From NCBI GenBank assembly GCA_023700805.1, contig JAMPYF010000026.1, positions 1 to 64,000 of the forward strand: a stretch of DNA of 64,000 nucleotides, read 5' to 3'. The first letter of the stretch is position 1, and each line of letters opens with the position of its first letter. The translations under genes were made by a program, and so were the position numbers. Below are positions 1 through 64,000 of the stretch, one piece after another. The notes under the pieces were generated by a model. It worked only from the letters and a program-made list of their open reading frames with translations, ran no database searches and had not been told where the DNA came from. Source of the DNA: Sulfuritalea sp. (GTDB taxonomy: Bacteria; Pseudomonadota; Gammaproteobacteria; Burkholderiales; Rhodocyclaceae).

Positions 1-431
1 ATCTTGTCCAGGCCCGTCCAGTCGGCATCGACGTAGGTGATGGCGCCGGTCGGGCAGGCGTCGGCACAGGCCGGTTCGCCGCCGCAGAGGTCGCATTTCT
101 GCACCTTGCCGGTTTCGGCGACGTAATTCACGGTGCCGAAGGGGCAGGCGATGGTGCACACCTTGCAGCCGACGCAGATGTCCTCATGCACGGTCTTGGC
201 GCCGGTCGTCGCGTCGATGCGGATGGCATCGACCGGGCAGGCCGTCATGCACCAGGCGTCGCTGCACTGGGTGCAGGTGTAGGGCACTTTGCGCCCGGCA
301 TGCTCGAAATTGAAAACCTTGATGCGCGACTTGGAGACGTTGAATACTCCATGGTTCTCGTACGAACACGCCATTTCGCACTGCAGACAGCCGGTGCATT
401 TGTTGGCGTCGATGTGCAACGATTTTTGCAT
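1..431 (-). CDS. aorA: AorA-like polyferredoxin, electron-transfer subunit of aldehyde:ferredoxin oxidoreductase (partial)
   Basis: The C-terminus lies beyond the left edge; 143 residues are visible. They contain sixteen cysteines in four clusters (C12/15/18/22, C53/56/61/65, C86/89/92/96, C113/116/122/126), enough for four [4Fe-4S] centres. There is no signal peptide, so the protein is cytoplasmic. This arrangement matches the small Fe-S subunit of the tungsten aldehyde oxidoreductases of Aromatoleum and relatives, and also DmsB/HycB-type ferredoxins. The catalytic subunit would lie off the edge. The ATG follows a strong AGGAGG site by six bases. A sigma-54 promoter lies about 80 bases upstream. 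Linked to a PQQ alcohol dehydrogenase, it would oxidise the aldehyde product. The ferredoxin call is firm; the AOR assignment is inference from fold and context. Confidence 0.75.
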   Translation of the reverse strand, partial: MQKSLHIDANKCTGCLQCEMACSYENHGVFNVSKSRIKVFNFEHAGRKVPYTCTQCSDAWCMTACPVDAIRIDATTGAKTVHEDICVGCKVCTIACPFGTVNYVAETGKVQKCDLCGGEPACADACPTGAITYVDADWTGLDK

Positions 432-510
432 TTCCAACCTCCTGTTTGACTCGAATATTCTTGGACTGAATCGTGTTCCTGTTCGGCATGCGACAGGACA
501 ATTCCCATTC

Positions 511-525
511 GCAATTCGCATGCCA
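511..525 (-). promoter_or_regulatory. sigma-54 promoter for the AorA-like gene
   Basis: On the minus strand it reads TGGCATG-CGAA-TTGC. GG and GC are separated by exactly ten bases, close to the TGGCACG-N4-TTGCW consensus. The predicted transcript start is near 499, about 68 bases before the ATG at 431. Confidence 0.7.
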
Positions 526-591
526 CATATTTATTCGCGGGATTTCTGGATTTCGGCATGCTGCTGCATGGCTGTCGCGGCAAAACGCTAC

Positions 592-614
592 AACTGTCGC
601 AAAGCGGGACAGTT
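592..614. promoter_or_regulatory. inverted repeat upstream of the AorA-like promoter
   Basis: The arms are AACTGTC and GACAGTT, 7 bp and perfect, with a nine-base spacer. The repeat lies about 90 bases upstream of the -12 element. It could be an activator site but does not match the repeat shared by the cytochrome and dehydrogenase promoters. Confidence 0.4.
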
Positions 615-661
615 CCATGAGCTAGGCCAAGGGACAGCCATAGCCCGGAGCACATCAGGCT

Positions 662-1528
662 TCAAGGCTGGCGGTGCTGCACACCGTGGCGCAGCATGAT
701 GGCCTTCAGGGTCCCGTCGGCCATCAGTTCGTTGATCGCCGCCTGCAGCGCCTGTGCCAGATCGTCGCTCTGCTTCTTTACGGCAAGGCCGAGCGGCCAT
801 TGGCGTTTCTGCAGGATCGGGTGCGGCGGCAAATCGATCGCCATGCGCGCATCGCCCCTGAGGCCGCCTTCGAGTTCGCCCTGTTGCGCCAGCACCGCGG
901 CGACAGCGCCTGCCTTCAAGGCGGCCACCGCCTCGCCGGCGGTCCTGAAGGTCTTGATGGTGTTGCGATAGCGCCCGCCATCGGCGGAAAGCATCACGGT
1001 TGCCGCCAGGGTGTCGCCCTCGACGCCGAGCGGGAGTTTTTCGAAGGGCTCGAAACCGTCCAGGGTCGGCAGCTTGTCGAGCTGGCGTGCGATCGCATAG
1101 CGTTCCCGGTGATAGGGCGCAAAGAACTTGACCCGGTCCACCTTGGCCATGTAGGCCGGATCGATCGGCGCATGCATCATCACGTCGGCCGGTCCGTAGC
1201 CCAGATAATGGCCCTTCCAGACCATGTTGCGCAGGTCGTCCTCCATGTTCTCGTCGGCTTCGAACCACAGCGGCGACATCTTGACCCCGAGCTTCGCCGC
1301 CAGCGCCTCGGCGAGATCGACATCGACACCGCGGCCGTCATGCGAAAAGGGCGCGAAGTTCCTGTAGAGCGCCACCTTGAGCACGCCGCTGTGACGAATC
1401 TTCTCCAGCGCGGAGACTTCCTCGGCACATGCCAGCGGCGCGGCGAGGAGGGCAAGCATGCCCAGCGCCGCAACGGCAGGAATGCCCTGCAGCAAACTCC
1501 GCCAGGCGACAACAAACCATCCAATCAT
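662..1528 (-). CDS. quinoprotein-associated periplasmic substrate-binding protein (MoxJ/XoxJ type)
   Basis: This 288-residue protein has an N-terminal hydrophobic signal segment (about 1-35, cleavage near A-C-A) and a family 3 solute-binding fold (HSGVLKVALYRNFAPFSHDG, then a DVDLAEALA helix). No permease or ATPase genes are nearby. It matches the family of extracytoplasmic binding proteins always found beside PQQ-dependent methanol/ethanol dehydrogenases, whose best-studied members (MoxJ, XoxJ) are thought to help activate the dehydrogenase. It sits 86 bases downstream of the dihaem cytochrome in the same direction, with its own GAGGAGG site before the ATG, so the two are probably cotranscribed. 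The family call is secure; what it binds is unknown. Confidence 0.85.
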   Translation of the reverse strand: MIGWFVVAWRSLLQGIPAVAALGMLALLAAPLACAEEVSALEKIRHSGVLKVALYRNFAPFSHDGRGVDVDLAEALAAKLGVKMSPLWFEADENMEDDLRNMVWKGHYLGYGPADVMMHAPIDPAYMAKVDRVKFFAPYHRERYAIARQLDKLPTLDGFEPFEKLPLGVEGDTLAATVMLSADGGRYRNTIKTFRTAGEAVAALKAGAVAAVLAQQGELEGGLRGDARMAIDLPPHPILQKRQWPLGLAVKKQSDDLAQALQAAINELMADGTLKAIMLRHGVQHRQP

Positions 1529-1614
1529 GATGACAGCCTCCTCGTATTATTGTTTTGCCGCCGGGCGATGATGGCAAGGAGCCGACGCCCAGGCGGAGCG
1601 GGCGCGCCGCCACA

Positions 1615-2307
1615 TCAATTTGCGCCGGCCATGATCCACTTGATCAGAGCCTTCAGGTCCTGCTCGGGCACGCTGTCCATCGGCGGCATCGGCACCTTGC
1701 CCCAGTTTCCCGCCCCGCCTTTCTTGACCTTGGCCAACAGCCTGGCTTCGGCATTCTTGTCCTTTGCATATTTCTTTGCCACTTCGCGGTAGCCCGGCCC
1801 GACGCCGCGCGCGTCGGCCGCATGGCAGGACAGGCAGTTGGATTTCTTGGCCAGCGCCGCCATCTCATTCACCGGTGCCGCTTCCTCCTCGTGCCGGGTA
1901 TCGAGATAGGAACGGATGGCCCAGATCGCTTCCTGGGACAGGATGCCCTCGAAGGGCGGCATGTACACCGCGCCGTTGCGCACCTTGCCGCGCATCACGG
2001 AATCCCGGAAATAGATGTCGGTCTCCTTGTCGATGTCGAGCTTGCGCAGGTCCGGCGCAATGCCGCCACTGATGGCTTCGAGGCCGTGGCAGCGCGCGCA
2101 GTTCTGGTTATACGCCGAGGTGCCGATGCGAATGGCTTCCTTGTCACCGCGGAACGGATTTTCGTCCCGCTTCTGCTCGCCCAGCGGCTTCAGGGTGCTG
2201 ACGTCGACCGCCTGCGGCGTCACGTCGCCGTGGGCCAGGACCAGCGGCGAAAACACCGCGCCGGCCGCCAGCGCCAGTAGGGTGAAAAATCGAATCCTTG
2301 CGTGCAT
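1615..2307 (-). CDS. dihaem c-type cytochrome, PedF-like domain fused to a second class I cytochrome domain
   Basis: The protein has 230 residues, with a signal peptide (cleavage near V-L-A/H-G, about residue 25) and two haem motifs, CARCH and CLSCH. Each is followed by a plausible axial Met region (VYMPPF, VPMPP). The first half resembles the PedF-type cytochrome c550 that accepts electrons from PQQ ethanol dehydrogenases; the second half resembles a small c551/c8 cytochrome. A single two-domain chain could pass electrons from dehydrogenase to oxidase or reductase without a separate carrier. The ATG at 2307 was chosen because it directly precedes the signal peptide and follows GGAGG; an in-frame upstream extension lacks a signal-like N-terminus. 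It is driven by the sigma-54 promoter at 2371-2385. Confidence 0.87.
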   Translation of the reverse strand: MHARIRFFTLLALAAGAVFSPLVLAHGDVTPQAVDVSTLKPLGEQKRDENPFRGDKEAIRIGTSAYNQNCARCHGLEAISGGIAPDLRKLDIDKETDIYFRDSVMRGKVRNGAVYMPPFEGILSQEAIWAIRSYLDTRHEEEAAPVNEMAALAKKSNCLSCHAADARGVGPGYREVAKKYAKDKNAEARLLAKVKKGGAGNWGKVPMPPMDSVPEQDLKALIKWIMAGAN

Positions 2308-2370
2308 GTATGGTTTCCTCCAGGAGTAATTTGTGCCGGAACTTGGCCGGCACTGAATCGTTTCGAAAGA

Positions 2371-2385
2371 GCACTTAGCGTGCCA
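2371..2385 (-). promoter_or_regulatory. sigma-54 promoter for the dihaem cytochrome
   Basis: The minus strand reads TGGCACG-CTAA-GTGC, with a perfect -24 heptamer and ten bases between GG and GC. The predicted start is near 2359, about 50 bases before the ATG. Confidence 0.8.
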
Positions 2386-2490
2386 AAGGCGGACCCGACG
2401 GCGCAATGTTCTGGTTTCAAGCGATCCGAGGCCTTAGGCACGAAACCTGCACATAGCCTGTTCTGGTTCTCGACATGGGCTGTCGCAAGT

Positions 2491-2509
2491 TGAAACATCG
2501 GATGTATCA
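2491..2509. promoter_or_regulatory. candidate enhancer (UAS) for the AcoR-like activator
   Basis: The repeat is TGAAACA-TCGGA-TGTATCA, an imperfect inverted repeat in the 302-base gap between the divergent cytochrome and activator genes. Its centre is 129 bases from the -12 GC of the cytochrome promoter. The same layout recurs upstream of the PQQ dehydrogenase. The remainder of the gap holds the promoter and leader sequences. Confidence 0.6.
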
Positions 2510-2609
2510 TTACCGGCCAAGTAGCACATATGGTGCGTTCGAAGAAAACGACACCGATAGCTTTGCGCGCTCCTGGAGCGCAGCGGGGCCGGAGCGAGGA
2601 GATCGGTCC

Positions 2610-4694
2610 ATGAAACAGACCAATAATCATGTCGGGCTGGGCTTAGCCGCAGCAACCCGCGCGCGCGACGTGGTGCGCAACGCCGGCTCGGTCCCTGCCG
2701 GACTGCTGCCCTCGGCAATCGAAATGTCATGGGCGCGCTGCCTCGATTACGGGCTGGACAGCGACCAGGGCGCCGAGTTCGATCCGCTGGCACGCGTGCT
2801 GCTGGCCGAGCAGATGGAGAACAGCCGCCACCTGCTGACCCATGCCCAGCCGGTGATGGACGTGCTCTTCGAACAAATCGTCGACACCCAGAACGTGGTG
2901 GTGCTGGCCAACAACGCCGGTTACATCCTGCACAGCTGCGGCGATCCGGAGTTCCTGACGCAGGCGGAAAAGGTCGCCCTGGCGCCGGGCGTCGAATGGT
3001 CCGAAGCCAACCGCGGCACCAATGCGATAGGCACGGCGCTGGCCATGGGCATGCCGGTGGTGGTCGATGGCGGCCAGCACTTTCTTGCGGCCAATCGCTT
3101 CCTGACCTGTTCCGCCTCGCCGATCTACGATCCCCACGGACATCTGACCGGCGTTCTCGATGTGTCCGGCGATCACCGCAGTTCGAACCGGCACACCATC
3201 GCCCTGGTGCGCATGTCGGTGCAGATGATAGAGAACCGCATGTTCGCGGCAACCTTCAACGACATGCTGACCCTGCGCTTCCATGCCCGGCCCGAGTTCG
3301 TCGGCACGCTGTGCGAAGGCATGGCCGCCTTTGCCGACGATGGCACGCTGCTCTCGGCGAACCGCAATGCCTGCTTCCAGTTCGGCCAGCACCTGGAGCA
3401 GTTGCGCGGCGCCAACTTCAGCTCGCTGTTCGGGCAGCCGATCAGCCGCCTGCTCGACCACCTGCTGGTACGCCCGCAGGATCCGATGGCCCTCACCCTG
3501 AGCAGCGGCGTCCGCGTCCAGGCCCGCGCCGATTTTCGTCCCTCGCACCTGCGCCGCCATTCGCGCCTGGCCATCGCGGGTCAGACCGGGACAGCGGCCA
3601 CTGCCAGCGAAGCTTCGCTGCCATCCACCGCGGTTGCGGCCCGCCGCGGCTGCCCGATGGATAGGCTGCAGACCGGCGATCCGCAGATCAACGCGGTGCT
3701 CAGCAAGGTCAAGAAGGTGATCGGCAAGGACATCCCGATCCTGATCCAGGGCGAAACCGGCACCGGCAAGGAACTCCTGGCCAACGCGATTCACTGTGTC
3801 GGACCGCGCGCGGCCAAGGCCTTCGTCGCGGTCAACTGCGCCGCCATCCCCGAGGGCCTGATCGAATCGGAACTGTTCGGCTACGAGGACGGCGCATTCA
3901 CCGGCGCCCGGCGCAAGGGCAGCATAGGCCGCATCCTCCAGGCCGACGGCGGCACGCTGTTCCTCGACGAAATCGGCGACATGCCGCTGTCCTTGCAGGC
4001 GCGCCTGCTGCGCGTGCTGCAGGAACGCGTGGTGGTGCCGCTGGGCAGCGCGAAGTCCTACCCGGTCAACATCGCCGTGATCTGCGCCACCCACCGCCGC
4101 ATCCGCGACAGCGTCAGCAACGGCCAGTTCCGCGAAGACCTCTACTTCAGGCTCAACGGCCTGACCGTCATGTTGCCGCCGCTGCGCGCCCGCACCGACC
4201 TCGACGCCCTGGTCGGCTCGCTGCTCAGGGAACTCGGCGGCGAGCACCCGCCCTCGCTCGATCCCGAGGTGCTCGAACTGTTTCGCCGGCACCCCTGGCC
4301 CGGCAACCTGCGCCAGTTGTCGAACCTGTTGCGCACGGCGGTGGTCATGGCGGAAGGCGAATCGACCATCCGCCGCGAACACCTGCCCGACGACTTCGTC
4401 GAAGACATCGAGCAGATTCTGGTCGCCGTGCCGGCCGCGGAAGCCGCCCCGCCGGCGCAGGAGACTGCCGGCGCCGTTACCTGCCCGCGAAGCGGAATTC
4501 CAGGTACGCAAAGCGACCCAGCGCCAACTTTCGTGCCGCCTGCGCCGCCGCCCGAAGCCGGCGCCGGACGCCTGCAGGATCTGGCGCTGCAAGCCATCCG
4601 CGATGCGCTCGCGCGCAGCGGCGGCAACATCTCGGGCGCCGCCCGCGAACTCGGCGTCAGCCGCAGCACCCTCTATCGCAAACTGCACGGCTGA
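2610..4694 (+). CDS. sigma-54-dependent activator, AcoR-like (GAF/AAA+/Fis)
   Basis: The protein has 694 residues. A GAF-type sensory region (about 75-225, with NRGTNAIGTAL typical of AcoR proteins) is followed by a PAS-like segment. The AAA+ domain has Walker A GETGTGKE near 380, the sigma-54 contact loop GAFTGA near 428, Walker B GGTLFLDEIGD near 450 and an R-finger region. After a Pro/Ala linker comes a C-terminal Fis helix-turn-helix (GGNISGAARELGVSRSTLYR). There is no receiver domain, so a ligand sensed by the GAF domain probably controls it. The start follows GCGAGGAG; in-frame upstream sequence lacks a ribosome site. Several sigma-54 promoters in the surrounding 18 kb make it the likely regulator of the PQQ/aldehyde oxidation genes. 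The inducer (alcohol, aldehyde or acetoin-like) cannot be read from sequence. Confidence 0.9.
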   Translation: MKQTNNHVGLGLAAATRARDVVRNAGSVPAGLLPSAIEMSWARCLDYGLDSDQGAEFDPLARVLLAEQMENSRHLLTHAQPVMDVLFEQIVDTQNVVVLANNAGYILHSCGDPEFLTQAEKVALAPGVEWSEANRGTNAIGTALAMGMPVVVDGGQHFLAANRFLTCSASPIYDPHGHLTGVLDVSGDHRSSNRHTIALVRMSVQMIENRMFAATFNDMLTLRFHARPEFVGTLCEGMAAFADDGTLLSANRNACFQFGQHLEQLRGANFSSLFGQPISRLLDHLLVRPQDPMALTLSSGVRVQARADFRPSHLRRHSRLAIAGQTGTAATASEASLPSTAVAARRGCPMDRLQTGDPQINAVLSKVKKVIGKDIPILIQGETGTGKELLANAIHCVGPRAAKAFVAVNCAAIPEGLIESELFGYEDGAFTGARRKGSIGRILQADGGTLFLDEIGDMPLSLQARLLRVLQERVVVPLGSAKSYPVNIAVICATHRRIRDSVSNGQFREDLYFRLNGLTVMLPPLRARTDLDALVGSLLRELGGEHPPSLDPEVLELFRRHPWPGNLRQLSNLLRTAVVMAEGESTIRREHLPDDFVEDIEQILVAVPAAEAAPPAQETAGAVTCPRSGIPGTQSDPAPTFVPPAPPPEAGAGRLQDLALQAIRDALARSGGNISGAARELGVSRSTLYRKLHG
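4518..4529 (+). repeat. dispersed 12-mer CCAGCGCCAACT (exact copies)
   Basis: Exact copies lie at 4518-4529(+), 13779-13790(+), 17170-17181(-), 38188-38199(+), 45823-45834(+), 46902-46913(-) and 49455-49466(+). One-mismatch copies lie at 9849-9860(-) and 23536-23547(+). Six exact copies are inside genes, read as Pro-Ala-Pro-Thr, Ala-Ser-Ala-Asn, Arg-Gln-Arg-Gln-Leu or, antisense, Val-Gly-Ala-Gly. Confidence 0.6.
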
Positions 4695-4705
4695 GCGTCG
4701 GCCTC

Positions 4706-4730
4706 GCCCGGCCCGGCCCGGCCCGGCCGG
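4706..4730. repeat. short GCCCG tandem repeat
   Basis: Four tandem GCCCG units followed by GCCGG, just after the activator stop codon and before the sigma-54 promoter at 4742. It is a simple repeat that could change length by slippage. Confidence 0.8.
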
Positions 4731-4741
4731 CGTGCCGCCTA

Positions 4742-4757
4742 TGGCATGTTCATTGCT
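4742..4757 (+). promoter_or_regulatory. sigma-54 promoter upstream of the DUF1097 gene
   Basis: It reads TGGCATG-TTCA-TTGCT, a near-perfect match with ten bases between GG and GC. The predicted start near 4768 leaves an untranslated leader of about 180 bases. Confidence 0.7.
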
Positions 4758-4949
4758 GAAATCAACGCCAGGGCGATGGCGGAAGCATGAAGTGTCCAAC
4801 AATGATGCATAAGCGCACAGGCTTTGCTCCATTTGTCGACACCTGACCGCAAGTTCTGACCGACTGACGGGCCGTTGGCCCCGACAATCGATCGGCGTCG
4901 CTGCTTTGAAAACTTGATCGATACGATACCAATCAAAGGAGACGACCGA

Positions 4950-5471
4950 ATGAAGAGTTTGAACGCACTTGCCATAAGCATATCCGTGCTGGGGGCCCTG
5001 GCCACCTATCTTGCGCTGGGCCCCCTGGGCGGCGTGTACCTGATCTGGGCGGCGTTTGTCGCCTGGGGTGCGTTCTATGCCCTCGGCGCCGATGGCGCGG
5101 CGCTGCAGAAGCTGGTCATCTGCGGGATCTTCGGCGCGCTGGTGGCCTGGATCGTGGCCGTGGTGATCCTGACCGTGCCGCTGGCAGCTTCCCTGGGCTT
5201 GCCGCTGTGGGCCGCGCTGGTGGTCGGGGCAGGCGTGGTGGTGGTGGTGCTGGCCGCCAACTTTCCTGCGCTGGCGACGATTCCCGCCACCGTGTTCGGT
5301 TTTGCCTCGTCGTTCGCCTACCTGCTGCAAACGCCCGACGTGCTGAAACCCGACGTGCTGCTGTCGCTGAGCCTGAAGAATTCACTCGTCGTCATTTCGC
5401 TGTCGCTGGTGGCCGGCGGCCTCTTCGGCCTGCTCTCGGCGCGCTGGGGTGCGGCCATGACGAAGGCCTGA
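4950..5471 (+). CDS. DUF1097 family small membrane protein
   Basis: The protein has 173 residues and is almost entirely hydrophobic, with five or six predicted membrane segments (for example 5-22, 24-46, 55-80, 83-105, 107-125, 145-165). It resembles the DUF1097 family, including E. coli YahC, of unknown function. The ATG follows AAAGGAG; an in-frame upstream start at 4875 lacks one. It has its own sigma-54 promoter and sits between the activator and a TonB-dependent receptor, so it is probably part of the alcohol-oxidation regulon, perhaps as a permease-like helper. That role is inference. Confidence 0.75.
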   Translation: MKSLNALAISISVLGALATYLALGPLGGVYLIWAAFVAWGAFYALGADGAALQKLVICGIFGALVAWIVAVVILTVPLAASLGLPLWAALVVGAGVVVVVLAANFPALATIPATVFGFASSFAYLLQTPDVLKPDVLLSLSLKNSLVVISLSLVAGGLFGLLSARWGAAMTKA

Positions 5472-5485
5472 GCTTTCCTCAGGCC
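5465..5485. other. hairpin overlapping the DUF1097 stop codon
   Basis: Arms GGCCTGAG and CTCAGGCC, 8 bp and perfect, with the loop CTTTC. There is no T-run; the strong terminator follows 20 bases later. Confidence 0.5.
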
Positions 5486-5505
5486 CCCGGGTCACCGGGG
5501 GGTGG

Positions 5506-5534
5506 AAAGGCCGGGGCTTGACCCGGCCTTTTTC
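5506..5534 (+). terminator. intrinsic terminator after the DUF1097 gene
   Basis: Perfect 10-bp stem AAAGGCCGGG / CCCGGCCTTT with loop GCTTGA. The stem ends in a run of five T. Confidence 0.9.
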
Positions 5535-5535
5535 G

Positions 5536-5550
5536 TCATGATTTTCATGA
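5536..5550. promoter_or_regulatory. candidate operator TCATGATTTTCATGA (copy 1)
   Basis: Two self-complementary TCATGA hexamers separated by TTT, 103 bases before the first TonB-dependent receptor. It is identical to the site at 14743 and nearly identical to the one at 17462. Confidence 0.6.
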
Positions 5551-5584
5551 TTCGCCTGCCGGCGATCGCCGGCACGGCGCAGCG

Positions 5585-5600
5585 GGCTTAGGATTTGCTC
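5585..5600 (+). promoter_or_regulatory. possible weak sigma-54 promoter for the first TonB-dependent receptor
   Basis: GGCTTAGGATTTGCT keeps GG-N10-GC and a good TTTGCT -12 box, but the -24 box is poor. The predicted start is near 5610. Confidence 0.35.
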
Positions 5601-5652
5601 GAATCCGGGCACCGTTAACCCTGTATGCGCGCGTTGCGCGAAAGCCGCCTGT

Positions 5653-8004
5653 ATGTCTTCATCGTCCGCAAATCTCCAAACTGCTGCCGACCTGATCCTG
5701 ATCGCCCTGCTTTCGATGGCGACGCCGGCGCTGGCCGCGGCAGCCGACATCGAAGCACCGACGGTCGAGGTGGTCGGCCTGTCGCCGATCAAGGGCCTCG
5801 AACAGGCCCGCGACGAGGTGCCGGCCCATGTCCAGTCGCTCGGCACGCGGGTGCTCGAGCAGAACAGGCTGCAGGCTCTGCCCGAACTGCTGGGCAGCCG
5901 CATCTCCGGCATCAATGTCAATGAGATACAGGGCAATCCCTACCAGGCCGATGTCAACTTCCGCGGCTTCAGCGCCAGCCCGCTCCTGGGAACTCCGCAA
6001 GGCATCTCGGTGTATCAGGACGGGGTGCGCATCAACGAGCCCTTCGGCGATACCGTGAACTGGGATCTGGTGCCGCGCGCGGCAATCAGTGCTATCGACC
6101 TGATTCCGGGATCGAACCCGCTGTTCGGCCTCAACACCCTGGGCGGCGCGCTGTCGATCCACACCAAGGACGGTTTCGCCCATCCCGGCGCCGCGCTGAT
6201 GGCCGGCGGCGGCAGTTTCGGCCGGCGCGAACTCGAAGCGGAATTCGGCGGCAAGCGGGGCGACCTGGGCCTGTTCGCCGCCGGCTCGACCTTCCGCGAA
6301 GACGGCTGGCGCGACTTCTCGCCGTCGCGGGTGGACCAAGCCTTCCTCAAGCTGTCGCAGCGGCGCGGCCCATTGGAATGGGATCTCGCCTACACCCATG
6401 CCGACACCGACTTGGTCGGCAACGGCCTGCTGCCCGAGTCGATGCTGCAGGCGCGGCGCCGGAGCATTTTCACCAAGCCCGACAACACGCGCCACCGCCT
6501 GCACCTGCTGAGTCTTGGCGCCAGCTACTGGCTCGACGACAAGGCGCGCCTGACCGGCAGGCTCTACCATCGCAGCAACCGGGTGCGAACCTTGAACGGC
6601 GACGCCAACGATGCCTTCGAAGGCGATGCCGCGCTCGACGGGGATGCGGGCGCCAATGGCGGCCTCGGCTTCAACACCGACACCGCGGCCAGCAACCGCA
6701 CTGCTGCCGGACAACGCGGCTGGGGCGGCGCCCTGCAGTGGTCGCGGATCGACGACGACAACCACGTGGCTTTCGGCCTGACCGCGGATTTCAGCAGCTC
6801 GACATTCCAGCAGACCACCGAACTCGGCATTTTCGACAGCCAGCGCGGCATAAGCCCGGCTGGCGCTGGCGAGGTCCTGAACAACCGCCTGAGCGGAAAA
6901 TCGCGCAGCTGGAGCCTGTTCGCCACCGACACCTGGAAGCCCTGGACCGACCTGGCGATCACGACCTCGCTGCGCCTGAACCAGACCCGCGTCACGACCA
7001 GGGATGAACTCAGGGCGGCGCCCCCCAATCTCGATGGCGACCACCTCTACACCAAACTCAATCCGGCCTTCGGCGCAACCTGGAGGCTTGCGCCGGGCTT
7101 CTCGCTGTTTGCCAATGCGGCCCAGGGCAACCGCGCGCCGAGCCCGATCGAACTGGGCTGCGCCGATCGCGCCAACCCCTGTTCGCTGCCCAACGCGATG
7201 CAGGCCGATCCCTTCCTCGATCAAGTCGTGACGCAGACTTTCGAAGCCGGCGCGCGCGGCAAGACCGGCAGGCTGCGCTGGAACGCCACGCTGTATCGCG
7301 CCGACAACCGCGACGACATCCTTTTCGTCGGCACCTCGACCAGCCAGGGCTATTTCACCAACTTCGGCCGCACCCGGCGCGAAGGAATCGAACTCGGCGC
7401 GGCCGCCGAAATCGGCGCGCTCTCCTTGCGCGCAGACTACGGCTACGTCAAGGCCAGCTATCGGTCGGCAGCCTGCCTGCTGGCGGAAAACAACAGCACG
7501 CGCGGACAGACCGCGGCCTGCACGGCCGGCGGCCAGGACGACGAAATCCTGGTGCAGGCCGGCAACCGGATTCCCGGCATTCCGCTGCACAGCCTCAAGC
7601 TCGGCGCCGACTGGCGCGCCGGCGCGGACTGGACCCTGTCCGCCGACCTCGTCGCCTATTCGAGCCAATACCTGCGCGGCAACGAGAACAACGCGCACCA
7701 GCCCGGCACCTTCTCCGACATGCTCGGCGGCGGGCCGCGCAGCTTCCGCGGCGCCGGCACGGCGCCGGGCTATGCCGTGCTGAATCTCGCGGCCCGGGTC
7801 AGACTCGACCGACGCTGGCAGCTTTCGGCACGGATCAACAATCTGCTCGACCGGCGCTATGCCACGGCGGGCGCCCTGGCCGAAAACCCCTTCGATGCCG
7901 CCGGCGTATTCCAGACCAATTCGGGCGACTGGACGCGGGAGAGCTTCTACGCCCCGGGCGCGCCGCGCAGTATATTTGTCGCAGTCAATCTCAGCCTCGA
8001 CTGA
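5653..8004 (+). CDS. TonB-dependent outer-membrane receptor (PQQ locus)
   Basis: The protein has 783 residues, with a signal peptide ending near ALAAAAD, then a plug domain (about 45-160) and a 22-strand beta-barrel. The barrel ends in an aromatic-rich strand and a terminal hydrophobic residue pattern (SIFVAVNLSLD). The segment EVVGLSPIKG just after the signal is the likely TonB box region. No ribosome site is clear before this ATG and the signal peptide has no basic N-terminus, so the start is uncertain. Receptors of this kind import scarce metals as chelates. Next to a dehydrogenase with lanthanide-type residues, a lanthanide-chelate or PQQ transporter is a reasonable guess; copper or iron chelates are alternatives. 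Confidence 0.85.
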   Translation: MSSSSANLQTAADLILIALLSMATPALAAAADIEAPTVEVVGLSPIKGLEQARDEVPAHVQSLGTRVLEQNRLQALPELLGSRISGINVNEIQGNPYQADVNFRGFSASPLLGTPQGISVYQDGVRINEPFGDTVNWDLVPRAAISAIDLIPGSNPLFGLNTLGGALSIHTKDGFAHPGAALMAGGGSFGRRELEAEFGGKRGDLGLFAAGSTFREDGWRDFSPSRVDQAFLKLSQRRGPLEWDLAYTHADTDLVGNGLLPESMLQARRRSIFTKPDNTRHRLHLLSLGASYWLDDKARLTGRLYHRSNRVRTLNGDANDAFEGDAALDGDAGANGGLGFNTDTAASNRTAAGQRGWGGALQWSRIDDDNHVAFGLTADFSSSTFQQTTELGIFDSQRGISPAGAGEVLNNRLSGKSRSWSLFATDTWKPWTDLAITTSLRLNQTRVTTRDELRAAPPNLDGDHLYTKLNPAFGATWRLAPGFSLFANAAQGNRAPSPIELGCADRANPCSLPNAMQADPFLDQVVTQTFEAGARGKTGRLRWNATLYRADNRDDILFVGTSTSQGYFTNFGRTRREGIELGAAAEIGALSLRADYGYVKASYRSAACLLAENNSTRGQTAACTAGGQDDEILVQAGNRIPGIPLHSLKLGADWRAGADWTLSADLVAYSSQYLRGNENNAHQPGTFSDMLGGGPRSFRGAGTAPGYAVLNLAARVRLDRRWQLSARINNLLDRRYATAGALAENPFDAAGVFQTNSGDWTRESFYAPGAPRSIFVAVNLSLD

Positions 8005-8097
8005 GCCAGCGCTCGTGACTTCGATGAACCACCTCGCATTATGAAATCTCGCACCTTCGATGGGCCCCGCGCTGGCAAATGGGCCCGCCCCTCCCAT

Positions 8098-8115
8098 CCT
8101 CCCCTCACGGGGAGG
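8098..8115. other. hairpin after the first TonB-dependent receptor
   Basis: Arms CCTCCCC and GGGGAGG with loop TCAC and no T-run. It lies in a 187-base gap before yceI that otherwise shows nothing recognisable apart from the yceI ribosome site. It may stabilise or partly terminate the receptor transcript. Confidence 0.45.
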
Positions 8116-8191
8116 CTATTGATCGGCTCGCTGCGCTCGAACCTGACACGGCGCACTCGGCGATGAATTTCACGTCAATCAAGGAGTCCGC

Positions 8192-8758
8192 ATGAAGCCC
8201 CGCCACATGATCGCCCTGCTGTCGATGTTCGCCGCCACGGCAGCCGGCGCCGAGAGCTATACCATCGACCACCGCCACACCTTCCCCGTCTTCGAGGTCA
8301 GCCACTACGGCTTCTCGCTGCAGCGCGGACGCTTCAACAAGCTGGCCGGCAAGCTCGAACTGGATCCCGGCGCGAAGAAAGGCTCGGTCGACATCAGCAT
8401 CGACATGACATCGGTGGACATGGGTTTCGAGGACTGGAACAAGCAGATGCGCGGCGAGCGTTTCTTCCAGACCGACAAGTTTCCGCAGGCGCGCTTCGTC
8501 GCGCGCGACTTCGCCTTCGACGCCGACCGGCCTGCCCCGATCAGCGGCGAACTGACCCTGCTCGGCGTGACCCGCCCGGTGCAGCTCAAGGTCGGCCAGT
8601 GGCGCTGCGCCAAGCATCCGATACTGCCGCGCCAGCTTTGCGGCGCCGATCTGGAGACCGCCATCAAGCGCTCCGATTTCGGCATGAACGCCAACCTCCC
8701 GGGCATCGGCGACGAGGTGAGGATTACGATTCCGGTCGAAGCCATAAAGGACTCCTGA
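8192..8758 (+). CDS. YceI family periplasmic lipid-binding protein
   Basis: The protein has 188 residues, with a signal peptide (about 1-20, TAAGA/ES). It has the YceI lipocalin-like beta-barrel: YTIDHRHTF near the N-terminus, then SVDISIDMTSVDMG, FPQARF and ELTLLGVTRPVQL. These proteins bind isoprenoid quinone-like lipids in the periplasm. The ATG follows AAGGAG. Its stop codon overlaps the start of the beta-propeller gene (TGATG), so the two are translationally coupled. Its frequent occurrence next to PQQ dehydrogenases suggests a role in electron transfer or quinone handling; that link is contextual. Confidence 0.9.
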   Translation: MKPRHMIALLSMFAATAAGAESYTIDHRHTFPVFEVSHYGFSLQRGRFNKLAGKLELDPGAKKGSVDISIDMTSVDMGFEDWNKQMRGERFFQTDKFPQARFVARDFAFDADRPAPISGELTLLGVTRPVQLKVGQWRCAKHPILPRQLCGADLETAIKRSDFGMNANLPGIGDEVRITIPVEAIKDS

Positions 8759-9831
8759 TGAAACTCAAATCGCCCCGCCCCGCCCGTTTGCTGCTCGCTG
8801 CCCTCGGTCTGATCCTCGCGCTGCCGGCGCTTGCCGCAGGCGGCCTCGCCTACGTCAGCAACCAGAAGGGCAATGTCACCACCATAAGCCTGGACAGCTT
8901 CGAAACCGTCGGCGAAATCGACGTCGGCGGCGCCTCGCCGCGCGGCCTGGGCGTCACCGCCGACGGCAGGCTGCTGGTGGTCGCGTCGCGCGACAAGGGA
9001 GATCTGGCCGTGGTCGAGCTCGCGACCGGCAAAGTCGTCAGGCGCATTGCCATCGGCAAGAACCCCGAGTTCGTCCGCGTGCGCGGCGACCAGGCCTTCG
9101 TCTCCTTCGAGCCGGCCTCGGCCGGCGGCCCGCCGCCCAAGCCGGGCTCGAAGGAAGCCATGGAACTCCAGCAGAAGCGCGCCGACGACAAGGAGGAGCC
9201 GGCGCGGATTGCGATCGTCGACCTCAAGGCCGGCAGGAAAATCGCCGAGATCACCGGCGGCATGGAAACCGAGGGCATCGAGTTCTCCGCCGACGGCAAC
9301 AAGATCATCGTCACCAACGAATCCGACAACAACCTGACGGTGCATGACATCGCCAGCGGCCGGCTGCTGAAAACCATCGACACCAAGCCCTACGGCACCC
9401 GTCCGCGCGGCATCAAGATGGCGCCCGACGGCAAGTCCTATGTCGCCACCATCGAGTTCGGCAACAAGCTGGTGCTGCTCGATGCCGGCTTCGACGTGGT
9501 GAAGGTGGTGGCGACCGGCGACACGCCCTACGGCGTGGCCTTCGGCCGCGACGGCAGCCGCCTCTATGTCGCGCTGGCCAAGGGCAAGGCTTTGCAGGTG
9601 TTCGACGCCGCGAGCCTCGTCAGCATCGCCGAATACCCGATCGGCGACCGCTGCTGGCATTTCACTTTCACTCCGGACGACAGGCACATCCTCGCTGCCT
9701 GCGGCCGCTCCGACGAAGTGGTGGTGCTCGATGCCGCCAGCGGCAAGATCGTCAAGCGCATCGCCGACAAGCAGATGCCCTGGGGCATCGTCACTTATCC
9801 GAAATCCTTCGGCAGCCTCGATACGCCCTGA
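8758..9831 (+). CDS. PQQ-dependent catabolism-associated YVTN beta-propeller protein
   Basis: The protein has 357 residues, with a signal peptide (about 1-26, LPALAA) and repeated propeller blades of the YVTN type (VVASRDKGDLAVVELATG, IIVTNESDNNLTVHDIASG, LYVALAKGKALQVFDAAS, ILAACGRSDEVVVLDAASG). A charged insertion near residues 125-145 (PPPKPGSKEAMELQQKR) interrupts two blades. It matches the beta-propeller family found only in PQQ-linked alcohol catabolism clusters; its biochemical role is not settled. The ATG overlaps the yceI stop by one base. The gap to the next, convergent gene contains one copy of the dispersed 12-mer. Confidence 0.88.
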   Translation: MKLKSPRPARLLLAALGLILALPALAAGGLAYVSNQKGNVTTISLDSFETVGEIDVGGASPRGLGVTADGRLLVVASRDKGDLAVVELATGKVVRRIAIGKNPEFVRVRGDQAFVSFEPASAGGPPPKPGSKEAMELQQKRADDKEEPARIAIVDLKAGRKIAEITGGMETEGIEFSADGNKIIVTNESDNNLTVHDIASGRLLKTIDTKPYGTRPRGIKMAPDGKSYVATIEFGNKLVLLDAGFDVVKVVATGDTPYGVAFGRDGSRLYVALAKGKALQVFDAASLVSIAEYPIGDRCWHFTFTPDDRHILAACGRSDEVVVLDAASGKIVKRIADKQMPWGIVTYPKSFGSLDTP

Positions 9832-9848
9832 GACACAGGCGGCCCAGG

Positions 9849-9860
9849 AGTTGGCGCTGA
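9849..9860 (-). repeat. dispersed 12-mer, one-mismatch intergenic copy
   Basis: TCAGCGCCAACT on the minus strand, in the 45-base gap between two convergent stop codons. Confidence 0.55.
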
Positions 9861-9876
9861 CAGCACGGCACCACTG

Positions 9877-10446
9877 TTACTCGATGGTCAAGATCGGCAG
9901 CCAATGGCTGCGCGGATCGCCCGGCGTCAGGTCGGCCGCACGTATCGGCCGCTGGCGCCGCTCGACGGGTACGCTGTCCGGGGTGATGAAAGGGTCCATG
10001 TCGACATCATGGACGCGGCCGACGATGCCGCGCCCGGTCAGCTCCATGCGGTAGTAGAGGCCGTTGAAGGGATCGATGTGCAGCGATTTCGGCGCCGTGC
10101 GCATGAACAGCAAGGCATATTCGAGCGGCACCAGGTCGTCGGCGCTGATGACCCGCGCCTCGCGCTCGACCGGGAAATGGCATAGCCGCTGCCGCGGCCC
10201 GGTCAGGCAACGGAACGGGCGCATGGCGAGAAAGTATTCTTCCAGCGTTTCGGCCATGGCGATGCTGAAACGGGTCCGCCCCGCCGTCTCGGGCGTGAAC
10301 ACGATGGTGCCGATGCGCTGTCGCTCGCCCTCGGCGTTGCTGAGCCAGATGCCGTGGCTGCCGGACAGGTCCGCGGCCATGGTCGCCGCGGCGGCCAATG
10401 ACAGCAGCGTGCCCGACAGCAGACTCGACACCCGTCTCAGGTCCAT
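9877..10446 (-). CDS. secreted protein of unknown function in the PQQ locus
   Basis: The protein has 189 residues from the ATG at 10446, chosen because it starts a normal signal peptide (MDLRRVSSLLSGTLLSLAAAATMAA); a start at 10488 would put 14 extra residues before it. The mature part has a lipocalin-like feel (GIWLSNAEGERQRIGTIVFTPE, a later YYRMELTGRGIVG) and two cysteines (C99-type positions in FRCLTGPRQRLC) that could form a disulfide. I do not recognise the family. It lies 117 bases after the dehydrogenase, but an intrinsic terminator sits between them, so it is either separately expressed or read through at a low level. Confidence 0.7.
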   Translation of the reverse strand: MDLRRVSSLLSGTLLSLAAAATMAADLSGSHGIWLSNAEGERQRIGTIVFTPETAGRTRFSIAMAETLEEYFLAMRPFRCLTGPRQRLCHFPVEREARVISADDLVPLEYALLFMRTAPKSLHIDPFNGLYYRMELTGRGIVGRVHDVDMDPFITPDSVPVERRQRPIRAADLTPGDPRSHWLPILTIE

Positions 10447-10469
10447 GGCATACCCTGCGCGCGCGGCGG

Positions 10470-10508
10470 AAAAAAAGACCGGCCGCAACTTGCGTTGCGC
10501 CGGCCTTT
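10470..10508 (-). terminator. intrinsic terminator of the PQQ dehydrogenase gene
   Basis: On the minus strand a long hairpin (AAAGGCCGGC / CCGGTCTTT outer arms with one mismatch, inner GCAAC/GTTGC arms) runs into seven T. It sits about 55 bases after the dehydrogenase stop codon. Confidence 0.85.
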
Positions 10509-10563
10509 GAATGAGGCAATCCGCATTCTCGGACGGATCACATCAGGAGGAGCCCATGCCGCC

Positions 10564-12321
10564 CTACTTGCCGCTCTTGTGCAGCTTGAAGACCCACATC
10601 GAACCACCCTGGTTCAGATAGTTGACCTTCTTCGCCACGTCCCCGCCCCACAGCGGAACCGCACCACCCCAACCCGAGGCGACGCCGATGTACTGCTCGC
10701 CGTCCTGTTCCCAGCTGACCGGTGGCGCAACGACGCCGGAACCGGTCTGGAAGGACCAGACTTCCTTGCCGGTCTTGGCATCGGCCGCCTTGAGGAATCC
10801 TTCCGGCGTGCCCCAGAACACCAGGCCGCCCTTGGTCGTCAGCACGCCGCCCCAGAGCGGGGCATTGTTCTTGACTTCCCAGACCACCTTGCCGGTGGCC
10901 GGATCGACCGCGCGCATGGCGCCGATGTAGTCGCCGCCGATGTCCTTCGGATCCAGCGTCTTGATGGTGAAGCCGGCGCCGAGATAGGCCGCGCCCTTCT
11001 TGTAGCTGACCGGTTCGTTCCAGATTTCCATGCCCCACTCGTTGGCCGGCACATAGAAATAGCCGGTGTCGGGACTGTAGGCCATCGGCATCTGGTTCTT
11101 GCCGCCGAGGAAGGACGGCGCGGAGAATACCGACGTACCCTTCTTGCCGTCGGCGCTCTTGGCCGGATCGCCGGGACGATTGGCCGGATCGAACTTGGGC
11201 CGGCCGTCGGCATCGAGTCCGGTGGCCCAGGTGATCTTCTTGACGAAGGGGAAGCCCTTCTGGAACTTGCCGGTCTTGGCATCGAGCACATAGAAGAAGC
11301 CGTTGCGGTCGGCCTTGCCGCCCAGATGCTTGCCGTCCTTGCCCTTGAAGGTGACGAACTCGTTGACGCCGTCATAATCCCAGCCGTCGTTCGGCGTGCC
11401 CTGGAAGTGCCAGACGATCTTGCCGGTGGCGACATCGATGGCCACGGTGGAGCAGGAATACAGGTTGTCGCCGGGACGCAGCGCGCTGTTCCACGGCGCC
11501 GGGTTGCCGGTGCCGAAATAGGCGAGGCCGGTTTCGGGATCGTAGGTGCCGCCGAGCCAGGTGGCGGCGCCGCCGGTCTTCCACAGGTCGCCGGGCCAGG
11601 TCGCGTTGGTGGTGCCGGAGATGCCGTTTTCCTTGCCGTCCTTCATGCCCATGTGGCCTTCGACCGTCGGCCGCACCCAGACCAGCTTGCCGGTCTTGGC
11701 GTCGCGCGCCTCGACGCGGCCGATGACGCCGAACTCGCCGCCGGAGACGCCGGTGAGGACCATGCCCTTGGCGATGATCGGCGCCGCGGTGGCGGAGTAG
11801 CCGGCCGAGTATTCGTCGATCTTCTCCTTCCACACCACCTTGCCGCTGTCCTGGTTCAGCGCCACCAGCTGCGCGTCGAGCGTGGCGAAGATCACCAGGT
11901 TGTCATAGAGCGCCGCACCGCGGTTGACCACGTCGCAGCAGGGCATGATGCCGTCGGGCAAGCGGTGCTCGTATTGCCAGAGCTTCTTGCCGGTCTTGGC
12001 GTCGAGGGCAAACAGGCGGGAATAGGAACCCGTCACGAACATCTTGCCGTTGTGGATCACCGGTTGCGACTCCTGGCCGCGCTGCTTCTCGCCGCCGAAG
12101 GAGAAAGACCATACCGGCACCAGATCCTTGACAGTCTTGGTGTTGATCTTGGCCAGCGGGCTGTAGCGCTGGCCCTGGGTGCCGAGGCCCCAGGACAAGA
12201 CGTCGCCGGGAGTCTTCGCGTCGCTTTCGATATCTTTGTCGGTGACCGCGGCGATCGCCGGTGCCGTCGCCAGGGTAATCAGGGCGCTGGCAACCAGCAC
12301 CGACGTCAGGGTACGTTTCAT
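10564..12321 (-). CDS. PQQ-dependent alcohol dehydrogenase with lanthanide-type active site
   Basis: The protein has 585 residues, with a signal peptide (about 1-25, APAIAA). It is an eight-bladed quinoprotein propeller with tryptophan-docking repeats (DAKTGKxLW). The vicinal disulfide Cys128-Cys129 is present, as are metal ligands Glu196 and Asn273 and the catalytic base Asp315 in the stretch GWDYDGVNE. Asp317, two residues later, is the extra acidic ligand that marks lanthanide-dependent XoxF/ExaF/PedH enzymes; calcium enzymes have Ala or Ser there. There is no cytochrome domain, so electrons go to the separate dihaem cytochrome. A TTG lies directly before the ATG, but the ATG follows AGGAGG at better spacing. 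A sigma-54 promoter and a UAS lie upstream. Chain-length specificity (methanol, ethanol or longer) cannot be read with certainty; it looks more like the ethanol group. Confidence 0.93.
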
Positions 12322-12392
12322 CAAATCTACCTCCTGCCAAGTGTTTTATTGATCATCGGAGATGCCCTCGCATATCCGTACGGACTTGGTCA

Positions 12393-12407
12393 GCAAATAG
12401 GATGCCA
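12393..12407 (-). promoter_or_regulatory. sigma-54 promoter of the PQQ dehydrogenase
   Basis: The minus strand reads TGGCATC-CTAT-TTGC with ten bases between GG and GC. The predicted start is near 12381, 60 bases before the ATG. Confidence 0.8.
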
Positions 12408-12435
12408 GTGGATCTGGACTCATGAAAAGCCGCAT

Positions 12436-12467
12436 GGCGACAGCTTCGCGATGGTCGAAGCGTCGCC
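12436..12467. promoter_or_regulatory. inverted repeat between promoter and UAS
   Basis: Arms GGCGAC-AG-CTTCG and CGAAG-C-GTCGCC flank a seven-base centre. It could be a second regulator site or a bend site such as for IHF; nothing distinguishes these. Confidence 0.35.
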
Positions 12468-12512
12468 TGCGGCAGAAGCCACCTGACGCAAAAGCAGGCA
12501 GATGTTGCAGAA

Positions 12513-12532
12513 TGAGACAGGCGCGTGTCTCA
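12513..12532. promoter_or_regulatory. candidate enhancer (UAS) of the PQQ dehydrogenase
   Basis: TGAGACA-GGCGCG-TGTCTCA is a perfect 7-bp inverted repeat. Its centre is about 129 bases from the -12 GC, as at the cytochrome promoter. It overlaps the stop codon of the second TonB-dependent receptor. Confidence 0.65.
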
Positions 12533-14659
12533 GAAGCCGTAGCTGGCAGTCATCCCCAGCAGGTAGTTGCGGCCGGGGGCGGGCTCGAAAAAGTTGCTGT
12601 TGCCCTCGTTCACGATGACCGAGCCCGCGTATTTGCGGTCGCCGAGATTGTCGATGCGCAGGAACTCCTTGAACGTCCAGCCGCCCCTCGCCTGCTCGAA
12701 ACCCAGCCGCAGATTGGCGATGGCATAGGCCTCGGCGGCGTCGGAGTTACGGTCATCGACATACACCCTGGACACGGCGCGCGCTTCCAGCGCCGCGAGA
12801 AAGCCGCTGGCCGGATGGCGCCAGGACAGTTCGGCAAAGGCCGTGGTCGCCGGCACGCCGGGAATCCGGTTGCCCGCATTGACCAGGGTTGTCGGCACCA
12901 GGCAGGGCGTCGCGGTGCAGGTCAGGAAGGCCTGGTCATACACGGCGCGCAGCGCGGTGAGCGCGCCATAGACGCGGAAGTTCCCCGGCAAGCCCACGTC
13001 GGCACTCAGTTCGGCGCCTTCGCGCCGGGTGCCGGCGACGTTCTGGAACACGGCGCGGCCGCCGCTGTTGGACAGCGTCACCAGTTCGTCGCGGGTCTTG
13101 ATCTGGAACACCGCCGCGTTCAGCAGGGCGTCGCTGCCCAGCGCCGCCTTGACGCCGATTTCGAGGTTGTCGCTCTTGCTCGGGCGCAGGCCGAAATTGA
13201 GTCCGGCGCCGCCGGCCCGGTAGGACAACTCGTTCAGGGTCGGCGTCTCGAAGCCGCGGCCCCAGGCCGCGTAGAGATTCACCGCATCGCTGAGGCGGAA
13301 GCTGGCGCCCAGCGATCCGGTCACCGCGGCAAAGTCGGTGCGGCCGCTGTCGTCGCCGTTGCCGGTGATGACGAAGTGGTCCTTCGAGGCCACTTTGACC
13401 ATGCTGTTGCGCAGGCCGGCCACCAGGCGCCAGCGCGGCGTCGGCTCCCATTGCGTCTGCAGGTACTGGTCGAAGTTGAATATCTCGTTGGCCTCGTCGC
13501 GCTTGATCCGGCCCAGCACCCCCAACTGCGCGCCGATGAAGTTCTGGAAGCCGCGGCGGGTTTCGTTGAGCATGTCGTAATTGATCCCGGCACTGGTCGT
13601 GACGGGACCGCCGGCCAGTTCGCCGCGATGCGTCCAGCGCAGGTCGACGCCCCAGTAGTCGCGCACCAGGTCGATCACGCCGCCGGCCTGCCCGGCCGGC
13701 GTTTGCGCGCCGACGGTGATCGCCTGGAACTGGATCGTGTCGCGATGGCCGCGATAGAACATCAGGTTCGCCGTGTCGCCAGCGCCAACTTTCAATTCGT
13801 AATTGAGCCCGAGCTGCTGCTGGCTGACGCTCTTGCGCACGTCGAAGTCGTAGGCCGCCTGGCGCGCCTGTTGCGGGTTGGCATCATAGGCGGCGCGCGT
13901 GAGGCCGAGCGGATCCTGGATGTCGGGCATGTCCACGCTGTTGACCACCAGCGTCAGTCTGGAATCGGCCGCCGGCGCCCAGCGCAGCTTGGCATTGAGG
14001 CTTTCGCGCTTGGCCGCGCTGTGGTCGCGATAGCCGTCGGTGCGGAAAGTCGAGGCATCGACCACATAGTTGAAACCGCCGCGCTCGCCCGACAGCTTGG
14101 CGCCGATGCGCTGCGTGCCGTAGCTGCCCAGCGCGATGCCGGGTTCGAGGCGCATCCCGGGCGCGCCGTCTTCGGTGAAGACGCTGATGACCCCGCCCGA
14201 CGAATTCCCGTACAGCGCCGAGAACGGCCCGCGCAGGACTTCGATGCGCGCCGCCGAGCCGAGGTCGATGTGCGACACCTGGCCCTGGCCGTCGGGCATC
14301 GTCGCCGGGATGCCATCGGCGTAGATGCGCAGGCCGCGCACGCCGAAACTGGCGCGGGCGCCGAAGCCGCGCGAGGATATCTGCAGGTCCTGCGCATAGT
14401 TCTGCCGGTTCTGCGCGACGATGCCGGGTATGCGCGCGAGCGATTCGGACAGATTGATCTGGAGCTGGCCGTCCTGGATCTGTTCCCGGTTCAGGCTGTC
14501 GATAGAGACCGGCAGGTCGAAGCCCGACTGCTCGACGCGCGTCGCCGAGACGATGACGGGGCCGGTGGTCAGGGTGGGCGGTGCGGCAAGCGCGCCGGCG
14601 GCATGGATGCCGCCGATCAGGGCGGGCAGCAGCAGGCGGGCGGTGGTGGGCAGGGACAT
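12530..14659 (-). CDS. TonB-dependent outer-membrane receptor
   Basis: The protein has 709 residues from the ATG at 14659, which opens a normal signal peptide (MSLPTTARLLLPALIGG to ALA). A start at 14755 would add a basic non-signal stretch and run through the operator at 14743. A TonB-box-like GPVIVSATR is followed by a plug domain (SLARIPGIVAQNR, SSRGFGARASFGVRG, VLRGPFSALYGNSSGG) and a barrel ending in LLGMTASYGF. It resembles siderophore and metal-chelate receptors. It is last in a same-strand run tonB, kinase, regulator, receptor. A possible loop contains a Cys pair (TCTATPC). Its substrate is unknown; a lanthanide or copper chelate is suggested by context only. Confidence 0.87.
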   Translation of the reverse strand: MSLPTTARLLLPALIGGIHAAGALAAPPTLTTGPVIVSATRVEQSGFDLPVSIDSLNREQIQDGQLQINLSESLARIPGIVAQNRQNYAQDLQISSRGFGARASFGVRGLRIYADGIPATMPDGQGQVSHIDLGSAARIEVLRGPFSALYGNSSGGVISVFTEDGAPGMRLEPGIALGSYGTQRIGAKLSGERGGFNYVVDASTFRTDGYRDHSAAKRESLNAKLRWAPAADSRLTLVVNSVDMPDIQDPLGLTRAAYDANPQQARQAAYDFDVRKSVSQQQLGLNYELKVGAGDTANLMFYRGHRDTIQFQAITVGAQTPAGQAGGVIDLVRDYWGVDLRWTHRGELAGGPVTTSAGINYDMLNETRRGFQNFIGAQLGVLGRIKRDEANEIFNFDQYLQTQWEPTPRWRLVAGLRNSMVKVASKDHFVITGNGDDSGRTDFAAVTGSLGASFRLSDAVNLYAAWGRGFETPTLNELSYRAGGAGLNFGLRPSKSDNLEIGVKAALGSDALLNAAVFQIKTRDELVTLSNSGGRAVFQNVAGTRREGAELSADVGLPGNFRVYGALTALRAVYDQAFLTCTATPCLVPTTLVNAGNRIPGVPATTAFAELSWRHPASGFLAALEARAVSRVYVDDRNSDAAEAYAIANLRLGFEQARGGWTFKEFLRIDNLGDRKYAGSVIVNEGNSNFFEPAPGRNYLLGMTASYGF

Positions 14660-14742
14660 GAGTTTTCCAGGGAAAATCGAGAGAAGCGGCATTGTTGCCG
14701 GGTTCGCCTGCAAATGCCTGCGTCGAATCGCGCGTCTGCGGC

Positions 14743-14757
14743 TCATGATTTTCATGA
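14743..14757. promoter_or_regulatory. candidate operator TCATGATTTTCATGA (copy 2)
   Basis: It is identical over 15 bases to copy 1. It lies in the 108-base gap between the regulator stop and the second receptor, 83 bases upstream of the receptor start. Confidence 0.6.
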
Positions 14758-14767
14758 GCCGGATTCT

Positions 14768-15409
14768 TTACGCGTCGATCAGCCCGTTGCGGATCGCGAT
14801 CAAGGTCAGTTCGGCCGAGTTCCCGGCACCGAGTTTCTGCTTGATGTTGTAGAGGTGGGTGCCCACCGTGCGCGGGCTGAGGAACAGCACCTCGGCGATG
14901 TCGGCCACCGCCTTGCCGCGCGCCAGCATCACGAACACCTCGAATTCGCGCGCCGACAAGGCCTCCAGCGGATTGCCCTGGCTGCCGACCTGCTCGACCA
15001 CGATTTCCTGCGCCAGCGCGGGTTCGAGAAACAGCTTGCCCGCCGCGACCTGGCGGATCGCCTCGATCAGGGCATCGGCCGCACTGCGCTTGGTCAGGTA
15101 GCCAAGCGCGCCGGCCGCCAGGGCACGCCGCGGATGCGCGGTGTCCTCATGCGCGGACAGCACCAGCACGCGCACCGCCGGCCATTTCGCCAGCAACCTT
15201 GAGAGCGTTTCCAGGCCGCCCATGCCACCCATCGACAGGTCGAGCACCACCACGTCGGGAGCGACCTCGGCAAAGCACTTCAGCGCCTCTTCGCCGCTGC
15301 CGCATTCACCCACCACGCGCAAGTCACTGGTGGTATCGAGCAGCAGGCGAAAGCCCATGCGCACCACGGCGTGATCGTCGACCAGCATGATGCGCAACGT
15401 CTGGGTCAC
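14768..15409 (-). CDS. LuxR/NarL-type response regulator, MoxX-like
   Basis: The protein has 213 residues. The receiver domain (about 5-120) has acidic pocket DD, phosphorylatable Asp in VVVLDLSM, and T/S and K (SAHEDT, LTKRS). A C-terminal LuxR helix-turn-helix (LSAREFEVFVMLARGKAVADIAEVLFLSPRTVGTHLYNIKQKL) follows. It starts with GTG overlapping the kinase stop (GTGA), a coupled pair. NarL-type regulators paired with LapD/MoxY-type kinases control PQQ dehydrogenases in other bacteria (MoxX; PedR2 in Pseudomonas putida). The TCATGA repeat before three nearby genes is its most likely target, by position only. Confidence 0.9.
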   Translation of the reverse strand: MTQTLRIMLVDDHAVVRMGFRLLLDTTSDLRVVGECGSGEEALKCFAEVAPDVVVLDLSMGGMGGLETLSRLLAKWPAVRVLVLSAHEDTAHPRRALAAGALGYLTKRSAADALIEAIRQVAAGKLFLEPALAQEIVVEQVGSQGNPLEALSAREFEVFVMLARGKAVADIAEVLFLSPRTVGTHLYNIKQKLGAGNSAELTLIAIRNGLIDA

Positions 15410-16638
15410 TCGGAATCTCCCTGCAGCGGAAGCACCATGCTAACGCGGAAGCCGCCATCGACACAGGCCGCCGCATCGAGGCTGCCGCCCAGCGCCACGA
15501 CCCGCTCGCGCATGCCAACCAGGCCGTGACCCGCACTTGGCACGTCGGCAGCCTGGCCATCCGCCGCGACGCCCCGGCCATCGTCCTCGATGCTGACTTC
15601 CAGGCGGCCCTCGCGACGCGCCACCGCGAGCCGGATATGGCTCGCCTGCGCATGCTTGAGCACATTCGTCAGCGCCTCCTGCACGCAGCGAAACACGGCC
15701 AGCGTCACGGCCTCGCCGAGATCGCCAAGATCGCCTTCGAGCGTCAGCGCAAGTTCGATTTCCGGATGCAGGACCCGCCACTCGCGCCTGAGGTCGGTCA
15801 AGGCCGCGGCAAGATCCTGTTGCTCGAGCACGGCCGGGCGCAGTTCGCGCACGATGCGATGCACGCTGTCATAAAGCCCGGCGGCAATCCCGTCGATCCT
15901 GGCCGAGCCCTGTACCGCGCCGCCCGACTCGCCGCTGCGCGCGATCGACGCCGCGATGAGGCGGATCGCCGTCACCGACTGGCCGAGCTCGTCGTGCAGT
16001 TCGCGCGCCAGGCGCTTGCGCTCCTCCTCGACGCCGGCCTGGATCAGGCGCATCACCTCGCGGTTTTCCGCCAATTGCTGGGTGGTCGCCACCAGCCGCT
16101 GCGCATCGGCCTCGGTCGGCTGCAACAGGCGGCGCAGGAACAGCAGCAGCGCCACGTGCAGCACGGCGACGAAACCGAGGCCAAGCAGGAAAATCGCGCT
16201 CATGCTGTCCCAGGCGTCCAACACGGCACGCGAGGCATCGGGGACGATCTCGATGCGCGCCCCCGGCAAGCGGATCACGGTGCCCTCCAGCCGCGGCCGC
16301 ATGCGTGCCTCGAACCACTCGGGAGCGCGGCGCCCGGCCTTGTAGGTCGCCGGCGGCGAGGTGTAACGCAGCACGCCGTCGTCGGAATAGAGGCGGATCT
16401 CGTTGGCGCGGACCCGCCCCAGGCTTTGCAGGTAATCGACCATCACCGCCGGCGCCGAGCCGAATACCCGGCTGGTCTGCGCCGCGGTGCCAAGCACCTG
16501 CACCGTGACCCGGTGCGCGGCCTCGATCTCTTCCTGGATCGAACTGCGGTGGTTGTCCACCAGCAGCCAGGTCAGCACCACCAGGAAGCCCAGGTTGAGG
16601 CCGGCCACCATCAGGTTCAGCCGCAGGCGCAGGCTCAT
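15406..16638 (-). CDS. sensor histidine kinase with LapD/MoxY-like periplasmic domain
   Basis: The protein has 410 residues. Membrane helix 1 is at about 8-28 (LNLMVAGLNLGFLVVLTWLLV). A periplasmic region at about 30-165 has the N-terminal pattern of the LapD_MoxY_N domain. Helix 2 is at about 170-195. A HisKA_3 dimerisation domain carries the phospho-His in ARELHDELGQ, and a HATPase domain follows (FRCVQEALTNVLKHAQA, DDGRGV, GHGLVGMRERV). It is a NarX/UhpB-class kinase. The kinase starts 30 bases after tonB and overlaps the regulator by four bases. The periplasmic domain would be placed to sense a substrate or metal, for example a lanthanide as described for PedS2. Confidence 0.9.
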   Translation of the reverse strand: MSLRLRLNLMVAGLNLGFLVVLTWLLVDNHRSSIQEEIEAAHRVTVQVLGTAAQTSRVFGSAPAVMVDYLQSLGRVRANEIRLYSDDGVLRYTSPPATYKAGRRAPEWFEARMRPRLEGTVIRLPGARIEIVPDASRAVLDAWDSMSAIFLLGLGFVAVLHVALLLFLRRLLQPTEADAQRLVATTQQLAENREVMRLIQAGVEEERKRLARELHDELGQSVTAIRLIAASIARSGESGGAVQGSARIDGIAAGLYDSVHRIVRELRPAVLEQQDLAAALTDLRREWRVLHPEIELALTLEGDLGDLGEAVTLAVFRCVQEALTNVLKHAQASHIRLAVARREGRLEVSIEDDGRGVAADGQAADVPSAGHGLVGMRERVVALGGSLDAAACVDGGFRVSMVLPLQGDSE

Positions 16639-16668
16639 CGATGCATCACTCGGCTTGCTGGCAATAGT

Positions 16669-17412
16669 CTAGGAGGTGATCCTGAAAACAACGGGAACCT
16701 CGACCGTAAGCGGCCGCCCGGCCAGGGCAGCGGGCAGGGACGGCAGGGGGACGGCCTCGCGCACCATATCCAGCGCCTGCCGGTCGAGTGTGTCATGGCC
16801 GCTTGAGCTTAGCACGCGGACCCCGAGCAGGCGGCCGTCGGCCGCGAGCTCCAGTTGCAGCACGGCCGTGCCCTGCCACTGGCGCAGCAAGGCGACGCGC
16901 GGGTAGCGCTGGTGCGTGGCGACCGCGCCGGCCAGCTCGCGGCCGTAGGCGGCCAGCGCCCCCGCGTCGATCGCGGTCGGGCGCGCCGCCACTGGGGGCT
17001 GGCTGGAGCGTGGCGCCTCGATCGGCGGCGCGCCAGCCGGAGCCGGCTCGACCGCGCGCAGGACGGGGGTATCCGGCCCCGCTTCCGGGGCCGAGCTGGC
17101 AAGCACCGGCGAGCTTCGCTGCGGCGCGGGCGCGCGGCGGGCCTGAGGCTGCGTCGCGGCGGCTGGGAAAGTTGGCGCTGGCGGGACGGCGAATGTCGGA
17201 GGTTCGGGCGCAGGTGCGGCGAGCCGGATATGCAGGGCTTGCCGCGGCTCGGGCGCGTCCCTGCGGCCTTCCAGTCCGGGCAGCCAGCCCAGCGCAAAGC
17301 CATGGATCAGCACCGAGGCGAGCACGGCCGCGCCGAAAGGCCAGTCGGCCCTGGCGCCGGGCCGGGCCAGGGCGGGAAAGCTGAAGGGATATCCGAGCAC
17401 GGCGGTATTCAT
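16669..17412 (-). CDS. tonB: TonB family energy transducer
   Basis: The protein has 247 residues: an N-terminal membrane anchor (about 27-46, GAAVLASVLIHGFALGW), a long Pro/Ala-rich periplasm-spanning linker (about 60-165) and a TonB C-terminal domain (RYPRVALLRQWQGTAVLQLELAADGRLLGVRVLSSSGH). No ExbB or ExbD gene is nearby, so it must share those of another locus. It is the first gene of the run tonB, kinase, regulator, receptor. It is a dedicated TonB, most likely serving one or both receptors here, and carries an upstream copy of the TCATGA element. Confidence 0.92.
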   Translation of the reverse strand: MNTAVLGYPFSFPALARPGARADWPFGAAVLASVLIHGFALGWLPGLEGRRDAPEPRQALHIRLAAPAPEPPTFAVPPAPTFPAAATQPQARRAPAPQRSSPVLASSAPEAGPDTPVLRAVEPAPAGAPPIEAPRSSQPPVAARPTAIDAGALAAYGRELAGAVATHQRYPRVALLRQWQGTAVLQLELAADGRLLGVRVLSSSGHDTLDRQALDMVREAVPLPSLPAALAGRPLTVEVPVVFRITS

Positions 17413-17434
17413 GCCCCAAAGCTAGCGCATCCGG

Positions 17435-17457
17435 CGGCCGGGTTCCATTCCCGGCCG
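17435..17457. other. hairpin in the tonB leader
   Basis: Perfect 8-bp stem CGGCCGGG / CCCGGCCG with loop TTCCATT, 23 bases before the tonB start. It has no T-run and could affect tonB translation or mRNA stability. Confidence 0.45.
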
Positions 17458-17461
17458 GCAA

Positions 17462-17476
17462 ATCATGAAAATCATT
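17462..17476. promoter_or_regulatory. candidate operator, TCATGA element (copy 3)
   Basis: ATCATGAAAATCATT is the reverse complement of AATGATTTTCATGAT, matching copies 1 and 2 over ATGATTTTCATGA. It lies 50 bases before tonB in the divergent tonB/NosR-like gap. Confidence 0.55.
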
Positions 17477-17525
17477 ACCGGTGCGAACCAGCCCGCGGCA
17501 CGCCCGCTTGCAATGAAAAACTCCT

Positions 17526-17541
17526 TGGCCTCATCCTTGCT
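17526..17541 (+). promoter_or_regulatory. sigma-54 promoter of the NosR-like gene
   Basis: TTGGCCTC-ATCC-TTGCT has ten bases between GG and GC. The predicted start is near 17552, about 105 bases before the coding start. Confidence 0.65.
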
Positions 17542-17656
17542 TTGGATTTCGGGTTGATCCCGAAGCCGGCGCGGAAACAGATCCGACGCGGGCCGCAAAC
17601 ATGAGGAGCAGTAGTGGTACTTGACCAAGCACGCATGATCTTGCCGGCGCCGACGC

Positions 17657-19786
17657 ATGCCAACCCTGCCGACGATGCGCGGGCATAGGCTGATCCGCGC
17701 CGCCCTGGCAGGCGCAGGCCTTGTGGCCGGCTTGCTGTGCTGCCTCCCGGTGACGGCCGGCGACCTGGTTCGGGCCGATGTCGAGCGGCGCTTTCCGCCT
17801 CCCCTGCATGTCGGCGAAAAACTGCGCGACCTGCCGGCCTGGCCGCTGACCAGCGAACTCCAGCCCGACGCCGGCCCCGTCGGCTATGCCTTCGAGTCGA
17901 TCGACCTGGCGCCGATACCGGGTTTCGAGGGCACGCCGATCAACCTGCTGGTGGCGATCGATGCCGGCGGCAAGTTCATGGATGTCGAAGTCCTGCGCCA
18001 GCACGAGCCGGTGTTTCTCGGCGGTCTCGGCCCGCTGCCGCTGCAGGACTTCGTCAGGCAATACCAGGGCAAGAGCCTCAAGCAGGACATCACTGTCTCC
18101 AGCACTTATGGCAATACCCGCGCCGAGGGCGGCGGCAACCGCGTCGTGCTGGACGGCGTGGCCAAGGCCACGGCCTCGGTGCGCATCGTCAACCAGTCGG
18201 TGCTTGCCGCGTCCCTCGCCGTCGCCCGTGCCCGGCTCGGCTTTGCCGATCCCGGCAGCGGCGCGCCGGCGGCCGTACCCAAGCCGCAGCCCTTCGCAGC
18301 CATGGACCTCGCCGCCCTGATCCGCCGCGGCTACGTGCAGCGCCTGTCCCTGAGCAACGCGGATGTCGAGAAACTGTTCGCCGGCAGCGAGGGCGCCGGC
18401 AGCGACGCACAGGCACTGGACAAGCCCGACGATCTCTTCGTCGAAGTCTATGTGGCCTATCTCAATGCGCCCGGCATCGGCCGCAACCTGCTCGGCGATG
18501 CCGCCTGGGCCAGGTTCCGCAGCTATCTGACGGACGAGCGCCCGGCGTTCTGGATCGCCACGCGCGGCCGCTATGCGCTGGTCGATGAAGCTTTCGTGCC
18601 GGGCACCCCGCCGCCGCGCCTGGCGCTGCTGCAAAACGAGCTGCCGATCGAATTGCGCGACGCCAACCGCGACTACGCGCGGCTGCCCGCGCCCGGCGAA
18701 CTGACGAGCGCGCTGATCCTGACCGCGCCGGCCCATGCCGGACTCGATCCGGGGCGGCCCATGGAGTTTCGTTTCAGCGTCAGCCGCGCACGCGGCATGA
18801 TCCTGCCGGTGGTGACGCAGAAACAGATCACCCTGCGCTACACGCCGCCCGCCGAACTCTTCGACTACCCGCCCAGGCCGCTGCCGGAATGGCTGCAGGC
18901 CTGGCAGGGGCGGCTGCCCGACCTGCTGGTGATCGGCGCCGCACTGCTGCTGCTCTGCGCCGCGCTGCTGCGGCCGCGCTGGATCGCGCTGAAGCCGCGC
19001 CGCCTGTTCTGGTTCCGCAGCGGCTTTCTCGCCTTCACCCTGGCCTACATCGGCTGGTACGCGCAAGGCCAGCTGTCTATCGTGCAGATCACCGGCGCGG
19101 TCAAATCCCTGGCCGCCGGCGCCGGGCTCAAGAGTTTTCTCTACGATCCGGTTTCGCTGCTGCTGATCGCCTTCACCCTGGTCAGCCTGGCGGTCTGGGG
19201 CCGTGGCACTTTCTGCGGCTGGCTGTGCCCCTTCGGCGCCCTGCAGGAGTTCGTGGCGCAGCTCGCCGGCGCGCTGCGCCTGCCGCAATGGCACCTGCCG
19301 CCGCGGCTGGCGCGACTGCTGGCGCGCGGCCGCTATGCGATCCTGGCGCTGCTGGTCGGCAGCGCCGCGCTGGCCCCCGCCGCCGCCGAACGCATGGTGG
19401 AAATCGAACCCTTCAAGACCGCGATCACGGTCGGCTTCCAGCGCGAATGGCCCTTCCTGCTCTGGGCCGGCGGCCTGCTGCTGGCCGGCGCCTTCGTGTA
19501 CAAGTTCTTCTGCCGCTTCGTCTGCCCGCTCGGCGCGGCGCTGACCCTGGGCGGCCGCCTGCGGCGCTGGAACTGGCTGCCGCGCATCGAAGCCTGCGGC
19601 CAGCCCTGCCAGAAGTGCCGCAACACCTGCCGCTACGACGCTATCCTGCCCGGCGGCGCCATCGACTACGACGAATGTTTCGAGTGCCTCGACTGCGTCG
19701 GCATCTACCACGACATCCGGCGCTGCGGACCGCAACGGCTCCAGGCGGCCAGGGGCAGACCCGTCGAATTCAGGCGGCGCCGCTAG
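17657..19786 (+). CDS. NosR/NirI-like membrane flavo-ferredoxin
   Basis: The protein has 709 residues. A signal sequence is followed by a periplasmic FMN-binding domain (about 60-190) with a flavinylation-like motif DGVAKATAS, so FMN may be covalently bound to the Thr. A large periplasmic region and several membrane helices (about 415-435, 455-475, 500-525, 575-600, 605-630) follow. The cysteine motifs CGWLCPFG and CRFVCPLG of the NapH/NosR polyferredoxin fold are present. Two C-terminal [4Fe-4S] motifs are partly remodelled (CQKCRNTC and CFECLDC, lacking the usual final CP). True NosR feeds electrons to nitrous oxide reductase; no nos genes are here. In this locus it may link the quinone pool to periplasmic dehydrogenase maturation. 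Start choice between 17657 and 17675 is uncertain. Confidence 0.85.
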   Translation: MPTLPTMRGHRLIRAALAGAGLVAGLLCCLPVTAGDLVRADVERRFPPPLHVGEKLRDLPAWPLTSELQPDAGPVGYAFESIDLAPIPGFEGTPINLLVAIDAGGKFMDVEVLRQHEPVFLGGLGPLPLQDFVRQYQGKSLKQDITVSSTYGNTRAEGGGNRVVLDGVAKATASVRIVNQSVLAASLAVARARLGFADPGSGAPAAVPKPQPFAAMDLAALIRRGYVQRLSLSNADVEKLFAGSEGAGSDAQALDKPDDLFVEVYVAYLNAPGIGRNLLGDAAWARFRSYLTDERPAFWIATRGRYALVDEAFVPGTPPPRLALLQNELPIELRDANRDYARLPAPGELTSALILTAPAHAGLDPGRPMEFRFSVSRARGMILPVVTQKQITLRYTPPAELFDYPPRPLPEWLQAWQGRLPDLLVIGAALLLLCAALLRPRWIALKPRRLFWFRSGFLAFTLAYIGWYAQGQLSIVQITGAVKSLAAGAGLKSFLYDPVSLLLIAFTLVSLAVWGRGTFCGWLCPFGALQEFVAQLAGALRLPQWHLPPRLARLLARGRYAILALLVGSAALAPAAAERMVEIEPFKTAITVGFQREWPFLLWAGGLLLAGAFVYKFFCRFVCPLGAALTLGGRLRRWNWLPRIEACGQPCQKCRNTCRYDAILPGGAIDYDECFECLDCVGIYHDIRRCGPQRLQAARGRPVEFRRRR

Positions 19787-19793
19787 GGCGCCG

Positions 19794-20423
19794 CTAAGGA
19801 TTGGTGCCCGGGGTCCAGCGCGGCAAGGACAGGCCGCGAATGATCCCGGCGATGCCGCGCCAGAGTTTCGGCAGCAGCCAGACGATCAGCGCGACCAGCA
19901 CCAGCAGCAGGGCCAGCATCAGCCACGGATGGGCGAACATCAGCCACAGCACGGCGAGCACCGCGATGTCTTCACCGGCCGATGCGGCGATGTTGGTGAA
20001 GGGTTCCGGCGACGCGTTGATCAGGGCACGCGTGCCGGCCTTGGTGAAGTGCGTGCCGGCCGCCAGCGTGCCGCCCAGCAGCGCCATCGCGGTCTGCCAT
20101 GCCACGCCCTGGCCGCCGAACACCAGCGCGGCAAGCGCCGCACCGGCGGGAATGCGGATGAAGGTATGCACGGTGTCCCAGACCGAATCCAGCAGCGGGA
20201 TCTTGTCGGCAAAAAACTCTATCGTCAGCATCAGGCCGGCGGCGCCCAGCACCCAGGGGTGTTCGAGCAGTTGCAGGCCCGGCGGTAGCGCTATCCAGCC
20301 CAGCCTGCCGGCCAGGCCGACGACGAACAGCGCGGTGTAGAGCCGCAGCCCCGAGGCCCAGCCGAGCCCGGCGGCCAGTGCCAGGAGGCCGGCAAGGTCG
20401 AGCGGCAGATGGGCCAGGTCCAT
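19794..20423 (-). CDS. DUF4126 family membrane protein
   Basis: The protein has 209 residues, with an N-terminal DLAGLLALAAGLGWASGLRLYTALFVVGLAGRLG segment and about five membrane helices, fitting the DUF4126 family of unknown function. Small-residue-rich helices (GGTLAAGTHFTKAGTRALINASPEPFTN) with the conserved central hydrophilic turn support this. It converges on the NosR-like gene (8-base gap) and diverges from the radical SAM gene. No functional clue comes from the neighbours. Confidence 0.85.
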   Translation of the reverse strand: MDLAHLPLDLAGLLALAAGLGWASGLRLYTALFVVGLAGRLGWIALPPGLQLLEHPWVLGAAGLMLTIEFFADKIPLLDSVWDTVHTFIRIPAGAALAALVFGGQGVAWQTAMALLGGTLAAGTHFTKAGTRALINASPEPFTNIAASAGEDIAVLAVLWLMFAHPWLMLALLLVLVALIVWLLPKLWRGIAGIIRGLSLPRWTPGTNP

Positions 20424-20515
20424 GTTCTATGCTCCGTCTTCGGGAAAGCTCACACGACGCCACTATAGCTCCTGGCCGGAATTCCTCAAGCCGAGTCCGC
20501 AGGGAACTGTGCAAA

Positions 20516-20551
20516 CTGCCACAAGTATCGACAATTTGTGGCAGCCTTTTT
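20516..20551 (+). terminator. terminator-like leader hairpin upstream of the radical SAM gene
   Basis: Perfect 9-bp stem CTGCCACAA / TTGTGGCAG with an 11-base loop, then CC and five T. No plus-strand gene precedes it within 700 bases and it lies 65 bases before the next start codon, so it looks like an attenuator or regulated leader rather than an end-of-gene terminator. Confidence 0.6.
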
Positions 20552-20616
20552 CGGGCACACTTGTAAGCAATCGCGGATCTGTCCGACCAAGCCTGACCAT
20601 CCCCCGGAGACACGGC

Positions 20617-21615
20617 ATGCATGACACGCTGCACCTGCTGACCCAGACCGACTTCCCCGCCATCAGGCGGCGCGGGATCGAAACCCTGCAGCTCAACCTC
20701 GGCTACCGCTGCAACCAGAGCTGCCTGCACTGCCACGTCAATGCCGGACCGAAGCGCACCGAGGAAATGACGGCCGAAACCATCGGTGCGGTATTGGACT
20801 TCGTCGCCGTCAGCCCCGGCATCCGAACCATGGACCTGACCGGCGGCGCGCCCGAACTCAACCCGCAGTTCCGCCGCCTGGTGATCGCGGCGCGCGCGCG
20901 CGGCCTGCGCGTGATCGACCGCTGCAACCTGACCATACTCGAAGAGCCGGGCTTCGAGGACATGGCCGATTTTCTCGCCGGCCACCGGGTCGAGATCGTC
21001 GCCTCGCTGCCCTGCTACCTCGAAGAGAACGTCGACCGGCAGCGCGGCAAGGGCGTGTTCGACACCAGCCTGCGCGCGCTGAAGAAACTCAATGCGCTGG
21101 GTTACGGGCAGGAAGGCAGCGGCCTCGGCCTCAACCTGGTCTACAACCCGCAGGGGCCCAGCCTGCCGCCGCCGCAGGCCGCGCTGCAGGCCGACTACCA
21201 GCGGCATCTCGGCGAGAGTTACGGCATCGTCTTCAACGAATTGTTCACCCTGGCCAACATGCCGATCCAGCGCTTCGGCAGCACGCTGATTTCCCGGGGC
21301 CAGTTCAATGCCTACATGCAGCTGCTGCGCACGGCGCACCATGACGACAACCTCGACCAGGTGATGTGCCGCAGCCTGGTCAGCATCGACTGGCAGGGCT
21401 ATCTCTACGACTGCGACTTCAACCAGCAACTGGGCCTGGCGATTCCCGGCGCCCGCAACGGCCGCCTGCATATCACCGAGGCCGCCGCCATCGGGCTGGA
21501 GGGTCAGCCGATCCGCGTCGCCGACCACTGCTATGGCTGCACCGCCGGCCAGGGTTCGAGTTGCGGCGGCGCGCTGGGCCATGAGACGGCCGCCGCACCG
21601 AGCTGCGCCAGATGA
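20617..21615 (+). CDS. ArsS-like radical SAM/Cys-rich domain protein
   Basis: The protein has 332 residues. The radical SAM cluster motif is CNQSCLHC (C-x3-C-x2-C) near residue 30, followed by DLTGGAPELNP. A C-terminal Cys-rich region has CRSLVSIDWQGYLYDCDFNQ, CYGCTAGQGSSCGG. This is the family that includes ArsS, which joins an adenosyl group to dimethylarsenite during arsenosugar formation, and that co-occurs with SelD-linked genes. No ArsM methyltransferase is adjacent. The ATG follows CGGAGA; a longer frame to 20422 would read through the leader hairpin. Substrate (As, Se or other) is not decided by sequence alone. Confidence 0.88.
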   Translation: MHDTLHLLTQTDFPAIRRRGIETLQLNLGYRCNQSCLHCHVNAGPKRTEEMTAETIGAVLDFVAVSPGIRTMDLTGGAPELNPQFRRLVIAARARGLRVIDRCNLTILEEPGFEDMADFLAGHRVEIVASLPCYLEENVDRQRGKGVFDTSLRALKKLNALGYGQEGSGLGLNLVYNPQGPSLPPPQAALQADYQRHLGESYGIVFNELFTLANMPIQRFGSTLISRGQFNAYMQLLRTAHHDDNLDQVMCRSLVSIDWQGYLYDCDFNQQLGLAIPGARNGRLHITEAAAIGLEGQPIRVADHCYGCTAGQGSSCGGALGHETAAAPSCAR

Positions 21616-21679
21616 GGACGGCCAGGGTTTGCCCTCCCGACAGGAATTCGGAAATGCCCGGAAAGGATATGCCTTGACC

Positions 21680-22366
21680 ATGACCCAGCCGCTGCACGAC
21701 ATCGACGCCTGCGTGTTCGACGCCTACGGCACGCTGTTCGACTTCAACAGCGCAGCGAGCGCCGCCAAGGATGAACTGGGCGAGGACTGGCAGCGACTGT
21801 CCGAGCTGTGGCGCCTGAAGCAGCTGCAATACACCTGGCTGCGCGGGCTGGCCGAACATCATGCCGATTTCTGGCAGGTCACCGGCGACGCGCTGGACTT
21901 CGCGCTGGCCACACTCAACATCGATCGGCCCGGCCTGCGCGCACGCCTGATGAATCTCTACCTTCAGCTCAGCACCTATCCCGAGGTGCCGGCCATGCTG
22001 CAGGAATTGAAGCAGCGGGGCATCAAGCTCGCCATTCTGTCCAACGGCAACCCGCCGATGCTGGCCGCGGTGGTGAGCAATGCCGGACTGGAGGGCGTCT
22101 TCGATGCCGTGCTGTCGGTCGAGGAGGTCGGCGTGTACAAGCCGCACCCCCTGGTCTATGGCCTCGCCTCGCAGCGACTGGCGATCACGCCGTCGCGCAT
22201 CTGCTTCCTTTCGTCGAACGGCTGGGACGCCTATTCGGCCAAGGCCTTCGGCTTTCGCGTGATCTGGTACAACCGCTTCGGCCAGGCCGCGGAACGGATA
22301 CCGGCGACGCCGGACGGCGAGATCACCAACCTCGGCGCGCTGCCGGCCCTGCTCAGGCAGCGATAG
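21680..22366 (+). CDS. type II haloacid dehalogenase (HAD superfamily)
   Basis: The protein has 228 residues. Nucleophile Asp is in CVFDAYGTLFDF, motif II is in LAILSNGNP, the catalytic Lys region is VYKPHPLVY, and FLSSNGWDAYSAKAFGF with WYNR is typical of L-2-haloacid dehalogenases. It hydrolyses C-halogen bonds or related 2-substituted acids in the cytoplasm. AAAGGA lies 12 bases before the ATG and only 6 before an in-frame TTG at 21674, so the TTG may be the true start (two extra residues). It follows the radical SAM gene by 64 bases. Confidence 0.88.
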   Translation: MTQPLHDIDACVFDAYGTLFDFNSAASAAKDELGEDWQRLSELWRLKQLQYTWLRGLAEHHADFWQVTGDALDFALATLNIDRPGLRARLMNLYLQLSTYPEVPAMLQELKQRGIKLAILSNGNPPMLAAVVSNAGLEGVFDAVLSVEEVGVYKPHPLVYGLASQRLAITPSRICFLSSNGWDAYSAKAFGFRVIWYNRFGQAAERIPATPDGEITNLGALPALLRQR

Positions 22367-22544
22367 TCCGCTCGCACCGGCCGGCAGCTCCGAAGAATCG
22401 GCTCCGGCGGGACGGGGTGGACGCCCGATTGCCAAATGAGTATGCTGATCGAGGAGGTCGGCGGCGGGCGGCGGCAATCCGCGGCAGCCCGGCCCGACAT
22501 GCGGGCCCAGCCCACAATTGTCCGGTCAGCGCGTGATTTGGATC

Positions 22545-23816
22545 ATGGCGGAATCTGCGATAGCAAGCATCAACTTCAAGGCGGCAGCGCTTGAGTTGCT
22601 GCCCGAGGGCGCCAACTTCGAGGCCTGCCTGAGCTGCGGGCTCTGCTCCTCGGGCTGTCCGGCCTCGGGGATGGAGAACATGGATCCCCGCAAGTTCATC
22701 CGCATGGCCCTGCTCGGCATGGACGAGGAACTGTCGACCACGCCCTGGATCTGGTGCTGCACGCTGTGCAAGCGTTGCCAATACGTGTGCCCGATGAGCA
22801 TCGACGTCTCGCAGCTGGTGTTCCTCGCCCGCGGCAACTGGCCCGAAGACCGGAAGCCGTCGGGCATCGTGCGCTCCTGCCAGCTCGCCACCTCCAGCGA
22901 TTCGACCAGTGCGATGGGCATGCCGCCGGCCGACTTCGTCGCCGTGGTCGAGGAAGTACTGGAGGAAGTCCGCGCCACGCAGCCGGATTTTCAGCACCTG
23001 CAGGCGCCGATCGACAAGCGCGGCGCGCACTTCTTCGTCAACCAGAATTCCCGCGAGCCGATGAACGAGCCGGAGGAGATGGTTCCGCTGTGGAAGATCT
23101 TCGACGTCGTCGGCGCCGACTGGACCTATGCCTCGAAAGGCTGGGCGGCGGAGAATTTCTGCATGTTCTCGGGCAACGAGGACGCCTGGCGCGAGGTCGT
23201 CCGCAAACGCGTCGACGCGGTCAATCAACTCGGCTGCGAGGTCTGGCTCAACACCGAATGCGGCCACAGCTACTACTCGATGTGGCAGGGCATAGCGCGC
23301 TTCGGCCTGGAGGCCAATTTCCGCCTTGAAAGCATCGTCACTTACTACGCCCAATGGATCCGCGAAGGCAAGCTGCCGGTCGATGCGCGCTGGAATACCC
23401 AGGGCATCAAGTTCACCGTGCAGGATCCCTGCATGATCGTGCGCAAGGCCTACGGCGACGCCATCGCCGAGGACATGCGCTTCGTCGTCAGGACCCTGGT
23501 CGGCGAGGAGAACTTCGTCGACATGCAGCCCAACCGCAGCGCCAACTACTGCTGCGGCGGCGGCGGCGGCTTCCTCCAGGCCGGAATGACCGAGCAGCGG
23601 CGGGCCTACGGCAAGCGCAAGTTCGACCAGATCGCCGCCACCGGCGCCGCCTACGTCCTCACGCCCTGCCACAACTGCCATTCGCAGATGCACGACATCG
23701 GTCGCTTCTACGGCGGGCACTACGGCGTGGTCCATCTATGGACGCTGATCTGCCTCTCGCTGGGCATACTCGGCAAGAACGAGCGCATCTATCTGGGGCC
23801 GGAGCTGCGCGGCTGA
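22545..23816 (+). CDS. HdrD/GlpC-like Fe-S oxidoreductase
   Basis: The protein has 423 residues. Two N-terminal ferredoxin motifs (CLSCGLCSSGCP near 29, CTLCKRCQYVCP near 74) are followed by one CCG (cysteine-rich) module: ECGHSYY, DPCMIVRK, NYCCGGGGGF and CHNC. CCG modules bind a noncubane or [4Fe-4S] cluster that reduces disulfides or passes electrons to quinones. It lies three bases upstream of glpA, taking the place normally held by glpC in the anaerobic glycerol-3-phosphate dehydrogenase operon. It is closer in layout to HdrD/TmcB-type proteins than to typical GlpC, so it may be the electron exit of GlpAB. Ribosome site is weak; an in-frame GTG at 22533 is an alternative start. Confidence 0.85.
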   Translation: MAESAIASINFKAAALELLPEGANFEACLSCGLCSSGCPASGMENMDPRKFIRMALLGMDEELSTTPWIWCCTLCKRCQYVCPMSIDVSQLVFLARGNWPEDRKPSGIVRSCQLATSSDSTSAMGMPPADFVAVVEEVLEEVRATQPDFQHLQAPIDKRGAHFFVNQNSREPMNEPEEMVPLWKIFDVVGADWTYASKGWAAENFCMFSGNEDAWREVVRKRVDAVNQLGCEVWLNTECGHSYYSMWQGIARFGLEANFRLESIVTYYAQWIREGKLPVDARWNTQGIKFTVQDPCMIVRKAYGDAIAEDMRFVVRTLVGEENFVDMQPNRSANYCCGGGGGFLQAGMTEQRRAYGKRKFDQIAATGAAYVLTPCHNCHSQMHDIGRFYGGHYGVVHLWTLICLSLGILGKNERIYLGPELRG

Positions 23817-23819
23817 ACC

Positions 23820-25397
23820 ATGTCCTCCGACGCATCGACACTGGAAACCGAGGTCCTGATCATCGGCGGCGGCGTGACCGGCGCCGGGGTCATGCGCGAC
23901 CTCGCGCTGCGCGGCATCCACAGCCTGCTGATCGACAAGCGCGACCTGTGCGCCGGCGCCTCCGGCGGCAACCACGGCCTGCTGCATTCGGGCGCCCGCT
24001 ATGTCTCGACCGATCCCGACGCGGCGATCGAATGCCGCAAGGAAAACGCGTTGCTCAAGCGGCTTGCGCCGCAGTGCATCGAGACCGCCGGCGGCCTGTT
24101 CGTCGCGGTCGAGGGCGACGACCCGCAATTTGCCGACCGGTTTCCGGCCCTGTGCCGGCATGCCGGCATCGAGTGCGAGGAACTTGCTCCGGCCGAAGCG
24201 AGAAGGCTGGAACCCGTGCTATCGGAAAAACTGTTCAAGGCCTATCGGGTGCCGGACGCCACGATCGATCCCTTTCACCTCGCCATGCTGAATGTCGATC
24301 ACGCCCGCCTGCTCAACGGCAGCTTCTATCGCCCGCATACGGAGCTTCTGCGTTTCGAGATCGCGGCAGGGGAAATCCGCGCCGCCATCTGCCATGACCA
24401 TCTCCACCAGCGCCAGTTGACGATCCGCGCCAGGCAGTTCGTCAATGCCGGCGGCGCCTGGGCCATGAACATCGCGCGGCTGGCCGGATGCACCGACGTG
24501 CACCTGCTCTATTCCAAGGGCACCATCCTGGTCAGCAACGACCGCCTGGCGCAGCGCGTCATCAACCGGCTGCGGCCTCCCGGCGACGGCGACATCCTGG
24601 TGCCCGGCGGCACGGTTTCCCTGCTCGGCACAACCTCGACCCGGGTCGAGGACCTGGAACAGCTCGCCCCCACGGCGGAGGAAATCGATCGCAACATCCG
24701 CGAAGGCGCGGCGATGATCCCGGCGCTGGCCGGCGCCCGCTACATCCGGGCCTTTTCCCGGGTGCGGCCGCTGCTGCAAACCAGCGGGACCACGGACCGC
24801 GCCGCGACGCGCGGCTTCGCCCTGCTCGATCACGCGTCGCAAGGCATGGACAATTTCTGCACCATCACCGGCGGCAAGTTGACGACCTTCCGCCTGATGG
24901 CCGAAAAAGCTGTCGACCTCGTCGCCCGCCGCCTCGGCAACGACCGGGCCGGCCTGACAGCCACCCTACCGCTGCCCGACGACGCAGCCAGCAGCTGGGC
25001 CGATCCCGCGGCCGCACAGAAGCGCTGGCACCACGACCGCGATCCCGACGACATGATTCTCTGCGAATGCGAAATGGTGCCGCAGTCGGCGATCGAGCAG
25101 GTCTTCGCCAACTCGCCGGACATCGAAAAGGAGCGGACCATCGAATTGATCGCGCTGCGTACGCGGGCCGGCAAAGGCCCCTGCCAGGGGTCCTTCTGCG
25201 GCATCCGCATCGGCTCCTATCTCTACGACAGTGGCTACTACCGCGACGCGACCGGCCTGGCCCATATGCGCGACTTTCTCGACGAACGCTTCAAGGGCCA
25301 GCGCAGCGTGATCTGGGGGCCGCAGGCGGCGCAGATGGAACTGGCGGAAGCCCTGCACTGCGGGCTGCTCGGCCTCGACACGCTGGAGGACGAGTGA
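23820..25397 (+). CDS. glpA: anaerobic glycerol-3-phosphate dehydrogenase subunit A
   Basis: The protein has 525 residues. An N-terminal FAD-binding motif (LIIGGGVTGAGVMRDLALRG) is followed by the SGGNHGLLHSGARYV substrate/flavin region. A C-terminal BFD-like [2Fe-2S] domain has Cys in CECEM and GPCQGSFCG. This domain organisation identifies GlpA rather than aerobic GlpD. It oxidises sn-glycerol-3-phosphate to dihydroxyacetone phosphate at the inner membrane face, passing electrons through GlpB and the Fe-S partner. It is followed by glpB with a one-base overlap (TGATG). Confidence 0.92.
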   Translation: MSSDASTLETEVLIIGGGVTGAGVMRDLALRGIHSLLIDKRDLCAGASGGNHGLLHSGARYVSTDPDAAIECRKENALLKRLAPQCIETAGGLFVAVEGDDPQFADRFPALCRHAGIECEELAPAEARRLEPVLSEKLFKAYRVPDATIDPFHLAMLNVDHARLLNGSFYRPHTELLRFEIAAGEIRAAICHDHLHQRQLTIRARQFVNAGGAWAMNIARLAGCTDVHLLYSKGTILVSNDRLAQRVINRLRPPGDGDILVPGGTVSLLGTTSTRVEDLEQLAPTAEEIDRNIREGAAMIPALAGARYIRAFSRVRPLLQTSGTTDRAATRGFALLDHASQGMDNFCTITGGKLTTFRLMAEKAVDLVARRLGNDRAGLTATLPLPDDAASSWADPAAAQKRWHHDRDPDDMILCECEMVPQSAIEQVFANSPDIEKERTIELIALRTRAGKGPCQGSFCGIRIGSYLYDSGYYRDATGLAHMRDFLDERFKGQRSVIWGPQAAQMELAEALHCGLLGLDTLEDE

Positions 25398-26722
25398 TGC
25401 GCGGCAGCGGCACGCTGCGGCATTTCAGCACCCAGCTGGCCGTGATCGGCTCGGGGATCGCCGGCTTCGCCGCCTCGATTTTCGCCCTGAACCGCAAGAT
25501 CGCCGTCGCGCAGGTCGGCAACACCGGGGCGCTGGCCTATACCACGGGCTACCTGGATTTGATCGGCAGGCGCGACGGCGCGTCCGTCGCCGATCCCTGG
25601 CAGGCCCTGGCCAGCCTGCGCGAATTGGAGCCGAAGCATCCGCTGTGCCGCGTCAATGCCGCCGACATCGGCCAGGCCTTCACCGAATTCACGGATTTTC
25701 TGGGCGCCTGCGGGCTGGCCTACAGCGCGCCGGGGACCGGCAATATCACGGCACTGACCCCGGCCGGCACCCTGAAGCAGACGCTCTGCGTGCCGGCCAC
25801 CATGGCCGCCGGGCCGCGCGCACTGGCCGCCAACGCGCCCTGCGTGATCGTCGACTTCAAGGGTCTGAAGGGATTCAGCGGCGCCGAGCTGGCGGCCAAT
25901 CTGCGCGCGCGCTGGCCGCAGTTGACGACGCAACGCATCGGCTTTCCCGGCATGGCGCGCGGCGAGATCTATCCCGAAGTCATGGCGCGGGCGCTGGAAG
26001 TTGCCGCGACCCGGGAACAGCTGGCCGCGGCGTTGAACGCCATCGCCGGAAGCGCCAAGCTCATCGGCGTCCCGGCGATCCTCGGCATGCACCGCCCGGA
26101 CCAGGTGCGGGCGGAACTGGAACGGCTCACCGGCCGCGAAATCTTCGAGATTCCCACGATGCCGCCTTCGGTGCCGGGCATCCGCCTGCGCGAACTGATG
26201 CAGCAGGTGCTGCCGCAACAAGGCGTGAGCCTGATTCCCCAGCAGAGAGTCACCGCGCTGAGCTTCGAGGGCGACGGCGCGACCCTCGCCCTCTGCGACG
26301 CCTTCGGCCCGATCCGGGTCCATGCGCAGGCGGTGATCCTGGCCACCGGCCGTTTCCTGAGCGGCGGCCTCGAAGCGCACGCGGCGGGAATCCGCGAGCA
26401 CCTGCTGGACCTGCCGGTGACCCAACCGGCGGGGCGCTCCGACTGGTACCGCGCCCGCTACACCGACTGGCGCGGCCATCCGATCAATCGTGCCGGCATC
26501 GAGGTCGATGATTCATTCAGGCCATTGACCGGCACGGGTCGCTGCCACCATGAGCGCCTGTTCGCCGCCGGCGTCATCCTCGCCCACCAGGACTGGATAC
26601 GGGGCCGCAGCGGCGCCGGCATCGCCATCGCCACGGCCTTCAAGGCGGTGACGGAAGCGGAACGGTTTCTGGCCGGCCGCCAAGCCGCGTTCCCCGGCAC
26701 GCCGCCGGCACAATGTCATTGA
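25397..26722 (+). CDS. glpB: anaerobic glycerol-3-phosphate dehydrogenase subunit B
   Basis: The protein has 441 residues. An N-terminal dinucleotide motif (LAVIGSGIAGFAASIFAL), central LATGRFLSGGL and a C-terminal flavin-contact segment (AGVILAHQDWIRGRSGAGIAIATAF) match GlpB, the FMN/FAD subunit of the anaerobic enzyme. Its start overlaps the glpA stop codon by one base, so the two are coupled. It is followed after 119 AT-rich bases by the ugp importer, which would supply the substrate. Confidence 0.9.
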   Translation: MRGSGTLRHFSTQLAVIGSGIAGFAASIFALNRKIAVAQVGNTGALAYTTGYLDLIGRRDGASVADPWQALASLRELEPKHPLCRVNAADIGQAFTEFTDFLGACGLAYSAPGTGNITALTPAGTLKQTLCVPATMAAGPRALAANAPCVIVDFKGLKGFSGAELAANLRARWPQLTTQRIGFPGMARGEIYPEVMARALEVAATREQLAAALNAIAGSAKLIGVPAILGMHRPDQVRAELERLTGREIFEIPTMPPSVPGIRLRELMQQVLPQQGVSLIPQQRVTALSFEGDGATLALCDAFGPIRVHAQAVILATGRFLSGGLEAHAAGIREHLLDLPVTQPAGRSDWYRARYTDWRGHPINRAGIEVDDSFRPLTGTGRCHHERLFAAGVILAHQDWIRGRSGAGIAIATAFKAVTEAERFLAGRQAAFPGTPPAQCH

Positions 26723-26798
26723 CATTATGACGCACCTGCCCCGCATGATGCCAATTGTGAATATCATTACTATAGTTGAGCTTATATTGATGGAAACT

Positions 26799-26823
26799 CC
26801 CCGGCGATTATCGGAATTCGGGG
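26799..26823 (+). other. AT-rich leader with hairpin before ugpB
   Basis: Arms CCCCG and CGGGG with a 15-base loop, close to the ugpB ribosome site. The whole 26723-26841 gap is AT-rich compared with its surroundings and probably carries the ugp promoter. I could not settle a -35/-10 pair. Confidence 0.35.
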
Positions 26824-26841
26824 CAACCTAAGGAGAGAACC

Positions 26842-28152
26842 ATGCGATTCAAAGCACTCAGCGCTAGCTTATTCGCCGCCGGCCTGCTCGGTAGCGCCAC
26901 TGCCCAGGCCCAGACCGAGATCCAGTGGTGGCACTCGATGGGGGGCGCGCTCGGCGAGGCGCTCAATGGGCTGGCCACCAAGTTCAACGCCAGCCAGCAG
27001 GAATACAAGGTGGTCACCGTCTATAAGGGGCAGTACCCCGAATCGATGACGGCGGCGATCGCCGCCTTCCGCGCCGGCAACGCGCCGCACATTCTGCAGG
27101 TGTTCGAGGTCGGCACCGCGACCATGATGGCGGCCAAGGGCGCGATAGTGCCGGTGGCCAAGGTGATGGCGGATGCCAAGGAACCCTTCGATCCGAAGGC
27201 CTACCTGCCTACCGTGGCGGGCTACTACTCGGACATCAAGGGCAACATGCTGTCCCTCCCCTTCAACAGCTCGACCGCGCTTTTCTACATCGACCGGAAC
27301 AAGTTCAAGGCGGCCGGCCTGCCGCCGGTGCCGCCCAAAACCTGGAAGGAATTGATCGCAGTCGCGGAGAAGCTGAAGGCTGCCGGGCAGGATTGTGTTT
27401 ATACGTCGGGCTGGCCGTCCTGGGTTCACGTCGAAAACTTCAGTGCCTGGCACAACGTGCCGATCGGCACCAAGCAAAACGGCATGGGCGGCGTCGACAC
27501 CGAGTTCAAGATCAACTCGCCGCTGCACGTGCGCCATGTGGCCATGCTCGGCGACATGGTGAAGAAAGGCCTGTTCACTTACGCCGGGCGCACCAACCAG
27601 GCGGACTCCAAGTTCCAATCCGGGGAGTGCGCGATGGCAACCATCAGCGCCGGCGCGCTGGCAGGCACCATCAAGGCGGGCAAGACGGATTGGGAACTGA
27701 GCTTCCTGCCCTACCACGACGATGTGAAAGGCGCGCCGCAGAACTCGATCATCGGCGGCGCTTCGCTGTGGGTGATGGGCGGCAAGAAGCCAGCCGAGTA
27801 CAAGGGCGTGGCGAAGTTCCTGTCCTTCCTCTCGCAACCCGAAATCCAGATGGAATGGCACACCACCACGGGCTACGTGCCGATCACCAAGGCCGCCTAC
27901 GAACTGACGCGCAAATCAGGCTTCTATGACAAGAACCCGGGGCGGGACATGGCCGTCAGGCAGCTGACCTTGAACACGCCGACCGAGAACTCCAAGGGCC
28001 TGCGCTTCGGTAACTTCGTGCAGGGACGCGAGGTGATCGAGGAAGAGATGGAGGCCGTGTTCGCGGGCAAGAAGGACGCCAAGACGGCAATGAATGACGC
28101 GGTGAAGCGGGGCAACCTGATCCTGCGCAAGTTCCAGGCGGCGAACAAGTAA
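26842..28152 (+). CDS. ugpB: sn-glycerol-3-phosphate ABC transporter, periplasmic binding protein
   Basis: The protein has 436 residues, with a signal peptide (about 1-23, TAQAQ). It is a family 1 solute-binding protein with the UgpB hallmarks: IQWWHSMGGALGEALNGLATKFN, VTVYKGQYPESMTAAIAAFRAGNAP and SSTALFYIDRNKF. It captures glycerol-3-phosphate or glycerophosphodiesters in the periplasm. The ATG follows AAGGAGAG. It heads ugpBAEC and sits just after glpAB, which would oxidise the imported substrate. Confidence 0.93.
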   Translation: MRFKALSASLFAAGLLGSATAQAQTEIQWWHSMGGALGEALNGLATKFNASQQEYKVVTVYKGQYPESMTAAIAAFRAGNAPHILQVFEVGTATMMAAKGAIVPVAKVMADAKEPFDPKAYLPTVAGYYSDIKGNMLSLPFNSSTALFYIDRNKFKAAGLPPVPPKTWKELIAVAEKLKAAGQDCVYTSGWPSWVHVENFSAWHNVPIGTKQNGMGGVDTEFKINSPLHVRHVAMLGDMVKKGLFTYAGRTNQADSKFQSGECAMATISAGALAGTIKAGKTDWELSFLPYHDDVKGAPQNSIIGGASLWVMGGKKPAEYKGVAKFLSFLSQPEIQMEWHTTTGYVPITKAAYELTRKSGFYDKNPGRDMAVRQLTLNTPTENSKGLRFGNFVQGREVIEEEMEAVFAGKKDAKTAMNDAVKRGNLILRKFQAANK

Positions 28153-28173
28153 CCTTCAGGCACGCCGAACGGA

Positions 28174-29055
28174 ATGGAAAAGCGCGTAGTCTTCCGCTCG
28201 GCGTGGCTGCCTTATCTGCTGCTGGCGCCGCAGCTCGCCATCACCATCATTTTCTTCTTCTGGCCGGCGGGCCAGGCCGTCTGGTATTCCTTCCAGTTGC
28301 AGGATGCATTCGGCCTGCACAGCGAATTCGTCGGCTTCGACAACTTCACGGCGCTGTTCCGGGATCCGCACTACCTGGAGTCGTTCAAGACCACGGCCGT
28401 GTTCAGCGTCTCCGTGGCCGGCCTCGGCATCGTCATCTCGCTGCTGCTCGCCACCATGGCCGACCGGGTGGTGCGCGGCGCGCTGGCCTACAAGACTGTC
28501 CTGATCTGGCCTTACGCGGTCGCGGCGGCGGTCGCCGGCGTGCTGTGGGCGTTCATGTTCGCGCCGTCCATCGGTATCATTACGTATGTGCTGAAGGGTC
28601 TCGGCGTCGACTGGAACTGGATCATCAAGGGCGACCAGGCGATGCTGCTGATCGTCATCGCCTCGGTGTGGAAGCAGATCAGCTACAACTTCCTGTTCTT
28701 CCTCGCCGGCCTGCAGGCTATCCCGAAATCCCTGATCGAGGCCGCGGCGATCGACGGCGCGGGGCCGGCGCGGCGATTCTGGACCATCGTGCTGCCGCTG
28801 CTGTCGCCGACCGCCTTCTTCCTGCTGGTGGTAAACATCGTCTACGCGTTTTTCGAAACCTTCGGCGTGATCGACGCGACCACCCAGGGCGGGCCGGCGC
28901 AGGCGACCCAGATCCTCGTGTACAAGGTGTACCACGACGGCGTGAAGTCGGCCGACATTGGCGGCTCCTCGGCGCAATCGGTGATCCTGATGATCATCGT
29001 CATCGCGCTGACAGTGATCCAGTTCCGCTTCATCGAGCGCAAGGTGCAGTACTGA
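28174..29055 (+). CDS. ugpA: sn-glycerol-3-phosphate ABC transporter permease
   Basis: The protein has 293 residues and six membrane helices. The EAA loop reads [20 protein letters not shown], the site that contacts the ATPase, and is typical of MalF-type permeases such as UgpA. It starts 21 bases after ugpB and ends 10 bases before ugpE. Together with UgpE it forms the membrane channel of the importer. Confidence 0.93.
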
Positions 29056-29065
29056 TGGGTGTCCG

Positions 29066-29914
29066 ATGGTAGAGAAACGGCCGTTGCTCGACTTCATCAC
29101 GCACGCCGTCCTGATCGTCGGTGCCTTGGTGATCGCGTTCCCGCTCTACGTCACCTTCGTCGCGTCCACGCTATCGCTCGAAGAGATCATGACGGTGCCG
29201 ATGCCGCTGCTGCCGGGCGGCCATTTCATCGAAAACTATTCCCAGGTGCTGTTTGGTGGCTCGACCACGGGCTCGAAGGCTGCGGTGCTGGACATGCTGA
29301 TCAACAGCACGGTGATGGCCCTGGCGGTGCCGCTGGGCAAGACCACCATTTCGATCCTCTCGTCGTTCGCCATCGTCTATTTCCGCTTCCCACTGCGCAA
29401 CTTCTTCTTCTGGATGATCTTTGTCACGCTGATGCTGCCGGTCGAGGTGCGCATCATCCCGACCTTCAAGGTGATGGCCGACCTCGGCCTGCTCAATACC
29501 TATGCCGGTCTGACGTTGCCGCTGATCGCCTCGGCCACCGCCACCTTCCTCTTCCGCCAGTTCTTCATGACCATTCCGGACGAACTGGCCGAGGCGGCGC
29601 GCATCGACGGCGCCGGGCCGATGCGCTTCTTCTGGGACGTGGTGGTGCCGCTGTCGAAGACCACCATGGCGGCGCTGTTCGTGATCCAGTTCATCTACGG
29701 CTGGAACCAGTACCTGTGGCCGCTCTTGATCACCAGCGACGAGTCGATGTACACGGTGGTGATAGGCATCAAGCGCATGATCGTCGGCGGCGACTCGGCC
29801 AACGAATGGAACCTGATCATGGCCACGGCGATGCTGGCCATGCTGCCGCCGGCGGCGGTGGTGTTGCTGATGCAGAAGTGGTTCGTCAAGGGACTCGTGG
29901 AAACCGAAAAATGA
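29066..29914 (+). CDS. ugpE: sn-glycerol-3-phosphate ABC transporter permease
   Basis: The protein has 282 residues and six membrane helices, with the EAA loop [20 protein letters not shown]. It is a MalG-type permease and the partner of UgpA. Its C-terminal [14 protein letters not shown] matches the short cytoplasmic tail of this group. The gene begins 10 bases after ugpA and ends 10 bases before ugpC. Confidence 0.93.
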
Positions 29915-29924
29915 GAAAGCAATA

Positions 29925-30938
<1,014 letters not shown>

Positions 30939-30975
30939 GGCAAGGTTTCGCGCCCGCGGCCGGGCCTACCTTGCC
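30939..30975. other. stem-loop between convergent ugpC and HAD genes
   Basis: Outer arms GGCAAGGT and ACCTTGCC, 8 bp and perfect, enclose a second small CCCG/CGGG hairpin. It overlaps the end of the converging HAD gene. With no T-run it is not a classic terminator but could stop or stabilise both transcripts. Confidence 0.5.
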
Positions 30976-31778
30976 GCCAGCAGTGCCTCGGCAAGTTCGA
31001 CGAATCCCGCGCCGGCACGCGCGGTGGTGACCCAGGCCGGTTTGTGCTCCAGGCGGCCGGCACAATCGAGCACATTGGCGACGCCGACTGAATTCGGAAA
31101 GAAACCGAACAGCGGCGCGTCGTTGGGCGAATCGCCGACGAACAGCCAGCGCCGTCGCTCCGCCTCGGACTCCAGCGATACCCCGAATTCCTGCGCCAGC
31201 ATGCGGCGCGTCGTGCTCAGCTTGTCATAATCCCCGAACCAGCCATTGACGTGGATGGAGCTGATCCTGGCGCGCATGCCGGCCGCTTCCATGCGCCGCA
31301 CGATGGCATCCACGGCATGCGGCGGCAGGGGCGCGACGTCCTCGCAAAAATCGATCGCCAGATCGGCGACGCGGCAGAACTGGTCCGAGGCCAGCGCGGA
31401 GCCCGGCACGGCGGCGAGTATTTCGGCGGCCAGGGCGTCGATCCGCCTTTGCCGGTCGGCCGGCGGCCGGCCGGCGAACTCGGTCCTGAGCCGCCTGGCG
31501 CCGGCCTCGTAGCGCATCCAGAAGGCGCCATTCTCGCCGACCACGGCATCGACCGGCCACATGCGCGCGATGTGGTCGCACCAGCCGGCGGGCCGGCCGG
31601 TGACCGGAATCAGCTTGATGCCGGCGCTTTGCAGGCGTTCCAGCGCCGTGTAAGCGGCGGCGGTGAGGCGGCCTGCGGTGGTGATCGTGTCGTCGATATC
31701 GGCCAGCACGCCGACGGTCCGCGCGCGCGTCGCCAGGGACAGTCCGGCCAGCGGCTGCATCCTGTCCGCGGCGCTCAT
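30966..31778 (-). CDS. HAD-IIB family phosphatase
   Basis: The protein has 270 residues from the ATG at 31778. Motif I LADIDDTITT carries the nucleophile Asp (DxD variant), then IPVTGRPAGWC (motif II), a C2B-type cap and the late motif FVGDSPNDAPLFGFFPNSVGVAN. The layout fits the HAD-IIB group that includes trehalose-, sucrose- and mannosyl-3-phosphoglycerate phosphatases. A longer frame to 31847 has no ribosome site. It converges on ugpC; the substrate is likely a sugar phosphate or phosphoglycerate ester but cannot be fixed. Confidence 0.85.
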   Translation of the reverse strand: MSAADRMQPLAGLSLATRARTVGVLADIDDTITTAGRLTAAAYTALERLQSAGIKLIPVTGRPAGWCDHIARMWPVDAVVGENGAFWMRYEAGARRLRTEFAGRPPADRQRRIDALAAEILAAVPGSALASDQFCRVADLAIDFCEDVAPLPPHAVDAIVRRMEAAGMRARISSIHVNGWFGDYDKLSTTRRMLAQEFGVSLESEAERRRWLFVGDSPNDAPLFGFFPNSVGVANVLDCAGRLEHKPAWVTTARAGAGFVELAEALLAAR

Positions 31779-31971
31779 CGCCCCGCTCCGGCGCAGTCGA
31801 TGGCCTGCAGGTCGAATTCCGTGGCTTGGTTGGTCATCGATCGGCACTCGCGGGAAGGTGGCTGGATCAGCCTTTTATCATCCAAAGAGCGCCCGCGCAA
31901 TCGGCTGTCAGCAAGGCCAGCGATATCGGTGTGCGGCGGTCGTGACACCCGTCGCCGGGCAACGGCCCGCG

Positions 31972-32790
31972 TCAGTATTGCTGGTTGCGCAGCCGCTGGG
32001 CCTCGTTGTAATTGCCCCGCGCGATGGCGTCCTGGACCGCCTGCTGGCGGATGGCCCGGGTCTGGTTGGCGGCTTCCTGGTCGCGGCGACGCGCGTCGGC
32101 CAGAAGCCGGGACTGTTCCATCTGCTGGCGGTATTGCTCCGCCTGCGCCGCCTGCTGCTCCTGGCGGTAGGCGGAATCGAGCCGGGCCTTGTCGTCCCGC
32201 ATGCGCGCCTCCTGCAGCTGCCGGTCGCGCAATTCGGCGGCGCGTTCCTGTGCCGCGATCGAAGCCTCCAGCGCGAACTTCTGGTTGTCGACGACCCGGT
32301 CGCTGATCTCGGCCTTGCGCCGGATCTCCTCGCTGCGAATTTCGGCTTCCTTGAGGCGCAGTTCGCGCTCCGATTTGTCCTTCATGTAGCCCAGCACGAG
32401 ATAGCCGGCGCCGAGCAGCACGATCGCGACCAGCAACACCTTCATTCCACCGCCGGCCTGCGCGGCAAGGGCCGGTTCCCAGGCCTGATCCATGCGCACG
32501 GATGTGGCCGGCCGACTCTTGAGCTGTTCCATCAGGCGCCGGTCGAACTGCTCACGTGCAGCCGCATCGCCGAGGGTTTCCACGGCATAGCGGGTTTCGG
32601 CATCGAGCGGAAGACCTGGCTTCCTGAGGCCGCCGATGACCTCTGCCAGCTCAGCGTCGCTGCAGTCGGCAGGCATGCCGAGAACCGAGTACAGGGAGTT
32701 CTTGCGCTGCAGCGCCAGTTGCCCGCGCAAGTCGACGCGCAGACGCTGGAGGTCATATTCCGGCTGCTGGTAGCTATCTTCGGCTGTCAT
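31972..32790 (-). CDS. membrane-anchored coiled-coil protein with J-domain-like N-terminus
   Basis: The protein has 272 residues. The N-terminal 85 residues have a helical pattern reminiscent of a DnaJ domain (NSLYSVLGMPADCSDAELAEVIGGL, YAVETLGDAAAREQFDRRLME) but without the HPD motif, so it cannot activate DnaK in the usual way. One membrane helix (about 113-136, MKVLLVAIVLLGAGYLVLGYM) is followed by a long charged coiled coil rich in Arg, Glu and Gln to the C-terminus. The start at 32790 begins MTAEDSYQQPEYD; a second ATG lies 12 bases upstream. I do not recognise a named family. Confidence 0.7.
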   Translation of the reverse strand: MTAEDSYQQPEYDLQRLRVDLRGQLALQRKNSLYSVLGMPADCSDAELAEVIGGLRKPGLPLDAETRYAVETLGDAAAREQFDRRLMEQLKSRPATSVRMDQAWEPALAAQAGGGMKVLLVAIVLLGAGYLVLGYMKDKSERELRLKEAEIRSEEIRRKAEISDRVVDNQKFALEASIAAQERAAELRDRQLQEARMRDDKARLDSAYRQEQQAAQAEQYRQQMEQSRLLADARRRDQEAANQTRAIRQQAVQDAIARGNYNEAQRLRNQQY

Positions 32791-32874
32791 GGCGCCCCTC
32801 AATATCCATTATTTAAGTAGGGGAATATAACCCAAGCTCATGACGCTGGCAATATCCGGGACCCGTACCAGAGG

Positions 32875-34734
32875 TCAGTAGCTGGCGCTGGCGTCCCACA
32901 TCGCGGGCGCAAAACGCACAACGCGATTGCGGCCGCTCGATTTGGCCTGATACAGGGCCACGTCGGCGAACTTGACCACTTGCCAGAAGGTGTCCGAATC
33001 CGTCGGAAATTCGGCGACGCCGATCGAGATGGTCTTTTGCAGAATGCCGCCGGCCAGCGGAATCTTGGTCGCCTCGACCTGGCCACGGATTTTTTCCGCG
33101 ACTTCCATCGCCGCGGCGGCACAGGTATCGTTCAGCACCAGCAGGAATTCCTCGCCGCCGTAGCGCACGGCGATGTCCGAGGCGCGCACGCTGCGCACCA
33201 GTATCTCGGCCAGGGTCTTGAGCACCTTGTCGCCGACCTCGTGGCCGTGCGTGTCGTTGACCTGCTTGAAGAAATCCAGGTCGAGCATCAGCACCGAGAA
33301 CGCGCTCTTGCGCCGCTGGCTGCCGGCCACCAGTGCGCCCACGTATTCTTCTAGGAAGCGCCGGTTGTAGAGGCCGGTCATGGCATCGCGCAGCGCATTC
33401 TCGCGCAGGTGTTCCATCAGGCGCCTGGCCTCCAGCACGGGCCCGGCCTCGCGCAGATAGACGCTGACAAACGGCATCATCAGGCGCGCCAACGCGCCTT
33501 CGTCGGCCGCAACGACGACTTGCACCACGCATATGGCCGAACCGGACTGGGTGATCGGCAGACAGATATGGGTTTCGTCGGCCGACTCGGGGCGGAACAT
33601 GGTGCATAGCCCCCGATAATCCACGGCATTGACTTCGTGGCCGGTGCGGTGGGCGCGGCAGAAGCTGGCATCGACCACCACCTGCGGATCGCAATGGCGG
33701 CACGCGGCGCCGGCTTCGCCATCGACCAGGATCGGCGTCATGCGGTTCTTGCTCGCCGCGACTTCATAAATCGAGAAGCGCTTGAAGTCGTACTTGCGCT
33801 GCAGCATGTCGGACAGGCGCTGGTAGATTTCGAGCTTGGTCTGGTCTTCCTCGATCGCCTGCTTGAACTGCGAGGCCTCGACCAGGCTTTCCACCAGCTC
33901 CGTGGTGTGCACCAGTTGGTTGCCGCCTTCGCGGACCACCTGGTGGCCCATCAACTGGCCGACACGGGTGCGGATGGTACCCACCTCGCGTTCGAGGAAG
34001 GCCATCAGTTGATTGATGTTGAGCGCGATCTCGCCGACTTCGTCATTGCTGCGCTGGCGAACGCGCCCGGAAAAATTGCCGCCCACCGCCAGCGAGGTGA
34101 CCTCCTGCACGCTTTGCGCGGCTTCGGCCAGCGGATTCATCATGCGCCGCAGCAGCCATAGCGCCAGCAGCGCGGCCGCCAGCACGGCCAGGCTGACCAG
34201 GGCCACGGCGATGATGCCCTGGCGCCGCACTTCGGCCAGGGATATGTCGATGCTGACCGCGCCCAGCACCGTGCCGGCGCTCACCGTGTGGCATTGCAGG
34301 CAATTGGGTACGCCGTCGTTGCCGGCAACATAGGGAATCACCGCACGAAACATCAGCTCGCCGTCGACGTCGGCCACCTCGAAGGCCTCCCTGCCGGTGC
34401 GCAGCACCTCGGTGACGTCCTGGCTGTCGGCGCCTTCGCTGGACAGGCCCGGTCCGAACTGCCTGACCACGGCCGGACCGCGTGCCACGCGCACCCGATG
34501 CACGCCGGGAACTCCGGCCAGCCGCGTCAGAAACTGCTCGCGCTTGCCTATGCTGCCGTTGATCATGCTTTCGGTCAGGCCGACCTTGACCGTCTCGGCC
34601 ACCGAGCGCGCATGGCGTTCCGCGGTATAGATCGAGAAGCGGCGAAAGCTCAATGCGGAAAACACGGTCAGCACCACCACCAGCACCGCGAGGATGCCGA
34701 CGAAGAACACCTGGGTTTTGTCTTTGAGTTTCAT
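32875..34734 (-). CDS. diguanylate cyclase with haem-binding periplasmic sensor
   Basis: The protein has 619 residues. Membrane helix 1 is at about 10-30. A periplasmic domain (about 32-175) contains a c-type haem motif NCLQCHTVSAG, as in DUF3365-like haem sensors, so it probably binds haem covalently. Helix 2 is at about 177-199, followed by a HAMP domain, a GAF-like cysteine-rich region (AACRHCDPQ and DASFCRAH) and a C-terminal GGDEF domain with the active GGEEF loop. It would make cyclic di-GMP in response to redox state or a gas such as O2 or NO. The allosteric RxxD site is not obvious before the active loop. Confidence 0.9.
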   Translation of the reverse strand: MKLKDKTQVFFVGILAVLVVVLTVFSALSFRRFSIYTAERHARSVAETVKVGLTESMINGSIGKREQFLTRLAGVPGVHRVRVARGPAVVRQFGPGLSSEGADSQDVTEVLRTGREAFEVADVDGELMFRAVIPYVAGNDGVPNCLQCHTVSAGTVLGAVSIDISLAEVRRQGIIAVALVSLAVLAAALLALWLLRRMMNPLAEAAQSVQEVTSLAVGGNFSGRVRQRSNDEVGEIALNINQLMAFLEREVGTIRTRVGQLMGHQVVREGGNQLVHTTELVESLVEASQFKQAIEEDQTKLEIYQRLSDMLQRKYDFKRFSIYEVAASKNRMTPILVDGEAGAACRHCDPQVVVDASFCRAHRTGHEVNAVDYRGLCTMFRPESADETHICLPITQSGSAICVVQVVVAADEGALARLMMPFVSVYLREAGPVLEARRLMEHLRENALRDAMTGLYNRRFLEEYVGALVAGSQRRKSAFSVLMLDLDFFKQVNDTHGHEVGDKVLKTLAEILVRSVRASDIAVRYGGEEFLLVLNDTCAAAAMEVAEKIRGQVEATKIPLAGGILQKTISIGVAEFPTDSDTFWQVVKFADVALYQAKSSGRNRVVRFAPAMWDASASY

Positions 34735-34874
34735 GGATTCTGGCCGCCGGATACCTATGCTGTTTGCCTGGGCGAAAAATGTCGCATGCTAGCAAATAAC
34801 CATGACCATGGGATGGCAAATCTGGCCCAGGCATGCACGCTGCTTGCGGCGCCGAATGTCGACATCATCGGCGC

Positions 34875-35084
34875 TCACGTCGCGTCGAGCGGAAACAGCC
34901 TTTGCCTGAGGCAGTCCGGGCAAAGACAAGTCGCCGGCGCTGCGGCATCGGCCGGCAGCGGCAGCAGCGGCGGCAGCCTGGCACACCAGCATTCCGCGTC
35001 GCCGGCTTCCATGCCGCAGCGAAATTGCGCACCGCATTGCGCACAGACGCTGGTCGGCGCGGCAGTTGCCGACACGGCATTCAC
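34875..35084 (-). CDS. small cysteine-rich CWC-family protein
   Basis: The protein has 69 residues and starts with GTG. Its GTGA overlaps the stop codon of the preceding anti-sigma gene, so translation is coupled. Cysteines follow the CWC pattern: CAQCGAQFRCG, then CWCARLPPLLPL, then CLCPDCL. These residues suggest a small zinc-binding fold. Its function is unknown; the coupling suggests it works with the sigma/anti-sigma pair. Confidence 0.75.
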   Translation of the reverse strand: MNAVSATAAPTSVCAQCGAQFRCGMEAGDAECWCARLPPLLPLPADAAAPATCLCPDCLRQRLFPLDAT

Positions 35085-35263
35085 GGCGTGCCGCCGCTGC
35101 CGAAGCGGCGGCAGGCTGCGCGCAACACGGCCATCTGCCGGCGGTAGTTGCTGCAGCCGGTGCAGATCCAGACATGCAGGCGCAACCCCGCCCGCTCGGC
35201 CAGGCTCAGCGGGCGGTCCTGTTCCTGCGACATCAATTCGGTGGCTTGTTTGCAACTCAGCAT
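35081..35263 (-). CDS. 60-residue zinc-finger anti-sigma-like protein
   Basis: Begins MLSCKQATELMSQEQDRPLS and carries HVWICTGCSNYRRQM, the His-x3-Cys-x2-Cys motif of zf-HC2 (ZAS) anti-sigma domains. It lacks any membrane or sensor segment, so it is a minimal soluble anti-sigma factor. The ATG lies two bases after the sigma gene's stop codon. Small ZAS proteins of this kind bind and inhibit their partner ECF sigma factor and release it on thiol oxidation. Confidence 0.8.
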   Translation of the reverse strand: MLSCKQATELMSQEQDRPLSLAERAGLRLHVWICTGCSNYRRQMAVLRAACRRFGSGGTP

Positions 35264-35264
35264 C

Positions 35265-35843
35265 TCAGGTCTTCGCTCCGGCAAACCAGCTCTCTTCAAG
35301 GCAGGCGCGCAGCCCCATGCGGGCGCGATGCAGCACCACCCAGCAATTGGACGTGCTGATGCCGGTTTCCTTACAGATCTCCCCGGTCTCGAAGCCGAGA
35401 AACTCACGCATCATGAAGACGCGCGCGGTCTTCTCCGGCAGGTGATCGAGGCAGGCCTCGAACACGCGCCAGAACTGCTGCTGCTCGAACGAGGCCTCCG
35501 GATCGGCCCAGCGTCCCGGCCGCGCTGTGTCCTTCCAGTGGCCGCGCCGATCGAACAACGACTCGGCAAGCCGATCATCGCCAGCCTCATCTGCGGACAG
35601 CGAGGTCGCCGAAACTTCGCGGCTCTGGGCACGGATGATGTCGATGATCTTGTTGCGCAGGATGGAAATCAGCCAGGTCTTGTAGGACGCGCGGCTTTCG
35701 AAGCGATCGCTGCCGGTCAGCGCCGCCAGCAGGGTTTCCTGCACCGCATCCTCGGCGGCACCGGCATCGCGCAGCTGCAGGCGGGCGAAGCGCAGCAGGT
35801 CGGGCCGCAGGGCGTTCAGCTCGCTTTGACGATCCAGTTCCAT
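35265..35843 (-). CDS. ECF-type RNA polymerase sigma factor
   Basis: The protein has 192 residues from the ATG at 35843. Region 2 is LLRFARLQLRDAGAAEDAVQETLLAAL with RASYKTWLISILRNKIIDIIR. Region 4 is LDHLPEKTARVFMMREFLGFETGEICKETGISTSNCWVVLHRARMGLRACLE. It matches the sigma factors paired with short zf-HC2 partners. It diverges from msrB/msrA, so methionine-sulfoxide repair is a likely target of this oxidative-stress switch. An alternative start 36 codons upstream lacks a ribosome site. Confidence 0.9.
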   Translation of the reverse strand: MELDRQSELNALRPDLLRFARLQLRDAGAAEDAVQETLLAALTGSDRFESRASYKTWLISILRNKIIDIIRAQSREVSATSLSADEAGDDRLAESLFDRRGHWKDTARPGRWADPEASFEQQQFWRVFEACLDHLPEKTARVFMMREFLGFETGEICKETGISTSNCWVVLHRARMGLRACLEESWFAGAKT

Positions 35844-36005
35844 GGGGCTCGCAGGGCTATCGGAGGGAACGCATTTTGACCCAGGATGACTAAGATGGGC
35901 AAACCTTCCGATTCTGTAAGGAATACGGGGGCCGACACGACTATGGCCCATCGCACACTACAAGCAGGCGCATCCCCGACAGCGCCCCGACCACAGGAGA
36001 ACAAC

Positions 36006-36506
36006 ATGAACCGTCGCCACTGGATCTTCCGGATTTCCGGTCTCGCCGCCGCAACGGCGCTGCCCTGGGGCAGCGCCGGCGCCGCCAGTGCCTTTCCGCT
36101 GACCAAGCCGAAGCAGGAATGGAAGAAGCTGCTGAGCCCGGATGCCTACCGGGTGCTGTTCGAGGAAGGCACGGAGCCCGCCGGCAGCAGCGCGCTGAAC
36201 GCGGAAAAGCGCGCCGGCACCTTCATCTGCGCCGCCTGCAACCTGCCGCTGTTCGACAGTGCCCACAAGTACGAAAGCGGCACCGGCTGGCCCAGCTTCT
36301 GGCAGCCGCTGGCCGGCGCCGTCGGTACCTCGACCGACTTCAAGCTGATCTACCCGCGCACCGAGTATCACTGCTCACGCTGCGGCGGGCACCAGGGCCA
36401 TGTCTTCAACGACGGCCCGCAGCCCACCGGCAAGCGTTACTGCAACAACGGCGTGGCCCTCGCCTTCGTCCTCAAGGGCGCGCCTTTGCCGGCGCTAGGG
36501 ACATGA
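36006..36506 (+). CDS. msrB: secreted peptide-methionine (R)-S-oxide reductase
   Basis: The protein has 166 residues, with a twin-arginine-like N-terminus (MNRRHWIFRISGLAAATALPWGSAGAA), so export is likely. MsrB zinc ligands CAAC and CSRCGGHQGH are present. The catalytic position has Cys in GKRYCNNGVAL. It reduces the R epimer of oxidised methionine, here in the periplasm. The ATG was chosen after CAGGAG. The gene overlaps msrA by four bases (ATGA) and is divergent from the ECF sigma factor. Confidence 0.92.
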   Translation: MNRRHWIFRISGLAAATALPWGSAGAASAFPLTKPKQEWKKLLSPDAYRVLFEEGTEPAGSSALNAEKRAGTFICAACNLPLFDSAHKYESGTGWPSFWQPLAGAVGTSTDFKLIYPRTEYHCSRCGGHQGHVFNDGPQPTGKRYCNNGVALAFVLKGAPLPALGT

Positions 36507-37120
36507 GGCCGGCCTGGTTTGGCTGGATGATGGCGCTCTGCGCCCTCCTGGCAGGTGCCGCCCATGCCGCAACTGCGCCGGCACCCGCCGCGGCGCCGAA
36601 CCGCGCCACGGCGATATTCGCCGGCGGCTGCTTCTGGTGCATCGAAAAGGACTTCGAGAAAATGCCCGGAGTCATCGAAGTGGAGTCGGGCTATACCGCG
36701 GGCCGGACGACCAACCCAAGCTACGAACAGGTCAGCTCCGGCAGCACCGGCCACACCGAGGCGGTGCGCGTGATCTACGACCCGCAGAAGGTCAGCTACC
36801 CGCAACTGGTCGATTATTTCTGGCGGCATATCGACCCGACGGTCAAGGACAGACAGTTCTGCGACGTCGGCACCCAGTATCGCAGCGGCATCTATTGGCA
36901 GAACGAGGCCGAGCGCAAGGCCGCCGAAGCCAGCCGCGACGCGCTGCTGAAGGGCGGCAAGTTCAAGACCATATATACCGAACTGGCCCCGGCGACGACC
37001 TTCTGGCTGGCCGAGGAATACCATCAGGACTATTACAAGAAGAACCCGATCCGCTACAACTACTATCGCAAGTCCTGCGGCCGCGACGCGCGGGTGGAAG
37101 AAGTCTGGAGCGGCAAGTGA
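36503..37120 (+). CDS. msrA: secreted peptide-methionine (S)-S-oxide reductase
   Basis: The protein has 205 residues, with a Sec signal peptide (about 1-22, GAAHA) and the MsrA signature GGCFWCIEKDFEKMPGV. TNPSYEQVSSGSTGHTEAV and YRSGIYW follow. The catalytic Cys is the first in GCFWC, with a second Cys in the same loop; a C-terminal Cys in YRKSCGRD could resolve it. It repairs the S epimer of methionine sulfoxide. Both MSR enzymes appear exported, so they need an external reductant such as a DsbD-like or MsrQ system not seen here. Confidence 0.92.
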   Translation: MRPAWFGWMMALCALLAGAAHAATAPAPAAAPNRATAIFAGGCFWCIEKDFEKMPGVIEVESGYTAGRTTNPSYEQVSSGSTGHTEAVRVIYDPQKVSYPQLVDYFWRHIDPTVKDRQFCDVGTQYRSGIYWQNEAERKAAEASRDALLKGGKFKTIYTELAPATTFWLAEEYHQDYYKKNPIRYNYYRKSCGRDARVEEVWSGK

Positions 37121-37125
37121 GCCGC

Positions 37126-37161
37126 GCGGATGGCGCGCGGCATTTCACCCGCGCCATCCGC
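37126..37161. other. long stem-loop after msrA
   Basis: Perfect 11-bp arms GCGGATGGCGC and GCGCCATCCGC close around a smaller GG/CC stem, five bases after the msrA stop codon. There is no T-run; it is probably an mRNA-stabilising or factor-dependent terminator structure. Confidence 0.55.
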
Positions 37162-37268
37162 CTGGTTCTGCCTATCCATCCGCACCAGTCGGCGCCGGCG
37201 GCACGGCGGGGGCCGGGCTCGGCAGGTAAAGTACTCCCGACCCAACAGTCATTTCGCGTGACCGAACC

Positions 37269-39413
37269 ATGACCCGCCCGCGCCTGACCCTGCTCGTCGC
37301 CCTGCTTGCCGCGATCGCCGCCTTCGTCGCGCTCGACCTGGGCCGCTACTTCAGCCTCGATTACTTGAAAAGTCAGCAGGCCGTGATCGAGAGTTGGCGC
37401 GCGGCGCAACCGCTGACCGCGGCGCTGATCTTCTTCCTCGCCTATGTCGCCGTCACCGCCCTGTCCCTGCCCGGCGCAACGGTGATGACCCTGGCCGCCG
37501 GGGCGATTTTCGGCCTCGGTTGGGGCACGCTGATCGTCTCCTTCGCCTCCTCGGCCGGCGCCACGCTGGCCTTCCTCGCCGCGCGCTTCCTGCTGCGCGA
37601 CTGGGTGCAGGACCGCTTCGGCGAGCGCCTGCGTGCGATCAACCGCGGCGTCGAACAGGATGGCGGCTTCTACCTGTTCACCCTGCGCCTGGTGCCCGCC
37701 TTCCCCTTCTTCATGATCAACCTGCTGATGGGCCTGACGCCGATGCGCACGGCGACCTTCTACTGGGTCAGCCAACTCGGCATGCTGGCCGGCACCCTGG
37801 TCTATGTGAATGCCGGCACCCAGCTCGCCGGTCTCGAATCGCTGTCCGGCATCGTCTCGCCCGGCCTGTTGTTCTCCTTCGCCCTGCTCGGCATTTTTCC
37901 GCTGATCGCGAAGAAGCTCGTCGAAACGATCAAGGCGCGCAAGGTCCATGCGCGCTGGACCAGGCCGGCACGCTTCGATCGCAATATCATCGTCATCGGC
38001 GGCGGCAGCGCCGGCCTGGTCACGGCCTACATCGCCGCCGCGGTGAAAGCCAAGGTGACGCTGATCGAGCAGCACAAGCTGGGCGGCGACTGCCTCAACA
38101 CCGGCTGTGTGCCGTCCAAGGCGCTGATCCGTTCGGCGAAGTTCCTCTCGCACACGCGGCGTGCGACCGAGTTCGGTTGCCGTGGCGCCAGCGCCAACTT
38201 TTCATTCGGCGAGGTCATGGAGCGGGTGCAGCGCGTGATCCGCCAGGTCGAGCCGCACGATTCCGCCGAGCGTTACCGCGGGCTCGGGGTCGATGTGGTC
38301 GAAGGTTCGGCCCGGATCGTCTCGCCCTGGGAAGTCGAGGTCACGCGCCAGGACGGCAGCACCCGGACGCTCAGCACGCGCAGCATCGTCATCGCCGCCG
38401 GGGCGCGGCCCTTCGTGCCGCCGATACCCGGCATCGAGGACGTCGGCTACCTGACCTCCGACACGGTGTGGACCCTGCGCGAACTGCCCAGGCGCCTGGT
38501 GGTGCTGGGCGGCGGGCCGATCGGTTGCGAACTGGCGCAGGCCTTCGCCCGCTTCGGCGCCAAGGTTTCACAGGTCGAAATGCTGCCGCGGCTGATGCTG
38601 CGCGAAGACGTGGAAGTTTCGGCGCTGGTTGCCGCGCGCTTCCGCGCCGAAGGCATAGACGTGCTGCTGAACCACAAGGCCAGGCAATTCGTCGTCGAAA
38701 ACGGCGAGAAAGCCCTGATCGCAGAACATGAAGGGCGCGACGTGCGCATCCCCTTCGACGCCGTGCTGGTCGCCGTCGGCCGCGTCGCCAATCTCAAGGG
38801 CTACGGCCTGGAGGAGATCGGCGTCAGCACCGGCCGCACGGTGGACACCAACGACTTCCTGCAAACCAATTACCCGAACATCTATGCCGCGGGCGACGTC
38901 GCCGGGCCCTACCAATTCACCCACACCGCCGCGCACCAGGCCTGGTATGCGGCGGTCAATGCGCTGTTCGACCCCTTCAGGAAGTTCAAGGCCGACTACT
39001 CGGTGATTCCCTGGGCGACCTTCGTCGAGCCGGAAGTGGCGCGCGTCGGCTTGAACGAACTGGAGGCGAAAGAGCAGGGCATCGCCTTTGAAGTCAGCCG
39101 CTACGACATCGACGATCTCGACCGGGCGATTGCCGACGGCGAGGCGCACGGCTTCGTCAAGGTGCTGACGGTGCCGGGCAAGGACCGCATCCTCGGCGTG
39201 ACCATCGTCGGCGACCATGCCGGCGACCTGATCGCCGAATACGTGCTGGCAATGAAGCACGGCATCGGGCTGAACAAGATCCTCGGCACCATCCACATCT
39301 ACCCGACGCTGGCCGAAGCCAACAAGCATGTCGCCGGAGTCTGGAAGAAGGCGCATGCGCCGCAGGCCCTGCTGGAGTGGGTGGGGCGCTTCCATGCCTG
39401 GCGCCGCGGCTAG
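37269..39413 (+). CDS. VTT membrane domain fused to MerA-like disulfide oxidoreductase
   Basis: The protein has 714 residues. Residues about 1-225 form a VTT/SNARE-associated (DedA-like) membrane domain (FFLAYVAVTALSLPGATVMTLAAGAIFG, RLVPAFPFFMINLLMGL). Residues about 235-714 form a class I pyridine nucleotide-disulfide oxidoreductase: FAD motif IIVIGGGSAGLV, redox disulfide GGDCLNTGCVPSKA, NAD motif VVLGGGPIGCELAQ and C-terminal HIYPTLAEA. The metal-binding N-terminal and C-terminal cysteine pairs of true MerA are absent, so mercury is not the likely substrate. The fusion places NAD(P)H-driven disulfide chemistry at the membrane. It contains one copy of the dispersed 12-mer. Confidence 0.9.
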   Translation: MTRPRLTLLVALLAAIAAFVALDLGRYFSLDYLKSQQAVIESWRAAQPLTAALIFFLAYVAVTALSLPGATVMTLAAGAIFGLGWGTLIVSFASSAGATLAFLAARFLLRDWVQDRFGERLRAINRGVEQDGGFYLFTLRLVPAFPFFMINLLMGLTPMRTATFYWVSQLGMLAGTLVYVNAGTQLAGLESLSGIVSPGLLFSFALLGIFPLIAKKLVETIKARKVHARWTRPARFDRNIIVIGGGSAGLVTAYIAAAVKAKVTLIEQHKLGGDCLNTGCVPSKALIRSAKFLSHTRRATEFGCRGASANFSFGEVMERVQRVIRQVEPHDSAERYRGLGVDVVEGSARIVSPWEVEVTRQDGSTRTLSTRSIVIAAGARPFVPPIPGIEDVGYLTSDTVWTLRELPRRLVVLGGGPIGCELAQAFARFGAKVSQVEMLPRLMLREDVEVSALVAARFRAEGIDVLLNHKARQFVVENGEKALIAEHEGRDVRIPFDAVLVAVGRVANLKGYGLEEIGVSTGRTVDTNDFLQTNYPNIYAAGDVAGPYQFTHTAAHQAWYAAVNALFDPFRKFKADYSVIPWATFVEPEVARVGLNELEAKEQGIAFEVSRYDIDDLDRAIADGEAHGFVKVLTVPGKDRILGVTIVGDHAGDLIAEYVLAMKHGIGLNKILGTIHIYPTLAEANKHVAGVWKKAHAPQALLEWVGRFHAWRRG

Positions 39414-40760
39414 ATGCTGCCCCCGGAGCTTTCCATCATCATGCCGGTGCTCGACGAAGCACCGCAGATCGCGGCGCGCCTGCGGGCGCTGCAGCCCCTG
39501 CGCGCGCAAGGCGTGGAACTCATCGTCGCCGATGGCGGCAGCGGCGACGGCACGGCGCAGCTGGCCGCGCCGCTGGCCGACCGGGTGCTTGTCGCGCGTC
39601 GCGGCCGCGCCGCGCAGATGAATGCCGGCGCCGGCGCCAGCCGTGGCCGGACCCTGCTGTTCCTGCATGCCGACACTGCGCTGCCGGCAGCGGCGCTGCC
39701 GGCGCTGCGGCAGGCCATCGCCGGCGGTGCGGACTGGGGACGCTTCGACGTGCGCATCGACGGCCGCCACCCGCTGCTGCGCATCGTCGAACGCATGATG
39801 AACTGGCGTTCGCGCCTCTCCGGCATCGCCACCGGCGATCAGGCGATATTCGTGCGGCGCGAGGTCTTCGCAAGCCTCGGCGGCTACCCCGAGCTGCCGC
39901 TGATGGAAGACATCGCGCTGTGCGCCGCGCTCAAGCGGCGGACGGCGCCCGCCTGCCTGCGTGCAACCGTCACCACCTCGGCACGGCGCTGGGAACGGCA
40001 CGGCGTGCTGCGCACCATCCTGCTGATGTGGCGGCTGCGCGCGGCCTGGTTCTTCGGTGCCGACCCCGCGCGCCTGGCGCGCCGCTATGGCTACCTGCCG
40101 CATGCCGCCGGCCTGGAGTCCGCACCGGTTGGGGTCGCCGTAATGGCCAAGGCGCCGCTTGCCGGCTACACCAAGACGCGCCTGATCCCGGCCTTGGGCG
40201 CCAAGGCCGCGGCGCGCCTGCAGCGCCGGCTGACCCTGCGCACCCTGGCCACCGCCCGCGCCGCCGGCGTCGGCCCGGTCACGCTGTGGTGCGCCCCCGA
40301 TGCCCGCCAGCGATTTTTCCGCGCGCTGCGGCGGCACTGCGGCGTCGAACTGCGCGTGCAGCCCGAGCTCGATCTCGGCGCGCGCATGGCCCACATCTTC
40401 GAGGCAAACGGCGAACGGCCGCTGCTGCTGATCGGCACCGACTGCCCGGCCCTGACCCCCGCGCATCTCGCGCAGGCGGCGCAGGCCCTGCGCGATGGCG
40501 CCGATGCGGCCTTCATCACCACCGAGGACGGCGGCTATTTCCTGGTCGGCCTGCGAGGGCCGCATCCCGAACTGTTTGCCGGGATCGACTGGAGCACGGC
40601 GCGCGTCATGACGCAGACGCGCAGCCGCCTGGCGGCACTGGAACTGCGCTGGCGGGAAGTCGCCCAGCTGTGGGACGTCGATCGCGCCGAAGATGTGGCG
40701 CGCTGGCAGGCGTTGCAGCAGGCCGAAGGCGGCCTTCCCTCCATCGGTACCCGGGCATGA
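39414..40760 (+). CDS. fusion of two rSAM/selenodomain-associated transferases
   Basis: The protein has 448 residues. The N-terminal half (about 1-225) is a family 2 glycosyltransferase of the TIGR04283 type (SIIMPVLDEAPQIAARL, VADGGSGDGT, GRAAQMNAGA). The C-terminal half (about 235-440) is a TIGR04282/DUF2064 type (VAVMAKAPLAGYTKTRL, LIGTDCPALTP, AFITTEDGGYFLVGL). These usually occur as two separate neighbouring genes; here they are one chain. It starts immediately at the preceding stop codon and overlaps the next gene by four bases. Such genes co-occur with ArsS-like radical SAM proteins and SelD-linked oxidoreductases, suggesting sugar attachment in an arsenic or selenium metabolite pathway. 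Confidence 0.9.
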   Translation: MLPPELSIIMPVLDEAPQIAARLRALQPLRAQGVELIVADGGSGDGTAQLAAPLADRVLVARRGRAAQMNAGAGASRGRTLLFLHADTALPAAALPALRQAIAGGADWGRFDVRIDGRHPLLRIVERMMNWRSRLSGIATGDQAIFVRREVFASLGGYPELPLMEDIALCAALKRRTAPACLRATVTTSARRWERHGVLRTILLMWRLRAAWFFGADPARLARRYGYLPHAAGLESAPVGVAVMAKAPLAGYTKTRLIPALGAKAAARLQRRLTLRTLATARAAGVGPVTLWCAPDARQRFFRALRRHCGVELRVQPELDLGARMAHIFEANGERPLLLIGTDCPALTPAHLAQAAQALRDGADAAFITTEDGGYFLVGLRGPHPELFAGIDWSTARVMTQTRSRLAALELRWREVAQLWDVDRAEDVARWQALQQAEGGLPSIGTRA

Positions 40761-41866
40761 CGCGCCTGTTGCTGGTCGGCGGCGGCCACGCCCACGTGCA
40801 TGTGCTGGCGGCGCTTGCCGCAAATCGGCTGGCCGCTACGGAAGTGGTGCTGCTGTCGCCCTATTCGCGCCAGATCTATTCGGGCATGCTGCCCGGCTGG
40901 ATCGCCGGCCGGTATGCGATCGAGGAATGCGCCCTGTCCCTGGATGCACTGACGCGCCGGGCCGGCGTCCGATTCGTCGAGTCCTCTTGTACCGGCCTCG
41001 ATCTTGCAGCGCAGCAAGCGCGCTGCAGCAACGGCGATCTTATTCAGTTCGACTACGCCTCGATCGATAGCGGGCCCGCCGCGCGCCCCCTGGAGTCGGT
41101 GGATTGCGCCGGGCAGGTGCTGCCGGTGCGCCCCATCGAAGGCCTGGTCGCCGCCTGGCCCGGCCTGCTGCAGCGGGTGCGGCAATCAGGCGGCGAGTTC
41201 AGGCTGGCAATAGTTGGCGATGGCGCTGCCGCGACCGAGCTGGCCTTCGCCATCCATGCCCGCCTTGTGGCCGAAGGGCTGGGCCAGGCGCGCCTCACGC
41301 TGATCGGCGGCAATTCCACGTTGCTGGCCGGCTTCCCCTTCCTGTTGCGGCGCCAGGCGGCACGTCTGTTGGCCGGCCGCGGCATCGCCCACCGGGCCGG
41401 TCGAGTCGTGGTCGCCGTGCATCAGGACCACGTGCAGCTCGACGACGGATCGCAGCTCGCCGCCGATGCGGCACTGCTGGCCACCGGCGCCGCGGCCCCG
41501 GCCTGGCCCGCGGCCAGCGGACTGGCCGCCGACGCGGGCGGCTTCATTCGTGTCGGTCCGACCCTGCAAAGCCTATCCCATCCCTTCGTATTTGCCGCCG
41601 GCGATGTCGCCGCCTATGCCGACGCCCGGCCCAAGTCGGGCGTATTCGCGGTACGCGCCGGTCCGCCGCTGGCGGCCAACCTGCGCGCCATCTGCACCGG
41701 GCAAGCCCTGCAGCCCTGGCGGCCGCAGCGACGCGCGCTGTATCTGCTGAGCACCGGCGACGGACATGCGCTGGCGGCCTGGGGCGGCTTCAGTGCCTCC
41801 GGCGCCTGGGCCTGGCGCTGGAAGGACAGGATCGACCGGCGCTTCATGGCGCAATTCGGCGCCTGA
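40757..41866 (+). CDS. SelD-associated FAD/NAD oxidoreductase (not fused to SelD)
   Basis: The protein has 369 residues: FAD motif LLLVGGGHAHVHVLAALA, YSGMLPGWIAG, second dinucleotide motif LAIVGDGAAATELAFAI, and VFAAGDVAAYADARPKSGVFAVRAGPPLAANL. It matches the oxidoreductase family often fused to the N-terminus of SelD (selenophosphate synthetase), but no SelD domain follows. Its start overlaps the previous gene by four bases. The ending WAWRWKDRIDRRFMAQF is typical of the family. Function is probably redox chemistry in a selenium- or arsenic-linked pathway. Confidence 0.87.
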   Translation: MTRLLLVGGGHAHVHVLAALAANRLAATEVVLLSPYSRQIYSGMLPGWIAGRYAIEECALSLDALTRRAGVRFVESSCTGLDLAAQQARCSNGDLIQFDYASIDSGPAARPLESVDCAGQVLPVRPIEGLVAAWPGLLQRVRQSGGEFRLAIVGDGAAATELAFAIHARLVAEGLGQARLTLIGGNSTLLAGFPFLLRRQAARLLAGRGIAHRAGRVVVAVHQDHVQLDDGSQLAADAALLATGAAAPAWPAASGLAADAGGFIRVGPTLQSLSHPFVFAAGDVAAYADARPKSGVFAVRAGPPLAANLRAICTGQALQPWRPQRRALYLLSTGDGHALAAWGGFSASGAWAWRWKDRIDRRFMAQFGA

Positions 41867-42029
41867 AGCGCGACGGAATTCCCCGGCCGGAAAGCGCCAG
41901 CCTCCACTACGACGCCCGCCGGTCGCCGACCGCCATGCTGCGCAGCCTGTCGTTTAATTGCTGCTCTGTGGCCGGTATGACTAAAGTTCCGCTTGTCACA
42001 CCGCGGATAAAGCGGCATATTGCCAACCC

Positions 42030-42752
42030 ATGCGCGCAAATCTCAAGGAAAACCCCGTCCGCTCTGAGTCCCTGCCCTTTGTCGTGCGTTGCGTCCGCAA
42101 CGAGGCCGAACTGGCGAAAGCCGTGGCCATCCGACGCAGCGCTTATGGGCGCCACGTTCCCGACCTGGCGGCGCGCTTCGCGGTGCCGGAACCGAGCGAT
42201 CTCGACGGCAGCAGCCGCGTTCTGGTGGCCCTGGCCAAGCTCGACGGCATGCCGCTGGGCAGCATGCGTTTTCGCACCAACGAGAATCAGCCGCTCGACG
42301 TTGAACAATCCGTTACGCTGCCTGACTCCCTGCACAACAAGGTGCTGGCCGAAGCCACGCGCCTCGCGGTAAGCCAGGCCGCCGTCGGCCGAGTGGTCAA
42401 GGCCATGCTGATGAAGGCGATGTTCCTGCATTGCGAAGCCACCGGTGTCGACTGCATGGTGGTCACGGCGCGGCACCCGATGGATCGCTTTTATCACTGG
42501 CTGCTGTTCGAGGAAGTTTTCCCGGACGGAGGCTTCATACCCATGGCGCACGTCGGCATGATTCCACACCGGGTCATGAGCTGCGATCTGGTCGCCACCA
42601 AGCGCCGCTGGCTCGAATGCGACCACCCCTGGCATACGCTGTTTTTCGAGACGCACCATCCGGACATCGAGTGGGCTCCCGCCACCGCGGTCGGCGCCGG
42701 CCATGGTCACGATAGAGACAAGGAAACGCATCTGTCCCTGGTTGGACGCTGA
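42030..42752 (+). CDS. FeeM-like N-acyl amino acid synthase (GNAT fold)
   Basis: The protein has 240 residues. The conserved N-terminal motif (AIRRSAYGRHVPDLA) and central region (RFRTNENQPLDVEQSVTLP, EATRLAVSQAAVGRVVKAMLMKAM, VVTARHPMDRFYHWLLFEEVF) resemble the FeeM family. FeeM transfers an acyl chain from acyl carrier protein to an amino acid, giving long-chain N-acyl amino acids. Other FeeM-fold enzymes are linked to quorum-like or surface signals. It lies 72 bases upstream of a GGDEF-EAL gene on the same strand. Confidence 0.75.
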   Translation: MRANLKENPVRSESLPFVVRCVRNEAELAKAVAIRRSAYGRHVPDLAARFAVPEPSDLDGSSRVLVALAKLDGMPLGSMRFRTNENQPLDVEQSVTLPDSLHNKVLAEATRLAVSQAAVGRVVKAMLMKAMFLHCEATGVDCMVVTARHPMDRFYHWLLFEEVFPDGGFIPMAHVGMIPHRVMSCDLVATKRRWLECDHPWHTLFFETHHPDIEWAPATAVGAGHGHDRDKETHLSLVGR

Positions 42753-42824
42753 GGCACTCGCGCTGGCGGAGCCCGATGGGATGGCCGTGAAGTGCCGCAA
42801 ACGACTGTCGGCGGATCTGGCTGA

Positions 42825-45812
42825 ATGAGGCCACGAACGCGGCGCCTGCTGCTGCTGACCTTTCGCGAACTGCTGCGTAGCTTCCTGCGTCGAAACAACC
42901 GCTGGCTGGCTCAGCTTTCGTTCATAGGTATTCCAGTTCTGCTCGCCGGCGTCATGCTCTTGGCGCTGCTGGCCTGGGAGTCCGATACCGCCGTCAGTGA
43001 GCCCCCCGGCTTGCCGTTCGGCGCGCTGGCCTTCGTTCCCGATGACGGCCAGATCCAGCCGGCCGCAGCGCGCGAGGCACTGCGCAGCGTCCGCGCCGTC
43101 AAATCCTTCGACACCCAGCTATCCGAAGCACCCGTATGGTTCAGCTTCACCCCGCCGGTGCTGGAGCCCGATGCGGCCGGGCTGCCGCTGGTTTACTTTC
43201 CTTCGCGTCACGCACGAACGCTGTCCTGCTGGCATGGCGCGAAACTGACGCCGCTCGGGACGGCGACGCGTTCCGGGGCCAGCGGCGCGTTCACCCTCGT
43301 CAATGCCGGATTCGCGACCACCGGCATCGACCTGTCGGGCGTCCCCCTGGTCTGCCGCGCCACCTTCGTCGGCCCCGCCCGCCTCTCGGTCACCGCCTGG
43401 AAGGCCGCCGACTTCGAATTGTCGATACGCTCGTTCGCGAGCGATATGGGCCTGCTCGAGGGCGGCCTGACGGTGCTGGCCATCTTCATGCTGCTGGCAG
43501 CCATCGTCAACCGCGAACCACTGTATATCGTGTTTGCCGCCTGGCTCATCGTCAATGCGCGCCTGGGCGCCAATTCGACCGGCTGGGACATGGTCTGGCT
43601 GGGTCACCAGGTACCCACCGCCTGGCTGGACGGCATGCGGAAACTGATTTTTGCGAGCAACTTTCCGTTGACGGTATTCCTGTTCACCCGGCTGTTCCAG
43701 GCCGACCTGGTGAAGGTCGGCAATCGCCCGCTGCTGAACGTCCTCGAACTGCTTTACCTGCCGATGTTCGCCGCCGCGCTGCTGCTGCCCTACCGGCATT
43801 TCCTGCCCATGCTCTGGCTCGGCGCCTTCGTCGGCTACGGCATCATCGTCTATCACCTGGCGCGCATCCTGCTGGTTGCGCATTCGCGCATCGCGCTCTG
43901 GTTCGCCGCATCGCTGGTGGTCACGGCGGTCGCCGGTTTCGCCGAAGTAATTAAGGCACTGTTCGGCCTGCCCGGCCCTATCCCCTATGTCAACAGCGTC
44001 ACCGCCGCGCTGAGTTCGGGCCTGTTGGTCGCCATGGCGCTGGCCGAGCAGATGCGGGTCGAACGTTCGGGTCGGCAAGGGGCCGAGGTGGCGCTGCAAA
44101 AAACCTACGACCAGGTTCCCGTCGCGTTTTTTACGGCCGACGCCATGGGCCGCATCCTGCGCGGCAACCCGGCGCTCGGACGCCTGCTCGGTCCGCGCAC
44201 CCTGGAGGGCAAGTCGCGCTGGCAGCATTTCTTCGAAGCCGGCGCCTGGGAATCGCTGAGCGCGATGCTGGCGGAAAATCCGCGTGCGCAGCTGCGCTTC
44301 CAGTCGCGCGACCAGGGCGCATGGTACGAGGCACGGGCCTCGATCGGCGACGGCCTGATCGAGGGGTCGATCGAGGACATCACCGAAGCCGTCACCGCCA
44401 ACCGCAAGCTGATGTACCTGGCCGACCACGACCAGCTCACCGGCGCCTTGAGCCGGCGCGCGATCGAGCAGGCGCTGCGCGGGGCGATCCGCTCCGCCGG
44501 CTCGCTGACGCCGACCACGCTGGCCTACATGGACCTGGATCGCTTCAAGACCGTCAACGACCTGTTCGGCCATACCGCCGGCGACGAGGTACTGCGCCAG
44601 TTGTGCGGCCAGATGGTGAAGTCGCTCGGCAGCGAGCACCTGCTCGGGCGCATCGGCGGCGACGAGTTCCTGATCCTGCTGCGCGGCGTATCGCTGACCG
44701 AGGCATCCGCCAAGTGCCGCGAGCTGGTCGACCTGATCGACGCCACCACCTTCCGGGTGCAGGACCTGGCTTTCCGCATCGGCGTCTCCTTCGGCATGGT
44801 CGAAGTCACGCCCGGCATCGAGGTGGTGGACCTGATCTCCGCCGCCGACCGCGCCTGCCGCGAGGCCAAGCGCGTTTCCGTCTCGGGCCACGTGGTCGCC
44901 TTCGGCGCCGACTCGCCGGCCTTCCAGGAGCACGAGGAAGAGCGTGCGCTGGTCGCCCGGCTCACCCCGGAGCGGGCTCCCGAGTTTCTCACCATCGCCA
45001 TGCAGCCGATCATGTCGGTCGATGACCCCTATGGCGGCCTCGATTTCGAGGTGCTGCTGCGCGCGCGCGCGCCCGACGGCAGCTTCATGCCCGCCAGCCG
45101 CGTCATCGCGGTGGCCGAAGCGCACGGCCGGGTCGGCGTGATCGACCGCTGGGTGCTCGCCACGGTGCTCGAATGGCTCGACGCAAACCTGCCGCAACTT
45201 GCCGCCACGCGCTTCGTCACGGTCAATTTCTCGGGCGCCTCGATCAACGACGAGCAGTTCATGGCCGATGCCTATGCCATGCTGCGCGCCCATCCGCGCG
45301 CCGCCAGCGTGATCTGCGCGGAGATCACCGAGGGCGTTGCGCTGCGCGACTTCGACCAGACGCGGCGCGTGATCGAACGCCTGCGCGAGTTCGAGGTCAA
45401 GCTGGCGCTCGACGACTTCGGCGCCGGCTACACCTCCTTCATGTACCTCAGCGATCTTCAGGCCGACGTCATCAAGATCGACGGCGCCATCGTCGAGTCG
45501 GCGGCGCGGCATCCCTCGCGCCTGTCGATCGTGCAGGCCATCAGCGACCTCTCGCGCAACCTCGGCATGCGCTCCATCGCGGAATGGGTCGAGGACGCCG
45601 CCACCCTGCGCGCGATGGCCGAAGTCGGCATCGACTACATCCAGGGCTTCGGCATCGCCAAGCCCATGGCGCCCGCCGAGATACTGCTGGCGCCGCATGC
45701 CGCGCACTGGATCAGCGATCCGACGATCAGGTCGGCGCTGGCCGATATCCAGGCCAACCGCACGGTCATCGACGACGGCAGCTTCTACGGCAGCGGCAAG
45801 AACCTGCACTGA
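42825..45812 (+). CDS. membrane GGDEF-EAL dual-domain protein with 7TM-like sensor
   Basis: The protein has 995 residues. One N-terminal helix (about 30-50) is followed by a periplasmic region (about 55-200) and seven hydrophobic helices (about 205-405) as in 7TM-DISM receptors. A PAS-like region (about 420-530) precedes a GGDEF domain (active loop IGGDEF, near 605) and an EAL domain (about 720-960). The EAL motif is EVLLR, with Asn, Glu and Asp ligands visible in VTVNFSGAS, CAEITEG and LDDFGAGYTS. It could make and break cyclic di-GMP; which activity dominates cannot be read. It follows the FeeM-like gene. Confidence 0.9.
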   Translation: MRPRTRRLLLLTFRELLRSFLRRNNRWLAQLSFIGIPVLLAGVMLLALLAWESDTAVSEPPGLPFGALAFVPDDGQIQPAAAREALRSVRAVKSFDTQLSEAPVWFSFTPPVLEPDAAGLPLVYFPSRHARTLSCWHGAKLTPLGTATRSGASGAFTLVNAGFATTGIDLSGVPLVCRATFVGPARLSVTAWKAADFELSIRSFASDMGLLEGGLTVLAIFMLLAAIVNREPLYIVFAAWLIVNARLGANSTGWDMVWLGHQVPTAWLDGMRKLIFASNFPLTVFLFTRLFQADLVKVGNRPLLNVLELLYLPMFAAALLLPYRHFLPMLWLGAFVGYGIIVYHLARILLVAHSRIALWFAASLVVTAVAGFAEVIKALFGLPGPIPYVNSVTAALSSGLLVAMALAEQMRVERSGRQGAEVALQKTYDQVPVAFFTADAMGRILRGNPALGRLLGPRTLEGKSRWQHFFEAGAWESLSAMLAENPRAQLRFQSRDQGAWYEARASIGDGLIEGSIEDITEAVTANRKLMYLADHDQLTGALSRRAIEQALRGAIRSAGSLTPTTLAYMDLDRFKTVNDLFGHTAGDEVLRQLCGQMVKSLGSEHLLGRIGGDEFLILLRGVSLTEASAKCRELVDLIDATTFRVQDLAFRIGVSFGMVEVTPGIEVVDLISAADRACREAKRVSVSGHVVAFGADSPAFQEHEEERALVARLTPERAPEFLTIAMQPIMSVDDPYGGLDFEVLLRARAPDGSFMPASRVIAVAEAHGRVGVIDRWVLATVLEWLDANLPQLAATRFVTVNFSGASINDEQFMADAYAMLRAHPRAASVICAEITEGVALRDFDQTRRVIERLREFEVKLALDDFGAGYTSFMYLSDLQADVIKIDGAIVESAARHPSRLSIVQAISDLSRNLGMRSIAEWVEDAATLRAMAEVGIDYIQGFGIAKPMAPAEILLAPHAAHWISDPTIRSALADIQANRTVIDDGSFYGSGKNLH

Positions 45813-45822
45813 CGCCGTAGCG

Positions 45823-45834
45823 CCAGCGCCAACT
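45823..45834 (+). repeat. dispersed 12-mer, exact intergenic copy
   Basis: CCAGCGCCAACT in the 36-base gap between convergent stop codons, flanked by GCCGTAG and CTGCGGC that nearly pair, so it could sit in a hairpin loop. Confidence 0.6.
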
Positions 45835-45848
45835 CCTGCGGCTTGCCG

Positions 45849-46700
45849 TCAGCCCGCGGTGCGCTCCATCCAGTCCGCCACCAGCGGCCACAGCGCAGCT
45901 TCGCTCTGCGGCTTGAAGAAGCCGAAGTGGCCGATGCGCGCCAGGCCCAGCGAAGCCGGATCGACCAGGCGGTAATCCACGGCCCGCCGCCGATAGGCGC
46001 CGTGGAGCAGGCGCGAGCCGGCTTCGAGCAGCAGTTCGTCGTCGCTGAAGGTCAGCGCCAGCACCGGGTAGTCGGCCGTGGCATAGGCTTCGCGGGCTCC
46101 CGGTTCGCCGCTCAGCAGATATTCCGGCGTCAGGCACCAGCGCCGCCACTGGAACATCGCGCCGCTCGGCAGGTCGCCGACGACGCCGATGCGGGCGCCG
46201 GGGAAGTAGCCGAAGAGCGGGCACAGCGCAGGCGCCAGCAGATGCCACATCAGCGGCGCCGAACGCCGCACGCGCGGCGCCAGATGGCGCGTCGAACCGC
46301 TGCCGACGGCGATATTGACCAGGCCGGCGAGGCGCTCGCGCGACGGCAGGAGCGGCGCCACCTGGCCACCGAAGCTGTGGCCGACGACGAACAGCGGATC
46401 CTGCGGCGACGCGGCGGCGATCATCTGCAGCAGCGCGTCGTAATCCTTGCGCAGCCAGTCGCCGAGGTCGGCCTTGAGCTTGCGCCGCGGCCCGCTCAGC
46501 GATTCGCCGATGCCGCGGTAATCGAAGGTCCAGGCGGTGTAGCCGCGCCGCGCCAGGTAGCGCGCAAACGGCGCGTAGAAGGCCTGCGGCACGGCCATCG
46601 CCGCCGCGATCACGACCTGCCCGCGCATCTGGCCTACCGCGTCGAAACGGTAGGCGGCGAGGCGGTGGCCGTCGCTGGCGGCGAAGCTGATGGGCGTCAT
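45849..46700 (-). CDS. alpha/beta hydrolase
   Basis: The protein has 283 residues. Oxyanion region AAAMAVPQAFY, DYRGIGESLSGPRR and nucleophile elbow GHSFGG (Ser) are present, with a late Asp (FSDDELL) and a catalytic His in RIGHFGFFKP. It belongs to the group of serine hydrolases with a YheT/RutD-like layout, cytoplasmic since no signal peptide is visible. The start at 46700 opens the domain directly; a long upstream frame overlaps dnaE2. It follows dnaE2 by 50 bases on the same strand. The substrate is unknown. Confidence 0.85.
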   Translation of the reverse strand: MTPISFAASDGHRLAAYRFDAVGQMRGQVVIAAAMAVPQAFYAPFARYLARRGYTAWTFDYRGIGESLSGPRRKLKADLGDWLRKDYDALLQMIAAASPQDPLFVVGHSFGGQVAPLLPSRERLAGLVNIAVGSGSTRHLAPRVRRSAPLMWHLLAPALCPLFGYFPGARIGVVGDLPSGAMFQWRRWCLTPEYLLSGEPGAREAYATADYPVLALTFSDDELLLEAGSRLLHGAYRRRAVDYRLVDPASLGLARIGHFGFFKPQSEAALWPLVADWMERTAG

Positions 46701-46750
46701 GGTTTGCTGCCGGTAGTCGCGATGCGGGTTTTTACCATGTAGTACAGGTT

Positions 46751-49700
46751 TCAATGAAAATCCCTGCTGCCCGTGGGCAGCGTGCCGAGCAGCTCGCTGT
46801 GGTCGAACAGGCGCTTGGCGACCAGGTGCACCACGGCATGTTCGCCTTCGCCTTCCACCTGCAAAGTCCCGGCCACGCCCAGTAGCCGGCTGCCGAGCAA
46901 GAGTTGGCGCTGGCGACACGCCAGTCCATTGAACACCACGACGTTGGCGCAGCCGGTTTCGTCTTCCAGCGTGACGAAGATCACGCCGCTGGCGGTGCCC
47001 GGGCGCTGGCGGCAGGTGACGAGGCCGGCGCAGCGCACCACGGCATGGTTGCCACGCTTGCGCAAGTCCATGGCCGACAAGTAGCGCTTCGCCGCGAGCC
47101 GCGCGCGCAGCAGCGCCAGCGGATGGCGGCCGAGCGTGAGGCCGAGGCTGCGGTAGTCGGCGGCGATGTCTTCGCCTTCGCGCGGCGCGGCGAATACGAC
47201 GTTATCTTCGCGCAGGGCGACGCCGGCGAACAGGTCGTGTTGCAGCGGCAGCGCGGCGGCCGCCCAGGCCGCCTGGCGGCGATGCCCGGCCAGCTGTGCC
47301 AATGCGCCGGCGGCGGCCAGCGCGTCGAGCGCGCCCTGGGTCAGTTCGGCGCGCCGCGCCAGGTCGGCCAGATCGGCGAAGGGCGCGGCCGCGCGTGCGG
47401 CGACGATGCGCGCGCCCGCCGCCGCGGCCAGGTTGCGCACTTGCTGCAGGCCGAGGCGCACGCAGAAAAGCCTTTCTCCTTCCAGCGTGCATTCCCAGGC
47501 GCTGACGGTGACCTCCACCGGCCGCACCTCGACGCCGTGGCGGCGCGCATCCTGCACCAGTTGCGCCGCGGAATAGAAGCCCATCGGCTGCGAGTTGAGC
47601 AGGCCGAGCAGGAAGGCCGCCGGCTCGTGGCGCTTGAGCCAGGCCGAGTCATAGGCGAGCAGCGCGAAGCTCGCGGCATGGGATTCGGGAAAGCCGTACT
47701 CGCCGAAGCCCTGGATCTGCCGGTAGAGCGCTTCGGCGAACTCGTCGGCATAGCCGCGGCTCTTCATGCCGCCGAGCAGCCTGTCGCGGAAAGGCTCCAG
47801 CCCGCCCTTTTTTTTCCAGGCGGCCATGGCGCGCCGTAACTGGTCGGCCTCGCCCGGCGTGAAGCCGGCGGCGACGATGGCGATCTGCATCGCCTGCTCC
47901 TGGAAAATCGGGATGCCCAGGGTGCGCTCGAGCACGCTTTGCACCGCCGCGGAAGGGTAGCTGACCGGCTCCAGGCCTTGCCGCCGCCGCAGGTAGGGAT
48001 GGACCATGTTGCCCTGGATCGGGCCGGGGCGCACCAGCGCCACTTCGATCACGAGATCGTAGAAACAGGCGGGCTTGAGGCGCGGCAGCATGGTCATCTG
48101 CGCGCGCGACTCGATCTGGAACACGCCGACCGTGTCGGCGCGCGCGATCATGGCGTAGGTGGCGGCGTCCTTGTCCGGCACGTCGGCCAGGGCGAAGGGC
48201 CGGCCGCGGCGCTGCGCCACGGCCTCCAGCATGCGGCGGATGGCCGAGAGCATGCCCAGGGCGAGGACGTCGACCTTCATCAGGCCCAGCGCGTCGATGT
48301 CGTCCTTGTCCCACTGGATCACGGTGCGCTCGGGCATCGCGGCGTTTTCCACGGGCACCAGGCGGTCGAGCCGGCCGCGACTGATGACGAAGCCGCCGAC
48401 ATGCTGCGACAAGTGGCGCGGAAAGCCGACCAGCATTTGCGCGATGGCCAGCCAGCGCTGCACGCCGGGATCGGCCGCGGCCAGCCCGGCCTCGGCAAAG
48501 CGCTGCGGCAGTTCCTCGCGCTTTTCCCACCAGGCCAGGTTGCCGGCCAGGCGGTCGATCGCCTCCAGCGGAAAGCCCAGCGCGCGCCCGGCATCGCGCA
48601 AGGCGCTGCGGGTGCGGTAGGTGATCACGGCGGCGGCCAGCGCGGCGCGCTCGCGGCCGTACTTGGCGTAGATGTACTGGATCACCTCCTCGCGCCGCTG
48701 GTGTTCGAAATCGACGTCGATGTCGGGCGGCTCGTTGCGCTCCTTCGAGACGAAGCGCTCGAACAGCATGGAAGCGCGCGCCGGATCGACCTCGGTAATG
48801 TTGAGCGCATAGCAGACCGCCGAGTTCGCCGCCGAGCCGCGCCCCTGGCAGAGAATGCCCTGGCCGCGCGCCCAGGCGACGATGTCATGCACGGTGAGGA
48901 AGTAGGGCGCGTAGGCCATCTCGGCGATCAGCCTCAGTTCGTGCTCGACCTGCGCACTCACCTTGTCCGCCACGCCGGCCGGATAGCGCCGCGCCAGGCC
49001 TGCTTCGGTCAGGCGCCGCAGCCAGGAGTCCGGCGTCTCGCCGTCCGGCACGACTTCCTCGGGGTATTCGTAGCGCAGTTCGTCGAAGGAAAACTTGCAG
49101 CGCGCGGCGATCTTCAGGGTCTCGGCCAGCAGCTCGGGCGGATACAGGCGCGCCAGCGCCAGGCGTGAGCGCAGGTGGCGTTCGCCGTTGGCGAACAGCG
49201 CGTGGCCGGCAGCCTCCACCGTGGTGTTCCCGCGCAGCGCGGTCAGCACGTCCTGCAGCGGCCGTCGCGAGCGCGCATGCATGTGCACGTCGCCGGCGGC
49301 GACCAGCGGCAGCTGCACGGCCGCCGCCAGCTCGCGCAGGCGCGCCAGGCGCTCGGGGTCGTCGGGCCGCAGGTGGCGCTCGAAGGCGATCCAGGCGCGG
49401 CCGGCGAAGTGCTCGGCCAACCAGTGCGCAGCAGCGTCCTCGATCGCCGTATCACCAGCGCCAACTCTTGTGGCCAATGCAGGCACCCACAGCGCCAGGC
49501 AATCCGGCACGCCGCCGCCGTCCCAGCCGGCGAGGTCCGCGCGCGACAGGCGGTAGTCGCCCTTTTCCGCCCGGCGGCGGCCCAGGGTCACCAGCGCCGA
49601 GAGATTGCCGTAGCCGGCGCGGTTCTGCGCCAGCAGCACCAGCTTCATGCCGCAGGCGAGGTTCAGCTCGGTGCCGTGAATCAGTTGCAAGCCGGAATCC

Positions 49701-49876
49701 CGCGCCGCCAGGTGGGCACGCACGCTGCCGGCAAAGCTGCATTCGTCGGTGATCGCCAGCGCCGCATAACCCAGCCAGACGGCGCGCGCCACCAGTTCCT
49801 CGGCATGCGAGGCGCCGCGCAGGAAGCTGAAATTGGACAGGCAGTGGAGTTCGGCGTAGGCCGGCAGGGAGGACAT
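46751..49876 (-). CDS. dnaE2: error-prone DNA polymerase III alpha subunit DnaE2 (ImuC)
   Basis: The protein has 1041 residues. The N-terminal PHP domain ([21 protein letters not shown]) is followed by the polymerase catalytic acids in [20 protein letters not shown] and [13 protein letters not shown]. Helix-hairpin-helix and OB-fold modules ([30 protein letters not shown]) are near the C-terminus. It is the SOS translesion polymerase of bacteria lacking Pol V. Partners ImuA and ImuB are usually immediately upstream, but here the next gene is a divergent chemotaxis receptor. A LexA box lies 15 bases before the start, so it is damage-inducible on its own. The ATG at 49876 was chosen over an upstream frame that would read through the LexA box. 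It contains two copies of the dispersed 12-mer. Confidence 0.93.
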
Positions 49877-49890
49877 GGCTGGAGCAATGG

Positions 49891-49906
49891 CTGTGTTTAT
49901 ATACAG
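49891..49906. promoter_or_regulatory. LexA (SOS) box of dnaE2
   Basis: CTGTGTTTATATACAG is a clear match to the proteobacterial CTG-N10-CAG LexA consensus. It sits 14 bases upstream of the dnaE2 start codon. Confidence 0.85.
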
Positions 49907-50037
49907 CTTAACGCAATTCACCTCTTTGCGCCCGGTGCGGCATCGATCACCCTGCCGCAAGGCTCGGCCGATGGTCATTCATGGCAGAATGGCCGCCAGC
50001 AGCCCCATATATAACAAAAGCAATAGAGGAGAGTCCC

Positions 50038-52059
50038 GTGTTTGCCATCTTCGAGCCCGCAGTCCGTCTCATGGACCGCATGCGCGTCGGCCCGCGCTAC
50101 ATCGTCGTCGGCGCCGCAGGGGGCGTGCTGCTGATCGGCTTGCTGTCCCAGTTCGTGCTCAGCAACAATTCCAGCCTGTCCCTGACGCGCCAGGAGCTGG
50201 TCGGCGCGGCGCTGATCGTGCCGATCCGGCAACTGGAGAACGCGACCCAGGAGCACCTGCTTGCCACCAGCCTGATTTCCGCCGGCGCAGACAGCGCCGA
50301 ACTGAAGCAGCAGGCCGCCGATCATGCCAGGCGTATCGACGGCCTGGTGCAAACCATAGTCGCCGCGCCCGCCATCGACGACGCGCTGAAGACCAGCGCC
50401 GAGACCCTGCCCAAGGAATGGGCCCTGCTCAAGTCGCTGCTGATCGCCTCATCGACACCGGAGCTGCGCGTCGTGCACGAGCGCTTTGCAGCGCGCGTGG
50501 CGGGCCACCTGCGCCAGGCCAGCGACAGCACGGCGCTGACCCTGAACCCCGAGCTCTCGACTTATTACCTCTACGACACCCTGATCAACCGCCTGCCGCC
50601 GCTGATCAACCTGCTCGCCGAATTCCGCCTGCGCGCCAGCCTGATCGCGCAGATCCAGATGGTCGATACCGGCGACATCGGCCGCCTCGACAAGCTGCTG
50701 GTGGATGCCCAGACGCAGGTGCTGCGGATACGCGAAAGCCTGCGCAAGGGCAGCGCCGGCACCGCCCACCAGGCCGGCATCGACGCGCTGGTCACGCGCC
50801 TGGAAAAGCAGCTCGTCGATATGCGCAGCTACGCCGAAACCGCCATCTTCTATGCCGGCGCCAGCATCAAGGTCACGCCGCGCGAAGTGCAGCAAGGCAC
50901 CGCCGCGTCGCTGGCCGCCGCCACCGCGCTGGCCGAGGCCACCGAACGCACCCTGACGGTCCTGCTCGAAGAGCGCGAGGGCCGGTTGCTCGTCCGCCGC
51001 AATCTCTACCTCCTGCTGGCCGCGCTGGGCGTCGCAGTGGCGGGCTATCTCTCGATGGGTTCCTATCTGTCGCTGTTGCGCGGCACCGACCGGCTGATGC
51101 AGGGCGGGCGCCGCCTGGCCGACGGTGAACTGACCCACGTCATCGAACTCGGCACCCGCGACCAGCTGGCCGACGTTGCCGACAGTTTCAACCGCATGGC
51201 CACGGCCTTGCGCCAGGTGGTCGAGTCCGTGCAAAACAACGCCGTCGATGTGCGCGATGCCGCCCGCACCCTGGCCGCCGCCACCGACCAGATTGCCGCC
51301 GGCACCGACAACCAGAATCGCCTGACGCATGAAACGGCGGCGGCGGTGACCTCGATGGCCGGCAACATCGGCCAGGTCGCGACCAATGCCGGCGAAGTCG
51401 ACCAGATCGCCGGCCGCAGCCGGGAGCAGGCCGAAGCCGGCGACGCCAGCCTGCGCACCATGCTGGTCGATATCGACTCGGCCGATTCCGCCGTCAGCCA
51501 GATCGCGGCGACGGTGGATGAATTCGTCAAATCGACGCTGGCCATTTTCCAGATGACCAACCAGATACGCGAAATCGCCGAGCAGACCAACCTGCTCGCG
51601 CTGAACGCCGCGATCGAGGCGGCTCGCGCCGGGGAATCCGGCCGCGGCTTTGCCGTGGTGGCCGACGAGGTGCGCAAGCTGGCGGAGAAATCGGCCGCAT
51701 CGGCCAATGAAATCGGGCGCCTGACCGAAACCGCGAGCGCCAAGTCGAGCGAGGTCGAGGCCGCGATCCAGAGCGGCAGCCATGCGCTGCGCGCCAGCAC
51801 CGACCGCGCCCACCAGGTCGCCGGCGTACTGGCCCGGACCAGCGAATCGATCGGCCATACCTCGCAGGAAGTCAAACGCATCGCCGCGTCGGTCAAGGAC
51901 CAGATGACGACCAGCCAGCAGATCAACGCCTATGTCAGCGAGATAGCGCAGATGGCCGAGCGCAACAGCACCGCGGTGGCCAGTGCCGCGGCCGAGGCCA
52001 GGCGCCTCGAACAACTCTCGGACCGCGTGCTTGCGGCGATCGGCGGCTTCCGCATCTGA
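50038..52059 (+). CDS. methyl-accepting chemotaxis protein
   Basis: The protein has 673 residues starting with GTG after AGAGGAGAG; an ATG at 49981 is in frame but unsupported by a ribosome site. Membrane helix 1 is at about 20-42. A large helical periplasmic sensor (about 45-320) is followed by helix 2 (about 325-345), a HAMP domain, and a long signalling coiled coil with hairpin tip [42 protein letters not shown]. No methylation pentapeptide at the far C-terminus is visible. It diverges from dnaE2 and precedes a two-component pair; a joint role in taxis or regulation is possible. Confidence 0.92.
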
Positions 52060-52143
52060 CGGCTGAAGTGGCGCCTGGGCCGCGGCCGCCCCGGTGCCGG
52101 CCGCCGGTTGCAAGACGGCAGGCGACACGGCACACTCCCGCCG

Positions 52144-53916
52144 ATGACTCAAACCAGCACTGCGCTCCAGGCGAGAGAACCCCGCCGGGTCAAGGCGCGC
52201 TTCATGGCCCCGCTCGCCGTCGTGCTCGTCTTCATCATGGGTGTGTTTGCGGTCGCCGCCCTGTGGGTCGAGGCCGACATCCGCGACCAGGACATTGCCG
52301 AGCGCACCGCGGCCGTGGAAAAGCTGTTCGTGCAGAAGCTGGACAAGGACACCAACCTGATGATCGCGACGATGCGCGCGATGATGACCAACCCGTCCAT
52401 CGAACGGGCCTTCCGCGATCTTGACCGCCCCGCCCTGTCCCGCCAGATGGGCTCCTTGTTCGCCAACCTGCGCGACAAGCACCACATCACCCACCTGTAC
52501 TTCACCGGCCCGGACCTGATCAACCTCTATCGCTTCCATAGCCCCGACGAGTTCGGCGACGAGATCGACCGGCTCACGACGATCAAGGCCAGAGATAGGC
52601 AAGACGCGGAACATGGCCTGGAACTGGGTGCCCTGGGCACGCTGACGCTGCGGCTGGTGATGCCCTGGCGCCGCGACGATCGCGTGATCGGCTACCTGGA
52701 GATCGGCGAAGAGATAGAGCATCTGATCAGCGAGATCAAGGAAGGCCTGGCGGTGGACATGCTGGTGCTGGTCGACAAGCGCAAGGTCTCCTTGCAGCAA
52801 TGGCAGCGCGGCCAGGACCTGATGAAGCGCAAGGGCAACTGGGAGCGTTTTGCCAGCCACGTGGCGCTGGCGCAGACGACGAACCGGCCGCTCGCGGCGC
52901 TGGACGACCGTATCCTGCAGAGCCTGCTCGCCGGCCGCACCGCCGAGGTAGACGACCACGGTCGCTCGCTGCACCTGGCCGCCGTCCCGCTCAAGGATGC
53001 CGGGCAACGCCACATCGGCGACCTGGTCGTGATACGCGACATCACGGCGCTGAAATCCACCTTCAACTGGTCCATCGTGGCGGTCACCACGATCAGCCTG
53101 CTGTCGGCCATCGGCGTGCTCGGCGTGTTCTATCTCGCGCTCGACCGCGTGGAGCGCGATTACCGGCGCCAGCACGACCTCGAACACCAGTTGCTGCGCG
53201 TCAATGCCGAGTACGGGCGCATCCTGCAGCTGGAAAAGCTGTCGGCGCTGGGGACCATGGTCGGCAGCATCGCCCACCAGTTGAACAATCCGCTGGTCGG
53301 CGTGGTCAACCTGGCCCAACTGGCCGAGCGCGGGGTCGACGATCCGGAGCGCACGCGCGAGCTGCTGGGCGAGATCCGCAGCGCCGGCGAAGACTGCCGC
53401 AGCTTCGTCAAGCGCATGCTGGCATTTTCCAAGGTGTCCAGTTTCGAGAGCAAGCCGACGCCGATCGCCGCGCTGATCGAGGACACGGTCCTGCTGTTTC
53501 GCCAGACCGAGACCCGGCACCTGCCGGTCGAGGTAAAGTTGCCGGACCAGGCGGTGGTGCTCTCGGTCGATCCGATCCTGCTGCGCCACGCCTTGTTCAA
53601 CCTGCTGGTCAATGCGGCCCAGGCCACGAGCAACGACAGCGCCATCGTCATCAGCCTGGAGCGCGACGTCGACCCGGCACGGGGAGCGCCCGGCTGGTCG
53701 CTGGCGGTCAGCGATCGCGGCCGCGGCATGCCGCAGGAGGTGATGGAAAAGATCTTCGTGCCCTTCTACACGACGCGCAGCGACGGCACCGGCCTGGGCC
53801 TGCCGGTGGTGCAGCACGTCGCGCTGCTGCATGGGGGGCAGGTCAACGTCAGCAGCGAGCCGGGGCATGGCACGCGAATTGCGATTTGGTTACCAGATTC
53901 CTTGTCCGATGCCTAG
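52144..53916 (+). CDS. sensor histidine kinase with dCache-like periplasmic domain
   Basis: The protein has 590 residues. Membrane helix 1 is at about 22-44, a periplasmic double-Cache-like sensor at about 45-300 (IERAFRDLDRPALSRQMGSLFANL, HITHLYFTGPDLINLYRFHSP, VMPWRRDDRVIGYLEIGEEI) and helix 2 at about 310-335. The dimerisation domain carries the phospho-His in SIAHQLNNPLVGV. A HATPase domain follows (FNLLVNAAQA, DRGRGMP, GTGLGLPVV). Such Cache domains bind small organic acids or similar ligands. It overlaps the next regulator gene by eight bases. Confidence 0.9.
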   Translation: MTQTSTALQAREPRRVKARFMAPLAVVLVFIMGVFAVAALWVEADIRDQDIAERTAAVEKLFVQKLDKDTNLMIATMRAMMTNPSIERAFRDLDRPALSRQMGSLFANLRDKHHITHLYFTGPDLINLYRFHSPDEFGDEIDRLTTIKARDRQDAEHGLELGALGTLTLRLVMPWRRDDRVIGYLEIGEEIEHLISEIKEGLAVDMLVLVDKRKVSLQQWQRGQDLMKRKGNWERFASHVALAQTTNRPLAALDDRILQSLLAGRTAEVDDHGRSLHLAAVPLKDAGQRHIGDLVVIRDITALKSTFNWSIVAVTTISLLSAIGVLGVFYLALDRVERDYRRQHDLEHQLLRVNAEYGRILQLEKLSALGTMVGSIAHQLNNPLVGVVNLAQLAERGVDDPERTRELLGEIRSAGEDCRSFVKRMLAFSKVSSFESKPTPIAALIEDTVLLFRQTETRHLPVEVKLPDQAVVLSVDPILLRHALFNLLVNAAQATSNDSAIVISLERDVDPARGAPGWSLAVSDRGRGMPQEVMEKIFVPFYTTRSDGTGLGLPVVQHVALLHGGQVNVSSEPGHGTRIAIWLPDSLSDA

Positions 53917-55336
53917 CCGACCGCCCCGCCGCCCGAGAACAAGCCCCGCGCCGCCCGACATGCTGCCCAAAATCCTCGTGGTCGACGACGATCGCCACAC
54001 GCGCATCCTGCTCGACCGACTGTTGGCCAAGACGGCGCTGGTGAGCCTGGCGACCGATGGCGCCGAAGCGCGCCGCTTGTTCGCGGCCGGGGATTTCAAC
54101 CTGGTGCTGATGGATCAGCGCCTGCCCGACGACAACGGCATAGATTTGCTGCGCGAGTTTCGCGCCCGCCGGCCCCATCTGGTGAGCATACTGATGACCG
54201 GCTTCGCCGATGTGCGCGACGCCGTGGCGGCGGTACGCGAGGGACTGTTCGATTACCTGACCAAGCCTTTCGAGGACCTCGAAGCGCTCGAAGCCGTGAT
54301 CGGCAAGGCGCTCGAACTCGACCGTGCCTATCGCGAAATCCATGGTCTGCGCGCCCGCCTGTCCGACGCCGCGGACGCGCCGGCCATCATCGGCCAGTCG
54401 CCCGCCATGGAGCGCGTGCTGGGCCAGATACGCCAGGTCGCCGGCCTCGACACCACCGTCTTGCTCGAAGGCGAGAGCGGCACCGGCAAGGATCTCGCCG
54501 CCAAGATGATCCATGCCCTGAGCACGCGCGCCGCGAAGCCGTTTCTTGAAGTGAATTGCGGCGGGCTGCCGGAAACCCTGCTGGAAAGCCTGCTGTTCGG
54601 CTATGAAAAGGGAGCTTTCACGGGAGCGGGCCAGGCCAATGCCGGCTATTTTGAAAAGGCGCACGAGGGCAACCTGTTCCTCGACGAAATCGCCGACATG
54701 AGCCCCAAGTTGCAAAGCAACCTGCTGCGCGTGCTGCAGGACCACAGCGTCACCCGCATCGGCAGCACCCAGCCGCGCCAGGCGGACTTCCGCCTGATCT
54801 GCGCCACCAACCGCCCGCTGCTGGCCGAAGTCAGGGCCGGGCGCTTTCGCGAAGACCTCTACTATCGCATCGCCGTGGTGTCGGTGACCCTGCCGCCGCT
54901 GCGCGAGCGCGCTGGCGACATCGTTTCGCTGGCCACGCACTTTCTCGATGTCTACAGCACGAAGTTCGACAAGATCTGCGGGCCGCTCACGCCGGCCGCC
55001 CTGCAGGCGCTGGAAAGCCAGCGCTGGGAGGGCAATGTGCGCCAGCTCCAGCACTGCATCGAGCGTGCTGTGGCGCTGCATCCGGGCGGCCCGATCGATA
55101 TCCTGCATCTGTTTCCGGCCGACACGCCCGCCACTGGCGCAGCGCGCTGCGACGACGGCGCAACAGTAGCCTCACTCGGCTACCAGGACGCGCGCGCCGA
55201 TTTCGAGCGCGACTATTTCCGCCGTCTGCTCGACGCCGCCGGCGGCAACATATCCGAAGCCGCGCGTCTGGGCGGCATCCCGCGCCAGAATCTGTATGTG
55301 CGCATGAAGCGCTGGGGAATTGTCACTGATAAGTGA
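53909..55336 (+). CDS. NtrC-family sigma-54-dependent response regulator
   Basis: The protein has 475 residues from the ATG overlapping the kinase stop; the ATG at 53960 directly before ILVVDDD is an alternative. The receiver domain has DDD, LMDQRLP (phospho-Asp) and LTKPFE. The AAA+ domain has Walker [15 protein letters not shown] sigma-54 contact loop, Walker [13 protein letters not shown]. The C-terminal Fis helix-turn-helix reads [21 protein letters not shown]. It is followed directly by a sigma-54 promoter and the multihaem cytochrome, which is therefore its most likely target. Confidence 0.93.
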
Positions 55337-55338
55337 CA
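55321..55338. promoter_or_regulatory. candidate enhancer of the multihaem cytochrome gene
   Basis: TGTCACT-GATA-AGTGACA is a perfect 7-bp inverted repeat overlapping the regulator stop codon. A second GTGACA half-site (TTGTGACAA) lies at 55351-55359. The main repeat is about 117 bases before the predicted transcript start. Confidence 0.65.
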
Positions 55339-55420
55339 CACGTCTCGATTTTGTGACAATATCAAGGCGGCATTTCCGAAAATTCCATGCCAATCCAAGG
55401 CAGCCAACGACAATCGTCCT

Positions 55421-55436
55421 TGGTACAAGGATTGCG
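55421..55436 (+). promoter_or_regulatory. sigma-54 promoter of the multihaem cytochrome
   Basis: TGGTACA-AGGA-TTGCG has GG and GC separated by ten bases. The predicted start near 55447 gives a 30-base leader to the ATG. Confidence 0.8.
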
Positions 55437-55476
55437 TGTCCAAGTGCAGTCGAGTTTCACAAATAAGGGGACCATC

Positions 55477-57393
55477 ATGAAAAAAACCATAGTCGGCAGC
55501 CTGCTGGCGCTGGCATCCGCGTTCCTGATTTACGGATGCACCGGCGGCGTCAAGACCTACCCGAACATGCCGGTCAAGGGCGTAGTCGAGGACGGCAGCA
55601 AGGAAACCTTCCTCAAGGTCGCCAATGCGACGGTCTGGCTGATCCCCGCCACAGATGTGGCGACGATGGGCAAGACCGCGATCGAAGTCAAGAAGGATGC
55701 CAAGAACGACGAGCCGCTGGAAGACAGCCTCGCCGCCAACCGCGGTCGTTACCAGAACACCAAGACCAACGACAAGGGCGAATTCAGTTTCGCCGACGTG
55801 CCCGGCGGCAAGTACTTCGTCTATGTCGAGCCTGCCACCAGCAAGTATCTGCCGGGCGGCGACAAGTCGCGCAAGGCGCTGGGCACCGACGAACTCGGCG
55901 CCGCGCCGCTGTTGATCAAGATTTCCGGCAACGTGCCCCCGGATGCCAAATACATCGGCAGTTCGGCCTGCATCGAATGCCACGAAGAGCAGCAGCACTT
56001 CACCAAGACCTTGCACCGGCTGGGCATCACGGTGATCGGCAAGCAAAGCAAGCTGCAGGATTTCTCCCGCTTCCCGGACTTCAACAAGGGCCTGAACAAG
56101 CTCATGGCGGGCACCAAGTTCTATTTCTACGGCTTCGACAAGGGGCGCAGTTTCGACAAGTACCAGATCAGCGAAAAGGCGCCCGCCGATGCGTCATCGG
56201 TCAGCTTCACCGCCACCTTCTACAAGGATGGCGACGGCAAGCTCAAGTTCCGCACCGAGAACGCCCGCGATCCCAGCGACAAGCCGCGCGTCTATCCGGT
56301 GGAACTGACCTATGGCGGCGGCGTGTACAAGCAGCGCTACCTGTTCCGTGTCGGCGCCAACCTGTTCCCCTTCGTCCAGTTCAACCAGGATGGCAATGAC
56401 AGCTATGCCGACCGCGGCCGCAAGCAGTGGCGCGACTACCACGGCGACTGGCTGTACAACGAGGAAACCAAGAAGCTGGCCGATCCGGCGCAAGCCAAGT
56501 CCTTCGACAAGGAATGTGCATCCTGCCATTACAACGGCTACACGCTGACCAAGACCGCGGCGGGCGACTACAAGGCCGGCTCGAACAACGATCGCAATGG
56601 CGAACTGGACATCGACGGCGACGGCAAGCCCAACGAAATCAACATGGGCTGCGAAACCTGCCATGGCCCGGGCTCGGTGCACGACAAGGCGAAGGAGATC
56701 GACATGCCGGCCACCATCGTCAGCCCCAACAAGCTGTCGGCGGAACGCGCCTCGATGATTTGCGGCCAGTGCCACAGCCGGCCGCAGGGCCACCTGAAGA
56801 ACGACCAGCCGGTCAATGCCGCCAACAAGATGATGCTGCCGGGCACCGCGCGCAACGTCTTCCTCAAGGACTACACCACGCGCGAGGACGGAGCCGCGAA
56901 GGACTTCTGGGCCGACGGGCTGCATTCCAAGTCCCACCACCAGCAATACACGGACTTCATCAAGTCGTCCAAGTACCGCAACGGCAACCAGCTGGTCGCC
57001 TGCTCCGACTGCCACGACACGCACGGCAACGGCAAGTTCGCGCACCAGATGAAGGCCGACCCGAAGACCGCGGAATCCTGCACCAGCTGCCACAAGGACA
57101 GCACCGACCTGAAGAAGCACCTTGCGGACAAGTCGAAGTGCACGGTGGATGTGGCCAAGGTCACCTGCTCGGACTGCCACAACACCAAGACCATGCAGAC
57201 CGGCGCCGGCTTCGGCAAGGGTCTGACGGGCAAGGACGGCAAGAACTACTGGCTGAACGACATCACTTCGCACGTCTATGACGTCCCGCGCAAGGACAAC
57301 AAGGGCGTCAAGGGCGTCGCGTCGGGCGCGGCCATGCCTATCCCCTATACCAATCCCTGCGGCGCGGCCTGCCACGACACGAAGAACCTCTAG
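55477..57393 (+). CDS. octahaem c-type cytochrome lipoprotein
   Basis: The protein has 638 residues. A lipoprotein-type signal ends at Cys21 (LIYGC), so the protein is probably anchored to a membrane. Residues about 30-145 look like a carboxypeptidase-regulatory-like beta-sandwich (VKGVVEDG, TNDKGEFSFADVPGGKYFVYVEP). After this come seven CxxCH haem sites (CIECH near 165, CASCH near 347, CETCH, CGQCH, CSDCH, CTSCH, CSDCH) and one CxxxCH (CGAACH) at the very end. A long haem-poor stretch separates the first site from the rest. The set suggests extracytoplasmic electron transfer or a reductase, possibly to metal, sulfur or nitrogen compounds. I do not recognise a named family. Confidence 0.9.
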   Translation: MKKTIVGSLLALASAFLIYGCTGGVKTYPNMPVKGVVEDGSKETFLKVANATVWLIPATDVATMGKTAIEVKKDAKNDEPLEDSLAANRGRYQNTKTNDKGEFSFADVPGGKYFVYVEPATSKYLPGGDKSRKALGTDELGAAPLLIKISGNVPPDAKYIGSSACIECHEEQQHFTKTLHRLGITVIGKQSKLQDFSRFPDFNKGLNKLMAGTKFYFYGFDKGRSFDKYQISEKAPADASSVSFTATFYKDGDGKLKFRTENARDPSDKPRVYPVELTYGGGVYKQRYLFRVGANLFPFVQFNQDGNDSYADRGRKQWRDYHGDWLYNEETKKLADPAQAKSFDKECASCHYNGYTLTKTAAGDYKAGSNNDRNGELDIDGDGKPNEINMGCETCHGPGSVHDKAKEIDMPATIVSPNKLSAERASMICGQCHSRPQGHLKNDQPVNAANKMMLPGTARNVFLKDYTTREDGAAKDFWADGLHSKSHHQQYTDFIKSSKYRNGNQLVACSDCHDTHGNGKFAHQMKADPKTAESCTSCHKDSTDLKKHLADKSKCTVDVAKVTCSDCHNTKTMQTGAGFGKGLTGKDGKNYWLNDITSHVYDVPRKDNKGVKGVASGAAMPIPYTNPCGAACHDTKNL

Positions 57394-57410
57394 CAAGGGC
57401 ATTCACCCAG

Positions 57411-57443
57411 CAAAGACCGCCGGCATGTCCGGCGGTTTTCTTA
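57411..57443 (+). terminator. intrinsic terminator after the octahaem cytochrome
   Basis: Perfect 8-bp stem ACCGCCGG / CCGGCGGT with loop CATGT, followed by TTTCTTA. It lies about 25 bases after the stop codon. Confidence 0.88.
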
Positions 57444-57486
57444 TGTCCGAGCGGGACGCGAGGACGGTACCCCCCGGTGGGATGTT

Positions 57487-58140
57487 TCAGCGCACCGGCG
57501 CGATGCCCCACTCGGCGACGCCTTCCGGCAGCCGCAGCGCGTCGTAGCCCTTCTTGCGCAGCAGATCCACGGCATCGCGCGCCATCAGGCAGTAAGGCCC
57601 GCGACAATAGGCGACGACGGTCTTGCCCTTGGGCAGTTCGGCGAGACGCTGCTTGAGTTCGTCGAGCGGAATCGAGCGGGCAAAGGGCAGGTGCGCGGCG
57701 AGATACTCGTCTGCCGGCCTCACGTCGAGCACCACCACCTCGCCCTTGCGCGCCAGCCGGACCAGGCCGTCGCGATCCTGCGGCGCCAGTTCCTTCGGAT
57801 GGCTGACCATCTGCTCTATGACCAGGCGCAACTCCACCAGACGATCTTCCGCAAGCGAATGAATCGCCACCCAAAAATCGGCGACCTGGCGATTGGCGAT
57901 CCGGTAGATCACGTACTTGCCCTGCTTCTCGGTCTCGACCAGATTCGCCGCGCGCAGTTCGCGCAAGTGCGCGCTGGCGAGTTTCATGCTGATGGCCGCT
58001 TCGCGCGCCAGGGCATCGACGGTTTTTTCGCCCTGGCACAGCAGTTCGATCAGTTCCAGCCGCTTCGGACTGCTTGCCGCCTTGCCGATGCGGGCCACCT
58101 GTTCGTAGAGCAGGTCCTTGATCCGTCGCGGGTCATTCAT
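57487..58140 (-). CDS. ArsR-type regulator fused to a rhodanese domain (first copy)
   Basis: The protein has 217 residues. The winged helix is at about 8-95 (ASSPKRLELIELLCQGEKTVDALAREAAISMKLASAHLRELRAANLVE) and a rhodanese domain at about 120-215 with the active loop AYCRGPYCLM. The fusion is widespread and thought to sense persulfide or related sulfur species through its cysteines, repressing sulfide-handling genes. The HTH part has one Cys (LLCQG). It diverges from the DsrE gene across an AT-rich 151-base gap that probably holds both promoters. The start at 58140 is preferred; an upstream frame reads through this gap. Confidence 0.88.
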   Translation of the reverse strand: MNDPRRIKDLLYEQVARIGKAASSPKRLELIELLCQGEKTVDALAREAAISMKLASAHLRELRAANLVETEKQGKYVIYRIANRQVADFWVAIHSLAEDRLVELRLVIEQMVSHPKELAPQDRDGLVRLARKGEVVVLDVRPADEYLAAHLPFARSIPLDELKQRLAELPKGKTVVAYCRGPYCLMARDAVDLLRKKGYDALRLPEGVAEWGIAPVR

Positions 58141-58201
58141 GATGTTCAATCTATTATTTCGCCGATTGTCTGTCAATTTCCATGAATATTGCTTGATGTT
58201 A

Positions 58202-58230
58202 TTGACCTGCCTCAAATAGCTTATTCTAGT
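58202..58230 (+). promoter_or_regulatory. possible sigma-70 promoter of the DsrE gene
   Basis: TTGACC, 17 bases, TCTAGT, in an AT-rich gap between divergent genes. The nearby direct repeat TATTC-TAG-TATTC could bind the ArsR-rhodanese protein. Assignment is tentative. Confidence 0.4.
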
Positions 58231-58291
58231 ATTCATTAGATTGTTAGCCGACAGGGCAGCAACGGCCCGTCATCGAAATCGGAGGCACGAC

Positions 58292-58642
58292 ATGGCCAAG
58301 AATCTGTTCATCCTCAACGACCCGCCCTACGGTACCGAACGCAGCTACAACGCGCTGCGCCTCGCCCGTTCCCTTTTGAACGCGCAGGAAGAGGTGCGCG
58401 TCTTCCTGCTCGGCGACGCCGCCGCCTGTGCCGTCGCCGGGCAGAAAGTGCCTCAGGGCTATTACAACCTCGGCGACATGCTGGGCGGCGTGGTCCGGCG
58501 CAAGGGGGAAATCTCGGTGTGCGGCACCTGCATGGATGCTCGCGGCATTGCCGAGGAGCGCCTGATCGAAGGCGCTGGACGCGGCACCATGGAGATCCTG
58601 ACGCAATGGACGCAGTGGGCCGACAAGGTGCTGGTGTTCTGA
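58292..58642 (+). CDS. DsrE family sulfur-relay protein
   Basis: The protein has 116 residues with the DsrE/TusD fold: KNLFILNDPPYGTERSYNALRLARSLL, VRVFLLGDAAACAVAGQ and a conserved Cys region ISVCGTCMDARG. The Cys in this loop is the usual persulfide carrier; here it is a CxxC pair. Members pass sulfane sulfur between proteins. The ATG follows GGAGG. Its stop overlaps the methyltransferase start (TGATG), coupling the two, and it is divergent from the ArsR-rhodanese regulator. Confidence 0.9.
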   Translation: MAKNLFILNDPPYGTERSYNALRLARSLLNAQEEVRVFLLGDAAACAVAGQKVPQGYYNLGDMLGGVVRRKGEISVCGTCMDARGIAEERLIEGAGRGTMEILTQWTQWADKVLVF

Positions 58643-59265
58643 TGGCCGCGGCGTCCCTGACCGCAACGAACCACAGCGTCGATTTCTTCGACCGGCAATT
58701 TCGTCAACAGATCGGCGGCCGCGATTTCAAACTGAACCCCTTCGAGCTCGTCGCTCTGCCGCATCTCAAGGGACGCGTGCTGGACTTCGGCTGCGGCCTG
58801 GGCAATCTGGCAATCGCCGCCGCCGAAAGCGGCTGCTCGGTGCTTGCCCTGGATGCCAGCCCGGCGGCAATCGAACACCTGCGCCAGCGTGCCGCGCATG
58901 CAGGCCTGCCGATCGAAGCGATCCAAGCCGATTTGCGCGATTACCGCATCGACGGAGATTTCGACTGCGTCGTCTCGATCGGCCTGCTGATGTTCTTCGA
59001 CTGCGCGACGACTGCGCGCACGGTGTCGATGTTGCGCGAGCGGGTGCGTCCGGGTGGCATCGCCGTGATCAATACGCTGATCGAGGGCACCACCTATTCC
59101 GAGATCTTCCAGTCCGGCAGCCACTGCCTGTTGGCGCGCGACGAGCTTCGGCAACGATTCGCCGATTGGGAAATCCTGCATATCGAGTACCGCGATTTCG
59201 AGGCGCCGGGGCAAACGATCAAGTCCTTCGTCACGATCATCGCGCGCAAACCCGGATTGCGATAG
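58642..59265 (+). CDS. SAM-dependent methyltransferase
   Basis: The protein has 207 residues. Class I methyltransferase motifs are LDFGCGLGNLAIAAAESG (motif I), ALDASPAAI, QADLRDYRI and VVSIGLLMFF. It has the look of TehB/thiopurine-type enzymes that methylate chalcogens (tellurite, selenium) or thiols. It is translationally coupled to the DsrE gene, so a sulfur or selenium substrate is plausible; sequence does not fix it. Confidence 0.8.
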   Translation: MAAASLTATNHSVDFFDRQFRQQIGGRDFKLNPFELVALPHLKGRVLDFGCGLGNLAIAAAESGCSVLALDASPAAIEHLRQRAAHAGLPIEAIQADLRDYRIDGDFDCVVSIGLLMFFDCATTARTVSMLRERVRPGGIAVINTLIEGTTYSEIFQSGSHCLLARDELRQRFADWEILHIEYRDFEAPGQTIKSFVTIIARKPGLR

Positions 59266-59421
59266 GGGCGGGTCTGTCTATTCCGGCTTCATCGCTACCC
59301 CGCTGACCGACCGGGCGAATGATGATGAACGCCTTATTCGACCGATCGAAACCCGGCATCCGGCGCCTGCTTTTCCGCTTCTCGGCGAAATCCGCCGGCT
59401 GGCGCGGCCGATACCGTCGTA

Positions 59422-60081
59422 TCAAGCCTCCACGGGAAGTCCTGCTGCCTTCCATTCCGGGAAACCATCGACCAGGCGACGCGCCTTGTAGCCTTTCTCG
59501 CGCAGCAAGGCCACGGCATCGACCGAAAGCAGGCAGTAGGGCCCGCGGCAGTAGGCGATGACCTCGCGCCCCTTGGGCAGGCGGCGCAGGTGGCTGCTGA
59601 GGGCATCGGAAGCGATGTTGATCGCGCCGGGGACGTGTCCGGCCGCGTATTCCTCGGGCGGGCGCACGTCGAGCACGGTGACCAGGCCCTGGCTTACGCG
59701 TTCGAGCAGTTCGCCGGCCGGCACCGGTTCGAGATCGTCGCGCGCCGTGATGTAGGTGCGCAGCAGTTGCGAGACTTCGGCCAGGCGCGATTCGGCGACG
59801 GTGGACAGCGCGCCGAACAGGTCGACCACGTCCGGTCCCGCGACTTCGTAATACACCCGCACTCCCTCTTTGCGCGCCCGCACCAGGCCGGCCTGACGCA
59901 GTTCCTGCAAATGCTTCGAGGCGTTGGCGACGGACAGGTGGGTCATGCCCGCCAGTTCGTCGACGCTGCGCGGCCCCTGTGCCACGAATTCCAGCAGTTC
60001 CAACCGGTTGGCGTGGCCGAGGGCCTTGGCGACGCGCGCCAATTGCGCATAAATGTCCTGCTTGAAGTTTCCGGTTGACAT
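59422..60081 (-). CDS. ArsR-type regulator fused to a rhodanese domain (second copy)
   Basis: The protein has 219 residues. The winged helix (LGHANRLELLEFVAQGPRSVDELAGMTHLSVANASKHLQELRQAGLVR) lacks Cys. The rhodanese domain carries the same active loop AYCRGPYCLL as the first copy, so sensing most likely uses the rhodanese Cys pair. It is a clear paralogue of the protein at 57487-58140. An inverted repeat lies 18 bases before its start and before the divergent sterol-desaturase operon, so both are probably repressed by it. Confidence 0.9.
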   Translation of the reverse strand: MSTGNFKQDIYAQLARVAKALGHANRLELLEFVAQGPRSVDELAGMTHLSVANASKHLQELRQAGLVRARKEGVRVYYEVAGPDVVDLFGALSTVAESRLAEVSQLLRTYITARDDLEPVPAGELLERVSQGLVTVLDVRPPEEYAAGHVPGAINIASDALSSHLRRLPKGREVIAYCRGPYCLLSVDAVALLREKGYKARRLVDGFPEWKAAGLPVEA

Positions 60082-60098
60082 CGTCCGAGCCGCTCCTT

Positions 60099-60124
60099 AT
60101 TATTCAACCAATCAGTTGAATAAT
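60099..60124. promoter_or_regulatory. operator-like palindrome for the second ArsR-rhodanese regulator
   Basis: ATTATTCAAC-CAATCA-GTTGAATAAT has perfect 10-bp arms in the divergent intergenic gap. Size, AT-richness and position fit an ArsR-family operator. Confidence 0.75.
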
Positions 60125-60189
60125 TGAATTATAGGCGATTGTAAGCATTGGCCCTCGCGGGCACAAGCGCCAGTGTAGGAGGAGGAACG

Positions 60190-61053
60190 ATGACATTCAA
60201 TGAATTTGCGCTGGCGAACGAAGCGGCGATCCGGCTTGCCGCCTTCTTCGGCATCTTTGCATTGATGGCGTCTTGGGAGACGGCTGCGCCGCGCCGTACC
60301 CGGCTGCACAGCCGCACCGTGCGCTGGACTGCCAACCTGGGCCTGGTGGTGTTCAACACGGTACTGGTCAGACTGCTCTTCCCTTTTGCCGCGGTGGCTT
60401 TCGCCGTGCTGGCAACGCAGCGCGGCTGGGGCCTGTTGAACAATCTCGCACTGCCGCAGTGGGCGGCGCTGGTGCTCGCCGTGGTCGCGCTGGATTTCGC
60501 CATCTACCTGCAGCACGTGATGTTCCACGCCGTGCCGGCGCTTTGGCGCCTGCACCGGGTGCACCACGCCGATCCTGATTTCGATGTCACCACCGGTGCG
60601 CGCTTCCATCCGATCGAAATCATGCTTTCGATGCTGATCAAGTTTTCCGTGATCGCCGTACTCGGCGCGCCGGCCGCCGCCGTGCTGGTATTCGAGATAC
60701 TGCTCAATGCCACGGCGATGTTCAACCACGCCAACGTCAAGCTGCCGGCTGGGTTCGATGCCCAGCTGCGCTTGTTGCTGGTGACGCCGGACATGCACCG
60801 CGTACACCACTCGACCGACGTGGCCGAGGCCAACAGCAATTTCGGCTTCAACCTGCCCTGGTGGGATCGTTTGTTCGGCACCTATCGCGCCGTCGCGCAA
60901 ATGCCGCAGGAACGCATGGCCATCGGCGTCCAGGGCCTGACCGGCGATCCGCGCTGTGTCAGCCTTGCCGGCCTGCTCGCGATTCCCTTCCTCGACGCCG
61001 GCCGCGATTACGCGATCGGCCATGCCGTGGAGGTGACGCATGAAGCGCCTTGA
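60190..61053 (+). CDS. sterol desaturase/fatty acid hydroxylase family membrane protein
   Basis: The protein has 287 residues and several membrane helices. The histidine boxes of the di-iron family are present: HVMFH, HRVHH, FNHAN, HRVHHS. It is an integral-membrane oxygenase or hydroxylase. The ATG follows AGGAGGA. It ends 14 bases inside the next gene, so the two are translationally linked. Members of this family sit in several sulfur- or oxidant-responsive operons, but a substrate cannot be assigned. Confidence 0.88.
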   Translation: MTFNEFALANEAAIRLAAFFGIFALMASWETAAPRRTRLHSRTVRWTANLGLVVFNTVLVRLLFPFAAVAFAVLATQRGWGLLNNLALPQWAALVLAVVALDFAIYLQHVMFHAVPALWRLHRVHHADPDFDVTTGARFHPIEIMLSMLIKFSVIAVLGAPAAAVLVFEILLNATAMFNHANVKLPAGFDAQLRLLLVTPDMHRVHHSTDVAEANSNFGFNLPWWDRLFGTYRAVAQMPQERMAIGVQGLTGDPRCVSLAGLLAIPFLDAGRDYAIGHAVEVTHEAP

Positions 61054-62044
61054 CGCAAAGCGCGCGGCGCTGATCCTGGCGCTGGCGGCCGGCCTGGTGC
61101 TGGCCTTCGCCAACCGTCAGCAGTTTTCGCAGGAGGCCTTGCAGCTGTGGCTGGCGTCTGCCGGCTGGTGGGCGCCGGTCCTCTTCATCGGCCTCTATGC
61201 CGCCGGCACTGTGCTGTTCCTGCCCGGCTCGGTGCTGACCCTGGCCGCCGGCGCGCTGTTCGGCATCCTGCCCGGCGCGCTCTACAGCCTGGCCGGCGCC
61301 ACGCTGGGCGCGGTGCTGGCCTTCCTCGTCGCGCGCCACCTCGCCGGCAACTGGGTGGCGCAGAAGACCGGCGGCCGCCTCAAGCAACTGATCGAGGGCG
61401 TCGAGGCCGAGGGCTGGCATTTCGTCGCCTTTGTCCGCCTGGTGCCGCTGTTTCCCTTCAACGTGGTGAATTACGCGCTGGGCCTGACACGCATTCCGCT
61501 CGGTGCCTATGCGCTGGCTTCGGCCGTCTGCATGCTGCCCGGCGCGCTGGCCTATGCCTGGCTCGGCCATGCCGGGCGCGCGGCGCTGGCCGGCGATGCC
61601 GACGCCATCCGCAACGGCATGCTGGCGCTGGCCGTGGCCGCGGCGCTGATGTTCCTGCCGCGCCTGGTGCGCCAGTTCAAGGCCGGCCTGATGATCACGC
61701 CGGCAATGCTGCGCGCATTGCAACGCGATGCCGACATCGCCGTGGTGGATGTGCGCGACGCGGCGGACTTCGACGGCGAAACCGGCCATGTCCCCGGCGC
61801 GCTGAACCTGCCGCTGGGCGAACTGCCGGCGCGCATCGCCGAGCTGGAGCCCTGGCGTGCGAACGGCGTGGTGCTGATCTGCCGCACCCAGGTGCGCTCG
61901 AGGCAGGCCGCGCGCCTGCTGGCCAGGCAGGGCTTCAGCGGCCTGCGCGTGGTGCGCGGCGGCATACTCGCCTGGCGCGAACTGGGCTATCCGACCGAAG
62001 GCAAGGCCATCACGGAAAACAGCCTTGGCCTCAATAACGCTTGA
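61040..62044 (+). CDS. VTT membrane domain fused to a rhodanese domain
   Basis: The protein has 334 residues. The N-terminal 220 residues form a VTT/DedA-like membrane domain (FIGLYAAGTVLFLPGSVLTLAAGALFG, FVRLVPLFPFNVVNYALGL). The C-terminal 100 residues are a rhodanese (DADIAVVDVRDAADFDGETGHVPGALNLPL) with active Cys in LICRTQVRS. It may couple sulfane-sulfur transfer to membrane transport. It overlaps the gene before it by 14 bases and the next gene probably begins within it. A second VTT-fusion, to a disulfide oxidoreductase, occurs at 37269. Confidence 0.9.
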   Translation: MKRLDAKRAALILALAAGLVLAFANRQQFSQEALQLWLASAGWWAPVLFIGLYAAGTVLFLPGSVLTLAAGALFGILPGALYSLAGATLGAVLAFLVARHLAGNWVAQKTGGRLKQLIEGVEAEGWHFVAFVRLVPLFPFNVVNYALGLTRIPLGAYALASAVCMLPGALAYAWLGHAGRAALAGDADAIRNGMLALAVAAALMFLPRLVRQFKAGLMITPAMLRALQRDADIAVVDVRDAADFDGETGHVPGALNLPLGELPARIAELEPWRANGVVLICRTQVRSRQAARLLARQGFSGLRVVRGGILAWRELGYPTEGKAITENSLGLNNA

Positions 62045-64000
62045 GGCCGTCGGCGGCTTTTCGCGCGCGCCGCACTGCGTCACGGCGGGCGAGCAGGACA
62101 CCCTGCCCTCGCGCTACGGCTGGCCGGTCAAACTGCTGTCGCTGGCGGCCTTCACCCTGGCCTTCGTCGGCTGGCTCAACGAGACCTGGCTGTTCCTGTT
62201 CGAGAGTCCGATCTGGCTCAACCGCTACACCGAATACGCGATCATCCTGGCCTTCGGCATCTGGCGCATCGTCGCCGAACGGAACGCCTACACCCGCCGC
62301 CGCCTGATCATCCTGGTCGGCGTGGTCACGAGCCTGTGGTGGCTGGTGCCCTGGCTGAATCCCTTCTTCGAACCCTACATCGGCTACCTCTGGTCGCAGC
62401 CGGTGTTCCCTTCGCTGCACACGCCGGGCACGCTGACTTTCTTCCTGGTACTGGCGCTGGTCTTCCTATTCGGCCGGCGCGTGATCTGCGGCTTCGGCTG
62501 CCCCTGCGTCGGCATCCGCGAGACGGTGGGCTTCGCCTTCCGCGAGAACTCGCCGCGCTCCGAACTGGCCTGGAAGCTGCGCCACATCAAATGGGTGTTC
62601 TTCGTCTATTACGTCGGCGTGCTGGTGGTGACGCAGTACCCGCCCAATTCGTGGACGATCTCCTTCGTCAGCGGCTTCTACGGCCTGGTCGCCGCGACCT
62701 ACTTCGGCACCTTCTTCATCGCGCCTCTGGTCGGCAACCGCGCCTATTGCCGCTTCCTTTGTCCCTTCGGCGCCACCTTCGGCCTGCTCAACCATGCCGG
62801 CTTCTACGACGTGAAGATGGACGAGAAGCGCTGCATCGACTGCGGCCGCTGCGAGCAGGCCTGCGACATGGGCATCCCGGTGTGGCAGCAGGGCAAGGCC
62901 AGCGGCCGCGTCACCGGCCTCGAAGACTGCATGGGCTGCGCCCGCTGCGTGGTCTCCTGCCCCACCGATGCGCTGGAAATCCGCGACCTGCGCAACTTCC
63001 TGCGTCCCGCGCTGCGCCAGGACGCGAGCCATCTGCTGCGCCGCGTTGCCGCGCCCGAACTGCCGCGCATCGACGTCTGCGCCGAACGCCTGCCGCTGGC
63101 CGAGATCCAGGCTCAGGCGACGCGCTGCCTCGATTGCGGCGAACCGACCTGCCGCACGGCCTGCCCGCTGCACAACCGGATTCCGGAATGGCTGATGCTG
63201 ACCGCCAAGGGGAAGATCGAGGCCGCCGCCGAAATCATGGCCGCTACCTCCCCGCTGCCGGAACTTTGCGGCGCGCTGTGCCCGCAGGACCGGCTCTGCG
63301 AAGGTGCCTGCGCCCGCGTGCGCCAGGGCGAGGCGGCGGTCGCCATCGGCGCCATCGAACACGCGGTGACCGAGGAGGCGCTGGCCCGCGGCTGGCGCCC
63401 GCAACTGGCGCCGGCCAAACGCGTCGACAAGGATGCCGCGGTGATCGGCGCCGGCCCTGCCGGGCTGGCCTTCGCCGCAGCGATGAACCGCGCCGGCTGG
63501 AAGGTCACGGTGTATGACCGCGACACGCAGGTCGGCGGGATGCTGGCCAGCGGCCTGCCGCCCTTCCGCTTCGACAAGCGCGCGCTGGACCGGCGCCGCA
63601 TTCTCATGGAGCAGGCAGGCATCCGTTTCGAACTCGGCGTCGAGGTCGATGCCGAACGCTTCCTGCAACTGCGCGACGACAACGAGGCGATCTTTCTCGG
63701 CCTCGGCGCGCGCCAGGCACGGGACGTGTCGCTGCCGGGACGCGAACTGTATGGCGTCGATGATGCCCTGAGCTATCTGAGCCGCATCAACCAGGGCAAG
63801 GGCGGCGCCGACGCCGGTAGTCGTGCCGGCAAGCGCGTACTGGTGCTGGGCGGCGGCGACACGGCGATGGATTGCGCGCGCGCCGCGCTGCGCGACGGCG
63901 CGATCAGCGTCGCCATCGCCTATCGCGGCACGGCGGAGAAGCTGCGCGCCAACCCGCACGAACGCGTCGCGGCGGCCGCGGAAGGCGTCGCCTTCCTGTT
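62025..64000 (+). CDS. NapH-like polyferredoxin fused to GltD-type FAD oxidoreductase (partial)
   Basis: The reading frame is open to the right edge; about 658 residues are visible. No in-frame ATG exists before the conserved region. The likely start is a TTG at 62025 six bases after GGAAAA, within the end of the previous gene. Six or so membrane helices come with CGFGCPC and CRFLCPFG motifs. Two ferredoxin motifs follow (CIDCGRCEQACDMG, CMGCARCVVSCPTDALE). Then comes a GltD-like region: CLDCGEPTCRTACPLHNRIP, CGALCPQDRLCEGAC, FAD motif AVIGAGPAGLAFAAA and NAD(P) motif VLVLGGGDTAMDCARA. It could move electrons between NAD(P)H, the quinone pool and a sulfur substrate. The two halves are normally separate proteins. 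Confidence 0.85.
   Translation, partial: MASITLEAVGGFSRAPHCVTAGEQDTLPSRYGWPVKLLSLAAFTLAFVGWLNETWLFLFESPIWLNRYTEYAIILAFGIWRIVAERNAYTRRRLIILVGVVTSLWWLVPWLNPFFEPYIGYLWSQPVFPSLHTPGTLTFFLVLALVFLFGRRVICGFGCPCVGIRETVGFAFRENSPRSELAWKLRHIKWVFFVYYVGVLVVTQYPPNSWTISFVSGFYGLVAATYFGTFFIAPLVGNRAYCRFLCPFGATFGLLNHAGFYDVKMDEKRCIDCGRCEQACDMGIPVWQQGKASGRVTGLEDCMGCARCVVSCPTDALEIRDLRNFLRPALRQDASHLLRRVAAPELPRIDVCAERLPLAEIQAQATRCLDCGEPTCRTACPLHNRIPEWLMLTAKGKIEAAAEIMAATSPLPELCGALCPQDRLCEGACARVRQGEAAVAIGAIEHAVTEEALARGWRPQLAPAKRVDKDAAVIGAGPAGLAFAAAMNRAGWKVTVYDRDTQVGGMLASGLPPFRFDKRALDRRRILMEQAGIRFELGVEVDAERFLQLRDDNEAIFLGLGARQARDVSLPGRELYGVDDALSYLSRINQGKGGADAGSRAGKRVLVLGGGDTAMDCARAALRDGAISVAIAYRGTAEKLRANPHERVAAAAEGVAFL

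Follow-up and report, generated by a model that had tools for sequence, protein, structure and literature searches.

A predicted sigma-54 switch with an operator across the regulator's stop codon, and the octahaem lipoprotein cytochrome that follows it in Sulfuritalea sp.

Introduction

What would switch on an eight-haem lipoprotein cytochrome that belongs to no named family, and what would the protein do with its electrons? The question is raised by a locus in a 64-kb stretch of DNA from Sulfuritalea sp. (the whole stretch analysed, hereafter the window), in which an earlier note, made from the sequence alone, had described a self-contained sigma-54 switch ahead of such a cytochrome, here called OCTA. 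We observed how the genes are ordered and linked in operons, together with conserved operators, invariant ligands and a similarity to the terminal reductase OcwA beyond haem motifs. We propose, with a probability of roughly one half, that the locus is a portable "sense and respire" cassette in which OCTA is a signal-induced terminal reductase fed from quinol. Loci and genomes compared with the window carry L and G numbers, respectively.

Results

Organisation of the locus

The elements lie on the + strand in the order Cache kinase, NtrC-type regulator, box pair, -24/-12 promoter, OCTA and terminator, and every element that the earlier note had named was found in the order it gave.

52108..53916, + strand: histidine kinase with double Cache sensor, 602 aa (Pfam dCache_3 3e-18, HisKA, HATPase_c); TTG start listed, ATG at 52144 possible
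53272, + strand: kinase His box, H-box AHQLNNP
53960..55336, + strand: NtrC-type sigma-54 activator (Sigma54_activat 1e-66, Response_reg, HTH_8, a Fis-type HTH)
54611-54628, + strand: GAFTGA motif of the regulator, within the AAA+ domain
55321..55338, + strand: operator box 1, TGTCACTGATAAGTGACA, a perfect inverted repeat (TGTCAC-N6-GTGACA) spanning the regulator's last codons and stop
55334-55336, + strand: regulator stop TGA
55341..55358, + strand: operator box 2, CGTCTCGATTTTGTGACA, degenerate, 20 bp start-to-start from box 1
55421..55436, + strand: predicted sigma-54 promoter, TGGTACAAGGATTGCG, 9/11 consensus positions
55465..55470, + strand: likely ribosome-binding site AAGGGG, read directly from the sequence
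55477..57393, + strand: OCTA, octahaem lipoprotein cytochrome, 638 aa; 55477 is the better start, giving a signal with Cys21
57413..57439, + strand: rho-independent terminator-like hairpin with T-rich tail (-18.1 kcal/mol, z -3.2, 0/200 shuffles as good)

The promoter TGGTACAAGGATTGCG lies 100 bp past box 1 and 56 bp ahead of the OCTA ATG; the hairpin at 57413-57439 is absent from the list given by a terminator consensus scan. The regulator has the receiver, the Sigma54_activat domain with GAFTGA and the Fis HTH of the NtrC type, and it reached no cut-off in the best 25 of 111 NCBIfam matches, among which there was no named equivalog. An RpoN gene is encoded in the source genome. Rhodanese and DsrE are also encoded in the window (Pfam).

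A tandem operator accompanies the regulator

Across 39 OCTA loci, tandem boxes were present in all 21 that have a close adjacent regulator (at least 54% identity) and in none of the 18 others. This set omits L035, the OCTA locus of G013, which has the boxes; G013 was entered as L115, which has no OCTA gene. The tandem-pair criterion is passed by about 0.6% of 4000 random 400-bp segments, drawn from a pool that itself contains true sites. In 27 of 28 regulator genes box 1 begins 5-13 bp ahead of the stop codon and overlaps it, the position of the stop codon shifting inside the box from gene to gene. The exact box pattern occurs at two sites in the 4.16-Mb source genome, against none for a reversed control; with one mismatch allowed the counts are four and two, so that single boxes are specific only when exact. 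Nine exact sites were found in 31 genomes of the genus, eight at a regulator end and one upstream of a monohaem cytochrome c-CbcL pair.

A -24/-12 site with at least 8/11 consensus positions lies 90-189 bp past box 1 in 20 of the 21 cassette loci; the promoter of L044 was missed by the spaced-box scan because its boxes lie 287 bp away. Good -24/-12 sites also occur without boxes (L041, L010/L070, L051, L053), and the promoter alone is therefore less exclusive than the operator: L010 (the same gene as L070), one of the two OCTA copies in the complete genome G002, has a 10/11 promoter and no operator, and the Nitrospirota loci L051 and L053 have 9/11 sites at -127 and -130 and no such boxes. Sixteen of the 18 operator-less loci, some of which have little upstream DNA (L012, L041), have no detected regulator directly upstream, and OCTA can therefore be controlled otherwise. 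By this comparison of loci the predicted sigma-54 switch is well supported. The Cache kinase would sense a signal and phosphorylate the regulator in a phosphorelay; the conserved cis-trans pairing suggests that the regulator would then bind the two boxes and activate sigma-54 RNA polymerase about 100 bp downstream, and that the eight-haem lipoprotein OCTA would thereby be induced.

OCTA is an unnamed octahaem family with a core related to OcwA

The seven CxxCH sites and one CxxxCH site counted in the earlier note are all present, the last being a terminal CGAACH.

56515..56529, + strand: OCTA haem 2 site CASCH, residues 347-351; position and order match OcwA haem 2
56935..56940, + strand: OCTA His487-His488, invariant in alignment A2 and aligned with an OcwA pair
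57358..57375, + strand: OCTA haem 8 site CGAACH (CxxxCH)

Haem 8 is CxxxCH in the full-length betaproteobacterial homologues, with the exception of L014, whose end was not matched, and the distant L065, L072 and L073; the Nitrospirota homologues have a canonical CxxCH at this place, which argues that CxxxCH is a genuine eighth haem site. Alignment A2 (29 sequences) contains nine invariant additional histidines, the His487-His488 pair and seven more, enough for the seven other haems. Those seven haems are probably bis-His wires, and haem 2, judged from the aligned sequences, is probably an open-coordination active-site haem under His487-His488.

The carboxypeptidase-regulatory-like domain that had been assigned to OCTA matched below its Pfam cut-off (19.7 bits against 32.3), as did NOMO_3rd (26.4 bits against 27). 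The predicted fold does suggest that the N-domain is Ig/transthyretin-like, with Foldseek E values of 0.007 and above. A model from alignment A1 was poor (pLDDT 56); one from the deeper alignment A2 reached pLDDT 76 and pTM 0.76 and was weak at the C terminus. A Foldseek search with the A2 model gave no match at E <=0.001 and no haem core among the 50 matches listed, of which the better ones belong to the N-terminal Ig-like domain; PA1324, for instance, had a probability of 0.99 and E 0.02.

Sequence profiles did identify a relative. The OCTA profile matched OcwA (PDB 6i5b) with E 1.9e-10 from A1 and 7.4e-13 from A2, and when the Cys and His of the haem motifs were masked an OcwA fragment still scored 17.6 bits, whereas none of 2000 motif-preserving decoys exceeded 5.1. 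His487 and His488 align with H252 and H253 of the OcwA chain, which are H281 and H282 of the OcwA paper and lie over the penta-coordinate haem 2. As judged by profile, the haem core of OCTA is distantly related to OcwA, with a similarity that goes beyond haem motifs; this kinship rests on sequence profiles and ligand positions and not on fold, given the Foldseek result. No Pfam, NCBIfam or PDB match spans the whole of OCTA, and among the open-licence papers searched none combines "carboxypeptidase regulatory-like domain" with "octaheme cytochrome" or with "multiheme cytochrome", and those listed do not name the family. OCTA thus represents an unnamed family common to Betaproteobacteria and Nitrospirota; the view that it is no named reductase holds at the level of the family, although the haem core has its distant relative in OcwA.

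A putative CbcL-like partner favours a respiratory role

Boxes similar to those of the cassette precede genes for a monohaem cytochrome c and a CbcL-like protein on another contig in four Sulfuritalea-group genomes (the source genome, G016, G011 and G027). The earlier description of the switch as self-contained is only partly right, since similar operators lie ahead of these genes and the cassette stands before other redox genes at four further sites. The box arrangement was found in 4 of 28 CbcL upstreams examined, weakly in two of them, and not in the other 24; two more upstreams were cut by contig ends. G016, G011 and G027 have boxes and an 11/11 -24/-12 site ahead of monohaem c-CbcL, those of G027 with 3 and 2 mismatches. 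On the CbcL side of the source genome the promoter found where one is expected is poor (7/11), and there are 4 mismatches in the second box. A looser criterion of a single box plus promoter is passed by 4.3% of random 1400-bp segments. The monohaem c and CbcL genes directly follow OCTA in G002, G026 and G024. Within the genus a CbcL-like gene is present in 13/16 OCTA genomes and 11/15 others, which is no strong correlation, and the link between OCTA and CbcL therefore rests on shared operators and operon order.

The putative partner (L067:7490-9418) combines nine CxxCH sites with a b561/FdnI-type (HydC/FdnI) membrane half, with partial matches to PF01292 (29.7 against a cut-off of 30.1) and TIGR01583. 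We call it CbcL-like by these two features, the likeness being one of description: the available part of PMC6295460 gives CbcL of Geobacter sulfurreducens, an inner-membrane quinol oxidase, the same nine-haem plus b-type membrane layout. The source-genome copy runs off its contig. The link to CbcL favours a respiratory role for OCTA. Within the Sulfuritalea group, the regulator of the cassette would probably also induce the CbcL-like quinol-cytochrome oxidoreductase and the monohaem cytochrome; electrons would then pass from quinol through the CbcL-like protein, monohaem c and OCTA to a terminal acceptor, perhaps an inorganic oxyanion or a metal, reduced at OCTA haem 2.

An Mtr conduit was ruled out as obligatory partner by the lack of a PF11854 match in the complete genome G002, which has two OCTA copies, and in the drafts G004, G011, G024 and G027. 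Of the two roles that the earlier note had offered, respiratory or extracellular, the first is favoured; for the second, G002 offers no MtrB/PioB porin match. PF11854 porins do occur: there are several in the source genome, and in G026 a second, contig-cut OCTA copy is followed by monohaem c, CbcL, a decahaem MtrA-like gene and a PF11854 MtrB/PioB porin, the last two also following the CbcL cluster of G016. These genes, together with the lipoprotein signal and a best structural relative that is a cell-surface reductase, fit a doubtful but still credible alternative, that OCTA has no catalytic haem. A residue other than Asp at lipobox +2 is the sorting rule for outer-membrane lipoproteins, and the signal of OCTA is read as MKKTIVGSLLALASAFLIYGC-T. 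Yet the lipobox Cys is missing in several homologues, G002 and the four drafts named with it have no PF11854 match, and a wire would have no need of the conserved His-His pair over haem 2.

Neighbouring genes and the direction of electron flow

The neighbours of OCTA vary widely among loci. Host names (Sulfuritalea, Thiobacillus, Hydrogenophilales), an FccB-type flavoprotein after OCTA in L033, the rhodanese and DsrE of the window, Sulf_transp in L156 and TauE in L149 and L073 would suit a reversed path, with an inorganic donor (reduced sulfur or Fe(II)) feeding OCTA and the electrons moving on via monohaem c and CbcL to quinone; the CbcL homologues MtoC and MtrH are likewise reported from metal oxidisers in the available part of PMC6295460. 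We regard this path as unlikely, since the sulfur-linked neighbours change between loci, the OcwA-like design of the active site points to reduction, and the Mo enzyme adjoining the CbcL clusters of G000 and G016 is nearest the thiosulfate reductase PhsA but far below cut-off. For the Mo enzyme of G002 the name arsenate reductase was rejected (967 bits against a cut-off of 1600).

Other neighbours recall detoxification. ChrB and ChrA lie near OCTA in L043 and ChrA adjoins it in L150 (Pfam), frames in L051 and L151 were judged ChrA-like by eye only, PadR and TauE occur in L149, and TauE in L073. A role of OCTA in detoxification or stress, as a reductase of chromate or sulfite, say, and not as an energy-conserving respiratory enzyme, nevertheless seems quite improbable: none of ChrA, ChrB, PadR and TauE was seen beside OCTA in the listed regulator-bearing betaproteobacterial loci (frames read by eye, not all scanned), and the linkage to CbcL points to a connection with the quinone pool.

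Genes for aldehyde oxidoreductase, molybdate transport and FccB were not supported as regulon members; each was seen as a neighbour in one lineage, and at the chosen threshold no tandem box precedes them in the 729,819 bp scanned, a figure that includes overlapping loci and counts L123 twice.

Discussion

In related bacteria the switch stands ahead of different redox proteins. Kinase orthologues are present in the cassette loci, and the cassette is followed by other redox genes at four further sites, its outputs there being a heptahaem protein with cytochrome b and EB_dh, or EB_dh alone. A search for plasmids gave no match. TauE is also present near two cassettes whose output is not OCTA, in L193 (by eye) and L195 (Pfam). 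We tentatively suggest that the kinase, the regulator and the stop-codon operator may act together as a mobile respiratory switch, one that takes its own binding site along as it moves and can be set before different terminal redox outputs. Should kinases with homologous sensors respond to a single signal, unrelated outputs would be interchangeable for the same acceptor, and OCTA would be the founder of a terminal reductase family of Betaproteobacteria and Nitrospirota.

On the preferred reading of a signal-induced terminal reductase, an unnamed multihaem family gains an inducer circuit that is defined, along with predictions of its active site and of its quinol partner, and its substrate should therefore be findable. 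The stop-codon-spanning operator is a searchable tag for further outputs of the same signal; if different outputs do answer one signal, the cassette would show bacteria swapping terminal oxidoreductases while the sensory input is kept.

Among known multihaem proteins, OCTA can be set beside several families. It has no match to PF22113 of the MtrC/OmcA outer-membrane decahaem family at E <=0.01 and has eight haem sites, not ten. The available part of the OcwA paper groups OcwA with the NrfA/c554/MccA superfamily, in which OCTA reaches no family cut-off and has no CxxCK site: NrfA (3ubr) is a weak profile match (E 1e-5 with A1, 5e-4 with A2), cytochrome c554 (1bvb) a weaker one (0.6 and 0.16), and no MccA chain is among the profile matches listed. 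Local matches to A2 were given by 9yuq chain N (E 1.7e-6, profile positions 502-538) and by 6qvm, 'Multiheme cytochrome cf' (E 1e-4, positions 321-539). OcwA itself is a nonahaem cell-surface terminal reductase of Thermincola potens. OCTA has eight haems to its nine, only one His (H548) close to the part that aligns with the second His-His site of OcwA (H380/H381, haem 5), an extra N-terminal Ig-like domain and a Gram-negative lipoprotein signal. The C-terminal three-helix bundle of the NrfA family and OcwA is not predicted in OCTA, whose model has no long helices past haem 7, a region mostly below pLDDT 50. Both proteins have haems 1-4 in the same order, with a beta-sheet domain between the first two of these, and they share the CHGPGxxH and CGQCHSR motifs as well as the His-His motif SHHxQY over haem 2.

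The regulator resembles those NtrC-family activators that act from paired palindromic upstream sites, having the same receiver, GAFTGA AAA+ domain, Fis HTH, tandem operator and -24/-12 promoter. What sets the cassette apart is an operator that takes in the stop codon of the regulator gene itself and travels with the regulator.

The switch as a portable cassette

The earlier note described a self-contained sigma-54 switch serving an octahaem lipoprotein cytochrome (OCTA). Its anatomy is right, all elements being found in the order kinase, regulator, operator, promoter, cytochrome and terminator. The interpretation was too narrow: the switch is best read as a portable cassette whose operator lies within the regulator gene, with a likely quinol-side partner and exchangeable redox outputs. 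The elements in the window are as follows.

52108-53916, + strand, kinase (Pfam dCache_3, HisKA, HATPase_c)
53960-55336, + strand, regulator (Pfam Response_reg, Sigma54_activat, HTH_8)
55321-55358, + strand, predicted operator of tandem boxes (from sequence)
55421-55436, + strand, -24/-12 promoter (from sequence)
55477-57393, + strand, cytochrome OCTA (from sequence)
57413-57439, + strand, terminator (from sequence)

Among the best 25 NCBIfam matches for each, neither kinase nor regulator reached a cut-off, the regulator's best among the matches listed being AtoC (396 bits against a cut-off of 714). RpoN is encoded in the window's own genome. Two minus-strand genes for ArsR-type HTH and rhodanese proteins (57487-58236 and 59422-60081, the second by resemblance only) bracket a DsrE-like gene and a methyltransferase gene; at the related loci L030 and L120, a second protein of this kind shares about 45% identity with the first.

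Operator and promoter at OCTA loci

Of 42 locus identifiers tested for the operator, 39 were counted, leaving out L114 and L115, which lack OCTA, and L116, which lacks its upstream DNA. An adjacent regulator of at least 54% identity is present at 21 of the 39, and each of the 21 has a pair of TGTCAC-N6-GTGACA-like boxes at a spacing of 20 bp, the 24 fixed positions containing 1 to 6 mismatches. A -24/-12 site of at least 8/11 follows box 1 by 90-189 bp in 20 of them and by 287 bp in the remaining locus, L044. The tandem arrangement was found at none of the 18 other OCTA loci, some with short upstream DNA, which include two from Nitrospirota whose regulator is 39% identical; 0.6% of 4000 random 400-bp segments pass, from a pool itself containing true sites. 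The promoters are not as specific as the boxes: L041 (a contig-cut locus) and one OCTA copy of the complete genome G002 (L010/L070) have a 10/11 promoter near -54 and no boxes, and the Nitrospirota loci L051 and L053, each with its own regulator, have 9/11 sites at -127 and -130.

Box 1 begins 5-13 bp ahead of the stop codon in 27 of 28 regulator genes, the exception being L044, where it lies 19 bp past the stop. This survey took the best box pair from 120 bp before to 200 bp after the stop and excluded regulators below 50% identity. Because the box stays while the position of the stop codon (TGA, TAG or TAA) varies inside it, DNA-level selection on the predicted operator is the simplest reading; lying within the regulator gene, the putative binding site would move together with the regulator.

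Other outputs of the cassette

A degenerate-pattern search of 33 chosen genomes, including eight genus members without OCTA and two whose OCTA lacks an adjacent regulator, returned 27 distinct sites in 24 genomes (reversed control, 0): 21 OCTA cassettes, one CbcL site, one chance-like site and four at which a regulator orthologue precedes a different output. Three of the four are in genomes lacking OCTA: the output in G003 is an EB_dh protein, in G008 a heptahaem cytochrome, and in G018 a heptahaem cytochrome with cytochrome b and EB_dh. The fourth is in Rhodoferax G736, where the output is an EB_dh lipoprotein with TauE and an OCTA cassette is present as well. A second, diverged cassette in G008 (L193:13555-17531) has a 58%-identical regulator, which carries weaker stop-codon boxes of its own, and after it EB_dh and NapC/NirT-type cytochromes. 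The kinases of G003, G008 and G018 have the same sensor domain as that of the window (56-76% across 285 residues, compared with 49-93% among OCTA cassettes); the sensor differs in the OCTA cassette L050 and at locus L195. The pattern is absent from nine of the 33 genomes, the known carriers G013 and G015 among them, so that the search under-counts. The tandem-box match at L196:6031 (G738:C125), with no adjoining regulator or redox gene, is probably chance.

In 31 genus genomes the exact box has nine occurrences and its reversed control three. Eight lie at a regulator end (in G015 the contig stops there), and the ninth, in the own genome, lies upstream of genes for a monohaem cytochrome and a CbcL-like protein with nine CxxCH motifs and a b-type membrane half, the make-up described for the quinol oxidase CbcL in PMC6295460. 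Here the second box has four mismatches, and the promoter, GGGTATAAGAATTGCT at 101 bp, is a poor one. The CbcL sides of G016, G011 and G027 have boxes (degenerate in G027, with 3 and 2 mismatches) and an 11/11 promoter at about 91 bp. The arrangement is thus present at 4 of 28 CbcL upstreams examined, two more being contig-cut and the remainder lacking it or giving only chance-like matches; a looser criterion, one box with at most 2 mismatches and a promoter of 8 or better, is passed by 4.3% of random 1400-bp segments. At the threshold chosen, every tandem site found across the retrieved loci, 729,819 bp when overlaps are counted, is at a regulator end or CbcL side. In G002, G026 and G024, OCTA is directly followed by monohaem c and CbcL genes, the G026 OCTA being a second copy truncated by the contig end. 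The CbcL-like protein is a likely quinol-side partner of the cassette.

The two G002 OCTA copies (L070:5957-7873 and L071:3894-5810), each 81.5% identical to that of the window, are 17 kb apart. Between them lie an ArrA-like/ArrB-like/TorD set and a CbcL-like gene, with a second CbcL-like gene past the second copy, which alone retains regulator and operator. At L067:401-6344 and L112:4078-10045, a Mo-bisPGD reductase cluster lies immediately 5' of monohaem c-CbcL; its catalytic subunit is nearest PhsA (251-269 bits against a cut-off of 694), and the rest comprises an Fe-S subunit, a TorD-like chaperone and a 550-aa polyferredoxin. At G000:C26:51174-56824, a second CbcL-like gene of the own genome (70% identical) is less than 4 kb from a weakly matching MtrB/PioB-type porin frame.

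Function and neighbours

A respiratory role is the best reading for OCTA because of its link to the CbcL-like quinol oxidoreductase. G026 and G016 might use MtrAB for extracellular transfer, a route that cannot hold for OCTA in general. Neighbouring genes (FccB, ChrA/ChrB, TauE, Sulf_transp, rhodanese, DsrE, Mo enzymes) give hints of sulfur or of metal oxyanions that do not agree with one another. The CbcL-adjacent Mo enzymes fall under the cut-offs of specific families among the matches listed, and the Mo enzyme adjoining OCTA in L054 is formate dehydrogenase alpha.

Operator-less OCTA genes in two phyla (L043, L051, L149, L150, L073) adjoin PadR regulators, ChrA/ChrB or TauE-type exporters, assigned by Pfam in all but L051 and otherwise by eye. 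Six Rhodoferax-type loci (L034, L036, L037, L038, L040, L045) have molybdate-type ABC transport genes ahead of OCTA and, behind it, a ferredoxin, an aldehyde:ferredoxin-oxidoreductase-family protein and a PadH-like flavoprotein, families assigned from single representatives. Different kinase-regulator pairs near OCTA or Mo-enzyme clusters (L053:3746-6279, L112:1021-3653, L046:4568-6893) adjoin a gene that by eye resembles a periplasmic solute-binding protein.

Distribution of OCTA

The own genome has one OCTA gene. Matches occur in 21 of 61 genomes (own and nearest relatives), five of them weak (E 5e-7 to 2e-4); the 16 genomes left, with OCTA or a fragment, are all of the window's genus. OCTA is present in 7 of 399 genomes drawn from the order, own genome counted (E 1e-60), and in 15 of 295 from the phylum of L053's genome (E 1e-50), Nitrospirota by its record name. 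A scan of genome contigs found 27 loci, from records whose names include Sulfuritalea, Rhodoferax, Polaromonas, Thiobacillus, Hydrogenophilales, Nitrospirae and others; a plasmid search gave no match.

Comparison with OcwA

OCTA begins with MKKTIVGSLLALASAFLIYGC, a lipoprotein-type signal, the lipobox cysteine being absent from some homologues, and has the haem motifs CIECH, CASCH, CETCH, CGQCH, CSDCH, CTSCH, CSDCH and CGAACH. The terminal CxxxCH, the betaproteobacterial form, is a real eighth haem site, since CxxCH stands there in Nitrospirota members and in L065, L072 and L073, distant members from the same order.

A profile search of solved structures placed OcwA, the nonahaem terminal reductase of Thermincola potens, first (6i5b; E 1.9e-10 with alignment A1, 7.4e-13 with the deeper A2), followed with A2 by partial matches to 9yuq (1.7e-6, 37 positions), 6qvm (1e-4) and NrfA (5e-4). 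None of 2000 motif-preserving decoys reached the OcwA score, with haem Cys/His masked or unmasked. We take 6i5b to be OcwA from matching residue numbers and one occurrence of the code in PMC6703420. That paper reports haems 2 and 5 to be penta-coordinate, with a His-His pair over each (281/282 and 380/381); it also reports that a beta-sheet domain is shared with MccA. At an offset of 29, chain residues H252/H253 and H351/H352 in the alignment correspond to these pairs. OCTA H487/H488 align with the first. Nine non-motif histidines are invariant among 29 OCTA sequences (180, 322, 402, 483, 487, 488, 516, 548, 599), and without H487/H488 seven are left for the seven other haems. We do not assign OCTA as OcwA proper: it has eight haems and a single His-His site, and no C-terminal helix bundle is predicted, the model being poor in that region. 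The model also shows OCTA to be strand-rich from haem 1 to haem 2, where OcwA has a beta-sheet domain, and OCTA may be OcwA-like in its working.
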